Below are positions 1 to 45,773 of a stretch of 45,773 nucleotides of DNA, in pieces. A program made the translations under genes and the position numbers. Positions within the stretch are counted from its first letter, which is position 1, and each line of letters opens with the position of its first letter. The notes beneath the pieces are model-generated. The model ran no database searches. It was not told the DNA's origin and saw nothing but the letters and a program-made list of their open reading frames with translations. The stretch spans positions 1 through 45,773 of the forward strand of contig DATGEL010000006.1 in assembly GCA_035310145.1 (NCBI GenBank), written 5' to 3'. The stretch is from Dehalococcoidia bacterium. Lineage in GTDB: Bacteria > Chloroflexota > Dehalococcoidia > CAUJGQ01.

Positions 1-195
1 CTGTCGGAGTTCGGCGCGACGATGCTGTTCGCCGGCAACCTGCGCGGCAGCACGCAGACGCTGTCGCTGGCGATCATGACGGCGATGGAGGCCAACCTCT
101 ACACCGCGCTGGCGCTGTCGGTGCTGCTGCTCGCCGTCGCCACGGTTACGTTGCTCGTCTTTCGGGCGCTGGCGGGCGACAGCATGCGGCTCTGA
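1..195 (+). CDS. modB: Molybdate ABC transporter permease, C-terminal part
   Basis: This reading frame is open from the first base and stops at 193-195, so only the last 64 residues of the protein are present. It starts in EFGATMLFAGNLRGSTQT, the conserved cytoplasmic segment of ModB/CysW-type permeases that contacts the ATPase, and the ModB form of that segment is nearly identical. A final membrane helix of about 20 residues (LALSVLLLAVATVTLLVF) precedes a short basic tail. ModB forms the membrane channel for molybdate uptake together with ModA and ModC, which would lie upstream of the window. The following genes (moaE remnant, molybdenum storage protein) support molybdate rather than sulfate as substrate. 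Confidence 0.85.
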   Translation: MSEFGATMLFAGNLRGSTQTLSLAIMTAMEANLYTALALSVLLLAVATVTLLVFRALAGDSMRL

Positions 196-216
196 GCGCT
201 GCTGGGGGAGTATATC

Positions 217-692
217 ATGTACCTGCTGATCACCGACGAGCCGCTCTCGCTCGATGCGCTGACCGCGCGCGTGCGCTAGGACGGCTGCGGGGCCGTGGCG
301 ACGTTTCTCGCCGTCGTCTGCGATACGCGCCCAGGGCGCCGCGTGCTGCGCGTCGAGTACCGCATCCCCCGGGCGGCAGGCGAGCAGGCGCTTGCGAAAT
401 CGCCGCCGAGATCCGTGAGCGCTGGGGCAGCGAGCACACGGCGCTGGCGCGGCGGCGCGGCTGCCTGTCCCTCGGTGAGCCGGTGCTGGCCGTGGCCGTC
501 GCCGCTCGTCACCGCGCCGCGGCGCTGGTAGCCTGCGCCTTCGCCGTCGAAGGCATCAAACAACGCGTGCCGGTATGGAAGCGCGAGGAGTGGGACGACG
601 GCGCCGTGACTGAAGGCTGGGAGGTCCGGCCGCCGGCCGAGGCTGCGGCCAGCCTGAGTCCGGCGCCGCGCGACGTCAGAGGCGGTGGATGA
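217..692 (+). pseudogene. moaE: Decayed molybdopterin synthase large subunit
   Basis: A good ribosome-binding site (GGGGGAG) precedes the ATG at 217, and the reading begins MYLLITDEPLSLDALTARVR, the standard N-terminus of MoaE. An in-frame TAG at 277-279 interrupts it, after which the same frame continues with DGCGAVATFLAVV and GRRVLRVEYR. Near 396 the similarity jumps by -1 to another frame, which continues EIAAEIRERWGSE, then LSLGEPVLAVAVAARHRAA and KQRVPVWKREEW, the end of MoaE with its active-site lysine region. One lost G near 396 would explain the shift. MoaE transfers sulfur to precursor Z to make molybdopterin. With one nonsense codon and one frameshift this copy should be inactive, unless the assembly has errors here. 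Confidence 0.85.
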
Positions 693-1489
693 GCACAGCT
701 CGCCCAACCTCCCGCCGCTACGACGCGCAGGCCACGGTCTACGACCGCCGCACCGCGCTCGACGCGGCGGCCGCGCGATCGATCGCGGCCGCCATCCTGG
801 CGATCGTGGGCGATCGGCGAACGGTCGTGGAGATCGGTGCCGGCACGGGCGAGCTGGGCCGCCGGCTCGCGGCGCGGTCGGGCCGCTACTTCGGCCTCGA
901 TCTCTCGCGGCCAATGCTGGCGCGCTTCCGCGCGAAGCTGGGCGCGGGCGCCGCCGGCGTACATCTCATGCAGGCGGAGTGCAACGGCCCCTGGCCGCTG
1001 CGCAGCGGCGCCGCGGACGTGGTGATCGCGGTGCGCGTCGTGCATCTGCTCGCCCCGGCTGTGCTCGCTGCAGAGGCGCGGCGTGTCTGCCGGCCGGGCG
1101 GTGTGCTGCTGATCGGCCGCGTGCGGCACGACGAGCACGGCCTGAGGGAGCGGCTGCGGCGCGAGCGCCGGCGACTTTTCGCCGAGCGGGGCGTGGGCTT
1201 GCCGGGCGCGGAAGCGGGCAGCCGCCGGGTGCTCGCACGTTGTACCGCCGCCGGCGCGACGCCGCTGGGCAAGCATACGCTGGCCGCCTGGACACACGCC
1301 GTCAGCGCCGCGGAGGTGATCGCGGGTTGGGACGCGGCCGGCGCCTGGGCGGGCGGCCCGGTTGCTGAGGGGACGCGCGCCGCGGTGCAGGCGGTGCTGC
1401 GGGCCTGGGCGCGGGCCGAGTTCGGCACGCTGCAGTACCAGGAACCGTGCCGCGAGTGCTTCCTGCTTGACGGTGTGCGCTTTCCCTGA
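689..1489 (+). CDS. SAM-dependent methyltransferase (class I)
   Basis: This 266-residue protein overlaps the end of the moaE remnant by four bases (ATGA), implying it was translationally coupled to it. Motif I of Rossmann-fold methyltransferases is clear at about residues 46-56 (VVEIGAGTGEL), followed by the acidic strand end in FGLDLSRPML. A later segment (WPLRSGAADVVIAVRVVHLL) matches motif IV. The pattern fits the methyltransferase type 11 family, which acts on small molecules. The C-terminal half (about 130-266) is arginine-rich and not specific. The substrate cannot be told. Its position between molybdenum-cofactor and molybdenum-storage genes is notable but does not prove a related role. 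Confidence 0.8.
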   Translation: MSTARPTSRRYDAQATVYDRRTALDAAAARSIAAAILAIVGDRRTVVEIGAGTGELGRRLAARSGRYFGLDLSRPMLARFRAKLGAGAAGVHLMQAECNGPWPLRSGAADVVIAVRVVHLLAPAVLAAEARRVCRPGGVLLIGRVRHDEHGLRERLRRERRRLFAERGVGLPGAEAGSRRVLARCTAAGATPLGKHTLAAWTHAVSAAEVIAGWDAAGAWAGGPVAEGTRAAVQAVLRAWARAEFGTLQYQEPCRECFLLDGVRFP

Positions 1490-1525
1490 CGGCGCGGCGG
1501 ATTCGCCACGCGCAAAGGAGTTGAA

Positions 1526-2338
1526 ATGCCGGAGCACCTGTTGAGCCAGCTCGGAAAGGCGCTGGTCGATGGCTCGCTCACCGATGAAGCGCTGCTCGCC
1601 GAAACGGCGGCACAGCCGGTAGTCTCCATCCTGCCCGACGCCAATGTCGTCAAGATCGGTGGACAGAGCTTTATCGATCGCGGCCGGGCGGCGGTTTTCC
1701 CCCTGTTGGACGAGCTGGTCGAGAACCTGCCGCGGCACAAGCTGATCATCGGCACCGGCGCCGGCACGCGGGCGCGCCACGCCTACAGCGTCGGGCTGGA
1801 CCTGGGCATGCCCACGGGCGTGCTCAGCATCCTCGGCACCTTCGTGAGCATGCAGAACGCCCGTATGCTGCACTATCTGCTGGCGAAGCACGGCATTCCC
1901 TTCATCGAGCCGGCGCAGTTCCCGCAACTGCCGCTCTACCTCGAAGAGCGGCGGGCGGCAATCTTCTTCGGCATGCCGCCCTACATCTACTGGCAGCCAA
2001 ACCCCGCGGTGGGCCGCATACCCCCGAACCGCACCGATACCGGCGCTTACCTGGTCAGCGAAGTCTTCGGCGCCCGCGCGATGATCTATGTCAAGGACGA
2101 GGATGGGCTCTACACGGCCGACCCCAAGAAGGACCCCGCTGCCCGCTTCATTCCGCGCATCAGCGTGGCCGAGCTGGAGGCGCTGGACCTCGACGATGTG
2201 GTGGTGGAGCGCAGCGTGCTGGACTTGCTGAAGAGGGCGCAGCATCGCCGTTCGATTCAGGTGATCAACGGCCTCGTGCCGGGCAATCTGACGCGGGCGC
2301 TGGCCGGCGAACCGGTCGGCACGATCATCGAGGCCTGA
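1526..2338 (+). CDS. mosB: Molybdenum storage protein, beta-like subunit
   Basis: The ATG at 1526 follows AAGGAG at a good distance. The 270-residue product belongs to the amino-acid-kinase fold and closely resembles MosB of Azotobacter. Visible hallmarks are VVKIGGQSFIDRGRAAVFPL (about residues 36-55), the glycine-rich IIGTGAGTRARHAYSVGLDL, the MPPYIYW segment, a kinase-type KDEDGLYTADPK loop, and the C-terminal VINGLVPGNLTRALAGEPVG. In the known storage protein, alpha and beta subunits form a cage that uses ATP hydrolysis to pack molybdate or tungstate as polyoxometalate clusters. The alpha-like gene follows directly. Assignment to beta rests on the GGQSxIDRGRAAV and NLTRALAGE motifs. Confidence 0.88.
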   Translation: MPEHLLSQLGKALVDGSLTDEALLAETAAQPVVSILPDANVVKIGGQSFIDRGRAAVFPLLDELVENLPRHKLIIGTGAGTRARHAYSVGLDLGMPTGVLSILGTFVSMQNARMLHYLLAKHGIPFIEPAQFPQLPLYLEERRAAIFFGMPPYIYWQPNPAVGRIPPNRTDTGAYLVSEVFGARAMIYVKDEDGLYTADPKKDPAARFIPRISVAELEALDLDDVVVERSVLDLLKRAQHRRSIQVINGLVPGNLTRALAGEPVGTIIEA

Positions 2339-2362
2339 TCCGTGCAGGTGAAGGAGCCGGCC

Positions 2363-3220
2363 ATGACCAGCGGTGACTTCGCGGCCGTCAACGGCGCCGC
2401 CCTCGATCGGCGCCACCACGTGCAGTCGCTCCTGATGCGCGAGAGCCTGCTGGACAAGCAGGTGATGTCTGCCAGCGAGACGCCGGTGGTGCGCATGTTG
2501 CCCGCCTGCCATGTCATCAAGGTCGGCGGCCGCTCGATTCTGGACGGCGGTCGGGCGACGACCTATCCGCTGGTCGAGGCGATCGGCGCGGCGCTGGCCG
2601 AGCACCGGCTGATCATCGCCACGGGCGGCGGCGTGCGCAGCCGTCACGTGTTCTCGATCGGCATCGACCTGGGCCTGCCCACGGGTGTGCTGGCGCAGCT
2701 CGCCATCGCCGATGCGTTGGGCAACGCGCACATGCTCGGCACGCTGCTGGCGCCCTACGGCGTGGTCGCATCGCCGCCGGACCTGTTCGGCCATCTGCTG
2801 CCGCTGTTCGTGCGGGCCGTGCCCGGCATCATCTGCAACGGCGATCCGCCCTTCTCGCTCTGGGAACATCCGCCCGGCGTCGGCCGCATCCCTCCGCACC
2901 GCACCGATGCGGGCGCCTTTCTGCTGGCCGAGTGCTTCGGCTGCGCCACGATCACGCTGCTGAAGGACGTGGACGGCCTCTACGACCGCGACCCGCGGCA
3001 GCATGCGGACGCGGAGTTCATCCCCGCGATCACGGTTGCCGAGCTGCGCGAGCGGAAGCTGCCGACACTGCCCTTCGACCGCGTGCTGCTCGATCTGATC
3101 GAGCGGGCGCGGCTTGTGAAGCACGTGCAGATCGTCAACGGGCTCAAGCCGCAGCTGCTGGCGCCGGCCTTACGCGGCGAGCACGTGGGCACGATCGTGC
3201 GCAAGGATGCCACCGCCTGA
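2363..3220 (+). CDS. mosA: Molybdenum storage protein, alpha-like subunit
   Basis: I place the start at the ATG at 2363, six bases after AAGGAG; a GTG at 2342 would add seven residues but lies upstream of that ribosome-binding site. The 285-residue protein shares the amino-acid-kinase fold with its upstream neighbour but has the alpha-type signatures: HVIKVGGRSILDGGRA, GGGVRSRHVFSIGIDLGLP, GRIPPHRTDAGAFLLAE and ALRGEHVGTIVR near the C-terminus. The two genes are 24 bp apart and are surely co-transcribed, as expected for a hetero-oligomeric cage. The N-terminus is longer than in the Azotobacter protein. No nitrogenase gene is visible, so the stored metal may serve other molybdenum or tungsten enzymes. 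Confidence 0.86.
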   Translation: MTSGDFAAVNGAALDRRHHVQSLLMRESLLDKQVMSASETPVVRMLPACHVIKVGGRSILDGGRATTYPLVEAIGAALAEHRLIIATGGGVRSRHVFSIGIDLGLPTGVLAQLAIADALGNAHMLGTLLAPYGVVASPPDLFGHLLPLFVRAVPGIICNGDPPFSLWEHPPGVGRIPPHRTDAGAFLLAECFGCATITLLKDVDGLYDRDPRQHADAEFIPAITVAELRERKLPTLPFDRVLLDLIERARLVKHVQIVNGLKPQLLAPALRGEHVGTIVRKDATA

Positions 3221-3534
3221 CGAAACTACGCCTGCCGCCTGCGGCGTGGCCCGCTGGGATCGCGGCGCCGCGCGGGGCTGCTGGCAGAGCGGCTCTGCGG
3301 CCGGGGAGATGAGACAACTGCGCGAGCGTAATAGGTTTCAACGATATGAAACTGTTTGCTGCATGCAGGATAACCGCCGTCCACGCGCCGTTGATCTAGG
3401 TATGATTAGGAACTCACGGACGGTTTCCTGGCCGTCTCCGTGGTCCAGTTCCGGCTGAGCGTCGCCGTCATGTCCGCGGATGACCTTGTCAGCGGCGCGT
3501 GCTTCGCTCTGCTCTGCGCCGGAGGTTTCCCCCG
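3221..3534. other. Intergenic region before the response regulator
   Basis: This 314-bp gap contains no convincing gene. Its middle part (about 3325-3420) is less GC-rich than its surroundings, as promoter regions often are. It holds an inverted repeat at 3335-3352 and a TATGAT hexamer at 3401-3406 that could be a -10 element, although no good -35 element sits 16-18 bp upstream of it. The ribosome-binding site of the next gene (GGAGGT) is at 3521-3526. Confidence 0.5.
3335..3352. promoter_or_regulatory. Perfect inverted repeat, possible operator
   Basis: GTTTCA and TGAAAC are perfect six-base arms separated by ACGATA. The site lies in the less GC-rich part of the gap, about 180 bp before the response-regulator start and about 50 bp before a possible -10 element. 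The dyad has the size of a dimeric repressor or activator site. The binding protein is unknown. Confidence 0.35.
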
Positions 3535-4224
3535 ATGACCGCCCTGTCTTCCCCCGCCTGGTCCGTGCTGATCACCGACGACGATGACCTGTTGCGCCTC
3601 GGACTCAGCACCCTGCTCACGGAGCCGGCCGACTTCCGGGCAGTGGCAGAACCCCTCGGCCGCGCCACCGCCGCCGCACGCCGCCTGCAGCCCGACCTGA
3701 TCGTCGTGGATCCCCGCCGGCGGGACAGCCTCGACCTGGCGCTCGTGCGCGAGCTGGCGCGGATCAGCCCGCGCAGCCGTCTCTGCATCCACACCACCGT
3801 CTTCACGCCCGCGATCTTCCTCGAATCCCTGCTCGCGGGCGCCGACGCCTACCTGATCAAGGGGAACCTGGAGGGGGCGGGGCTGCGGCAGACGCTGGCG
3901 CTGCTGACACGGACGGGCATCGCGGCCGTCGATCAGACGATCCTCGACTACTTCCGTGCACAGCCGCTGGGCACACTGGCAGTCCGCGTGCGCGACGCCT
4001 GCGCGCGGCCGGTCACCGAGCGCGAGCGCGCCGTGCTCTCGCTGCTGGCCGAGGGGCTCACCGAGAAAGACATCGCCGCACGGCTCGGCATCCGGCGCAC
4101 GACGGTCGGCAGTCATGCCCACAACCTGCTCATCAAGCTCGGGGCGGAGAACGCCGTCCAGCTCGGCATCCGCGCGGTCGAACAGGGGTTGCTTGCCCCC
4201 GCCGCGCTCGCGATGCCGGCATAA
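3535..4224 (+). CDS. NarL/FixJ-type response regulator with LuxR HTH
   Basis: GGAGGT eight bases upstream fixes the start at the ATG at 3535, giving 229 residues; an upstream in-frame ATG at 3499 has no such site. The N-terminal receiver domain keeps the acidic cluster (ITDDDD), the phospho-acceptor aspartate (LIVVD), the switch threonine (HTTVF) and the conserved lysine (AYLIKGN), so it should be phosphorylatable. The C-terminal LuxR helix-turn-helix runs from TERERAVLSLLAEGLTEKDI through RRTTVGSHAHNLLIKLGAEN. No histidine kinase is adjacent, so it is an orphan here. It is the first gene before the small repeat-protein cluster on the same strand. Curli expression in enterobacteria is controlled by CsgD, also a LuxR-type regulator, but this parallel is only suggestive. 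Confidence 0.88.
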   Translation: MTALSSPAWSVLITDDDDLLRLGLSTLLTEPADFRAVAEPLGRATAAARRLQPDLIVVDPRRRDSLDLALVRELARISPRSRLCIHTTVFTPAIFLESLLAGADAYLIKGNLEGAGLRQTLALLTRTGIAAVDQTILDYFRAQPLGTLAVRVRDACARPVTERERAVLSLLAEGLTEKDIAARLGIRRTTVGSHAHNLLIKLGAENAVQLGIRAVEQGLLAPAALAMPA

Positions 4225-4705
4225 GCATCGGCAGAGGACGAACGGCGACTCGTCATATGTTGAGACGGCGACCCCCGTGAATGCCGATAGACGGGCGCCA
4301 TGCCAGGGGCGATGCTGTTGACACAGGCCGGGGGGCGCGGCGGCGAAGACGCCGGCCAGCGGGCCGCCCGCAGCCACGGTGGCGGAGAACGCCATCGCCG
4401 CCAGAGAGGTGCACAGACCAGGGCGCCTGGGGCACGCTTCCTCAGCGAACGCGCCCACGCCGCCATTCAGAATCGACTCAGCATTCACCTGGCACGCAGA
4501 TCAGAGCGGGAACGCCGGTACGGCCGCTGTAACACGGCACGGCACGGCGCAGCCCCGCACGGCGAACCGGGCGACGCCGCGCTCCGCAAGGAAACGGCGG
4601 CGCCTACCCAGATCGTGTCATCACGGTCCTGCCGCGGAGGACCGAGAGACAGCAATACGGCACGACCCCAGTACCCCATCTTCCCCAGTATTGAGGAGCT
4701 TGGAA
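4225..4705. other. Intergenic region and leader of the small repeat-protein genes
   Basis: These 481 bp hold no gene I can support on either strand; the open frames crossing it have arginine- and proline-rich composition typical of GC-rich noise. A palindrome at 4625-4643 (GGTCCT, 7-base loop, AGGACC) could fold in the leader RNA about 60 bases before the start of the first small gene. The ribosome-binding site for that gene (GAGG at 4693-4696) ends the region. Confidence 0.5.
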
Positions 4706-4885
4706 ATGAACTTCGTCGCACTCGGGCAGCTAAACGCCGCCGCCCTGAACCTGGGCAGCCAGACGAACGCTGCCGGCATCGGCCAGGGGCCGGCCGGCGT
4801 GAACGTGGCCCTGGTGGGCCAGGCGAACCTCGCGCTCGCCAACGGCGGCAGCCAGTCGAACACCGCGCTGATCGTCCAGATCTAG
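4706..4885 (+). CDS. Small Q/N-repeat protein, copy 1 (curlin-like repeats)
   Basis: The ATG at 4706 follows a GAGGAG site at 4693-4698; the frame is open further upstream but that part has no protein-like character. The 59-residue product contains two copies, 31 residues apart, of Q-x-N-x-A-x2-N-x-G-S-Q-x-N-x-A-x-I-x-Q (residues 8-27 and 39-58). The N-x-A-x3-Q part equals the core of curlin amyloid repeats. The next gene encodes a 59-residue paralogue identical at 46 positions. Over the 19 codons of an identical block (residues 15-33) I count five synonymous and no amino-acid-changing differences, strong evidence of real, selected coding. There is no signal peptide, cysteine or aromatic-rich core. 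Function is unknown; a beta-stacked fibril or filament subunit is an inference. Confidence 0.8.
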   Translation: MNFVALGQLNAAALNLGSQTNAAGIGQGPAGVNVALVGQANLALANGGSQSNTALIVQI

Positions 4886-4988
4886 GACACCTCCATGCCC
4901 GCTGCCGGCGTACCTCGGCGAGCGCCGGGCGCTGGCCGGCACGGGCCCATACCTACCAGAACCCACGACGAAAACGAGGAGCTTCAAC

Positions 4989-5168
4989 GTGAACACCGTG
5001 AATCTCGCGCAGTTCAACTTCGCCGCCCTGAACCTGGGCAGCCAGACGAACGCGGCCGGTATCGGCCAGGGCCCCGCCGGCGTCAACACGGCCAATGTGC
5101 TGCAGGTGAACGCCGCTTTCCGCAACGGCGGCAGCCAGTCGAACACCGCGCTGATCGTCCAGGTCTAG
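4989..5168 (+). CDS. Small Q/N-repeat protein, copy 2 (curlin-like repeats)
   Basis: The start is a GTG at 4989 preceded by GAGGAGCTTC, nearly the same leader as copy 1 (GAGGAGCTTG), so the initiation region was duplicated too. The 59-residue protein aligns to copy 1 without gaps (46/59 identical) and keeps both repeat units (Q8-Q27 and Q39-Q58). Differences concentrate at the x positions of the repeat, such as residues 36, 38, 40, 42, 44 and 45, while Q, N, G and S of the scaffold are fixed. This is what one expects if the scaffold forms stacked ladders and the x positions face outward. No secretion signal is visible. It lies 103 bp after copy 1 on the same strand. Confidence 0.8.
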   Translation: MNTVNLAQFNFAALNLGSQTNAAGIGQGPAGVNTANVLQVNAAFRNGGSQSNTALIVQV

Positions 5169-5443
5169 GCCAGCCGCGCCGCGCCGCCGGAGGCCGGCAT
5201 CGCCCCGGCGGCGCGACGCCGTGCGGGCGCGGCGGACCGCGAAACATCTGCCGATGTACGCGGTCGCCGCGCCCGACGACCAGGCAGCGTCGCTTCGCAG
5301 AGCAACCAACCGCGCCGCCGGCCGGCTGGCGTGGTTGTTCCCGTGCCGCGCCACCGGCGCGGCGCATTCGTCTCCCGCCGGCGGGCGTCGGCGCCACCCG
5401 GCTCGACCGACGCCGGCGCAGCAACCGACCGAGGAGAGCGGCT

Positions 5444-5584
5444 ATGATCACTTTCGCGCCGACCATTGTCTTCGCTCCAGCGATTTCCAGCAACTTCGCG
5501 GTCGCCTTCCAGGCGAACGTCGCCCTGTTCTCGCTGGGACCGCAGACCAACACTCTGAGCATCACGCAGGTCGCAGGTCACTGA
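5444..5584 (+). CDS. Small Q/N-repeat protein, copy 3 (single repeat unit)
   Basis: The ATG at 5444 is preceded by GAGGAG at 5431-5436. The 46-residue product starts with a hydrophobic, threonine- and proline-containing stretch (MITFAPTIVFAPAISSNF) and ends with one repeat unit: Q23-x-N25-x-A27, G32-P-Q34-x-N36, I40-x-Q42. The spacing between these residues (2, 2, 5, 2, 2, 4, 2) is the same as in the two longer paralogues, although serine is replaced by proline and one alanine by leucine. It may be a capping or nucleating variant of the same assembly, but that is inference. It is separated from copy 2 by 275 bp without another supported gene. Confidence 0.65.
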   Translation: MITFAPTIVFAPAISSNFAVAFQANVALFSLGPQTNTLSITQVAGH

Positions 5585-5633
5585 ACCACGGTTCAGCGGC
5601 AGGCCGGCCGTCCGCCGACAGGGGCGGTGCACC

Positions 5634-5819
5634 ATGACCAACGCGTTGTCGGGACATGCCGCGCGGCTCGTTCGCTGGCTGCTGCGCGTCGCTCTGCCGG
5701 ACGGCAGCGGCGCACGCAACCGTCGAGCAGGCCCGCGGCTTGTTGGCCTGCCGGCCGAGCTGTTCGGCTCCGCCGCGCCGGGTGCAGCAGGGCCAGGGAA
5801 CGGGTGGCCGCATGAGTAG
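5634..5819 (+). CDS. Possible small protein, uncertain
   Basis: A 61-codon frame starts at an ATG with a weak GGGGCGG leader and ends eight bases inside the next gene, an overlap often seen in coupled genes. The product has one moderately hydrophobic, arginine-flanked segment near the start (HAARLVRWLLRVAL) and a glycine/proline-rich tail. It resembles no family I know. In such GC-rich DNA a frame of this length can occur by chance, so the overlap is the main argument for it. Confidence 0.3.
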   Translation: MTNALSGHAARLVRWLLRVALPDGSGARNRRAGPRLVGLPAELFGSAAPGAAGPGNGWPHE

Positions 5820-6483
5820 CGCGATCCTCGGCGTGATCTCCCTGGCTGCGCTGATCGCGGCCGTCGCGGCGATCGGCGGTTGCGCCGTCCTGGCGGTGCG
5901 TTGTGCGCGGTTGATGCGGCGGACGCGGAGCGAGGCCGCCCGTCCGAGCGAACCCTGCCACCATGCCGCGCCGCCCCTGGTGGTCGGCATTCTGAACCCA
6001 CCGCTGCTGCCGCACGCCGAGCGCCTGCCGCTGCACCTCTCCAACATCGGCAGCAGCCCGGCGCTGCAGGTCGAGGCTGTCCTGAGCTGGGGAAACGCGC
6101 GCTTCGGCCTCGCCGATGGAGCGCGGCCATACATTCCGCTGGACAGCGTGTGGGAGTGCGAGTTGCTGCGCACTTCCGCTAGGGCGACGGACGGGCCAGA
6201 GACCGGGGCGCCGCTGAGCTGCCTGGTCACCTTTCACGATATGTTTCATCGCCGCTTCGCCGCCGTCAGCGTCTACTCGATCAGCGCCGAACGCGGCCTC
6301 TGCCTGGAGCGCGTCGACGTCGAGACGCCCGAGGACCAGGAGGACGGCGGCGGCGAGTCCCTCGAGACGGTGCTCGGCCGCCGGCGCGCGGCGTGGTCGG
6401 CGCCGCCACGCCCGGCAGTCCGTCTCGCGCCGGTACGCGGCGCCGCGTTTGAGCAAAGTCGGATCGTGGCCCTCGATGTGTAG
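5812..6483 (+). CDS. Membrane-anchored protein of unknown function
   Basis: The 223-residue product starts with one strong hydrophobic helix (about residues 4-30, ILGVISLAALIAAVAAIGG...AVLAV) followed by a basic stretch (RCARLMRRTR), predicting an N-terminal anchor with the remainder on the cytoplasmic side or, less likely, outside. Residues 52-145 look beta-rich (PLHLSNIGSSPALQVEAVLS), a style seen in small beta-sandwich domains in which 'N-x-G-x-x-x-A' marks a turn. The C-terminal 50 residues are acidic, then arginine/proline-rich and probably disordered. I do not recognise the family. Its place between the Q/N-repeat genes and a lipoprotein makes it a candidate anchor or assembly partner. 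Confidence 0.6.
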   Translation: MSSAILGVISLAALIAAVAAIGGCAVLAVRCARLMRRTRSEAARPSEPCHHAAPPLVVGILNPPLLPHAERLPLHLSNIGSSPALQVEAVLSWGNARFGLADGARPYIPLDSVWECELLRTSARATDGPETGAPLSCLVTFHDMFHRRFAAVSVYSISAERGLCLERVDVETPEDQEDGGGESLETVLGRRRAAWSAPPRPAVRLAPVRGAAFEQSRIVALDV

Positions 6484-6576
6484 CAGAGCATGGGCGCGGG
6501 CGTGGGCCACTAACACGGCAGCGACGGCGGCGGGCCGGGAGTGCCCCGCCGCGGCCCGACGCCGGGGAGGCAGAGC

Positions 6577-6978
6577 ATGCGTCGACCCTGGATCCTGTTT
6601 ACCGGTCTCTCTCTGTTGCTGTCCGGGCTGGCGGCGTGCGCTTGCCCGCGCGTATACGCCGAGCCTGCTCCCGACGCGGCCTATTACATCGTGGTGCAGC
6701 CCGGAGGCACAGGCGGCGGCCAGATCGAACTGCTGCAGGTGAACGACGGCAACACGCTGATCAGCCTGCAAAGCGGCGTCACGGCCCGTGTCGAATGCAC
6801 GCGCTACGCGAACGCCGCCGATGCCGCCGCGGCGGCGGCGCTGCGCTACCGCGACGCCACCTGGACCGTGGAACTCGCACCGGACGCGCTGCACGCCCTG
6901 CTCGCCGCCGCCGGGATCGCGGACGATGTGACGAGCCTGCTGCCGCCCGTGGCCGATGCCGATCTCTGCACGCCGTGA
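6577..6978 (+). CDS. Small putative lipoprotein
   Basis: GGGGAGG six bases upstream selects the ATG at 6577 over an in-frame GTG at 6541. The 133-residue product has a lipoprotein signal peptide: a basic start (MRRPW), a hydrophobic core (LFTGLSLLLSG) and a lipobox L-A-A-C with the lipidated cysteine at residue 21. The mature part begins with a proline-rich linker and contains YYIVVQPGGTGGGQIELLQV and an alanine-rich helix near residues 80-95. No known domain is apparent. As the last gene on this strand before a bidirectional terminator, it probably ends the transcription unit that includes the small repeat proteins. Confidence 0.65.
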   Translation: MRRPWILFTGLSLLLSGLAACACPRVYAEPAPDAAYYIVVQPGGTGGGQIELLQVNDGNTLISLQSGVTARVECTRYANAADAAAAAALRYRDATWTVELAPDALHALLAAAGIADDVTSLLPPVADADLCTP

Positions 6979-7003
6979 CGCTGCGCCGTCCGGAGTTTGA
7001 GCA

Positions 7004-7037
7004 CGCGGCAGCGCCGCCCCTGGGCGGCGCTGCCGCG
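7004..7037. terminator. Strong hairpin between convergent genes
   Basis: Two perfect 16-base arms (7004-7019 and 7022-7037, CGCGGCAGCGCCGCCC and its complement) are separated by only two bases. It sits 25 bp after the lipoprotein stop and 28 bp after the end of the convergent MFS gene, the place for a bidirectional terminator. A long T run is missing on either side, so termination may rely on the hairpin alone or on other factors. Confidence 0.65.
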
Positions 7038-7065
7038 TTGCTGACCGCGCGATGCTGGCCGCGGC

Positions 7066-8703
7066 TCACGACGCGGCGCGGTCAAGCTCCTCCAGTAGCT
7101 CGACCGGCTCGGCCGCAAGCTGCAGCGGCGCTGCTTGCGGCGCGGCGCCGGCCACTCCCGGACGGGAGGGCAGCAGCGCCAGCGCCAGCACGGCGCCGCC
7201 CGCGGCGACCGCGCCGGCGACCAGGCAGCCGCCGGCGAGGCTGTGCAGGAACGCGTTTGTGGCCGCATCGCTCAGCCGCTGCGCCGGCAGGGCCAGCCCG
7301 GCCTGGGCGATGTTGTGCGCGGCGACGAGCGCGCCGCCGATCGATCCCCTGGCCGCGGCGACCGCAGCCGGTGACAGGCCGGAGGGCAGCGTTGAACCCA
7401 GCCGGCTGGTGTAGAGCGAGGCGGAGACGCTGCCGATTACGGCCACGCCCAGCGTGCCGCCGAACAGCCGCGTCGCGTCGTTGACGGCGGAGCCGACGCC
7501 CGCCTTCTCCTTGGAGACGACGCCCATGATCGCTTCCGTCGCCGGCGCGCTGGTCAACCCCATGCCCGTGCCGAGCGCCAGCATCTGCGCCGCGATCGTG
7601 GTGTAGGAGGTCGTGCTCGATCCGCTCGCGGACCACAGCAGCCCGGCGCTGAACAGCAGCAGGCCGGCGCCGACGATCGCCTTGTTGCCGAAGCGCACGG
7701 CGAGGCGGGTGCCCAGCACCGAGCCGGCCGCAAGCGAGATGGCGACCGGCAAGAGGCGCACGCCGGTGCCCAGCGGGCTGTAGCCCTTCACGAACTGGAA
7801 GTACTGCGTGATCAGGAAGACGAAGCCCTGCAGCGCGAAGAAGGCGATCGTCACGGAGCCGCTCGCCGCGGTGAAGCGCAGGTTGCGGAAAAGGTCGACA
7901 TCCAGCATCGGCTGCGCGATGCGGCGCTCGGCGACGACGAAGGCGGCGAGCAGAGCCAGGCCGCCGGCCAGGGCGCTGAGCGTGCGCGCCGAGCCCCAGC
8001 CCCAGTCGGGCGCCTCGATTACGCCGAGCACGAGCACGGCCATGCCGGTCGCGGAGAGCAGGAAGCCGCGCCAGTCCAGCGGCGGCGTCGCGGGATCGCG
8101 CGATGGCGGCACGGCCCAGGCGATCAGCGCGGCGACCAGGCCGGCCACCGGCACGAGGAAGAGGAAGACACTGCCCCACCAGTAATGTTCGAGCAGCCAG
8201 CCGCCCACGATCGGGCCGGTGGCGACGCCGAGGCCCGTGGTCGCGCCCCAGAAGCCGATGGCGCGAGCGCGCTCCTTGCGCTCGGTGAAGACGTTGGCGA
8301 GCAGCGAGAGGGTGGCGGGAAAGATCAGGGCGGCGCCGAGGCCCATCACCGCGCGGGCGGCGATCAGCTGGTGCGCCGACTGGCTGAGCGAACCGGCGAG
8401 GCTGGCAGCGGCGAACACGCCCAGCCCCGCCAGCAGGGTGCGCTTGCGGCCGATGCGGTCGCCGAGGCTGCCGGCGGCCAGCACCAGCGCGGCGAAGACC
8501 AGGTTGTAGGCATCGACGACCCACTGCAGATCGGTGGTGGTGGCGGAGAGCTTCCGCACGATCGTCGGCAGCGTGACGTTCACGATCGTCACGTCCACAC
8601 TGATAATGTAGGCCGCGAGGCAGAGGGCGAAGAGGATCAGCCCGCGGCCGCGCCCGGCGCCGCTCCGCTGCGGCTGCCGGTCCACAACTGCAATCCGTGC
8701 CAT
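7066..8703 (-). CDS. MFS drug exporter, DHA2 (14-helix) family
   Basis: The ATG at 8703 follows GGAGGG at eight bases. The 545-residue protein shows the features of the EmrB/QacA group: SVDVTIVNVTLPTI in helix 1 (motif D1-like), WVVDAYNLVFAALVLAAGSL, the GDRIGRKRTL loop (motif A), and GAALIFPATLSLLANVF with IGFWGATTGLGVATGPIVGG (motif C of exporters). Hydrophobic segments fit 14 helices, and a hydrophilic tail ends in a glutamate-rich stretch. Such proteins expel drugs, dyes or fatty acids using the proton gradient. It is divergent from an HxlR regulator, with two matching operator-like sites between the starts, so it is probably repressed by that regulator and induced by its substrate. Confidence 0.9.
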   Translation of the reverse strand: MARIAVVDRQPQRSGAGRGRGLILFALCLAAYIISVDVTIVNVTLPTIVRKLSATTTDLQWVVDAYNLVFAALVLAAGSLGDRIGRKRTLLAGLGVFAAASLAGSLSQSAHQLIAARAVMGLGAALIFPATLSLLANVFTERKERARAIGFWGATTGLGVATGPIVGGWLLEHYWWGSVFLFLVPVAGLVAALIAWAVPPSRDPATPPLDWRGFLLSATGMAVLVLGVIEAPDWGWGSARTLSALAGGLALLAAFVVAERRIAQPMLDVDLFRNLRFTAASGSVTIAFFALQGFVFLITQYFQFVKGYSPLGTGVRLLPVAISLAAGSVLGTRLAVRFGNKAIVGAGLLLFSAGLLWSASGSSTTSYTTIAAQMLALGTGMGLTSAPATEAIMGVVSKEKAGVGSAVNDATRLFGGTLGVAVIGSVSASLYTSRLGSTLPSGLSPAAVAAARGSIGGALVAAHNIAQAGLALPAQRLSDAATNAFLHSLAGGCLVAGAVAAGGAVLALALLPSRPGVAGAAPQAAPLQLAAEPVELLEELDRAAS

Positions 8704-8719
8704 GAGCGGTTCCCTCCGT

Positions 8720-8748
8720 TTGTGCAGGTGTGCAGTAACTAGTATGAT
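8720..8748 (+). promoter_or_regulatory. Candidate promoter of the HxlR gene
   Basis: TTGTGC (8720-8725) and TATGAT (8743-8748) are 17 bp apart, a reasonable housekeeping-type promoter facing the regulator gene. Operator copy 1 overlaps the -10 element, so a bound repressor would block polymerase. On the other strand, TTGCAT and TAGCCT 17 bp apart near 8763-8791 could serve the exporter gene. Confidence 0.45.
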
Positions 8749-8754
8749 GCTAGT
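8738..8754. promoter_or_regulatory. Operator-like dyad, copy 1
   Basis: ACTAG and CTAGT are perfect five-base arms around TATGATG. The 17-bp site recurs 34 bp downstream with 14 of 17 bases identical, so both probably bind the same dimeric protein, most simply the HxlR-family regulator encoded next to them. Sites of HxlR-type regulators often have the pattern ACT...AGT. Confidence 0.6.
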
Positions 8755-8771
8755 AACAGGCTACGGCATCG

Positions 8772-8788
8772 ACTAGCACGATGCAAGT
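8772..8788. promoter_or_regulatory. Operator-like dyad, copy 2
   Basis: ACTAGCACGATGCAAGT matches copy 1 at 14 of 17 positions; its right arm is imperfect (CAAGT instead of CTAGT). It ends 17 bases before the GTG start of the regulator, so binding here would also block the leader. Centre-to-centre distance to copy 1 is 34 bp, slightly more than three helical turns. Confidence 0.55.
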
Positions 8789-8805
8789 TACTGGGAGTGG
8801 CAAAA

Positions 8806-9279
8806 GTGCGGCGGAAGAGCTTTGCCGAGATGTCGTGTCCCATCGCCCGCACGCTGGACGTCGTGGGCGAGTGGTGGACGTTGCTGATCATCCGCGACGC
8901 GCTGGTCGGCGCCCGCCGCTTCGACGAGTTCCGCCAGTCGGGCATCGCGGACAACATCCTCAGCGCGCGGCTCGACCTGCTGGTGCGCGAGGGCATTCTT
9001 GAGCGGCGGGCCTACCAGCTGCACCCGCCGCGCCACGAGTACCTGCTGACCGACAAGGGCTACGACCTGCTGCCGGTCGTCGTCAGCCTCGGCATGTGGG
9101 GGCTGAAGTGGACGGAGGGGCCGAAGGATCCCCCGCGCTTCCTGCACCGCCGCTGCGACGGCGAGGTGACGCCGAACTTTCTCTGCGCCGGCTGCGGCGA
9201 GACGGTGCAGCCGCGCGAGATCCGCGTCGAGCGCGCCAGGTGGATGGCAGCGCCCGCCGCGGCGCCGGCCGGCGGCTGA
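8806..9279 (+). CDS. HxlR-family winged-helix regulator
   Basis: I choose the GTG at 8806 because GGGAG lies eight bases upstream; a GTG at 8797 would overlap that site. The 157-residue protein begins MRRKSFAEMSCPIARTLDVV, the typical HxlR opening with its redox-capable cysteine (residue 11), then GEWWTLLIIRDAL and the recognition region RRFDEFRQSGIADNILSARL. The wing is in RRAYQLHPPRHEYLLTDKG. A C-terminal extension of about 40 residues carries a C-x2-C pair (CAGCGE) plus another cysteine, possibly a small metal-binding knuckle seen in some members. It is divergent from the MFS exporter and probably controls it and itself. Confidence 0.9.
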   Translation: MRRKSFAEMSCPIARTLDVVGEWWTLLIIRDALVGARRFDEFRQSGIADNILSARLDLLVREGILERRAYQLHPPRHEYLLTDKGYDLLPVVVSLGMWGLKWTEGPKDPPRFLHRRCDGEVTPNFLCAGCGETVQPREIRVERARWMAAPAAAPAGG

Positions 9280-9330
9280 CCTCGCCGCGCCCGGCCGCTC
9301 CCCGGCGGCAGGTATACCCTGGAGAATGCC

Positions 9331-10302
9331 TCAGGGCGCGGCGCGGCCGAGCGCGTCGAGCCGCTCAAGCTGCTCGGGCGTGAGCTGAAGATCGGCGGCG
9401 GGCGCGTTCGTTTCCAGCTCGGCAACCGTCTCCGGGCCGATGATCGCGCTGGTCACGCCGGGGCGGGAGAGCAGCCAGGCGAGCGCGAGCTGCGCCGGCG
9501 GGCGTTCCCATGCGCCGGCCAGGCCGTCGAGCTGCCGCGCGAGGTTGACCTGTTCCGCGGTGAAGCCCGTGCCACCCCAGCGCCGGCTGCCGGCGATCGG
9601 CCGCCGGACCGTTTCCATGCCGGCCAGCAGGCCGCCGGCGAGCGGGCTGAAGACGGTGATGCCGAGGCCGAAGCGCAGGCAGGCGGGCACGTGCTCGCGC
9701 TCGATGCCGCGCTGGGCCAGGTTGTAGGGCAACTGGCAGCAGACCGGCGCGTGCAGTCCCAGCCGCTCGCAGATCCCCAGCGCCTCGGCCGTCTGCCAGG
9801 CGGGAAAGGTGGAGAGCGCGGCGTAGCGGACTGTGCCGGCGCGCACCAGGTCGTCGAAGGCGCGCAGCGTCTGATCGAGCGGCGTGTCCGGGTCCGGGTG
9901 GTGTGCGTAGTAAAGATCGATATAGTCCGTGCCCAGCCGCCGCAGGCTCTGCTCGACCTGCTGCACGATGTGCCGGCGCGAGAGGCCGCGATCGGTCGGG
10001 CCGGGCCCGACCGGCTCCATCACCTTCGTCGCCAGCACCACCCCGGCGCGATGCCCCGCCAGCGCCCGGCCGAGCAGCTCCTCGGCGGAGGCGCGCTGTG
10101 CCGCGGGCGGCGCCCCCGGCCGGTCGAAGCGCGGCTGATTGCCGTAGGAGTTGGCGGTGTCGAAGAAGCTGATGCCGAGGTCGAGCGCCCGCTGCACCAG
10201 CCGCCCGCACTCCTCCGCCAGCGGCGCCACGCCGAAGGTGGCCGTGCCGAGACAGAGGCGCGAGACGCGCACGCCACTGGCGCCAAGAACCTGGTGCTTC
10301 AC
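9331..10302 (-). CDS. Aldo/keto reductase
   Basis: The 323-residue protein is a typical single-domain TIM-barrel reductase. The catalytic tetrad is visible: Asp and Tyr in FFDTANSYG (about residues 46-54), Lys in LATKVMEP (about 92), and His in LYYAHHPD (about 135). The NADPH-binding C-terminal part is present (SAIIGPETVAELETN). It belongs to the group of YghZ/Tas-like or voltage-gated-channel-beta-like reductases, which act on small aldehydes; the physiological substrate cannot be told. It starts with GTG only six bases after the end of nuoN and on the same strand, so it is probably transcribed as the last gene of the complex I operon, with no obvious strong ribosome-binding site of its own. 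Confidence 0.9.
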   Translation of the reverse strand: MKHQVLGASGVRVSRLCLGTATFGVAPLAEECGRLVQRALDLGISFFDTANSYGNQPRFDRPGAPPAAQRASAEELLGRALAGHRAGVVLATKVMEPVGPGPTDRGLSRRHIVQQVEQSLRRLGTDYIDLYYAHHPDPDTPLDQTLRAFDDLVRAGTVRYAALSTFPAWQTAEALGICERLGLHAPVCCQLPYNLAQRGIEREHVPACLRFGLGITVFSPLAGGLLAGMETVRRPIAGSRRWGGTGFTAEQVNLARQLDGLAGAWERPPAQLALAWLLSRPGVTSAIIGPETVAELETNAPAADLQLTPEQLERLDALGRAAP

Positions 10303-10308
10303 CGCCCG

Positions 10309-11790
10309 CTACCGCACCTGCGCATCGCTGCCGTTGTGCTGCGGGCCAACGTGCTGCGCGATGCTGCCGTTGGGGAAGAGCGGCGCGATCGCCTTGTCCG
10401 TGCCCTTCACCAGCGGCATGGGGTAAAGACCGACGAAGAAGACGCCCAACGTGAGCAGGCCGATCGCCCCCACGAGGATCGGCGACGGGTGCACGCGCGC
10501 GGACGGACTCTTGTCGCCGGCAAGGTAGAGCTGCTTGATCACCAGCAGGTAGTAGTAGAGCGAGATCATGCTGTTGACCACGCCGAAGCCCGCCAGCCAG
10601 AGCAGATCGTGGTTCGCGCCGGCCTGGAACAGGAAGAACTTGGTGAAGAAGCCGGCGAACAGCGGCATACCGGACAGCGAGAATAAGCCGATCGTCAGCA
10701 CTAAAGCCAGGAACGGCTGGCGGTCGGCCATGCCGGCGTAGTCCGGGATCTCGTCGATGCCGGTCTGGTTGAAGATCGCGATCACCGCGCCGAAGACGAC
10801 CAGGTTGGTGATGATGTAGCCGGCCAGGTGGAAGAGCACGGCGCTGGCCGAGTCCGGCGCCATCGCGGCGATGCCGATCAGCAGGTAGCCGACCTGGCCG
10901 ATGCTCGAATAGGCGAGCAGCCGCTTGATGTTGTGCTGCTGGATGGCGACGAGGTTGCCGAACGTCATCGTCGCCGCCGAGAGGATCGCCACCAGCCACT
11001 TCCACTCGTCCAGGCGCGGGCCGAAGGCGGTGCTGAACAGGCGCAGCAAGAGCGCGAAGCCCGCGGCCTTCGAGGTGATCGAGAGGAAGGCGGTGATCGG
11101 CAGCGGCGCGCCCTCGTAGGCGTCGGGGGTGGCCATGTGGAAGGGCACGGCGGCGATCTTGAAGCCGATGCCGGTGAGAATCAGCACGATGCCCATCAGC
11201 AGGCCGAGGTCGCCGCTTGCGGGCAGGTTCTGGGCGATGCCGGCGTAGCTGGTCGTCTTGGTCACGCCGTAGACGAGGCTGACGCCGTAGAGAAACATAG
11301 CCGAGGCGAAGGCGCCGAGCAGCACGTACTTCAGCCCCGCCTCGTTCGACTTGCGGTCGTACTTGGCGAAGGCGATCAGCACGTAGAGGCTGAAGCTGAT
11401 CAACTCCAGCGAGATATAGGCGGTGAGCAGCTCGGTGGCGGCGGCCAGGCCGATCGCGCCCGCCGTGCCCAAAAGCAGCACGCCGAAATACTCGCCGCCG
11501 TTGCGCAAAAACTTGCGCACGTACTGCGCCGAGAGGATGCAGAGGAAGACGGCCGCGCCAAGAAAGAGCACGCGGAAGAAGAGCGTGTAGTGGTCGACCT
11601 GGAAGATGCCGCCGAACGACTCGTCCGTCCGCGCGTAGGCGAAGGAGCCGGCGAGGATGCCCGCCGCGCCCAGCGCCGCGATGTAGCCGACGATGTCCTT
11701 ACGGAGTTGTGGGAACCACAGCTCGATCGCGATCACGATGAAGGCGAGGCCCACCAGGCAGTACTCGGGGATCAGGAGCGTGTAGTTCAT
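10309..11790 (-). CDS. nuoN: NADH-quinone oxidoreductase subunit N
   Basis: The start at 11790 overlaps the nuoM stop by ATGA and is preceded by AGGAG; the open frame extends further upstream but that part lies in nuoM. The 493-residue protein is an antiporter-like membrane subunit with about 14 hydrophobic helices. Typical signatures are the glutamate in TAYISLELISFSLYVL, the lysine in LTGIGFKIAAVPFHMATPDAYEGAP, and LAYSSIGQVGYLLIG with the discontinuous helix region. It belongs to the proton-pumping arm of complex I and ends the nuo gene series. Confidence 0.95.
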   Translation of the reverse strand: MNYTLLIPEYCLVGLAFIVIAIELWFPQLRKDIVGYIAALGAAGILAGSFAYARTDESFGGIFQVDHYTLFFRVLFLGAAVFLCILSAQYVRKFLRNGGEYFGVLLLGTAGAIGLAAATELLTAYISLELISFSLYVLIAFAKYDRKSNEAGLKYVLLGAFASAMFLYGVSLVYGVTKTTSYAGIAQNLPASGDLGLLMGIVLILTGIGFKIAAVPFHMATPDAYEGAPLPITAFLSITSKAAGFALLLRLFSTAFGPRLDEWKWLVAILSAATMTFGNLVAIQQHNIKRLLAYSSIGQVGYLLIGIAAMAPDSASAVLFHLAGYIITNLVVFGAVIAIFNQTGIDEIPDYAGMADRQPFLALVLTIGLFSLSGMPLFAGFFTKFFLFQAGANHDLLWLAGFGVVNSMISLYYYLLVIKQLYLAGDKSPSARVHPSPILVGAIGLLTLGVFFVGLYPMPLVKGTDKAIAPLFPNGSIAQHVGPQHNGSDAQVR

Positions 11791-13412
11791 AGCGCGGACT
11801 CCTGTCCCAGCGTGGCGCGGCGATGCTCGATCAGCCAGGAGACCGGCGGCGCGCCCGGCGGCGCGTGTGGCTTGACATTGCCGGCGCCCAGGCCGACCGA
11901 GCACTGGCCGTTGGGGCAGATCGCCGGGATGCCGCGCAGCCCCTGGGCGATGCGGTCGACGAAGGGGCTGGGCCAGAGGCCCATGAAGACGATCGCCCCC
12001 GCCAGCAGCCCGCCGGCCATCGTCTCCATCGGCAGCAGGTCGCGCAGACCGGACCAGCGCACGTTGAACGGTCCGAAGAAGGCGAAGCTGAACATGCGCA
12101 GGATGTAGGTCGCCGTGATCAGCGCCGAGAAGACGCCGAGGGCGCCGAACAGCGGATAGGTCTTAAACGTACCGACGAAGATGTTGAACTCCGCCACAAA
12201 GCCGGAGAGTAAGGGTAAGCCGAGCGAGGCGAAGCCGGCTAAAGTGAAGAAGGCGACGAAGCGCGGCATCTTGTGGATCAGGCCGCCAAAGGCGCGCAGA
12301 TCGCGCGTGTGCGCCTGGTCGTAGACGGAGCCGATCATGGCGAAGAAGAGCGCCGTCATCACGCCGTGGCTGAACATCTGCAAGACGGCGCCGTTGACGC
12401 CGATCGGGTTCAGCGTGGCCAGGCCCATCAGCACGTAGCCCATGTGGCTGACGCTGGAGAAGCCGGTCATCAGCTTCCAGTCGCGCTGCACCGTGGCGGA
12501 GAAGGCGCCGTAGAGCGCGGCCGTGGTGCCCAGCACCATCAGCGCGGGCATCCAGAAGCGGGCGCCGTCGGGGAACATCTGGATGCCCAGGCGCAGGATA
12601 CCGAAGGCGCCCAGCTTCATCAGCACGCCGGCGTGCAGCATGGAGACGGCCGTGGGCGCCGCCGCGTGGCCGTCCGGCGACCAGCCGTGGAAGGGCCAGA
12701 GTCCGGCCAGCACGCCGCAGCCGATCATGATGAAGGGGAAGAAGGTCTTCTGGAAGCCGGGCGAGTAGGCGTGCTTCCACAGCGTGGGCAGGTCGAAGGT
12801 GCCGGCGCCGGCCTCGTTGAAGATCGCGATGATGGCGATGAAGATCGCCACCGAGGCGGCGACCAGCATCATCGTCAGCTTCATGCCGCCGTAGGTCTTG
12901 TCGCGGTTGGCGCCGTAGGGCGCGGGGCCGCTGCCCCAGACCACGATCAGCAGGTACATCGGCAGCACGGCCAGCTCGTAGAAGAAGAAGAAGAAGAACA
13001 GATCCAGCGAGACGAACGTGCCGAACACGCCCGACGACAGCACGAAGAGCAGGATGAAGAAGTCTTTGTTGCGGTAGTCGATCTTGAACGAGACCCAGGT
13101 GCCCGCCAGGGTGACGATGCCGTTGAGCAGGATCAGCGGCGCGGCGATGCCGTCCACGCCGAGGTGCAGCGTGATGCCGTTATTGCCCAGAAAGGCGGCG
13201 TTGGAGAGCCAGTCCCAGCGCAGCTCGCCCTGGATACCGCCGTCGGAGATGTTGTAGGCGATGAAGGTGAGCAGCGCCAGCACGAACATCGCCAGCGCCG
13301 CGAGCACAGCAACCGTGCGCACGACGTTGATCATGCGCCCCGGCACGGCCGTCAGCACAAGGGCCGCACCCCACGGCACCAGCACGAGCGCCAGCAGCAC
13401 TCCCCCAGCCAT
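11787..13412 (-). CDS. nuoM: NADH-quinone oxidoreductase subunit M
   Basis: A GAGGAG site precedes the ATG at 13412. The 541-residue protein shows the antiporter-like fold of NuoM: FFFFFFYELAVLPMYLLIVVW with the essential glutamate, LAGLWPFHGWSPDGHAAAPT with conserved proton-path residues, and VSMLHAGVLMKLGAFGILRL with the key lysine. GFSSVSHMGYVLMGL is also diagnostic. The C-terminal tail beyond the last helix is somewhat long and proline-rich. It is one of three large proton-translocating subunits and is translationally coupled to nuoN. Confidence 0.95.
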   Translation of the reverse strand: MAGGVLLALVLVPWGAALVLTAVPGRMINVVRTVAVLAALAMFVLALLTFIAYNISDGGIQGELRWDWLSNAAFLGNNGITLHLGVDGIAAPLILLNGIVTLAGTWVSFKIDYRNKDFFILLFVLSSGVFGTFVSLDLFFFFFFYELAVLPMYLLIVVWGSGPAPYGANRDKTYGGMKLTMMLVAASVAIFIAIIAIFNEAGAGTFDLPTLWKHAYSPGFQKTFFPFIMIGCGVLAGLWPFHGWSPDGHAAAPTAVSMLHAGVLMKLGAFGILRLGIQMFPDGARFWMPALMVLGTTAALYGAFSATVQRDWKLMTGFSSVSHMGYVLMGLATLNPIGVNGAVLQMFSHGVMTALFFAMIGSVYDQAHTRDLRAFGGLIHKMPRFVAFFTLAGFASLGLPLLSGFVAEFNIFVGTFKTYPLFGALGVFSALITATYILRMFSFAFFGPFNVRWSGLRDLLPMETMAGGLLAGAIVFMGLWPSPFVDRIAQGLRGIPAICPNGQCSVGLGAGNVKPHAPPGAPPVSWLIEHRRATLGQESAL

Positions 13413-13456
13413 CGTCTCTCCTCAGTCGCCCCCGTCGGCGCCGGCCCTGGCCGGTC

Positions 13457-15517
13457 CTAGACAACGCCCTGCGTCGCAAAGGCGATGATCGCCAGCACCA
13501 CCACGCCGCCCGCGATCGCCAGCGCGTAGTTGGGAATCTTGCCCGTCTCGCTCAGCTTCAACTCGTAGCCGGTGAAGCCGGTGATGTCGGCCGAGCCGTC
13601 CACGCCGGTGTCGTTCACCACCTGGCGGTCGAACCACGAGATCACGCGGCCGAAGCCGAGCACCACGCGGTCGATGATCGCCTGGTACATCTCGTCGAAG
13701 TAGAACTTGTGGCGCAGCAGGTCGTAGAGATCGGGGAAGTGCGCCGCCACCCGCGCGGCCCGCTCACCCAGCCCCCACCAGTAGTAGCCGGCGACGAAGA
13801 AGCCCAGCAGGCCGGCGATCGTCGCGCCCACGGCCAGGCCGCCATTGATGCTGAGCACCTCGCCCTCGGCGCCGAACGGGATGACGAACCGGCCGATGCC
13901 GCCGGGGAAGCCGAGCGCCTTGCCGATCCCCTCGAAGGCCACCCAGCCGGCCGCGATCGAGAGCAGGCCAAGTGCGATCAGCGGCAGCAGCATGCTGGGC
14001 GGCGACTCATGCGCGTGGTTGTAGATGTGGCGCACGCGCGGCCTGCCGAAGAAGGTGAGGATGATCATGCGCAGCGTGTAGATGCCGGAGAGCAGCACCC
14101 AGAGCAGCAGCAGAACCAGGTAGATCGCGTTCTGGTGGTCGAAGACGCTCTTCAGCACCTCGTCCTTCGACCAGAAGCCGGCCAGCGGCGGAATACCGGC
14201 GTTCGCCAGCCCGGCGACGAGGAAGGTGATGAAGGTGATCTTCATCTTCGGCGCCAGGCCGCCCATCTCGGGCATCTCCTGCGTGCCGGTGGCGTGGATC
14301 ACGGAGCCGGCGCCCAAAAAGAGCAGCGCCTTGAAGAAGGCGTGCGTCATCAGGTGGAACATGGCGCCGGTGAGGGCGCCGGCGCCCAGCGCCGCCATCA
14401 TGAAGCCCAAATTGCTGATCGTGGAGTAGGCGATGACCTTCTTCAGGTCGGTCTGCACGATCGCGATCAGCGCAGCCATCAGCGCCGTGACCACGCCGAT
14501 AATCAGCACCACGGTCGTCGCACCCTGCGCCGCCTCGAAGATCGGCAACGTGCGGGCGACCAGATAGATGCCGGCCACGACCATCGTCGCCGCGTGGATC
14601 AGGGCCGAGACGGGCGTGGGGCCTTCCATCGCGTCCGGCAGCCAGACCTGGAAGGGCACCTGCGCCGACTTGCCCATCGCGCCGAGGAAGAGGAAGAGCG
14701 TGGCGACGGTGAGGTAGCCGCCGCTGAGGCCGTTGGTATGGTTGACGGCGGCGGTGATGATCGTCTGCACGTCGAAGGTGCCGGTGGCGCGCCAGAAGAG
14801 GATGATGCCGATCAAAAAGCCGACGTCGCCGGCGCGGGTGGTGACGAACGCTTTCTTCGCCGCCTCGACCGCCGAGCGCCGCTCGATGTAGAAGCCGATC
14901 AGCAGGAAGGAGCAAACGCCGACCAGCTCCCAGCAGACGTACATCAAGAGGAAGTTGTCGGCCAGGACCAGCGTCATCATCGCCGCGGCGAACAGCGAGA
15001 GCACGGCGAAGAACCAGCCATAGCGCGCCTCGCCGTGCATGTAGCCGGTGGAGTAGATGTTGACCATCAGCGCGACCGTCGTGACCACGGCCAGCATCAC
15101 GAGCGCGATCGGGTCGACGAAGAAGCCGACGCGCAGGCCGAAGTTGCCGACGTTCAGCCAGTCGAAGGAGTTATCGAAGCCGGCGAGCGGGCCGCCGGCG
15201 GTGCGTGTCAGGTAGTCGTGCAGCAGGAAGAAGAACGCCGTGAAGGCGGCGGTGATGGCGAAGATGCCGACCCAGTCGCCCTTGCGCGGCAGGTAGTTGC
15301 GCACCAGCGCAAGGATCACGAAGGCGCCGCCGCACAGCGCCGGCAGCAGCCAGGCGCTGTAGACGCTGAAGCTCTTCAGGCCGAGGATGACGGCCGTGAT
15401 CGCCGCGACGATGCCGAGCACGATCGTGCCGGCAACGGCGACCTGCCAGTCCCACGCCGTGGGATGCTCGCGCCGAAAGCGGAGGGCGGATGCGGGCAAG
15501 GGCATCGGCAGCAGCAC
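13457..15517 (-). CDS. nuoL: NADH-quinone oxidoreductase subunit L
   Basis: The 686-residue protein is the largest antiporter-like subunit. Core signatures include FFVDPIALVMLAVVTTVALMV near residue 130, MYVCWELVGVCSFLLIGFY with its glutamate, and the segments FQVWLPDAMEGPTPVSALIH and IHAATMVVAGIYLVAR. The C-terminal region contains the long lateral helix and a final membrane anchor (YALAIAGGVVVLAIIAFA). The start is taken as GTG at 15517; a later ATG four codons inside is possible, and neither has a strong ribosome-binding site. It lies 44 bp upstream of nuoM. Confidence 0.95.
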   Translation of the reverse strand: MLLPMPLPASALRFRREHPTAWDWQVAVAGTIVLGIVAAITAVILGLKSFSVYSAWLLPALCGGAFVILALVRNYLPRKGDWVGIFAITAAFTAFFFLLHDYLTRTAGGPLAGFDNSFDWLNVGNFGLRVGFFVDPIALVMLAVVTTVALMVNIYSTGYMHGEARYGWFFAVLSLFAAAMMTLVLADNFLLMYVCWELVGVCSFLLIGFYIERRSAVEAAKKAFVTTRAGDVGFLIGIILFWRATGTFDVQTIITAAVNHTNGLSGGYLTVATLFLFLGAMGKSAQVPFQVWLPDAMEGPTPVSALIHAATMVVAGIYLVARTLPIFEAAQGATTVVLIIGVVTALMAALIAIVQTDLKKVIAYSTISNLGFMMAALGAGALTGAMFHLMTHAFFKALLFLGAGSVIHATGTQEMPEMGGLAPKMKITFITFLVAGLANAGIPPLAGFWSKDEVLKSVFDHQNAIYLVLLLLWVLLSGIYTLRMIILTFFGRPRVRHIYNHAHESPPSMLLPLIALGLLSIAAGWVAFEGIGKALGFPGGIGRFVIPFGAEGEVLSINGGLAVGATIAGLLGFFVAGYYWWGLGERAARVAAHFPDLYDLLRHKFYFDEMYQAIIDRVVLGFGRVISWFDRQVVNDTGVDGSADITGFTGYELKLSETGKIPNYALAIAGGVVVLAIIAFATQGVV

Positions 15518-15560
15518 GTGTTCACCACTCCGGGGCGTAATCGGGCGAGGCCGCGCGGGC

Positions 15561-15869
15561 CTACCACTTGAGCAGATCGACCTCGTCCACGTTGGCCGTG
15601 CGTTCGTTGCGGTAGACGCGCAGGATGATCGCCAGCGCGAGGCCCGCCTCCGCCGCGGCCACCACGATCACGAAGATCGCGAAGACGAGCCCGACGACTT
15701 TGTCGGGCGCCAGATAGACGGCGAAGGCGATGAAGTTGATGTTGACCGCGTTCAGCATCAACTCGACGGACATCAGGATCAGCACCGCGTTGCGGCGGGC
15801 CAGCACGCCGTATACGCCGAGCGAGAAGAGCAGGGCGCTCAGCACCAGCACCTGTTGCAACGGGATCAT
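15561..15869 (-). CDS. nuoK: NADH-quinone oxidoreductase subunit K
   Basis: This 102-residue, three-helix membrane protein matches NuoK in length and in its signature VYGVLARRNAVLILMSVELMLNAVNINF, which contains the conserved membrane glutamate near residue 36. The second conserved glutamate is in VVAAAEAGLALAIIL. NuoK forms part of the proton channel next to NuoJ. The gene lies 31 bp after nuoJ and 43 bp before nuoL, all on the minus strand. Confidence 0.95.
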   Translation of the reverse strand: MIPLQQVLVLSALLFSLGVYGVLARRNAVLILMSVELMLNAVNINFIAFAVYLAPDKVVGLVFAIFVIVVAAAEAGLALAIILRVYRNERTANVDEVDLLKW

Positions 15870-15900
15870 CGCGGTCGGCTCTCCTGCGGTTCTGTCGGAC

Positions 15901-16599
15901 TCAGCGTTGCTCCGCCTGGCCGGCGGGCAGCTCCGGCGTCTCCTCGGCGCGGGCGATCACGATCGCGCCCACCAGCGCCACGATCAGCACCAGCGAGGCG
16001 ATCTCAAACGGCAGCGCGTAGGTGTCGAACAGGGCGTTGCCGATGTCGTTGATCGTCTTGTAGGTGGTGTCGGTCAGGCCCTTCCACGTGTCGACGCGGG
16101 CGACCATCAGGATCAGCACCGCGCCGAGGCCGCCGCCGGTGACCAGCGCAAACGGCCACTGCGGCCCGTTCAGGCGCAGCGCCTGCGTCTCGCGCGCCCG
16201 CGTCAGCATCAGCGCGAAGATGATCAGGATGGAGACGGCGCCGCCGTAGAGCAGGATCTGCACCAGGCCCAGGAACTCGGCGGAGACGAGCACGAAGACG
16301 CCGGCCGTCATCAGCAGCGTCATGATCAGGAAGAGCGCCGCGTGCACCAGGTCATTGGCGAACACGACGCCCATGCCGCCTGCCAGCGCCAGGCCGCCTA
16401 CCATATAGAAGACGACCTGCGGCGCGTGCAGCGCGGAGATCGTGTCCGTGAACTCGTGCGAGAGGATCACGAACAGCAGCCCGACGAGCAGCAGCACAAT
16501 CAGCGGCGCCAGCGTCGTCTGCACCGAGTTGGTGGCGTAGACCAGGCGCAGCGCGGCGATGAACGCGAGCGCGGCGAACACGCCGAACAAGACTTCCAT
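15901..16599 (-). CDS. nuoJ: NADH-quinone oxidoreductase subunit J
   Basis: The 232-residue protein has five hydrophobic helices and the NuoJ hallmark in helix 3 (VFYMVGGLALAGGMGVVFAND and YGGAVSILIIFALML), the segment that rearranges during quinone turnover. Length is slightly above the usual 170-200 because of a hydrophilic loop and an acidic C-terminal tail. GGAG lies close before the ATG. The gene is within the nuo operon between nuoI and nuoK. Confidence 0.93.
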   Translation of the reverse strand: MEVLFGVFAALAFIAALRLVYATNSVQTTLAPLIVLLLVGLLFVILSHEFTDTISALHAPQVVFYMVGGLALAGGMGVVFANDLVHAALFLIMTLLMTAGVFVLVSAEFLGLVQILLYGGAVSILIIFALMLTRARETQALRLNGPQWPFALVTGGGLGAVLILMVARVDTWKGLTDTTYKTINDIGNALFDTYALPFEIASLVLIVALVGAIVIARAEETPELPAGQAEQR

Positions 16600-16671
16600 C
16601 GCGCTCCGCTTGCTCCTCTCGCGCTGAGGTACCTGAGGTACTGAGGTACGAACGAAGCCGGCGCCGGCGGC

Positions 16672-17139
16672 CTAGCCGGCCGGCACCCAGGCCGTGACCT
16701 CACCCGCCTTCGACTTGGCGAGCAGCTCGTCCAGGTCCATCACCAGCTCTTCGCGGTCGGTGACGGACAGCTCGTGCCCGCTCCAGGTGTTGTTCATCGC
16801 GATCGCGTCGAAGTTGCAAACCTCGATGCAGATGTTGCAGCGCATGCAGCGGCCGTAGTCGATCCAGAACGTATCCACGATCTTGCGCCGCTTGCTCTCG
16901 CCCGCCTTCTGCTTGGGGTTGTCGCGCATCGTCACCGTCATGCAGTCCACGGGGCAGGCCCGTTCGCAGGCCTGGCAGCCGGTGCAGAACGGCTCGGCCA
17001 CGTTCTCGTCCCAGAGCAGCAGCGGGAAGGCGCGCTCGCGCTCGGGAATCGGCTTATGCACTTCGGGGTATTGGGTCGTCACCGGGCGACGCAGCGTCGT
17101 CGTCAGCGTCGTGCCCATGCTCTTGAGCAGGCCAATCAC
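16672..17139 (-). CDS. nuoI: NADH-quinone oxidoreductase subunit I (8Fe ferredoxin)
   Basis: GTG start at 17139, eight bases after AGGAG. The 155-residue protein carries two 4Fe-4S motifs, C-x2-C-x2-C-x3-CP (CTGCQACERACPVDCM) at about residues 52-67 and a second (CMRCNICIEVCNFDAI) at about 97-112. These are the N6a and N6b clusters that pass electrons to N2 in NuoB. A basic loop (NPKQKAGESKRRK) lies between them. Because the cluster lacks nuoEFG, these clusters may be the first electron acceptors of this complex. Confidence 0.95.
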   Translation of the reverse strand: MIGLLKSMGTTLTTTLRRPVTTQYPEVHKPIPERERAFPLLLWDENVAEPFCTGCQACERACPVDCMTVTMRDNPKQKAGESKRRKIVDTFWIDYGRCMRCNICIEVCNFDAIAMNNTWSGHELSVTDREELVMDLDELLAKSKAGEVTAWVPAG

Positions 17140-17221
17140 GTCAGGTTCTCCTGAACCTCAAGACCGATCAGATGCCGCAGCGCGATCCGCAACGGCAATT
17201 TAACAGTATCGCCCTCCGCGC

Positions 17222-18382
17222 TTATGCGCCACGCGCCGCCGTCAACTGCCGCACCTGCTCCAGCCGCTCGGCCCGCGGCCGCCGCTGGCCCAGCCGCCGG
17301 ATGCCCACGCGCAGGCCGATCGCCAGGATCAGCAGCAGCCCGCCGGAGCTGAGCCCCAGCCACAGCCCCCAGCCCCAGGGGTGGTAGACCAGCCAGAGGC
17401 CGTTGACGAAGACCTGCAGGAAGGAGAGCGGGATCAGCACCTTCCAGGCGAAGGCCATCAGCTGGTCCACGCGCATGCGCGGGAAGGTCGCGCGCAGCCA
17501 CATCATCGCCACGATCAGCGCCGAGGCCTTGATGAAGGTCATCAGCAACTGCCAGCCGAACCACGAGCCCTTCAGCCAGGGGAAGGCGTAGCCGCCCAGG
17601 AAGAGGTCGGCGCCCAGCACCGCGAGGATGAAGAGGGCGGTGTACTCGGCGAGCTGGAAGAAGGACCAGCGGATGCCGCTGTACTCGACCGTGACGCCGC
17701 CCACGACCTCGGACTCGGCCACGGGGATGTCGAAGGGGTTGCGGTTCAACTCGGCCATCATAGCGATGATGAACAGCACGAAGGGCAGCGGCTGGATCAG
17801 GGCGTTGGGAACGTGGTTCTGCTGCTCGATGATCTCGCGCAGGTCGAGCGTGTTGGCGACCATCGCGATCGAGAGTGCGGCCAGCACCAGCGGGAGCTCA
17901 TAGCTGATCATCTGCGCCACGGCGCGCACGCCGCCGAGCAGCGCGTACTTGTTATCCGAGCCCCAGCCGGCCATCAGCCAGCCGACGATGTTCACCGAGG
18001 TGACGGCAAGGATGAAGAACAGCGCCAGGCCGGAGAAGCGGATGCCCCAGTCGTGCGAGTAGGGCAGCGCCACGAAGGCGAGGAAGACCGGCACAAAGAC
18101 GAGGAAGGGCGCCAGCTCGAACACCCAGCGGTCGGCCAGGCGCGGGCGCAGGTCTTCCTTGGTGAGCAGCTTGAGCGCGTCGGCCACGGGCTGGAAGAGG
18201 CCGGCGGGGCCGGTGCGCGTCGGCCCGAGCCGCTGCTGCACGCGGGCGATGACTTTGCGCTCGAGGTAGGTGAGCGCCAGCGTGTTGAACGTCATCAGGC
18301 CGGTGATGATGGCGACGCGCACGACGGCGTCGAGCCAGCGGTCGGGCAGGTTGAAGATCGTCCCCAGCAAGAGGTAAGACAC
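17222..18382 (-). CDS. nuoH: NADH-quinone oxidoreductase subunit H
   Basis: A GTG at 18382 follows GAGG. The 386-residue membrane protein has the NuoH quinone-chamber signatures: TYLERKVIARVQQRLGPTR near residue 40, QPVADALKLLTKED, and DIPVAESEVVGGVTVEYSG with conserved glutamates. About eight membrane helices are evident. The C-terminal 45 residues are extra, arginine-rich and probably cytoplasmic. In canonical operons nuoH follows nuoG; here it follows nuoD directly. Confidence 0.95.
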   Translation of the reverse strand: MSYLLLGTIFNLPDRWLDAVVRVAIITGLMTFNTLALTYLERKVIARVQQRLGPTRTGPAGLFQPVADALKLLTKEDLRPRLADRWVFELAPFLVFVPVFLAFVALPYSHDWGIRFSGLALFFILAVTSVNIVGWLMAGWGSDNKYALLGGVRAVAQMISYELPLVLAALSIAMVANTLDLREIIEQQNHVPNALIQPLPFVLFIIAMMAELNRNPFDIPVAESEVVGGVTVEYSGIRWSFFQLAEYTALFILAVLGADLFLGGYAFPWLKGSWFGWQLLMTFIKASALIVAMMWLRATFPRMRVDQLMAFAWKVLIPLSFLQVFVNGLWLVYHPWGWGLWLGLSSGGLLLILAIGLRVGIRRLGQRRPRAERLEQVRQLTAARGA

Positions 18383-18515
18383 GCGATCACCTCAGCGTTC
18401 GGGCCACTCTTCCGGCAGCGTACCGAACGATCGGCCAACGATCCAGCGAAGCGCATCGCCGTTTTGGCCCGCCTGGCACCGGCAGGCCGCCGAAGCCGGC
18501 GCTTCCGTGAGACGC

Positions 18516-19637
18516 TTACCGATCGACTTCGCAGAGCACGATGTCGGTCGAGCCGAGGATGATCACCGCGTCGGCAACGTACTCGCCGATCACCATCTCG
18601 CGCAGCGCCATCAGGTTGCTGAACGAGGGCGAGCGCATCTTGATGCGGTACGGCTTGTTGCCGCCCTTGGAGACGAGATAGATGCCGTACTCGCCGCGCG
18701 GGTTTTCCGTCCGCATGTAGCACTCCGAGGGCGGAATGCGCAGCATGCGCGGCATCTTCTCCGGCATGATCGGACCCGTCTGCATCTGCTCCAGCGCCTG
18801 CTCCACGATGCGCAGCGACTGGCGCATCTCTTCCAGCCGCACGAGATAGCGGTCGTAGCAGTCGCCGTTGGTGCCCACCGGCACGTCGAACTGGAAGCGG
18901 TCGTAGATCGAGTAGGGCTCGTCGCGGCGGATGTCGTAGCTGACGCCGGAGGCGCGCAGCATCGGCCCGGTGAGGCCGTACTCGATCGCCTTCTCCGCGC
19001 TGATCACGCCTACGTCCTTGCAGCGGGCGACGAAGACCTCGTTCTCGGTCAGCAGGCCGTTGATGTCGGCGATGCCCTGGCGCAGCCGCCGGATCAGCGC
19101 CCGGCACTTCTGCTCGAAGCCGTTCTGCACCTCCCAGGCGACGCCGCCGACGCGGAAGTAGTTGTACATGATCCGCTCGCCGGTCAGCTCTTCGAAGAAG
19201 CGCTGAATATCCTCGCGGTCGCGGAAGGCGTAGGTAAAGGTGGTGCCGAACACGCCCACGTCGGTGCCGAAGGCGCCCATGAACATCATGTGCGAGGCGA
19301 CGCGGTTCAGCTCGGTGCAGATGATGCGGATGTACTCGGCGCGCTCGGGCGGCACGATGCCGGCCAGCTTCTCGGCCGCCATCACGTAGCAGTGCTCGCA
19401 GTTGAAGTTGCCCAAATAGTCGGTGCGGTCCTGGATGCCGATCCCCTGGCGATAGTCGAGCGTTTCGGAGAGCTTTTCGCCGCCGCGGTGCATGTAGCCG
19501 ATCACCGGCTCGACATCGACGATCAGCTCGCCGTCCACCGAAAGCACCATGCGGAAGACGCCGTGCGTACTGGGGTGCTGCGGCCCCATGTTGATGTCGA
19601 TCGAGACCGTCTCGAACTCTTGCTCAAGCATGCTCAT
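18516..19637 (-). CDS. nuoD: NADH-quinone oxidoreductase subunit D
   Basis: The 373-residue protein shows the 49-kDa family signatures: INMGPQHPSTHGVFRMVLSV near the start, which forms the quinone pocket, GYMHRGGEKLSETLDY, and the C-terminal GEYVADAVIILGSTDIVLCEVDR. The two cysteine pairs of hydrogenase ancestors are absent, as expected for complex I. Downstream is nuoH rather than nuoE. A 132-bp inverted repeat separates it from nuoC. Confidence 0.95.
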   Translation of the reverse strand: MSMLEQEFETVSIDINMGPQHPSTHGVFRMVLSVDGELIVDVEPVIGYMHRGGEKLSETLDYRQGIGIQDRTDYLGNFNCEHCYVMAAEKLAGIVPPERAEYIRIICTELNRVASHMMFMGAFGTDVGVFGTTFTYAFRDREDIQRFFEELTGERIMYNYFRVGGVAWEVQNGFEQKCRALIRRLRQGIADINGLLTENEVFVARCKDVGVISAEKAIEYGLTGPMLRASGVSYDIRRDEPYSIYDRFQFDVPVGTNGDCYDRYLVRLEEMRQSLRIVEQALEQMQTGPIMPEKMPRMLRIPPSECYMRTENPRGEYGIYLVSKGGNKPYRIKMRSPSFSNLMALREMVIGEYVADAVIILGSTDIVLCEVDR

Positions 19638-19671
19638 CTGACTGCCTCTCGCGTGGCCTCACCGCCGGCTT

Positions 19672-19803
19672 CGGCCCTCACCCCCGGCCCCTCTCCCAAT
19701 CCTGGGCGAGGGGGGCACAATCGCTGCGCCTTCAGCCGAGCAGCCCCGCGCCGTGATCTCTCCCTCGCCCAGGATTGGGAGAGGGGCCGGGGGATGAGGG
19801 CCG
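19672..19803. repeat. Large inverted-repeat element inside the nuo operon
   Basis: Two arms of about 41 bases (19672-19712 and 19762-19803) are complementary except for one extra base, with a 50-base centre. The arms read CGGCCCTCACCCCCGGCCCC then TCTCCCAATCCTGGGCGAGGG. Related palindromes occur in at least eight other gaps of the window. It lies between nuoC and nuoD, so the operon transcript must carry a very stable hairpin here. Confidence 0.85.
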
Positions 19804-19811
19804 ACGGCCGG

Positions 19812-20345
19812 CTAAAACGTCTGGTACCCCTGCTTCAGCTCGATCGGCGCCAGCGGGTGCGCCTTGAGCAGCGGGTGAATCTCCATGTCGTCGTCCAGCA
19901 GTAGGTGCTTCGGGTTCGGGTGGCCGGTGAAGGTCACGCCGAACATCTCGGCCGTCTCGCGCTCGTGCCAGTCGGCGCCGCACCAGATCGGCGTGATCGA
20001 GGCGACGCTGGGGTCGTCCGGCGGCAGCAGCGTCTTGATATGCACCGTGTGCCGGTTCTTGTAGGAGAGCAGCGAGTAGACGATCTCGATGCCCTGCGCC
20101 TCCTGGTCGATGCCGGTGAGACAGCGCAGGAAGTCGAAGCCCAGTTCCGGCTTCTCGCGCGCCTGGCGCAGCAGGAAGCCGACCTCCTCGCGCGGCACGC
20201 TGAACGTCGTCTCGCCGGCCGCGTTCGTGCCGGCGTCGCGCACCAGGCTGGGGAAGAGATCGCTGAACAGCCGGGCGACGGGGTCTTCCGCCGGCGCCGC
20301 GGCCGGCGCTGCCGGGGCGGCGCCTTCGCTTCCTTCGGTGGTCAT
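19812..20345 (-). CDS. nuoC: NADH-quinone oxidoreductase subunit C
   Basis: I place the start at the ATG at 20345 (MTTEGSEGAAPAAP); the frame is open further upstream but that stretch is arginine-rich noise. The 177-residue protein starts with an alanine/proline linker and then shows the 30-kDa subunit fold, ending in the diagnostic WHERETAEMFGVTFTGHP and KHLLLDDDMEIHPLLK. It forms the base of the peripheral arm with NuoB, D and I. The gap to nuoB (155 bp) is larger than usual in this operon and contains no visible gene. Confidence 0.93.
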   Translation of the reverse strand: MTTEGSEGAAPAAPAAAPAEDPVARLFSDLFPSLVRDAGTNAAGETTFSVPREEVGFLLRQAREKPELGFDFLRCLTGIDQEAQGIEIVYSLLSYKNRHTVHIKTLLPPDDPSVASITPIWCGADWHERETAEMFGVTFTGHPNPKHLLLDDDMEIHPLLKAHPLAPIELKQGYQTF

Positions 20346-20500
20346 CGCCTGTTTCGCTCCCGCTTGCCGCGGCCGGCGGTATCCTGGGACGTGCGCCGCT
20401 GCGGCGGGTCTTTGCTCTGCCTGCCGGCGGGTTGTCCGCTTCGATGCAACAGGGGAGCCTCGGCTCCCCCGCAACTGCTGCCGTCCTGTCTTATCCCGCC

Positions 20501-21172
20501 CTACTTCCCGACGCTGGAGCGGTCGGTCATAATCTTTTTCTGCAGGGCGATGAAGCCGTCGATCAGCGCTTCCGGCCGCGGCGGGCAGCCCGGCACGTAG
20601 ATATCGACGGGGATGATCTTGTCCACACCCTGCAGCACGCGGTCGTACTGCGTGTACGGCCCGCCGTTCGTCGCGCAGGCGCCCATGCTGATCACCCACT
20701 TGGGGTTGGGCATCTGCTCGTAGAGCAGCTTTACGGCCGGGGCCATCTTCTTCGTCACGGTGCCGGCCACGATCATCACGTCCGACTGGCGCGGGCTGGG
20801 CCAGGGCACGATGCCGAAGCGGTCAAGGTCGTGGTCGGACATGTACGTCGCGATCATCTCGATCGCGCAGCAGGCGAGGCCGAAGGTCATCGGCCAGAGC
20901 GAGGACTTGCGGCAGAGGGCGAAGACCGCGTCGGCCGGCACCTGCAGGATGCCCGGCAGCACGGATCGATACGCCGCCTTGCCGCTCACCACTTCCAGCG
21001 GCTCCAGCCGCTTCTGCTCCGGCGAGAAGTCCGGGCGGTAGCCCGGAACGGCCGGCGTTTGCGGTGCGGCCGGCTCGCGCGGGGCGACCGGCGCCGGCGG
21101 CGCCTCGGGTGCGGCGGGCGAGGTCGTGGTCGCCACGGCGGAGCCGCGCGGTTCGAGTGTCTCTACTTCCAT
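20501..21172 (-). CDS. nuoB: NADH-quinone oxidoreductase subunit B
   Basis: The ATG at 21172 lies ten bases inside the end of nuoA, so the two are translationally coupled. The 223-residue protein binds cluster N2, seen as tandem cysteines in [20 protein letters not shown] plus cysteines in [11 protein letters not shown] and [12 protein letters not shown]. An unusual N-terminal extension of about 60 residues is rich in proline and alanine ([19 protein letters not shown]) and probably disordered; typical NuoB begins close to the conserved core. The rest is standard. Confidence 0.95.
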
Positions 21173-21534
21173 GACAAAACCCCCTTCTTCCAGGCGTAGG
21201 CAAGGCCCGCGAAGAGGATCCCGAGGAACACGACCATCTCCCAGAAGGCCTGCGCCCCGAACAGCTTGCTGCGGAAGACCACCGCCCACGGGAAGAGGAA
21301 CACGGTTTCCACGTCGAAAATGAGGAACAGGATCGCGAAGAGGTAGTAGCGGATGTGGAGGTTGCCCACGGCGCGGCCGATGGGCAGCATGCCGCACTCG
21401 TAGGCGGTGCCCTTGGCGCGGCTCGGCGCCTTGGGCGCCAGCAGCAGGTTGCCGATCAGCGCGGTGACGATCAGGAAGGCGCCGACGATCGTGGCGATCA
21501 GCACCGCGCCCCAGGTGTCGAAGACCCCATTCAC
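21163..21534 (-). CDS. nuoA: NADH-quinone oxidoreductase subunit A
   Basis: A GTG at 21534 after AGAGGT gives a 123-residue protein of normal NuoA length; the frame stays open for another 21 codons upstream without supporting features. Three membrane helices are clear, with the conserved [14 protein letters not shown] loop containing the quinone-site cysteine, and [13 protein letters not shown]. It is the first gene of the operon, about 90 bases behind a good promoter. Confidence 0.93.
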
Positions 21535-21626
21535 GGCCGCCGCACCTCTAGGCACTGCTCTCTTGTCAGGCTGACAAGCGGCAGGCAAGCGATGCACACA
21601 CCAGCAAGCACCCCTCGCCTATCCGC

Positions 21627-21656
21627 ACACTAGCACCGGCTCATTCGTGAAGTCAA
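21627..21656 (-). promoter_or_regulatory. Promoter of the nuo operon
   Basis: Read on the minus strand, TTGACT (21656-21651) and TAGTGT (21632-21627) are 18 bp apart, close to the housekeeping consensus. The same -10 element (GCTAGTGTG) and the same 18-bp spacing occur in the promoter at 45308, which supports both. It places the transcript start roughly 85 bases before nuoA. The spacer contains TTCACGAA, a half of the palindrome found at 45338. Confidence 0.65.
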
Positions 21657-21673
21657 TCGCAATCGCCCGCCCG

Positions 21674-21955
21674 CCGGCCCTCACCCTCACCCCCTTACCC
21701 CTCTCCCTCTCCCAATACTGGAGAGAGGGAGAGGGGCGATCGGTGGCAGGAAGTTCCGGGACGGCGCCGGGCTACCGGGCATGCTTGGCCGCGCCGGCCG
21801 CGTGGCCTCACCCCCTGCCCCTCTCCACGGCGTGGAGAGGGGAGCTTGGGACCGGGGCGGGGGATCTGCTGCGCCCCGCCTTCAGCCTCAACCCTTCCGC
21901 AATAGATCTCCCCTTCCCCCAGGATTGGGGGAAGGGGTTGGGGGATGGGGGCCGA
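21674..21955. repeat. Cluster of three GC-rich palindromic repeats
   Basis: The first unit pairs CCCCTCTCCCTCTCC with GGAGAGAGGGAGAGGGG around CAATACT (about 21698-21736). The second is a perfect 12-base hairpin with a one-base loop (21818-21842, CCCCTCTCCACG). The third pairs CCCCTTCCCCCA with TGGGGGAAGGGG around GGAT (about 21912-21939). Flanks such as GCCCTCACCC and GGGGGATGGGGGCC match the other elements in this window. Confidence 0.8.
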
Positions 21956-21970
21956 TAGCTCCGCTCAGCG

Positions 21971-22411
21971 CTAGGGGTGGCGCAGCGGCGGCAAGACGAT
22001 CATCCCGGCCAGCCGCTCCAGCTCCTGGCGGTGGGTGGTGACGAGCCCCCCCAGCGTCTCTTCACCCTTCTGCGTCAAGTAGACGGCCACGGCGCGGCGG
22101 TCGGTCGCGTGCGGGCGGCGCTGCACCATCCCGTTCGCCTCGCTGCGGTCGATCAGGCCGACGACACTGTTGTGCGAGGACTGCAGCCGTTCAGCCAGCT
22201 CCGTCACCGTCGCCCACTCGCGCTCCGGGAAGCCCTTGATCGCCAGCATCAGTTGATACTGCTGCGGCGTCAGGCCGACCAGGCGCACGTTGCGCTCGCT
22301 GAAGCGGAAGTAGAGACGCAGTCCGTAGCGGAAGCGGGCGAGCGCCTCGTAGTCGGCCTTGCTGAACTCTTCGACCTCGGCAGGACGGGGATCCGATTGC
22401 GGCTCACTCAT
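21971..22411 (-). CDS. MarR-family transcriptional regulator
   Basis: The 146-residue protein has the MarR winged-helix layout: an N-terminal dimerisation helix (SKADYEALARFRYGLRLYFR), the phrase LTPQQYQLMLAIKGFP, the recognition helix in VTELAERLQSSHNSVVGLID, and the wing with the typical RRPHATDRRAVAVYLTQKGE. Its ligand is unknown. The gene starts seven bases after valS ends on the same strand, so it is probably co-transcribed with valS, an odd pairing. The C-terminus is followed directly by the repeat cluster. Confidence 0.9.
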   Translation of the reverse strand: MSEPQSDPRPAEVEEFSKADYEALARFRYGLRLYFRFSERNVRLVGLTPQQYQLMLAIKGFPEREWATVTELAERLQSSHNSVVGLIDRSEANGMVQRRPHATDRRAVAVYLTQKGEETLGGLVTTHRQELERLAGMIVLPPLRHP

Positions 22412-22418
22412 ACGCGGC

Positions 22419-25130
22419 TCACGGCTCCAATGCGTCGAGACTGGCGCGCAGGGCCGCGGTCTTCGCCCGCGACGCGGCCAGCCCCAATTCCATCTTCGCG
22501 ATCACCTGCTGCGGCGCGCGGCCGCGCATCTTCGGCAACTGCGCTTCGATCCGCGCCACGTTCGCCTCTTCGCCGGCCAGCTCCTTGCTTAGCCGCGCCC
22601 GCTCGGCCTCGGTATCCACCAGGCCCGCAAGCGACAGCACCACGCTGCCCCACTCCAGCACCGAGCGCGCCACGTTGGCCGCGGGCAGGTCGCCGGGGTG
22701 CACCATCAGCAGCGGCCGGGCGCGGGCCAGCGTCTCCGCCACGGCGGCGCGGGCGGAGAAGGCGTGGCGCAGCGCATCGCTCTCCGCGCCGATCAGCGCC
22801 TCCACCCAGCGTGTCGGGTCGATCTTCTTCTCGGCGCGCAGGTTGCGAATCGCGCGCACGGCCTCGATCAGCGCCTCCATCGTGCGCTCGGCCTCGTCGT
22901 CGTGCCAGGCGCCGGTTGGCAGCGGGTAGGGTGCAACGATCAGCGCCGGGGACTCGCCGGCCGGCAGGTCGGGGAGCAGGTTCTGCCAGATCTCCTCCGT
23001 CACGAACGGCGCAAAGGGGTGCAGCAGCTTGAGCCCGCCCGCCAGGACGTGCGCCAGCACCGGCAGCGGCGAGGCGTCGCCCGCGTTCAGCCGGACTTTG
23101 GCCGCCTCGATGTACCAGTCGCAGTATTCGTTCCATAAGAAGTCATAGATGCGCCGCGCCGCTTCGCCGAGCTGGAAGCTGCCGAGGTACTGGTTGACCT
23201 CCGCCGTCAGCCCATCGAGCCGGCTGAGGATCCAGCGGTCCTCCAGCGGCAGCGACGCGCGCGCGGCCGGGTCGGGCGCGGCGGTCCGCTCGCCGCCCAG
23301 CTTCTGGATCACGAAGCGAGCGGCGTTCCAGAGCTTGTTGCAGAAGTGCTGGGCGGCCTCGATGCGCTCGCGCGAGAAGCGCAGGTCGTTGCCCGCCGAG
23401 CCGGCGGTGACCAGCGAGTAGCGCAGCGCGTCGGCGCCGAACTCGTCCACCATGAGCAGGGGATCGACCACGTTCCCCTTGGTCTTGCTCATCTTCTCGC
23501 TGTTTTCGTCGCGCACCATGCCGTGCAGGTAGATGGTGTCGAACGGCTCGCGGCCCATGTTGTAGAGGCCGAGCATGATCATGCGGGCCACCCAGAAGAA
23601 GAGGATGTCCCAGCCCGTCTCCATCACGCTGGTCGGATAGAACGTCTCCAGGTCGCGTGTCTGCTTCGGCCAGCCCAATGTGCTGTGCGTCCACAGGCCG
23701 GAGCTGAACCAGGTATCGAGCACGTCCTCGTCCTGGCGCAGCGCGCCGCCGCACCGCGGGCAGCTCGCCGGCGTCTCGACCGAGACAATCACCTCGTCGC
23801 AGGCGTCGCAGTACCAGACGGGGATGCGGTGGCCCCACCACAACTGCCGCGAGATGCACCAGTCGCGGATGTTCTCCATCCAGTTGAGATAGACCTTCTC
23901 GAAGCGCTCCGGCACGATGCGGATGCGGCCCTCTTTCACCGCCGCGATCGCCGGCTCGGCCAGCGGTTTCGTCTTCACATACCACTGCGGGCTGACGATC
24001 GGCTCGACCACGGTGTCGCAGCGGTCGCAGTGGCCGATCGAAGTCGTGTAGGGCTCGATCCTGACCAGCAGGCCGGCGTTGTCGAAGTCCTCGATGATGC
24101 GGCGACGTGCCTCGTAGCGATCGAGGCCGTTGTACGGCCCGGCCTCGGCGTTCATCGTCGCGTCGGGGTTCATCACGTTGATGATCGGCAGGCCGTGGCG
24201 CAGGCCGATCTCATAGTCGGTCGGGTCGTGTCCGGGCGTGACCTTCACCGCGCCGGTGCCGAAGGCCGGATCGACCTCGCTGTCGGCGATGATCGGGATC
24301 TCGCGGCCGATGATCGGCAGCCGCGCCCGCTGCCCGATCATGTCCTGCCAGCGCTCGTCCTCCGGGTTCACGGCTACGGCGGTGTCGCCCACGATCGTCT
24401 CCGGGCGCGTAGTCGCCATCTGCACGAAGCGGCCGGTCTCTGCGCCGCCGGCATCGATCAGCGGGTACTTGACGTGATAGAGGAAGCCCTCGTGTTCCTG
24501 GTGGTCGACTTCGAGGTCGGAGAGCGCCGTCTGGCAGCGCGGGCACCAGTTGATGATGCGCGTGCCGCGGTAGATCAGGCCGTCGTCGTAGAGCCGCTTG
24601 AACGTGGTGCGCACCGCGAGCTGCGGCGTCTCGTCCATCGTGAAGCGGTTGCGCGACCAGTCGCAGGAGGCGCCGAGGCGGCGGTGCTGGTCGTCGATGC
24701 GGCGGCGTGTCTTGCGCACCCACATCCACACACGCTCGACGAACGCCTCGCGGCCGAGATCCTGGCGCGTCAACCCCTCTTTGGCCAGCTCGCGCTCGAC
24801 CACCATCTGCGTAGCGATGCCGGCGTGGTCGGTGCCGGGCAGCCAGAGCGTGGGGTCGCCCAGCATGCGGTGCCAGCGAATCAGCCCATCCTCGATCGCG
24901 GCGGTGAGCGCGTGGCCGAGGTGCAGCTCGCCGGTGACGTTGGGCGGCGGCATGATGATCGTGAACGGCTGCGGCCCGCCCTCGCCATGGCGCCATTCCT
25001 CCGGCGGCAGGCCAGGGATGAAGTAGCCGTTCGCCTCCCAGAACTCGTAGATGCGGCCCTCTACGGCGCGCGGATCGTACGCTCGGGGCATTTCGCCGCC
25101 GCGTTGCATCCGTGCCGTCTGCGTGGCCAT
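22419..25130 (-). CDS. valS: Valine--tRNA ligase
   Basis: GGAG shortly upstream supports the ATG at 25130 (MATQTARMQRGGEMPRAYDP); an in-frame ATG at 25166 has no ribosome-binding site. The 903-residue enzyme contains all class Ia features: PPPNVTGELHLGHAL (HIGH motif), the CP1 editing domain with ATTRPETIVGDTAVAVNPED and GTGAVKVTPGHDPTDYEIG, two CxxC pairs (CPRC, CDAC), and EKMSKTKGNVVDP (KMSKS motif). An anticodon-binding domain and the ValS-type C-terminal coiled-coil arm follow. No T-box leader is visible in the 150 bases upstream. Confidence 0.96.
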   Translation of the reverse strand: MATQTARMQRGGEMPRAYDPRAVEGRIYEFWEANGYFIPGLPPEEWRHGEGGPQPFTIIMPPPNVTGELHLGHALTAAIEDGLIRWHRMLGDPTLWLPGTDHAGIATQMVVERELAKEGLTRQDLGREAFVERVWMWVRKTRRRIDDQHRRLGASCDWSRNRFTMDETPQLAVRTTFKRLYDDGLIYRGTRIINWCPRCQTALSDLEVDHQEHEGFLYHVKYPLIDAGGAETGRFVQMATTRPETIVGDTAVAVNPEDERWQDMIGQRARLPIIGREIPIIADSEVDPAFGTGAVKVTPGHDPTDYEIGLRHGLPIINVMNPDATMNAEAGPYNGLDRYEARRRIIEDFDNAGLLVRIEPYTTSIGHCDRCDTVVEPIVSPQWYVKTKPLAEPAIAAVKEGRIRIVPERFEKVYLNWMENIRDWCISRQLWWGHRIPVWYCDACDEVIVSVETPASCPRCGGALRQDEDVLDTWFSSGLWTHSTLGWPKQTRDLETFYPTSVMETGWDILFFWVARMIMLGLYNMGREPFDTIYLHGMVRDENSEKMSKTKGNVVDPLLMVDEFGADALRYSLVTAGSAGNDLRFSRERIEAAQHFCNKLWNAARFVIQKLGGERTAAPDPAARASLPLEDRWILSRLDGLTAEVNQYLGSFQLGEAARRIYDFLWNEYCDWYIEAAKVRLNAGDASPLPVLAHVLAGGLKLLHPFAPFVTEEIWQNLLPDLPAGESPALIVAPYPLPTGAWHDDEAERTMEALIEAVRAIRNLRAEKKIDPTRWVEALIGAESDALRHAFSARAAVAETLARARPLLMVHPGDLPAANVARSVLEWGSVVLSLAGLVDTEAERARLSKELAGEEANVARIEAQLPKMRGRAPQQVIAKMELGLAASRAKTAALRASLDALEP

Positions 25131-25203
25131 CGTTGACTCCAGTTGTTGAGCAACCTGTGTAATCATGGTACGGGCCGTTCGGAAACGCGGTCAACGAAAC
25201 GGC

Positions 25204-25270
25204 GGCCCACTGCTTCTCCCAATCCTGAGAGAAGGAGCGGGGCGATCCTGGGTCGAGGGTTCCAGGGGAG
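25204..25270. repeat. Degenerate palindromic repeat
   Basis: GCTTCTCCCAATCCTGAGAG followed by AAGGAGCGGGGCGATCCTGG resembles one arm set of the dispersed repeat family. It lies between valS and the end of rex, which are both on the minus strand, and could help terminate the rex transcript. Confidence 0.55.
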
Positions 25271-25282
25271 AGGTGGCCCCGG

Positions 25283-25924
25283 CTACTTCGCCGCCGCGAA
25301 CTCGTGCGCCTTGAGGTAGTAGGTCATGCTCTGCAGCGCGAGCACCGGATCGATGTGGCGGATGTGCACGCCGGCTGGGGTGCGGGCGGCGATCGGCGCG
25401 TAGTTGAGGATGGCGAGCACGCCGGTGGCGACCAGGGTGTCGATCACGGTCTGCGCGTGCTCGGCGGGCACGGCCACGATGCCGATGTCCACGTGCGTTT
25501 GCTGCAACGTCTCTTCCAGCACGGAGACGTCTTTGATCAGGAGCGAGCCGACGCGCCGGCCCACGGCCTTGGGATCGGAGTCGAACGCCTCGACGATATG
25601 AAAGCCCTGCGGGAAGAAGCCGCCGTAGGAGAGAATCGCGCGGCCCAGCCGGCCCACGCCCACCAGCGCCAGCGACCACTGCCGCTCCAGCCCCAGGATC
25701 TGGCGCAGCTCCTCCAGCAGACGGCGCACGTTGTAGCCGCGCCCCTGTTTGCCGAAGCGGCCGAAGTAGCTGAGGTCTTTGCGAATCTGCGCCGGGGTGA
25801 CGCCGAGCTCGGTGCCGAGCTCCTGCGAGCTGACGACCTCGCGCCCGCGGCCGAGCAGTTCGCTGAGCGCACGTGCGTAAACGGGCAGGCGCTCGATCAC
25901 GACCTCGGGTATTTCGATCGGCAT
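25283..25924 (-). CDS. rex: Redox-sensing repressor Rex
   Basis: The start at 25924 (MPIEIPEVVIERLPVYARAL) gives 213 residues, the family norm. The N-terminal winged helix holds the Rex recognition segment AQIRKDLSYFGRFGKQGRGY; the C-terminal Rossmann domain has the NAD(H) motif LVGVGRLGRAILSYGGF. The C-terminal segment (DPVLALQSMTYYLKAHEF) is the domain-swapped helix of Rex dimers. Rex represses respiratory and fermentative genes and leaves DNA when NADH rises. A close match to the Rex consensus lies on its own promoter, so it probably represses itself. No equal match was seen before nuoA. Confidence 0.95.
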   Translation of the reverse strand: MPIEIPEVVIERLPVYARALSELLGRGREVVSSQELGTELGVTPAQIRKDLSYFGRFGKQGRGYNVRRLLEELRQILGLERQWSLALVGVGRLGRAILSYGGFFPQGFHIVEAFDSDPKAVGRRVGSLLIKDVSVLEETLQQTHVDIGIVAVPAEHAQTVIDTLVATGVLAILNYAPIAARTPAGVHIRHIDPVLALQSMTYYLKAHEFAAAK

Positions 25925-25945
25925 GGACCGCTCGCGGGCACAAGA

Positions 25946-25963
25946 TTGTGCTTGTGACCACAA
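25946..25963. promoter_or_regulatory. Rex operator
   Basis: TTGTGCTTGTGACCACAA matches the Rex consensus TTGTGA-N6-TCACAA at all but two positions (the sixth and thirteenth). It begins directly downstream of the -10 element of the rex promoter, covering the transcript start, and ends 22 bases before the rex ATG. Confidence 0.75.
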
Positions 25964-25991
25964 GCGTAGCAGCCGCCCTACCCTCGATCAA
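25963..25991 (-). promoter_or_regulatory. Promoter of rex
   Basis: On the minus strand TTGATC (25991-25986) and TACGCT (25968-25963) are 17 bp apart. The Rex operator follows directly, the arrangement expected for negative autoregulation. Confidence 0.6.
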
Positions 25992-26128
25992 GGAAGGCGC
26001 AACGGCCTCGCAACGCCGTTATGGAATCCGCGTCACTTTGCGAGAAACGCGCAGATTACGGCAATGTCACCCGCTGCCGCGGCGGGCAATCCGAATCACC
26101 CCCATCAGGCTGATCGGTGCCGTTCGGC

Positions 26129-27739
26129 TCAGCTCAGGTCCGCGGGCAGCTCCACGTCCACCAGCACGGGGCCGTCGATGCCCAGCGCCGTCTTGAGCAC
26201 GGGCGCCAGCTCTTCGGGCCGCTCCACGCGCAGGCCGCGCACGCCCAGCGACTCGGCCAGTTGCACAAAGTTCGGCTCGCGCAGCTCCACGCCGATGTGC
26301 CGGCTCTCGAACTGCTGCTGCTGCATGCGCCGCAGAATGCCGTAGCCGCCGTTGTTGAACAGCAGCACCTTCACCGGAATGCCGAACTGCGCCGCCGTCG
26401 CCAGCTCCGTGGCCGTGAGCATGAAGCCGCCGTCGCCGGCGAAGACCACCACCTGCCGGCCGGGGTTGCCCGCCTGCGCGCCGATGCCGAACGGCAGCCC
26501 CGGCCCGATCGCCACCGACTGCGGCCCCACGTGCGTGCGCGGCTCGTAGAGCGGAAAGTAATTGTTGGCGCCGAAGTACCCCATGATCGTCGCGTCGGTG
26601 ACGAGGATCGCGTCGCGGGCGATCGTCTCGCGGATCGGGTCCAGCAGCCGCACCAACGGCGCCATGCGCTTCTGCACGTTGGCGCGGGCGCCTTCGCGCA
26701 GCCGCTTCGCCGCCGCCGCGCCTTCGCCGGAGGGCTTGTGGCCGCTCCGTTCGAGCGTGTCTGCCAGCGCGTTCAAGGCGGCCGGCGCATCGGCGACGAT
26801 GCCGACCGCGGCGGGATAGTTGCGGCCGATCTCCTCCGGGTCGATATCGACCTGCACGAGCGTTTCCGGCAGCTTCTGCGACCAGTTCCCGGTCATCTGC
26901 CCGCCCATGCGGCTGCCGACGACGAGCAGCGCGTCGCATTCGGCAAGATATGCCTTCACGTCGCGGTCGCCGGTCCAGCCGCCGATCGCCAGCGGGTGCT
27001 CGTCCGAGAGGGCGCCGCGGCCGGCCGTCGTCATCACCACCGGCGCGCCGAGCGCTTCGGCCACCCGCTTGAGCGCGGCGTTTGCGCCGGCGCGGTTAAC
27101 GCCGCCGCCCGCCCAGATCGCGGGCTGCTTCGCGCCGGCCAGCAGCTCGGCCGCGCGCCGGATCGCCTGCGGGTCCGGCTGCGGGCGCTGCGCCGGGCCG
27201 GGCGCCGTGATCTCCGCCTCGCCCGTCGCGTACTGCACGTCGATCGGGATCTCGATGAACTCCGGCCGCGGGCGCTGGTTGCGCAGCCGCGTGAAGGCGT
27301 CGTGGATCGCGTAGGGGATCTCGGCCACGCTCAGCGCCCGCTGCGTCTGCGCGCCCAGCTCGTCGAAAACGCCGCGCTGGTGCTTGTTCTCGTGCAGAAA
27401 GCCCTTGCCCTGATCAAGGTATGCGGACTCGATGTTGCCGGTGATCTGCAGCGTGGGCGAGGAGGCGACCCAGGCCTCGTGCACGGCGCAGGCGCTGTTG
27501 AAGGCGCCCGGCCCGGTGCTGGTGAAGTAGACACCGACCTTGCCCGTGGTGCGGGCGTAGCCATCGGCCATGAAGGCGGCGCCCTGTTCGTGGCGCGGCA
27601 CGATCAGGCGGATGCCCGGCTCCTGGGTGAGCGCGTCGTAGATCGGCAGCGCGTGCACCGAGATGATGCCGAAGACGGTATCGACCCCCGCCGCCTTCAG
27701 CGCCTGCACCACTGCCTTGCCGCCCGTCATCTGCGCCAC
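26129..27739 (-). CDS. Thiamine-diphosphate enzyme of the acetolactate synthase family
   Basis: GTG start at 27739, with GGGAGGT seven bases upstream. The 536-residue protein has the three-domain layout: the N-terminal Pyr domain with the catalytic glutamate (VPRHEQGAAFMADGYART), a central domain (PAIWAGGGVNRAGANAALKR), and the C-terminal PP domain with the cofactor motif GDGGFMLTATELATAAQ ending in NNGGYG. It is probably an IlvB-like decarboxylase or synthase. The FAD-binding features of true acetolactate synthase are not obvious and no small subunit gene (ilvN/ilvH) is nearby, so a role in branched-chain amino-acid synthesis is doubtful. Benzoylformate decarboxylase-like or sulfopyruvate-type reactions are possible. 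Confidence 0.85.
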   Translation of the reverse strand: MAQMTGGKAVVQALKAAGVDTVFGIISVHALPIYDALTQEPGIRLIVPRHEQGAAFMADGYARTTGKVGVYFTSTGPGAFNSACAVHEAWVASSPTLQITGNIESAYLDQGKGFLHENKHQRGVFDELGAQTQRALSVAEIPYAIHDAFTRLRNQRPRPEFIEIPIDVQYATGEAEITAPGPAQRPQPDPQAIRRAAELLAGAKQPAIWAGGGVNRAGANAALKRVAEALGAPVVMTTAGRGALSDEHPLAIGGWTGDRDVKAYLAECDALLVVGSRMGGQMTGNWSQKLPETLVQVDIDPEEIGRNYPAAVGIVADAPAALNALADTLERSGHKPSGEGAAAAKRLREGARANVQKRMAPLVRLLDPIRETIARDAILVTDATIMGYFGANNYFPLYEPRTHVGPQSVAIGPGLPFGIGAQAGNPGRQVVVFAGDGGFMLTATELATAAQFGIPVKVLLFNNGGYGILRRMQQQQFESRHIGVELREPNFVQLAESLGVRGLRVERPEELAPVLKTALGIDGPVLVDVELPADLS

Positions 27740-27769
27740 GCTGGATACCTCCCTGCGAAGTGTCGCCGG

Positions 27770-28010
27770 CCACCCGTGGCCCCCATCCCCCTGCCCCTTC
27801 CCCCAATTCTATGGGAAGGGGAGATCTCAGTACGAAGCTTTGGGGCTGAAGGCGGGGGCTTCTGATCGGCCGTAGGGGCGCACGCGGTGCGCTGCTAACC
27901 CGACCCCACGCTGAAACTTCCTCCCCAGGATCGCCCTCTCCTTCTCTCCAGGATTGGGAGAAGGAGAGGGGTCGTAGAAACGAACTGAGAATGAGGGCCG
28001 CCCCGCCACT
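27770..28010. repeat. Composite palindromic repeat (two units)
   Basis: The first unit (about 27780-27850) contains CCCCTTCCCCCAATTCTATG pairing with GGGAAGGGGAG. The second (about 27920-28000) pairs CTCTCCTTCTCTCC with GGGAGAAGGAGAGGGG and ends GGTCGTAGAAACGAACTGAG then AATGAGGGCCGCC. That second unit is nearly identical to the one at 36525-36603. Between them is GTAGGGGCGCACGCGGTGCGC, another palindrome. Confidence 0.8.
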
Positions 28011-28017
28011 CCTCCCC

Positions 28018-28371
28018 TCACGCGACGCCGATCACCGCCCGCTCGTTCGTGCCGCGGGCGATGAGTTCGCCGGCCACATTGCGCAGCTCGACGTCGAAGA
28101 TGTAGCGCCGGCCGCGTAGCTCGCGCAGCGTCGCGGTCGTGGTGACCACGTCCGCGGCGGGTTGCGGTGTGGCGCGCGCGATCGTGACGCGGGCGCCGAC
28201 GGACTGCTCGCCCGGCTCCATGAACGCCGTCATCCACTTGCGCGCCGCGTGCTCCAGCAGCGCCACCAGTGCCCAGAGGCCGTCGATCGGGAAGCCGGCG
28301 GCAAGCTCCGTCAGGTCGGTCAGCGCTTCGACTTCGCTGTGCGTCGAGCCCGGCTCCAGTCCCGCCAACAC
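28018..28371 (-). CDS. Hot-dog thioesterase, FlK-like
   Basis: The GTG start follows the stop codon of the upstream gene without a gap, so the two are coupled. The 117-residue protein has the single hot-dog layout of fluoroacetyl-CoA-thioesterase-like proteins: LAGLEPGSTHSEVEALTD at the start, the central helix LWALVALLEHAARKWMTAFM with its conserved glutamate, GEQSVGARVTIARATPQP, and the last strands with YIFDVELRNVAGELIARGTNERAVI. Such proteins hydrolyse small acyl-CoAs or act as binding proteins. The substrate is unknown; partner genes here encode an ABM-domain protein and, farther downstream, a thiamine-diphosphate enzyme. Confidence 0.8.
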   Translation of the reverse strand: MLAGLEPGSTHSEVEALTDLTELAAGFPIDGLWALVALLEHAARKWMTAFMEPGEQSVGARVTIARATPQPAADVVTTTATLRELRGRRYIFDVELRNVAGELIARGTNERAVIGVA

Positions 28372-28707
28372 CTACGAGCCCGCGCTCGACACCGTCGCGC
28401 CCGAACCCGAGCCGATGAAGAAGGGCGAGTCGAGGTCCCAGTCCAGTTGCTCGCCGGAGTCGTCGAACTTGACCTCGGCCTGCACCGCCATCACGTGCGG
28501 GTCGTTGGCCGCGCGGTTGGCGTGTTCGTGCGACTCCCAGAACGTCACCCGACCCACTTCACCCGAAAGGTTCGGCGAGACCAGCACGTAGCCGGCGATG
28601 AAGCCCGGCAGCTTCGCGGTGGTGGCGATCAGGTCGCGGAAGTGCGCTTCGACCTCGGCCTTCACCTCCGAGCGGGGATGGGTCAGCGTGATCCGCACGA
28701 ACGGCAT
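28372..28707 (-). CDS. ABM-domain (monooxygenase-like) protein
   Basis: AAGGAG precedes the ATG. The 111-residue protein has the ferredoxin-like alpha/beta fold of antibiotic-biosynthesis-monooxygenase and stress-response dimers: MPFVRITLTHPRSEVKAEVE, the central LPGFIAGYVLVSPNLSGEVG, RVTFWESHEHANRAAND and a hydrophobic strand near residue 75. It could be a small oxygenase, an isomerase or a non-catalytic dimer; no catalytic residue decides this. It is the first gene behind the promoter at 28774-28801 and is coupled to the thioesterase. Confidence 0.7.
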   Translation of the reverse strand: MPFVRITLTHPRSEVKAEVEAHFRDLIATTAKLPGFIAGYVLVSPNLSGEVGRVTFWESHEHANRAANDPHVMAVQAEVKFDDSGEQLDWDLDSPFFIGSGSGATVSSAGS

Positions 28708-28773
28708 CGCGGACTCCTTTGCGGCATGAACTCCCGCTGCCGGCGCCGGCCAGCGCGCCGCCGGCGTAGCCGT

Positions 28774-28801
28774 AGCATACGAGAGCGCGACACCCTGTCA
28801 A
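28774..28801 (-). promoter_or_regulatory. Promoter of the ABM-thioesterase pair
   Basis: On the minus strand TTGACA (28801-28796) and TATGCT (28779-28774) are 16 bp apart. This is close to the housekeeping consensus and lies about 67 bases before the ATG of the first gene. Confidence 0.6.
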
Positions 28802-28934
28802 GCGCCGCCCGCGGCCGGCTGCTCGCCCTCGCCGCACGCCGGTACGATCTTCACCCCGGCCGCCGTGAAGACCGAAAATGCAGGGCGGAACTTCTGCGGC
28901 GCCGGTACGGGCAGCGGCGGGAATGGACGGTGCG

Positions 28935-30131
28935 ATGCCGGTTCACGCAGCATACGACGAAGCGGCCGAGGCGCGGCACCGAGTGCTGCGCCGTGAGTTC
29001 GTGCTCGACCCGGAGTGGATCTTCCTCAACCACGGCTCCCACGGCGCGCGGGCGCGGCCAGTGTTCGCGCGGTATCAGCAGTGGCAGGCCGAAATGGAGC
29101 GCCAGCCGGTCGCCTTTCTGAGCCGGCGGATCGGCGGCCTGCTGGCCGAGGCGCGCGGCGCGCTGGCGGCGTATCTCGGCGCCGGCGCCGATGAAGTCGT
29201 CTACCACCCCAACGTGACCACGGCGCTGAACGTGGTGGCCCGCTCGCTGCCGCTGGCCGCGGGCGACGAGGTGCTGACCACGGACCATGAGTACGGCGCC
29301 CTCGATCGGACCTGGCGCTTTATCTGCGCGAAGCGCGGCGCGCGGTGCGTGGTGCGGCCGCTGCCGGCGCAGTTCGAGGATGCCGATGCCGTGGTCGAGG
29401 CGGTCTGGTCCGGCGTCACACCGCGCACGCGCGTGCTCTTTCTCAGCCATATCACCTCCTTCAGCGCCCTGCGGCTGCCGATCGCGCCGCTGATCGCCCG
29501 CGCCCGCGACGCCGGCATCTGGTCGGTAATCGACGGGGCGCACGCCGTCGGCCAGATTCCGCTCGATCTGCAGGCGCTCGGCGCCGACTTCTACGGCGGC
29601 AACTGCCACAAGTGGCTCTGTGCGCCGCCCGGCGCCGGCTTTCTCTACGCCCGCCGCGACCTGCAGCCGCTGATCGAGCCGCTGATGGTGGGCTGGGGCT
29701 GGCAGGCGCGCGACCCCGGCCCTTCGGCCTTCATCGATGAGCAGGAGCGGCAGGGCACACGCGACTACTCCGCCTATCTCAGCGTGCCGGCCGCGATCGC
29801 CTACCAGGCCGAGCGCGACTGGCCGCGCGTGCGCGCCGAGTGCCACGAGCTGGTGCGCTACGCCCGTACGGCGCTGACCGAGCTGACCGGCCTGCCACCG
29901 CTCTCGGCCGACAGCCCCGACTGGTTCTCCCAGATGGTGACTGCGCCGCTGCCGCCCTGCAACGGCGCCGCGCTGGCCCAGCGCCTGCGCGACGACTACC
30001 GCATCGAGATCCCGGTGATCCGCTGGCAGGACCGCGACTTCATCCGCGTCTCTGCCCAGGGCTACACCACACGCGCCGAGATCGACGCCCTGCTCGCGGC
30101 GCTGGCCGAGCTGCTGCCGCGGGTCCGGTGA
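28935..30131 (+). CDS. Class V aminotransferase, isopenicillin-N-epimerase-like
   Basis: Start choice is uncertain: in-frame ATGs at 28878, 28923 and 28935 are possible, and I prefer 28935 because a weak GGA site lies at a suitable distance and the length then matches relatives. The roughly 398-residue PLP enzyme opens with DPEWIFLNHGSHGARARPVF. Cofactor residues include VIDGAHAVGQIPLD (aspartate and histidine) and YGGNCHKWLCAPPGAGFLY, with the lysine that binds PLP in CHKW. The family includes epimerases, desulfurases and lyases; the substrate cannot be inferred. Confidence 0.88.
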   Translation: MPVHAAYDEAAEARHRVLRREFVLDPEWIFLNHGSHGARARPVFARYQQWQAEMERQPVAFLSRRIGGLLAEARGALAAYLGAGADEVVYHPNVTTALNVVARSLPLAAGDEVLTTDHEYGALDRTWRFICAKRGARCVVRPLPAQFEDADAVVEAVWSGVTPRTRVLFLSHITSFSALRLPIAPLIARARDAGIWSVIDGAHAVGQIPLDLQALGADFYGGNCHKWLCAPPGAGFLYARRDLQPLIEPLMVGWGWQARDPGPSAFIDEQERQGTRDYSAYLSVPAAIAYQAERDWPRVRAECHELVRYARTALTELTGLPPLSADSPDWFSQMVTAPLPPCNGAALAQRLRDDYRIEIPVIRWQDRDFIRVSAQGYTTRAEIDALLAALAELLPRVR

Positions 30132-30280
30132 GAACGGGCCCCGGCGGAGCGCCTGCCCCGTCGCACACGGGAGACAGCGCCGTCCCCGTGAACGCCCGGA
30201 CGGTGCCCGGGGGCGTGCTACGATACGCACGGCTGGCGCCCGCGCCGGCGTTCGCGATCCGGCTGCTTTGAGGAGGAACG

Positions 30281-30892
30281 GTGCCAGAACCAGCCGCGCA
30301 GCAGCCGATCTACACGGTCGAGGGCGAGCTGGTTGCGCTCGGGCCGCGGCGGCGCGATCAGGTCGAGCTGTGGACGCGCTGGATGAACAACCTGGAGGCT
30401 ACGCGCACGCTCGGCGCCCCCGGCATCTACACGCGCGAGGCCGAGGAGCGCTGGTTCGAGCAGACGGCAGCCGGCAGCGAGACCGGCGCTGCCTTCGCGA
30501 TCTATGAGCGGGCGAGCGGCCGCCCGATCGGCAACACCGACCTGCGCGAGATCAACTTCAAACATGGCACGGCGACCTTCGGCATCCTGATCGGCGAGCC
30601 GTCCTGCTGGAACCGCGGCTACGGCACGGAGGCGACGCGGCTGGTGCTGGACTACGCCTTTCACGTGCTCGGTCTGCACAACGTGCTGCTCACCGTCTAC
30701 GAAACGAACCCGCGCGGCGTGCGCGCCTACGAGAAGGCCGGCTTCCGCCGGATCGGCCGGCGCCATGGGGCCTACCGCCTTGGCCAGCGGCGCTACGACA
30801 CGATTTATATGGAAGCGCTCGCGGCCGAGTTCCAGAGCCCGGTGCTGGAGCGCCGCCTGCACGCGCCGCAGGAACCCGGGAACGGATCGTAG
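30281..30892 (+). CDS. GNAT acetyltransferase, RimJ/RimL type
   Basis: GTG start after AGGAGG. The 203-residue protein has a GNAT fold: a beta-strand/helix N-terminus ending in LWTRWMNNLEATRTL, AIYERASGRPIGNTDLREIN, the acetyl-CoA pyrophosphate loop in NRGYGTEATRLVLDYAF, and the C-terminal TNPRGVRAYEKAGFRRIGR. These resemble enzymes that acetylate ribosomal-protein N-termini, spermidine or small amines. A possible promoter (TGCTACGAT -10 region near 30216-30224) lies about 55 bases upstream, so it is probably expressed on its own. Confidence 0.9.
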   Translation: MPEPAAQQPIYTVEGELVALGPRRRDQVELWTRWMNNLEATRTLGAPGIYTREAEERWFEQTAAGSETGAAFAIYERASGRPIGNTDLREINFKHGTATFGILIGEPSCWNRGYGTEATRLVLDYAFHVLGLHNVLLTVYETNPRGVRAYEKAGFRRIGRRHGAYRLGQRRYDTIYMEALAAEFQSPVLERRLHAPQEPGNGS

Positions 30893-31049
30893 ATCGAACG
30901 GCGGCCGTTGCGACGGTGCACGCGTGCAACCGGCCGCGCAATCGCCACGCCGCCTGGAGTCTTCCCTGCAACCTCCGTGCCTGCCGGCGCGTCATCTCTG
31001 GTAGAGGCGCAACCCGCCGCTTGCCTCAACAACCAGTTGTGAGAACACG

Positions 31050-32963
31050 ATGAAGCTCGGCCGATCGATTGCTTTCGCCCTTGCCCTGGCGCTCGTGCTC
31101 GCCGCGGGCGGCGGCAGGCAGCTTTCCGCGCAGGCCGGTTCGCCGGCAGTCTCGATCACGCTCGATCCGGCGTCCGGCCCACCCGGCGCCATCGTACAGA
31201 TCAGCGGCGTCTACCCCGGCGTTGCCGCCGGTGCGAGGCCGAACGCGGCCAGCGGCCACGTCGATCTCTGCTGGGACGGCTGTCCCGGCGGGCTCGCGGC
31301 GCTCGCCGTGCCGGTGCAGTGGTCGGACACGACGCCGGGCGGCTTCGGCCTGAGCTTCACCGTGCCGCAGGCGCCCTGGCTCACCGCGGACGGCCCGCAC
31401 GACCTTGCCGCGGGCGACTACACGGTCGGCCTGCAGTGCCTGACGCCGCCGGGCGGCAGCCTTGCCGGCGGCTGCGCCACGCGCGGCCCGGACGCCTCCG
31501 CCACCTTCACGCTCGCCGATGCGACACCGACCGGCTGCCCGCCCGTCGCCTGCGGCTCGCTCAGCCTCACGCCGAACCCGGCGACGCCCGGGCAGTTCGT
31601 GAGCGTGAGCGGCGTGGCGCCGCTGGCAACGCTGGGCGGTGGCAACGCCTTCGCCTACTCGCTGACGATCGACGGCGCGGCGGCCGTCCTGCGACCGCTC
31701 GCGCAGGCGCCGGACGGCTCCTTCAGCGACGCGTTTCGGCTGCCGCTTGCGTTGCCCGATCTCGGAGTACTGGCGCCGGGAGCGCACACGCTGGCGCTGC
31801 ACGCGGGGACTGCCGGCGGCAATATCGACGTCGCTTCGGCGGAACTGGACGTGCAGGCGCCGCCCGCCTGGAGCGATCTCGGCGCCCCGCAGCCGCTGCG
31901 CATCGAGCGCAGCGAGAACCTGCTCGACCCGGCCTTCGCCACCGATCCGGGCAACGCCGGCCGCCTGGCCTTCTGCGAGCCGGGCGACGTGCAACTCTCA
32001 CGCGACGGCGGCGTCTCGTGGAATCCGCTTTCGATCGCCAGCGCCGGCGACGCGGCCGCCGCAAACGGTTTCCAGTTGTTCGGCCAGGACGGCGGCGCGG
32101 CCTGCACGCAGCTCGTGCTGCCCGCCGGGCGGTCGAGCCTGATCTATGCCGCGTTCCCCGCCGCGCTGGCCGAGTTCGGCGCCCCGCCGATCTTTTTCCT
32201 GCCCTTCGAGAGCACCGACGCCGGCCAGAGTTGGCAACTCGTGCCCGCGCCCGACGGCTACGAGGCGAAGCAGTTCGGCGGCTTCCAGGTGGTGAACGGC
32301 GCGGTGCAGGCGCTGTTCGCGATGCCCACCGAGCCGGACAGCCCGCCGGCGCTCGCGGTCGAAGAGGCCATGGACGACGGCTCCTGGCAGGCGGTCGCGC
32401 TGAACTGCGCGGGCGAGGGGCCGTGCCTGCGCTTCGGCGCCGGGCCGAACGCAATCGGCTCGTGCGCCATGAACGAGCGCGTGCAGGCTTTGTTCTACTC
32501 GACGGACGGCGGCGCGAGCTTCCAGCCGCCCGCCGCGCCCGCCACGGTCAACGCCTGCGACCTGAACGAGCTGGCGCCGCTCTCGCCCATGGACGCCTTG
32601 CTGCTCGCCGGGCGCGCCGACTTCCCGCTGCAGGTCACACACGACGGCGGCCAGAGCTTCGGCTCGGTGACACTGCCGCCGCTGCCCGACGCCGACCCGA
32701 GCCTGCCGGCGCAGTACCGCGGCCTGCAGATCCTGCCGGACGGCTCGCTGCTGGCGCAGACGCAGGCCGGCGACGGCTGGCTCGGCCTCTGCCCCGGCGC
32801 TTCGGCATGGCAGAGCACAAACATTCCCGGCAGCGCGATCGCCTCGACGCTGCGCGTGCTCAACAGCCGGCTCTGGTGGCTGCAGCGCGCGGACGACGGC
32901 TCACTGCACCCCTTCAGCCTGCCGCCCGCCGCCGCCGGCTGCCGCGGCGGCGCGGGCACGTGA
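31050..32963 (+). CDS. Secreted Asp-box (BNR) repeat protein
   Basis: The 637-residue protein starts with a Sec signal peptide (MKLGRSIAFALALALVLAAG, then GGRQLSAQA). Residues 30-270 look like two or three Ig-like beta-sandwich domains (SITLDPASGPPGAIVQISGV; SLTPNPATPGQFVSVSGVAP). Residues 280-630 carry at least four Asp-box motifs S-x-D-x-G-x-x-W/F: LSRDGGVSWNPL, ESTDAGQSWQLV, YSTDGGASFQPP and VTHDGGQSFGSV, typical of beta-propellers. Sialidase catalytic residues are not evident, so it is more likely a binding or structural propeller. Scattered cysteines could form disulfides outside the cell. Confidence 0.75.
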   Translation: MKLGRSIAFALALALVLAAGGGRQLSAQAGSPAVSITLDPASGPPGAIVQISGVYPGVAAGARPNAASGHVDLCWDGCPGGLAALAVPVQWSDTTPGGFGLSFTVPQAPWLTADGPHDLAAGDYTVGLQCLTPPGGSLAGGCATRGPDASATFTLADATPTGCPPVACGSLSLTPNPATPGQFVSVSGVAPLATLGGGNAFAYSLTIDGAAAVLRPLAQAPDGSFSDAFRLPLALPDLGVLAPGAHTLALHAGTAGGNIDVASAELDVQAPPAWSDLGAPQPLRIERSENLLDPAFATDPGNAGRLAFCEPGDVQLSRDGGVSWNPLSIASAGDAAAANGFQLFGQDGGAACTQLVLPAGRSSLIYAAFPAALAEFGAPPIFFLPFESTDAGQSWQLVPAPDGYEAKQFGGFQVVNGAVQALFAMPTEPDSPPALAVEEAMDDGSWQAVALNCAGEGPCLRFGAGPNAIGSCAMNERVQALFYSTDGGASFQPPAAPATVNACDLNELAPLSPMDALLLAGRADFPLQVTHDGGQSFGSVTLPPLPDADPSLPAQYRGLQILPDGSLLAQTQAGDGWLGLCPGASAWQSTNIPGSAIASTLRVLNSRLWWLQRADDGSLHPFSLPPAAAGCRGGAGT

Positions 32964-32975
32964 CGCCAGTGAGCA

Positions 32976-33584
32976 TTACCGTGCGCTGCACTCCTCGTCC
33001 AATCCCCGTGACGGCGCCGCCCCGCTGCTGTGCTGGTACTGCCTGATAAAACCGTCGATGCGGCGGATACGATTATCGTCAGGTTCACGAAACTCGTTGA
33101 GCCAGTACAGGATGTAGCTCGTCTCCAGGTGCTCATCCACCTTGAAGACGTTCTCGATGTCTATCCAATCCTTCGGGCGGTTGAACAACGCCTTGCAAAC
33201 AACCAGGTCGGCGGCGGAGATGACGGGGATCGCCGATCCTACGTAATCAACCTCCCGAGTTCTGGTTGCCAGAGATGCATGGAACGGCGTATTGGCGAAG
33301 AACAAATCGACCGGCAGATCGCCCCAGCGCAGCCGGGTCTGGGCGATGGTTCGCAGATCGCGCTCGGCCTTCTCTCGGTCGCGGATGAGAAAGACAGGCG
33401 AAAGGCTGTCCAGTACGCGCGCCGCTTGCTCTTGTGGCAACGCAATATTCACATCGATATCGTGCGTGTAGCGCGGGATGCCGGCGTACGCGAGTGCGAT
33501 TGCACCACCAAAGGCATGCGGGATGCCGTTTCTTTCGAATGCGCTATGAATCGCGATGATTTCCGTGGGAAGTAGCTCATTCAT
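32976..33584 (-). CDS. Nucleotidyltransferase, AbiEii/MNT-like (possible toxin)
   Basis: The 202-residue protein has the minimal nucleotidyltransferase core: HAFGGAIALAYAGIPRYTHD with the double glycine, then DIDVNI giving the metal-binding aspartates about residues 42-44, and DLPVDLFF supplying a third carboxylate. This is the arrangement of AbiEii-type toxins and of uncharacterised housekeeping relatives. A small gene overlaps its start by eight bases, a common toxin-antitoxin layout. Codon usage and base composition differ from the neighbours (more A/T), hinting at acquisition. It is convergent with the Asp-box gene, only 12 bp apart. Confidence 0.7.
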   Translation of the reverse strand: MNELLPTEIIAIHSAFERNGIPHAFGGAIALAYAGIPRYTHDIDVNIALPQEQAARVLDSLSPVFLIRDREKAERDLRTIAQTRLRWGDLPVDLFFANTPFHASLATRTREVDYVGSAIPVISAADLVVCKALFNRPKDWIDIENVFKVDEHLETSYILYWLNEFREPDDNRIRRIDGFIRQYQHSSGAAPSRGLDEECSAR

Positions 33585-33855
33585 AAGTGATGATCGCGAA
33601 CGTGTTGTCCTGATTCAGAATGAGCCGCACCGAGTCCTCGTATTGCGCGATCGTGTTCGGTACTGCTGCGCTGATGCGCCTGCCCTCGAGCAGGAGCCGA
33701 TACAATGTTCGCCCGCGTTGCTCATCGCTGGCATTGCGCCAGTATTCTACATCTTCCTGGTCGTGCTCGAGCGCGTTGCCCAGGAAGCGAGCAAGCAGTG
33801 CATCTTTGGCAGACGATCCGCGTTCGTTCTCGTTCACCTGGACTGCATTGTACAC
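33577..33855 (-). CDS. Small acidic protein upstream of nucleotidyltransferase (possible antitoxin)
   Basis: Its stop region overlaps the nucleotidyltransferase start by eight bases. The start is uncertain: GTG at 33855 gives 92 residues, GTG at 33837 gives 86. A TACAAT hexamer at the first GTG resembles a -10 element, which would favour the second start. The protein is helical with polar surface (DALLARFLGNALEHDQEDVE, GRTLYRLLLEGRRI) and has no DNA-binding motif I recognise. By position it could neutralise the nucleotidyltransferase, but its sequence does not match known antitoxins. Confidence 0.6.
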   Translation of the reverse strand: MYNAVQVNENERGSSAKDALLARFLGNALEHDQEDVEYWRNASDEQRGRTLYRLLLEGRRISAAVPNTIAQYEDSVRLILNQDNTFAIITYE

Positions 33856-34033
33856 CCGCGACAGCGAGAACGGTTCGGCTCACTTCGTGGCCCGCCGCAC
33901 AGGCGCAACGAACCGCGCACCGGGCATCTGTTCGGTGCGCCCCCGAATCGAATCTGCAGCGCTCAGTGATCGCCCTTCGCTGCGGCGTATATTCTCGCTA
34001 AAGCAAGGCTTTTGCCACGGCGGGAAGACGGCC

Positions 34034-34782
34034 ATGGAGCAGGAGATTCGCTTCTGAGGCACGCGGGACGGCGTGCGCATCGCCTACTCCACCGTGGGCA
34101 GTGGCCCGCCGCTGGTCGTGCCGCCGGCGGGAACCAGCCACCTCGAAGTGGCCTGGGAGTTTCCACCTAATCGTGCGTTTGTCGAGGCGCTCGCGCAGCG
34201 ATTCACGTACATCACATACGATCGCCGGGGCTGCGGACTTTCTGACCACGATCGCACCGACTTCTCGCTGGCGGCCGAGTTGGCGTGCTGCGAGGCAGTG
34301 ATCGATCGATTGGGATTGGAACAGTGCCGGCGCTTGTGATTCACCGGTGAGACGACCTGGCGATTCCATTCGAGCGCGGCCGGCGACTGGCTGCCACGGT
34401 GCCCAATGCGCGCCTTCTCCCGCTGGAAGGCGAGGCACACTTTCCCTGTGTGGGTGACAGCGACGCGATCCTGGGCGCGATCCTCGACTTCCTCGGTGAA
34501 CCGGCCCCCGACGCCGCACCGCCCACCCTCCACGCGGTTGCCGTGCCGCCCGCAGACGGACTGCCGAACGGCGCGACCGGCCTGACGCAGCGCGAGACGC
34601 AGGTGCTGCGGCTGCTCGCGGCCGGCTAGAGCAACAAGGAGATCGCCGCCGAACTGGCCGTGTCGGTGGCGACGGCCGAGCGCCACATCGCCAATCTGTA
34701 CGCCAAGATCGGCGCCCGCGGCCGCGTCGATGCGATCGCCTACGCGCTACGCGGCGATCTGAGTCACGCCGCAGCTCGGTAG
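34034..34782 (+). pseudogene. Decayed alpha/beta-hydrolase-LuxR fusion regulator
   Basis: The ATG at 34034 begins MEQEIRF, then TGA (34055-34057), then GTRDGVRIAYSTVGSGPPLV, the usual start of a hydrolase-like regulator. The frame runs through FTYITYDRRGCGLSDHD and stops after EQCRRL. In another frame from about 34322 the gene resumes with VPALVIHR, a TGA (34348-34350), DDLAIPFERGRRLAATVPNA and EGEAHFPCVGDSD. The LuxR helix-turn-helix follows as LTQRETQVLRLLAAG, a TAG (34627-34629) and SNKEIAAELAVSVATAERHI. So there are three nonsense codons and a central deletion that removed the region of the hydrolase nucleophile. It cannot make a working protein. Confidence 0.85.
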
Positions 34783-35217
34783 TCGATCTGCATACTCACC
34801 CTCATCCGCTGGCGAGCGAACTGCATCCCTTCCCTCAGCGAGGCTGAGGGTGATCCGGGATGGCGGGCCTGCGTCGGCGGCGCATCATCGGCTTGCGGGC
34901 AATGAGTAACGGCCCGCAAGGAGAGAGATGATGCTGCCGTCGCCAACCAACGATATGCTGCTGGACTGCAAGCTGCAGGAACTCGATCTGCTGGGCTGGT
35001 GCGGCCCTGTGTGGCATGCCGCAGCGGAAGCCGAGCAACCGTCGCAACGTCGAACATCAGCTCCCGCCCGCCGTGCCCTCGGCGCCCGGATCGGCATGGC
35101 GCTGATCCGCCTCGGCGAGCGCCTGACCGGCGCGCTTGCTCGCGGGCGTACACTGTGGGCGAGCGGGGCGGCGCTGCCCGGGCCGCCTGCCGTCTTCAGC
35201 GAGGGAGCGCAGCCGAG
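34783..35217. other. Gap between pseudogene and dioxygenase, with an orphan start
   Basis: This 435-bp region contains a hairpin at 34824-34862 and, from 34928, an ATG with an excellent AAGGAG leader. The frame reads MMLPSPTNDMLLDCKLQELD and later ARIGMALIRLGERLTGALAR, which looks like a real small protein, but has no stop before it runs into the dioxygenase gene in the wrong frame. It may be the remnant of a small gene that lost its end. I cannot support an intact gene here. Confidence 0.4.
34824..34862. repeat. Nested hairpin
   Basis: CCCTCAGC and GCTGAGGG (34832-34839 and 34843-34850) are perfect arms around GAG, enclosed by CATCCC and GGGATG. It could terminate transcription after the pseudogene or be a remnant of the dispersed repeat family. 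Confidence 0.5.
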
Positions 35218-36408
35218 ATGCCGTACTACGTTGCCCGCGGCCCGATGCCGCACAAGCGCCATACCCAGTTCCGCAAAGCCGACGGCTCGCTCTACCACGA
35301 GGAGCTGCTCGGCTCCGAGGGTTTCGCCGGTGCCAGCACGCTCGTCTACCGCCTGCACCCGCCCACCGCCGTGCAGGCGATGCAGGCGCAGCCGCCCATG
35401 CCGCGCGAGGTCTGGGACGACGACCTGCACCGCCATCACCTCTTCCGCACGCTGCTGGCCGAGCCGGAGGGCGATGCGATCTCCGGCCGCAAGACACTCT
35501 TCTTCAACCAGGACGTGGCCTTCAGCATCCTGCGCCCGGCCGGGCCGATGGCCTACTTCTTCCGCAACGCCTACGCCAACGAGCTGTACTTCGTGCATGA
35601 GGGCAGCGGCACGCTGGCCACCGCCTTCGGCCGCATCGACTACCGCCCCGGCGACTACCTCGTCGTGCCGCACAACACGACCTACCAGTTGCAGCCCAGG
35701 CCCGGCACCGAGTATGACCAGCGGCTGGTCTTGATCGAGGCCGCGGGCTACATCGAGCCGCCGAAACGCTACCTGAACGAGTACGGCCAGTTCCTGGAGT
35801 GGGCGCCCTACTGTGAGCGCGACCTGCGCCCGCCGGCCGAGATCGAGACCTACGACGAGCGCGGCGAGTACGAGGTGCGCGTCAAGACGGGCACGAAGGT
35901 CACGAGCTACGTCTACGCCGAGCACCCGTTCGACGTGGTCGGTTGGGACGGCTGTCTCTATCCCTACGCGCTCAACATCGCGGACTTCGAGCCGATCACC
36001 GGCCGCATCCACCAGCCGCCGCCCGTGCACCAGGTCTTCCAGATTCCGGGCGCCGTGGTCTGCAACTTCCTGCCGCGCAAGATCGACTACCATCCGCAGT
36101 CGATCCCCTCGCCCTACAACCACAGCAACATCGACAGCGACGAAGTCCTGTACTTCGTCAACGGCCAGATGCTGGGGCGCAAGGCGGTGGAAGTCGCCTC
36201 GATCTCGCTGCACCCCAGCGGCATTCCGCACGGCCCCAAGCCCGGCGGCCTGGAAGCCTCGATCGGCCACACCGAGACCGACGAGATCGCCGTGATGCTG
36301 GACACCTTCCGCCCGCTGACGCTGACCCAGGCCGCCCGCACCTTCGACGACCCGGCCTATCCGATGGCCTGGCTGCCGCGGGAGCAGGGCGTAGGGCCGA
36401 GGGGTTAG
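35218..36408 (+). CDS. Homogentisate 1,2-dioxygenase-like bicupin
   Basis: The ATG at 35218 follows GAGGGAG at about ten bases. The 396-residue protein shows the opening PYYVARGPMPHKRHTQFRK and LYHEELLGSEGFAGASTLVY of homogentisate dioxygenases, the N-terminal cupin (NELYFVHEGSGTLATAFGRI, RPGDYLVVPHNTTYQL), and the C-terminal metal site region YNHSNIDSDEVLYFVNGQM with ISLHPSGIPHGPKPGG. The family opens the ring of homogentisate in tyrosine breakdown using Fe(II). No other gene of that pathway is near, so a different aromatic substrate is possible. The last residues (REQGVGPRG) and stop codon lie in a heptamer repeat. Confidence 0.85.
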   Translation: MPYYVARGPMPHKRHTQFRKADGSLYHEELLGSEGFAGASTLVYRLHPPTAVQAMQAQPPMPREVWDDDLHRHHLFRTLLAEPEGDAISGRKTLFFNQDVAFSILRPAGPMAYFFRNAYANELYFVHEGSGTLATAFGRIDYRPGDYLVVPHNTTYQLQPRPGTEYDQRLVLIEAAGYIEPPKRYLNEYGQFLEWAPYCERDLRPPAEIETYDERGEYEVRVKTGTKVTSYVYAEHPFDVVGWDGCLYPYALNIADFEPITGRIHQPPPVHQVFQIPGAVVCNFLPRKIDYHPQSIPSPYNHSNIDSDEVLYFVNGQMLGRKAVEVASISLHPSGIPHGPKPGGLEASIGHTETDEIAVMLDTFRPLTLTQAARTFDDPAYPMAWLPREQGVGPRG

Positions 36409-36429
36409 GGAGCAGGGAATAGAGGGAGA
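36381..36429 (+). repeat. Heptamer tandem repeat across a stop codon
   Basis: Seven consecutive 7-mers of form GGnnnAG (GGAGCAG, GGCGTAG, GGCCGAG, GGGTTAG, GGAGCAG, GGAATAG, then a degenerate one) cover the end of the dioxygenase gene and its stop (36406-36408). The unit GGCGTAG also forms the repeat at the end of the permease gene at 41961-41995, read in the same sense relative to the gene. Confidence 0.75.
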
Positions 36430-36465
36430 AGCAACGCGCCGTGAGTCGCGGCCGCGCCGCGAAGG

Positions 36466-36603
36466 CCGCCCGCGGTGCGCCCCTACGCTTGCCTGCTAAC
36501 CCGCCGCCCTCTGGATCGCTGCAACCCAGGATCGCCCCTCTCCTTCTCTCCAGAATTGGGAGAAGGAGAGGGGTCGTAGAAACGAAGTGAGGATGAGGGC
36601 CGC
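36466..36603. repeat. Palindromic repeat between convergent genes
   Basis: CTCTCCTTCTCTCC and GGGAGAAGGAGAGGGG pair around AGAATT, followed by GTCGTAGAAACGAAGTGAGG and ATGAGGGCCGCC. It is nearly identical to the unit at about 27920-28000. Located between two convergent genes, it could serve as a bidirectional terminator; it runs up to the stop codon of the small gene at 36604. Confidence 0.8.
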
Positions 36604-36783
36604 CTAGAGCCGCACGCCGAAGAAGAGGGAGAGCGCGGCCAGCACCACGACCAGCCCGACGTAGAGGTAGCCGAAGCGGCGCACCCGCCGCCAGAAGCGC
36701 AGCGCAAACTTGAAGCGCAGCAACCCCAGCACGGCCATGACGCCCAGCGCTAAGATCAGCGTCTCGACGATCGATTCGCGCAC
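36604..36783 (-). CDS. Small two-helix membrane protein
   Basis: A 59-codon frame starts at GTG (36783) and ends TAG at 36604. The protein reads MRESIVETLILALGVMAVLG..., with helix 1 at about residues 6-22, a basic loop (KFALRFWRRVRRFGY), and helix 2 at about 40-56 (YVGLVVVLAALSLFFGV). The basic loop between two helices predicts both ends outside. It is not a shadow of any gene on the other strand, and its composition is what a real membrane protein shows. Function unknown. Its ribosome-binding site (GAGG) is unusually close to the start. Confidence 0.65.
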   Translation of the reverse strand: MRESIVETLILALGVMAVLGLLRFKFALRFWRRVRRFGYLYVGLVVVLAALSLFFGVRL

Positions 36784-36927
36784 GCCTCACGCCCGCGCCC
36801 GCCCTGCCAGCGGTGCGCGATCAGGATAGCAGGACGCGGCCGGCAGCAGCGGCGGCGTCACAACCGGGCGGCGCTGCCGGCCGTGACATCCGCTACTCGC
36901 GCCACGTCGGGCGCGCGGCACCATAGC

Positions 36928-36955
36928 TTGACACTCCGCGCCGCCGCGCCATGAT
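36928..36955 (+). promoter_or_regulatory. Promoter of the LLM oxidoreductase gene
   Basis: TTGACA (36928-36933) and CATGAT (36950-36955) are 16 bp apart, about 40 bases before the start codon. The first hexamer is a perfect consensus -35 element; the second deviates at one position from TATGAT. Confidence 0.55.
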
Positions 36956-36994
36956 CGGAGCAATCTGCCCATCCGCCCGCGCAGGAGCGCCCCG

Positions 36995-37888
36995 ATGCAG
37001 TTCGGCCTGCACCTGCCCCATCTCGGCCGCAGCGCCTCGCGCGAGGTGCTGAGCGGTTTCGCCCAGGCGGCCGAGGCCACGGGCTTCGACTCGCTCTGGG
37101 TCAGCGACCACGTGATCGTGCCGAAGCGGCTGGAGTCGCGCTACCCCTACAACGAGTCCGGCGAGTTTCCCTTCCGGCCCGACGCGCCCTTCCTCGACCC
37201 GATCGCCACCCTGCTCTTCGTCGCCGGCTGCACCGAGCGCGTGCGGTTGGGCACGGCGGTGCTGATCATCCCCTACCGCAACCCGGTAGTGCAGGCCAAG
37301 GAGCTGGCGACGCTCGACTTTGTCTCTGGCGGGCGGCTGATCCTCGGCATCGGCACGGGCTGGATGGCCGAAGAGTTCGCCGCGCTCGACGTGCCCTTCG
37401 CGCACCGCGGCGGCCGCACCAACGAGTACCTGGCGCTGATTAAGCAGCTCTGGAGCGCCGAGGACACGAGCTTCAGCGGCACGTTCTACCGCCTGGACGA
37501 CGTCGGCTTCGCGCCGAAGCCGTTGCAACAGCCGCGCCCGCCGATCTGGGGCGGCGGCCACAGCGAACCCGCCTTCCGCCGCGGCGGGCAGCTCTGCGAC
37601 GGCTGGCTGGGCGCGAACGTCAGCCCTCAGCAGGTTGCGGCGCAGTTCGCCCGCGTGCAGCACTACGCCAGGGAGGCGGGCCGCGACCCGGACGCCCTGA
37701 CGCTGGCCGCGCGCATTCCGCTGCGCTTCGCGCCGGGCAACGAGCAGGCGCTGCGCGAGGAGGTCGCGGCCTACCGCGCCGCGGGCGTCTCGCACCTGGC
37801 CTTCGACATGGGCGTGCGCTCGGTCGAGACGGCGCGGGAGACGATGGAACGCGTGATGGAGTCGGTGCTGGCGCAAGCGCGCGGCTGA
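36995..37888 (+). CDS. F420-type LLM oxidoreductase (luciferase-like)
   Basis: AGGAG seven bases upstream fixes the ATG. The 297-residue TIM-barrel protein shows MQFGLHLPHLGRSASREVLS, FDSLWVSDHVIVPKRLESRY, the strand ERVRLGTAVLIIPYRNPVVQ with AKELATLD, and GGRLILGIGTGWMAEEFAAL with PFAHRGGRTNEYL. It matches the class of luciferase-like monooxygenase-fold proteins that use F420 (the TIGR03619-like group) more than flavin-dependent ones, by the overall spacing and SDHV motif. The substrate is unknown. The family is abundant in Chloroflexota and Actinomycetota. Confidence 0.88.
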   Translation: MQFGLHLPHLGRSASREVLSGFAQAAEATGFDSLWVSDHVIVPKRLESRYPYNESGEFPFRPDAPFLDPIATLLFVAGCTERVRLGTAVLIIPYRNPVVQAKELATLDFVSGGRLILGIGTGWMAEEFAALDVPFAHRGGRTNEYLALIKQLWSAEDTSFSGTFYRLDDVGFAPKPLQQPRPPIWGGGHSEPAFRRGGQLCDGWLGANVSPQQVAAQFARVQHYAREAGRDPDALTLAARIPLRFAPGNEQALREEVAAYRAAGVSHLAFDMGVRSVETARETMERVMESVLAQARG

Positions 37889-37903
37889 ACGGCGCGGCGC
37901 CGG

Positions 37904-38077
37904 CTACTCGCGCTCCTCGTCCTGCGGCCCGTAGGCGGGGAAGTCGCGCTCGTAGTCGGCGGCAATGCTTTGCAACATGTTCAGATACTCTTCTTCCGCC
38001 GGCGTGCGCGGGTGGCGATCCAGCAAGCGCCGGATCAGGTCCAGCACCACGGCGTGCACTTCGCGATCGATGCTCAT
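37904..38077 (-). CDS. Very small helical protein of unknown function
   Basis: A 57-residue frame starts at ATG 38077 behind a near-perfect GGAGGAGGCG leader. The protein MSIDREVHAVVLDLIRRLLD... is strongly helical with many charged residues and ends DYERDFPAYGPQDEERE. The central part (RTPAEEEYLNMLQSIAADYE) resembles the helical segment found before the DNA-binding part of HigA-type antitoxins, but no helix-turn-helix follows. No neighbouring toxin is visible. It is convergent with the LLM gene with 15 bp between them. The strong ribosome-binding site makes it a likely real gene. Confidence 0.65.
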   Translation of the reverse strand: MSIDREVHAVVLDLIRRLLDRHPRTPAEEEYLNMLQSIAADYERDFPAYGPQDEERE

Positions 38078-38201
38078 CGCCTCCTCCGCGGCCGTGTCGC
38101 GTGATCGCGGCGGCCGCGCTCATCGTAGCGTAGCCGCCGCTGCCCGGCGCTTGCCTGGCATGGCCCCCGTGTACGATGGTGAAGGCGCAGCGGAGGCGGA
38201 G

Positions 38202-38741
38202 ATGTCCTCGGTTCATTCCACGGCCACACGGACGCTGCCGGCGCCGCGCCGCTCGCTCTGGTCGCGGCTGAAGCTGCCGGCGATCCTGCTGCTGATCGCG
38301 ATCAACGCCGGCGCGATCGTGGGCAACGCGGCACTCGACCTCTGGCAGGTGCTCGGCCCCTCGCGCGTGGTAAGCGGCACGCTCGTCGGCCACGAACGCA
38401 TCGTGCAAACCGGTGAGAACGCCGACGAGCAATACGTGCTGACGGTGGACACCGGCCACGGCAACGAGCTGATCAACGCGACCGAGAAGGCGTTCAACGA
38501 AACGCAAACCGGCCAGAGCGTGACCGTGGAGTGGGACGGCCGCGGCGCCCTGGGCCACGACGAGGCGCTGCGCAAGCTCACCGCCGGCGCCCAGGTCGTC
38601 TATCAGTCCCACCCCTGGCGGCGGGCGCTGAGCCAGCTGATCGTCGCCGGCATCACGATCGCCGTCGCCGCCGTTGCCACGCTCTGGCTGCTGCGCGGCA
38701 CGGCGCGGCGGCGCCCGTCCCCTACGCGAGCGAGCGATTGA
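38202..38741 (+). CDS. Two-helix membrane protein with exported middle domain
   Basis: The start at 38202 follows GGAGGCGGAG; an in-frame upstream ATG has no such leader. The 179-residue protein has a helix near residues 25-45 (LKLPAILLLIAINAGAIVGN), a soluble middle with a small beta-rich fold (SRVVSGTLVGHERIVQTGEN, QSVTVEWDGRGALGHDEAL) and a C-terminal helix near 145-165 (LIVAGITIAVAAVATLWLL) followed by an arginine tail. The middle is likely outside the membrane. It resembles DUF3592-like membrane proteins in overall plan, but I cannot assign a family firmly. Confidence 0.65.
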   Translation: MSSVHSTATRTLPAPRRSLWSRLKLPAILLLIAINAGAIVGNAALDLWQVLGPSRVVSGTLVGHERIVQTGENADEQYVLTVDTGHGNELINATEKAFNETQTGQSVTVEWDGRGALGHDEALRKLTAGAQVVYQSHPWRRALSQLIVAGITIAVAAVATLWLLRGTARRRPSPTRASD

Positions 38742-38800
38742 CCTGCCGGCCCGGCAGGTCGCCGCAGTGGCCGGCTGCTCGGCGATAACACGGGGGAGGC

Positions 38801-39883
38801 ATGAGCGCCGCTGCAGAACTGACCGAGGCCGATATCCGCGCGGCGCGAGCGGCGATCGAGGCCTGCTACGCGCAGGGCTGGAGCGACGGCCTGCCCGTGG
38901 TGCCGCCGATCGGCGCCTTCTTGGACGAGTTCCTGGCACAGACCGCGCGCGTCCCGGACGAGGTGCTGATCACGCAGGAGCATCTCGACCGTACGTGCAC
39001 GGTGCGGCAAGCGGCGATCAACGCCGTAATGGCGGGCTGCCTGCCGGAGTATTTCCCGGTGCTGCTGGCGGCGCTCGACGCCTTCCGCGGCATCGGCGCG
39101 GGCAGCGGCCTGCTGCAAAGCACCACGGGCCAGGCGCCGCTGCTGGTGGTCAACGGCTCGGTGCGCGGCAGGCTCGGCTTCAACAGCGCCGAGAACATCT
39201 TCGGCCCCGGCGACCGCGCGAACACGACCATTGGCCGCGCCATGCGCCTGATCATCATGAACACGCTCGGCATCCGCCCGCACGAGTTCGACCAGAGCGC
39301 TCAGGGCACGCCGCTCAAGTACAGTTGCTGCATCGCCGAGAACGAAGAGGAGAGCCCCTGGGAGCCGCTGCACGTCGAGCGCGGCTTTGCGGCGGAGGAG
39401 AGCACGGTCACGATCCAGATGACGCGCAGCGACCTGCACGTCGAGCACCGCAGCACGCAGTCGCCGGAAGAGATCCTGCTGACGATCGCCGACTCGATGT
39501 CCTACGCCGGCGGCATCTACGAGGCGCCGCCCTACAACCGCACCAGTGGCTCGATCGTGGTGATGGGGCCGGAGCACGCGCAGATCGTCGCCCGCGGCGG
39601 CTGGACAAAGCAGCAGGTGCGCGAGTTCCTCTTCGAGCACTTCGGCAAGACGAAGCGCGAGCTGCGCCGCTTCGGCAAGATCATCGGCCTGGAGGACGAG
39701 GCCGAAGACGCCTTCATCCACACCGCGCCGTCGCCGGACGCGATCCTGCTGGTGGTGGCCGGCTCGCCCAACGCGGGCGTCTCCACGGTCTGCTCGAACT
39801 TCGCCTGGCGCAACGCGACGGTGGCCGTCGGCCCTCACCCCCGTCCCCTCTCCCAATCCTGGGCGAGGGGCGATCGTGGGTAG
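38801..39883 (+). CDS. Conserved protein of unknown function (DGLPVVPP family)
   Basis: The 360-residue protein has the conserved features of a family often next to UGSC-type (seleno)proteins: WSDGLPVVPPIGAFLDEFLA, CTVRQAAINAVMAGCLPEYF, STTGQAPLLVVNGSVRGRLG, FGPGDRANTTIGRAMRLIIM and KYSCCIAENEEESPWEPLHV with ERGF. No biochemical role is established that I can name. The last 16 residues (PHPRPLSQSWARGDRG after VAVG) come from a palindromic repeat that enters the gene, so the original C-terminus has been replaced or extended. GGGGGAGG lies directly before the ATG, closer than usual. Confidence 0.75.
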   Translation: MSAAAELTEADIRAARAAIEACYAQGWSDGLPVVPPIGAFLDEFLAQTARVPDEVLITQEHLDRTCTVRQAAINAVMAGCLPEYFPVLLAALDAFRGIGAGSGLLQSTTGQAPLLVVNGSVRGRLGFNSAENIFGPGDRANTTIGRAMRLIIMNTLGIRPHEFDQSAQGTPLKYSCCIAENEEESPWEPLHVERGFAAEESTVTIQMTRSDLHVEHRSTQSPEEILLTIADSMSYAGGIYEAPPYNRTSGSIVVMGPEHAQIVARGGWTKQQVREFLFEHFGKTKRELRRFGKIIGLEDEAEDAFIHTAPSPDAILLVVAGSPNAGVSTVCSNFAWRNATVAVGPHPRPLSQSWARGDRG

Positions 39884-40032
39884 AGCGCTCGTGTCGCTGT
39901 ACGGTTAACCCGGCAGTGTCCGATTCATTTGCCCCATGCTCGCCCCTCGCCTGTACGCTCGCCGCAGGCGTCCGATCTCCAAACCTCTGCGGATGGGAGA
40001 GCGAGGACGGGGGAGAGGGCCGATCGCCGGGG
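39826..40032. repeat. Palindromic repeat entering the preceding gene
   Basis: GCCCTCACCCCCGTCCCCTC followed by TCCCAATCCTGGGCGAGGGG (about 39831-39870) matches the arm of the element at 19672. A divergent return arm (ATGGGAGAGCGAGGACGGGG then GAGAGGGCCGATCG) ends at 40027. The first arm lies within the reading frame of the upstream gene and encodes its C-terminal residues. Confidence 0.75.
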
Positions 40033-40830
40033 TTAGGGGGCCGGCCGCTCCATGCGCACGGAGCCCCGCGGGCTGGCGCCCTGCACGCGCTCGACGTCGA
40101 TGATCAGCGCCAGGCCGTGGCGCTCCGGGTCGTGGTTCTGCTCCACTTCGGGCGAGAGGGCGAAGACCCGCTCGCGCACCGCCGGGTCGGCTTCAACGTG
40201 CCCGCGCCCCTGGAAGATCAGCGTCGTGCGCGTCTTGCTGTCGCGGTAGAGCAGCGAGAGCGCCGGGTTGCGCTGCATCGCCTGCGCCATGCCGCTGTTG
40301 GGGTTGCGCAGCCAGATGGCGAGCTGGTGGTCGCTGAACACGTGCGTGCTGCCGCGCAGCGACTGCACCGGACGGCCCTCCGCGTCCACGTAGGCCAGCG
40401 TCAGCGGCGTACCGTTGGCGAGGGCGCCGTTGACCAGGCCGCGTACGAAGTCGGGGAGGGTCCGGCTCGTTTCGGGCGGCGGCGCCTGCACGGTGCGCTG
40501 CTCGACGCGGCTGATCTGCCCGGCCGCGTTGAAGGCGAAGCGCAGGCTGACGGAGCGCGGCGCGGCGCCGAACGGGCCGAACTCGGCCTGCACGGAGAGA
40601 CCGTCGCCGTCGGGGTGCGGCTCGGACCAGCCGCCATGCTGGTAGACCGGCGTCAGCGGCCACTGCCCGCTGATCCGCGCCAACACCGCATCGTGCCCGG
40701 CGAACTCCTCCCGCCCCGTGTTCAGCACTACGTCCGGCGCGAGATAGCCGGCGGCGCGCTGTGCCGCCGCGGCCTCGCCCGTGCGCAGCGCCTGCACGTA
40801 CGCCTCGACTGCTGCTCGTTGGTCCGCCAT
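40033..40830 (-). CDS. NTF2-like domain fused to a PPOX split-barrel domain
   Basis: GGAGG nine bases upstream supports the ATG. The 265-residue protein has two parts. Residues 1-115 look like a SnoaL/NTF2-like fold (MADQRAAVEAYVQALRTGEA, DVVLNTGREEFAGHDAVLAR, FAFNAAGQISRVEQRTV). Residues 125-260 match the pyridoxamine-phosphate-oxidase-like FMN or F420 split barrel (NGTPLTLAYVDAEGRPVQSL, HVFSDHQLAIWLRNPNSGMA, NPALSLLYRDSKTRTTLIFQ, GRGHVEAD). The pairing is uncommon and suggests a small oxidoreductase with a ligand-binding cup. Substrate and cofactor are uncertain. Confidence 0.75.
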   Translation of the reverse strand: MADQRAAVEAYVQALRTGEAAAAQRAAGYLAPDVVLNTGREEFAGHDAVLARISGQWPLTPVYQHGGWSEPHPDGDGLSVQAEFGPFGAAPRSVSLRFAFNAAGQISRVEQRTVQAPPPETSRTLPDFVRGLVNGALANGTPLTLAYVDAEGRPVQSLRGSTHVFSDHQLAIWLRNPNSGMAQAMQRNPALSLLYRDSKTRTTLIFQGRGHVEADPAVRERVFALSPEVEQNHDPERHGLALIIDVERVQGASPRGSVRMERPAP

Positions 40831-40869
40831 CGCCCATTGCCTCCGAAATTCACGGCCGCGGCCGCGCCG

Positions 40870-41799
40870 TCAGACACGCAGGCGCGGGTCCAAAAAGTCG
40901 CGCAGCCAGTCGCCCACGGCGTTCACGGCCAGCACTGTGAGCATGATCGCCACGCCGGGGAAGGTGTAGGTCCACCAGGCGCCGGTGATGATCTGGCTCT
41001 GGCCCGCGGCCACCATGTTGCCCCAGGTCGCCGTGGTCGGCGGCACGGAGAGACCGAGAAAGGAGAGCGCCGCCTCGGCCAGGATCGTGCTGGCCACGCC
41101 GAAGCTGGCGATCACGATGATCGAGGCCCAGGTGTTAGGCAGAATGTGCCGCACCATGATGCGCACGTCGCCCGCGCCCATCGCCCGCGCCGCCTCCACG
41201 AACTCCTTCTCACGGTACGACAGCACCTGCCCGCGCACCACGCGCGCGTAGGTCACCCAGCTGGTGATGCCGAGCGTGAAGATGATGCTCTTCAGCCCCG
41301 GCCCCAGCACGGCCAGGATCGCGATCGCCAGCAGGATGAAGGGGATGGCGAGCTGGATGTCGGCCAGCCGCATGATCACGTCGTCGGTGAGGCCGCGGTA
41401 GTAGCCCGCCACCAGGCCGGCAGCAATGCCGATCGCGCCGCCCACCAGCACGGCGGTCAGTCCCACGGCCAGCGAGATGCGGGCGCCGTAGAGCAGGCGC
41501 GAATAGATGTCGCGCCCTTGCTCATCGGTGCCGAGCGGGAAGACGCGCGTGCCGGTCTTGTGCTTGTAGGTGCCCCAGAAGGGCGGGATCTTGTTGGAGA
41601 CGACCTCACCCTGCGAGGCGTTGTGCAGGGCGAGTTGCGGCGCGAACACGGCGGCGACCATGACCAGCAGCAGGATCGCGCAGCCGATCGTCGCCAGCCG
41701 GGCCCGCAGCAGGCTGCGCAGCCAGCGGGGCAGCAGATGGCGCGGCCCGGCTGCGGCCAGGGCCGGGAACGTATCGGCGGCGGGCGAAAGCTGCGTCAT
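40870..41799 (-). CDS. Peptide/nickel-type ABC permease, DppC/OppC family
   Basis: The 309-residue protein has an N-terminal helix and the OppC-type domain, then the coupling loop FVEAARAMGAGDVRIMVRHI with LPNT (the EAA motif). Opening features include FPLGTDEQGRDIYSRLLYGA, diagnostic for this family. About six membrane helices are visible. It pairs with the DppB-like permease upstream. Tandem ATPase genes (dppD/dppF) are not in the window. The start lacks an evident ribosome-binding site. Confidence 0.9.
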   Translation of the reverse strand: MTQLSPAADTFPALAAAGPRHLLPRWLRSLLRARLATIGCAILLLVMVAAVFAPQLALHNASQGEVVSNKIPPFWGTYKHKTGTRVFPLGTDEQGRDIYSRLLYGARISLAVGLTAVLVGGAIGIAAGLVAGYYRGLTDDVIMRLADIQLAIPFILLAIAILAVLGPGLKSIIFTLGITSWVTYARVVRGQVLSYREKEFVEAARAMGAGDVRIMVRHILPNTWASIIVIASFGVASTILAEAALSFLGLSVPPTTATWGNMVAAGQSQIITGAWWTYTFPGVAIMLTVLAVNAVGDWLRDFLDPRLRV

Positions 41800-41960
41800 G
41801 CGTGTTGGCAGCGGGCGGCTGGCAACGGGGCGGCCCCTGGTTCCCCCGGAGCCGTTGCCTGCGCCGCGCCTGCCAAAGCCTCCTGTCTGCTGAAGTCTGC
41901 GCCCGCCGAAGAGAGAAGAGGAATCAGGAGTAGCCGCTGCTCGTTCCTCGCTCCTTATTC

Positions 41961-41995
41961 CTACGCCCCACGCCCCACGCCCTACGCCCTACCCA
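41961..41995 (-). repeat. Heptamer tandem repeat across a stop codon
   Basis: Five consecutive 7-mers (CTACGCC, CCACGCC, CCACGCC, CTACGCC, CTACCCA on the plus strand; GGCGTAG-type on the minus) cover the stop codon of the DppB-like permease (41991-41989). It uses the same unit and orientation relative to the gene as the repeat at 36381. Confidence 0.75.
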
Positions 41996-42921
41996 TAGCG
42001 GATGCGCGGGTCGAGGAAGCCGTAGGTCAGGTCCACCAGCAGGTTGAGCGCGACGAAGATGACGGAGAGCATCGTCACCGCGCCGACGACGACGGGAAAG
42101 TCCTTCTGCTCGATCGCGCGGATCACCATCTGGCCCACGCCCGGCCAGGCAAAGACCGTCTCCGTGACCACGGCGCCGCCCAGCAGCACGCCGAACTCCA
42201 GCCCCATGATCGTCACCAGCGGGATCATCGCGTTTTTGAGCGCGTGGCGGATCATCACCGTGTACTCGCGCAGCCCCTTCGCCCGCGCCGTGCGCACGAA
42301 CTCCTGGCCCAGCACCTCCAGCAGGTTGGAGCGCACCAGCCGCGCGTTGCGCGCCATGGAGAAGGTGCCCAGCGTGATCGCCGGTAAGACGAGGTGGTGC
42401 AGCTCGTCCACGAAGCCGTCGCCGCGGCCGACGATCGGGAACCAGCCGAGCTGGCCGCCGAAGACCCAGAGCAGCATGATGCCCAAAAAGAAGACAGGCA
42501 CGGACTGGCCGAACATCGCCACCAGCATCGCCACGTTGTCCAGCAGCGAGTTGCGCCGCGTGGCCGAGATGATACCGACGGGTATGGCGACGGCCAGCGC
42601 CAGGGCGTAGGCGGCGATGCTCAGCTCCAGCGTGGCGGGCAGCTTCTCCAGCACCACCCGCGTCACCGGCTGGCGGAAGCGCAACGACTCGCCGAAGTCG
42701 CCGTGGGCGGCGTGCACGACGAAGCGGCCGTACTGCTCGTACCAGGGCCGGTCGAAGCCGAGGCTGTGGCGCAGGTTGGCGATGTCCTCCGTGGTGGCCT
42801 GGGTGCTGGCGATCAGCAGCGTGGGGTCGCCCGTCTGGTAGAGCACGAAGAAGACGATGAAGGTCGCGCCGGCCACGACGAGCACCGACTGCAGCAGGCG
42901 GCGGATCAGGTAGTTCAGCAC
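41989..42921 (-). CDS. Peptide/nickel-type ABC permease, DppB/OppB family
   Basis: I choose GTG at 42921 (MLNYLIRRLLQSVLVVAGAT), which matches the family start; an upstream ATG at 42963 would add residues encoded by a palindromic repeat. The 310-residue protein has the DppB features VLYQTGDPTLLI, GDFGESLRFRQPV, GQSVPVFFLGIMLLWVFG and the coupling motif FVRTARAKGLREYTVMIRHA with LKNA. The likely ribosome-binding site (GAGG) belongs to the edge of the repeat. It lies between the binding-protein gene and the DppC-like gene on the same strand. Confidence 0.9.
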   Translation of the reverse strand: MLNYLIRRLLQSVLVVAGATFIVFFVLYQTGDPTLLIASTQATTEDIANLRHSLGFDRPWYEQYGRFVVHAAHGDFGESLRFRQPVTRVVLEKLPATLELSIAAYALALAVAIPVGIISATRRNSLLDNVAMLVAMFGQSVPVFFLGIMLLWVFGGQLGWFPIVGRGDGFVDELHHLVLPAITLGTFSMARNARLVRSNLLEVLGQEFVRTARAKGLREYTVMIRHALKNAMIPLVTIMGLEFGVLLGGAVVTETVFAWPGVGQMVIRAIEQKDFPVVVGAVTMLSVIFVALNLLVDLTYGFLDPRIRYG

Positions 42922-42924
42922 GGG

Positions 42925-43195
42925 CCGGCCCTCATCCCCTTCCCTTCCCCCAATCCTTGTCATCGCGCGGAGCGCGATCTGGGATGGGGAAGGGCGATCG
43001 TGGGTTGCTGATACGGAAGGGCGTCGGGTTAGTCGGGTGCCATCGGTCGCGTCTGTGGGCGCGAAGCGCGCACGCCGTGTGCCCCTACACGTGGCTTGTG
43101 AGCCCCGGCTTCAGCCTCAACCCTCCGTAAAAGGATCTCCCCTTCTCCCATCGTGCAACGAATGGGAGAAGGGGCCGGGGGATGAGGGCCACCCT
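42925..43195. repeat. Two palindromic repeat units between ABC genes
   Basis: The unit at about 42926-43000 pairs TTCCCTTCCCCCAATCC with GATGGGGAAGGG around a centre holding CGCGCGGAGCGCG. The unit at about 43100-43190 pairs CCCCTTCTCCCAT with ATGGGAGAAGGGG around CGTGCAACGA and ends CCGGGGGATGAGGGCC. Between them is GGGCGCGAAGCGCGCACGCC. They separate the binding-protein gene from the permeases. Confidence 0.8.
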
Positions 43196-43201
43196 CCCCC
43201 G

Positions 43202-44953
<1,752 letters not shown>

Positions 44954-45065
44954 AGCCCCTCCCGTCGTCGATCCCGGCAGACCACTTGCGGCTTCCCGCG
45001 CGCTGGTCGCGAATCGCGCTCACGAATTCTGTAACAGCCTCGTGCCGGCGTCAAGGCGAACGCGT

Positions 45066-45245
45066 GGCGGACGGCGCCCTCACCCTCACCCCCGCTTCTT
45101 GCCTCTTGCCTCTTGCCCCAGTGCCAGGGAAAGGGGAGATCGCTGCGCGGGGCAGCGAGGCTGAAGGCAGGGAAAACAACGCTCAGTGCTGCACCCTCCC
45201 CTCGCCATGGGATGGAGAGGGGCCGGGGGTGAGGCCGCGCAGCCC
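45066..45245. repeat. Composite palindromic repeat
   Basis: The right unit pairs CCCTCCCCTCGCCAT with ATGGAGAGGGGCCGGG and ends GGGTGAGGCC. The left unit is degenerate and contains TTGCCTC repeated (TTGCCTCTTGCCTCTTGCCCC). The centre holds CGAGGCTGAAGGCAGGG, the same GGCTGAAGGC motif found in other composite elements. Confidence 0.65.
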
Positions 45246-45307
45246 GCGGCAACATGGCGGTCTTCGGCCTGTAACGTAACGTTTACACGGTAATTACCTG
45301 AAAAAGC

Positions 45308-45337
45308 TTGACACGCGCCCGGCGCCGCTGCTAGTGT
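45308..45337 (+). promoter_or_regulatory. Strong promoter
   Basis: TTGACA (45308-45313) and TAGTGT (45332-45337) are 18 bp apart. The -35 hexamer is a perfect consensus, and an A run (AAAAAG) precedes it. The -10 element and spacing equal those of the nuo promoter. It faces the last gene. Confidence 0.7.
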
Positions 45338-45355
45338 GTTCGTGAAATCACGAAC
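45338..45355. promoter_or_regulatory. Palindromic operator at the transcript start
   Basis: GTTCGTGA and TCACGAAC are perfect eight-base arms around AA. The site begins directly after the -10 hexamer, so a bound protein would block initiation. Size and symmetry fit a TetR-family repressor, but no such gene is in the window. Confidence 0.65.
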
Positions 45356-45550
45356 GAAGTTGGACCGGAGCGCCGCCGGGCGCCCACCGCAGCGCCTTCC
45401 CCGCGTTCCTCTCGCAGCAGATCGTCGCGCACCCCGCTTCACTCCTGCCGATCCGCGCGGGCGCTCGTTCGTCGCGCCGCTTTTGCCGGCAGGCCGCCGG
45501 CAGCTGTATTGGTCATCGCGCGGTGCGCGATGGCAAAAGGAGAATCCCTG

Positions 45551-45773
45551 ATGGCTGCAACCACCTCCACGTCAACGCCCGCCCAGACACCCGCCGCCCC
45601 TGCGGCCGAGCTGCCCGGCCTCGCGCTGTTCAACGCCTGGCGTGCAGAGATGCAGCGCGCCATGCTGCAGTCGATGCGCGCCTTCGACGTGCTGCGCGAC
45701 CAGAAGCCCGCCAACGTCGGCAAGGCGCCGAAGGACGTGCTCTGGCAGCAGGGCACCGCCCAGCTCTACCGCT
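45551..45773 (+). CDS. Probable PHA synthase-like alpha/beta hydrolase, N-terminal part
   Basis: AAAAGGAG precedes the ATG; the frame is open to the window end (74 codons). After a threonine/alanine/proline-rich start, the segment LFNAWRAEMQRAMLQSMRAF is a helix typical of the N-terminus of PhaC-type synthases, and KAPKDVLWQQGTAQLYR matches the conserved 'TPKDVVYREGKVRLYRY' entry into their hydrolase domain. The catalytic cysteine region is outside the window, so whether it is a true polyhydroxyalkanoate synthase or a related hydrolase cannot be decided. Its promoter and dyad suggest tight regulation. Confidence 0.55.
   Translation, partial: MAATTSTSTPAQTPAAPAAELPGLALFNAWRAEMQRAMLQSMRAFDVLRDQKPANVGKAPKDVLWQQGTAQLYR

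Follow-up and report, generated by a model that had tools for sequence, protein, structure and literature searches.

Small Curlin-Like Repeat Proteins at Two Loci of a Dehalococcoidia Genome: A Candidate Family of Minimal β-Arch Subunits

Introduction

Whether a protein of 59 residues that carries only two short repeat units can be the building block of an amyloid-type filament is the question raised by a cluster of three small genes in the genome of a Dehalococcoidia bacterium. The window analyzed here is the whole stretch of 45,773 nucleotides that contains this cluster, i.e., contig C6 of a genome of 5.3 Mb in 148 contigs with an estimated completeness of 99.8%; the features described here from position 1526 of the window onward lie on its forward (+) strand. 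A preliminary description of the window had reported three tiny proteins sharing a glutamine- and asparagine-bearing unit reminiscent of curlin, considered them to be under selection and proposed that they could form a new minimal filament family. The system with which they have to be compared is well described: a survey covering thousands of CsgA homologues defined the curlin repeat as a pair of half-motifs, a and b, each of the form N-$-Psi-$-Psi-$-Q, with the side chains of N, Psi, and Q directed inward and those of the residues noted $ directed outward (PMC10192328).

The First Gene Cluster and Its Surroundings

The three genes were found at the positions and with the lengths initially reported. 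Gene A (4706..4885) codes for 59 aa from an ATG start, gene B (4989..5168) codes for a 59-aa paralogue, 78% identical to A, from a GTG start, and gene C (5444..5584) codes for 46 aa. An AGGAG ribosome-binding site can be read directly upstream of A (4694..4698), B (4977..4981), and C (5432..5436), at 7–8 bases from the start codon; A, B, and C are genuine small genes, each preceded by a Shine-Dalgarno site. The DNA similarity between A and B (197 nt, 81%) extends from the ribosome-binding site to a few bases beyond the stop codon, limits that are as expected for duplicated genes. The five 20-residue units counted previously are present: A and B contribute two each and C a single one. Relative to the consensus proposed for them, C shows three deviations, with S in place of N, P in place of S, and L in place of A.

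A GC-rich hairpin with 15-nt arms (93% complementary) and without a T run lies directly after B (5176..5219) and could possibly act as an attenuator or terminator stem. A scan for sigma-70 promoters and terminators gave no match above chance, and an Rfam scan gave no match. A gene coding for a response regulator with a receiver domain and a LuxR-type helix-turn-helix (3535..4224), which belongs to a large paralogous family, ends 481 bp upstream of A, a position that makes it a candidate regulator of the cluster. Farther upstream, two adjacent genes of the amino-acid-kinase fold (1526-3220) match the subunits of the molybdenum storage protein (first gene, beta subunit, E 1e-93; second gene, beta subunit, 9e-70, and alpha subunit, 2e-61), a pair that suggests a putative molybdenum/tungsten storage cage in this organism. 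Downstream of C, a gene at 5812-6483 codes for a protein of 223 aa whose N-terminus bears a hydrophobic segment and which matches no family; it separates the cluster from the gene of a secreted 133-aa protein (6577..6978) endowed with a Sec-type N-terminus.

A Second Locus with a Shared Secreted Neighbor

A search of the host's own genome with protein A revealed a second cluster on contig C69 (E 9e-7). The preliminary description had overlooked this locus, together with the number of half-motifs per long protein and the near-total absence of charge discussed below. The C69 cluster comprises one copy cut by the start of the contig, the intact 61-aa proteins D and E, the 48-aa protein F, and the 79-aa protein G. 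Since the cut copy (L009, positions 1-126) duplicates part of E (471-656), the assembly probably broke inside a longer tandem array, and near-identical copies are present on C69. The proteins of the two loci are about 50% identical and the spacing grammar of their motifs is kept at both; outside these two loci, a profile of the unit found nothing below E 0.2 in the genome.

The secreted 133-aa protein encoded beside the first cluster has a relative of 141 aa beside the C69 cluster (54% identical, E 5.5e-33). As this protein accompanies both clusters, the duplicated unit is a small gene set and not a single gene, and co-location makes the 133/141-aa protein a possible accessory part. Searches of the phylum sample and of viral contigs returned no convincing relative of this partner, and the class genomes yielded two weak matches. 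That it could be a curlin-bearing nucleator was also considered; its heptads, NTLISLQ and NTMQIVQ, are not significant, and the idea remains speculation.

Several other features were observed around the second cluster. Just after the 48-aa gene, at about 1132-1205 of L009 (C69), the arms of a perfect inverted repeat of 17 nt (ATGGTTCCAAAACCCGC ... GCGGGTTTTGGAACCAT) enclose about 40 nt, a structure that may represent either the stem of a terminator or a small mobile element. The cluster also includes a 59-aa cysteine-containing protein (748-927) and a 124-aa protein with a weak match to a bacterial Ig-like domain (Big_1; 1739-2113), both of them without an assigned family, and it is directly followed by a gene coding for a 526-aa protein with a C-terminal CAP domain (2717-4297; E 1e-10).

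Composition and Export Signals

The seven full-length proteins, A to G, contain no K, E, or C, a single D, and two R. In A, all of D, E, K, R, and H are absent, and B has one charged residue. Q and N together account for 13–27% of the residues of each protein and the mean hydropathy (GRAVY) is positive for all seven. The earlier statement that the small proteins lack a signal peptide agrees with inspection of their sequences: none of the seven has a Sec-like N-terminus, no K or R lies near the N-terminus, N-terminal hydropathy is low, and no in-frame upstream signal precedes the small genes at either locus. The secreted neighbor, inspected in the same way, does show a Sec-like N-terminus.

The Curlin Half-Motif Grammar

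The likeness of half of the unit to the curlin core, noted from the start, proved to be more extensive than initially thought, each long protein holding four half-motifs rather than two. In A, these are NFVALGQ (a1, 4709..4729), NAAGIGQ (b1, 4766..4786), NVALVGQ (a2, 4802..4822), and NTALIVQ (b2, 4859..4879), starting at residues 2, 21, 33, and 52. In B, NTVNLAQ (a1, 4992..5012), NAAGIGQ (b1, 5049..5069), NTANVLQ (a2, 5085..5105), and NTALIVQ (b2, 5142..5162) start at the same four residues, and the single unit of C holds NFAVAFQ (a, 5492..5512) and NTLSITQ (b, 5549..5569) at residues 17 and 36. The half-motifs are spaced 19/12/19 in A and B and 18/12/18 in D and E. In F and G the unit is kept, with the N of a and the Q of b lost.

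Two kinds of control bear on this pattern. Shuffled sequences are expected to contain about 0.3 half-motifs, and four occur together in 0 to 2 of 20,000 of them, the count allowing G at the first Psi position, as is needed for both b motifs of D and E. Independently of this rule, a position matrix was trained on 160 heptads from three curlin-type ORFs of a Xanthobacteraceae record from another phylum (L039), used both as a positive control and as a training set. In A, B, and D, this matrix picks exactly the four half-motif positions, and in E it picks three of the four (z about 5; none of 3000 shuffles scores as well). Among about 170 loci, a rule of three half-motifs within 70 aa matches only the A–G family and the L039 curlins. 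A matrix scan of the ORFs of the whole window, in which composition effects dominate, is excluded from the evidence. The L039 record itself contains three adjacent large curlin-type ORFs in tandem, of 373, 644, and 472 aa as measured from stop to stop or to the end of the locus.

At the level of sequence, the resemblance to curlin is thus real and quantitative. Compared with the curlin repeat, motif a is extended by -x-N-x-A and motif b is preceded by G-[S/T/V/P]-Q-x, and the Q, N, A, G, Q, and N of these added elements are invariant across ten aligned units. On the simplest reading, the unit would be a curlin arch lengthened by one extra N/Q pair.

Selection on One Face of the Repeats

The claim that the long copies are under selection was originally derived from a block in which A and B differ by five synonymous and no amino-acid-changing substitutions. 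This block was recovered (codons 12–33), but taken over the whole gene 7 codons differ synonymously and 14 by a replacement, the start codon being counted among the latter, and the NG86 estimates (dN 0.20, dS 0.25) give a ratio of about 0.8. Taken alone, the gene-wide ratio carries little weight; it does not support selection and goes some way toward the ratio near 1 that had been proposed as counter-evidence. What does support selection is the placement of the changes relative to the inward and outward positions of the predicted strands.

With strand limits set after inspection of the sequences and the inward/outward rule taken from the literature (PMC10192328), 10 of the 10 outward residues of strands a1 and a2 differ between A and B, as against 0 of the 12 inward residues, and no residue differs in strands b1 and b2, the five synonymous changes of codons 12–33 notwithstanding. 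Summed over the four strands, this pair has changed at none of its 22 inward residues and at 10 of its 18 outward ones (Fisher 5e-5); when the D/E pair is added, the counts become 0 of 44 and 13 of 36 (Fisher 7e-6). Between the two loci, 18% of the inward and 79% of the outward comparisons differ. The outward strand residues are mainly T, V, G, S, L, and A, and 1 of 54 is chargeable (a His). Such a pattern is strong evidence that the A/B frame is translated and that the products would form β strands with one buried face. Since all the outward residues of the a face have been replaced and the b face is frozen, the comparison also points to an a face that is free or diversified, and to a b face that may be engaged in contacts.

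Taxonomic Distribution

The proposal of a filament family had been made dependent on finding the Q/N ladder in other genomes, and no such homologue turned up in Chloroflexota or in the other collections searched. The A–G proteins have no family match in Pfam, PHROGs, NCBIfam, or PADLOC and no relative among PDB sequences. No relative was found in plasmids and phages (tblastn), viral contigs, or genome contigs, nor among 400 genomes of the phylum (225 genera), 393 genomes of the class (226 genera), and 158 genomes of another class; the cluster is also absent from the one other genome of the same family (n = 1). Weak profile matches in other Chloroflexota were translated and proved to be unrelated proteins, and the matches listed by a genome-wide DNA pattern scan were mostly an unrelated Ruminococcus gene and chance matches, together with one real curlin locus (L039). 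A partial literature search brought up no earlier account of proteins of this kind. The family is real and taxonomically narrow; as the collections searched cover about half of known species, it may nevertheless be wider than it appears. The existence of a second, diverged locus in this genome, combined with 0 inward as against 13 outward changes, indicates that the ladder is constrained and outweighs both the missing homologues and the dN/dS ratio of about 0.8.

Proposed Assembly and Alternative Explanations

We favor, by a narrow lean beyond even chances, the view that A, B, and C represent a new family of minimal curlin-type β-arch subunits that stack into cross-β filaments. In the proposed unit, strand a would direct N, Psi, Psi, Q, N, and A inward, an arc of about six residues containing G-S/T would follow, and strand b would direct Q, N, Psi, Psi, and Q inward. 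Across the arch, the pairing would be that of curlin (N opposite Q, Psi opposite Psi, and Q opposite N), plus an additional N/Q pair. With a 5-residue connector, a unit would span about 30–31 residues and two units would form a two-rung solenoid, whose open ends and near absence of charge would permit head-to-tail stacking into homo- or heteropolymers with continuous N and Q ladders. The one-unit proteins of C69 with a broken ladder (48 and 79 aa) could be caps or starters, the secreted 133/141-aa protein could serve as its surface anchor or nucleator, and control could fall to the LuxR-type response regulator encoded upstream of A. Such filaments might equally well be intracellular or exported by some route, and could serve as a matrix, a surface coat, or an internal scaffold. 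Several points count against them. AlphaFold2, given A in a two-row alignment with B, predicts helices of low confidence (pLDDT 58, pTM 0.33), a weak result that nonetheless does not favor the arch; the pLDDT obtained for the secreted protein is 44, and both models are too poor to inform on the fold. The length of the unit and its arc are unlike those of curlin, a solenoid of only two rungs may be unstable, neither a signal peptide nor an exporter or chaperone is known for the family, and the other genomes searched hold no relative. A more specific version, in which a Csg-independent filament would be made of two-rung, charge-free subunits with a fixed inward ladder and b face, an outward a face diversified between paralogues, and a conserved secreted partner, is tentative and on balance rather doubtful; diversification of the outward a face would perhaps set the specificity of mixed subunits or the surface chemistry.

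The same β arches might instead build small soluble dimers or oligomers, or a sheet coating the surface as a hydrophobic coat or a ligand-binding face, with no amyloid filament at all. Alternating conservation denotes a one-faced strand pattern that is compatible with an absence of fibers, the outward T, V, G, S, L, and A differ from the polar or charged outside of most curli, and the positive GRAVY of all seven proteins fits as well; however, in-register N/Q ladders over one or two rungs with open ends favor end-to-end stacking and the four-motif match is specific to a known class of amyloid subunits, so that we regard this explanation as unlikely. A young, lineage-restricted repeat family whose function is not settled, and which duplication and gene conversion maintain, would account for the lack of relatives among the 400 phylum, 393 class, and one other same-family genomes, for the near-identical copies on C69 and for the gene-wide dN/dS of about 0.8. 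It is hard to reconcile with changes at 0 of 44 inward as against 13 of 36 outward positions, or with two loci that at about 50% identity both keep the grammar and the shared partner gene, and is quite unlikely.

Two further explanations assign the small proteins to other classes altogether. Amyloid signaling motifs of the HET-s or BASS type, which would template an effector or a receptor inside the cell, are suggested by the two-rung size of HET-s, close to that of A and B (PMC4055769; PMC4518210), and by the lack of signal peptides expected of intracellular partners. Such motifs sit on a receptor and an effector, yet the unit profile matches no other protein of the genome at E <0.2 and none of the neighbors (0) matches a defense family; this makes a signaling role very improbable. 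Still less probable, and barely credible in our judgment, are RiPP-like precursors whose repetitive cores would be substrates of an enzyme encoded nearby. The tiny tandem genes and a SAM methyltransferase encoded at 689-1489 would be in keeping with them, but that gene lies 3.2 kb away, beyond the storage-protein genes, the Pfam-scanned neighbors of both clusters include no maturase family (e.g., radical SAM, YcaO, or LanM), and the units are conserved over the whole chain, the division into leader and core being absent.

Comparison with Known Systems

Chaplins and other small surface amyloids are tiny, multi-copy, hydrophobic proteins that self-assemble at the surface. Compared by description only, chaplins carry Sec signals and have a sequence unlike that of the A–G proteins.

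HET-s consists of two 21-residue pseudo-repeats that form two rungs (PMC4055769; PMC4518210). The A–G family shares with the HET-s/BASS systems two pseudo-repeats, a two-rung β-solenoid amyloid of similar length (here a predicted one), and the lack of a signal peptide. It differs in that a matching receptor or effector is absent from the genome, the genes stand alone in tandem, and the inward grammar is unlike that of HET-s.

Curli are the closest system and yet a distinct one. The family does not match the Pfam curlin repeat (PF07012), and the CsgG exporter was not found in this genome (99.8% complete by estimate), which bears out the earlier remark that known curli partners are lacking. The host phylum is absent from those named for curli (PMC3521004; PMC12822426). 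The curli unit measures about 23 residues as against about 30–31 here, and its a-to-b spacing is 11, with a 4-residue X-G-X-X arc, as against 18–19 here (12 from b to a); the additional length corresponds to the elements Q-x-N-x-A and G-S-Q-x, which lie between a and b and which curlin lacks. Curli subunits have a reported 3–62 repeats and most have a polar or charged outside (PMC10192328), whereas the A–G proteins have one or two units and a nearly chargeless outward set; curli subunits carry a Sec signal peptide and by inspection A–G carry none. By the tests made, namely PF07012, CsgG, signal peptide, unit length, and unit number, the A–G family is not curli. With CsgA and CsgB it nevertheless shares the paired a/b half-motifs N-$-Psi-$-Psi-$-Q, the tandem paralogues, the richness in N and Q and, in the predicted fold, N opposite Q and Psi opposite Psi across the arch.

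The alternating change between A and B is in itself an unusually clean case of structure read from two sequences, and the filament claim can be tested directly and cheaply since such short peptides are easy to synthesize. If stacking is true, these proteins (about 6 kDa, 1–2 units) would be the smallest natural curlin-type subunits known to us, and they would provide a test of whether the N/Q half-motif is by itself enough for a functional amyloid, in the absence of chaperones, an exporter, and charged gatekeeper residues. Stacking would also point to an origin, or a persistence, of curlin-like arches outside the Csg system.
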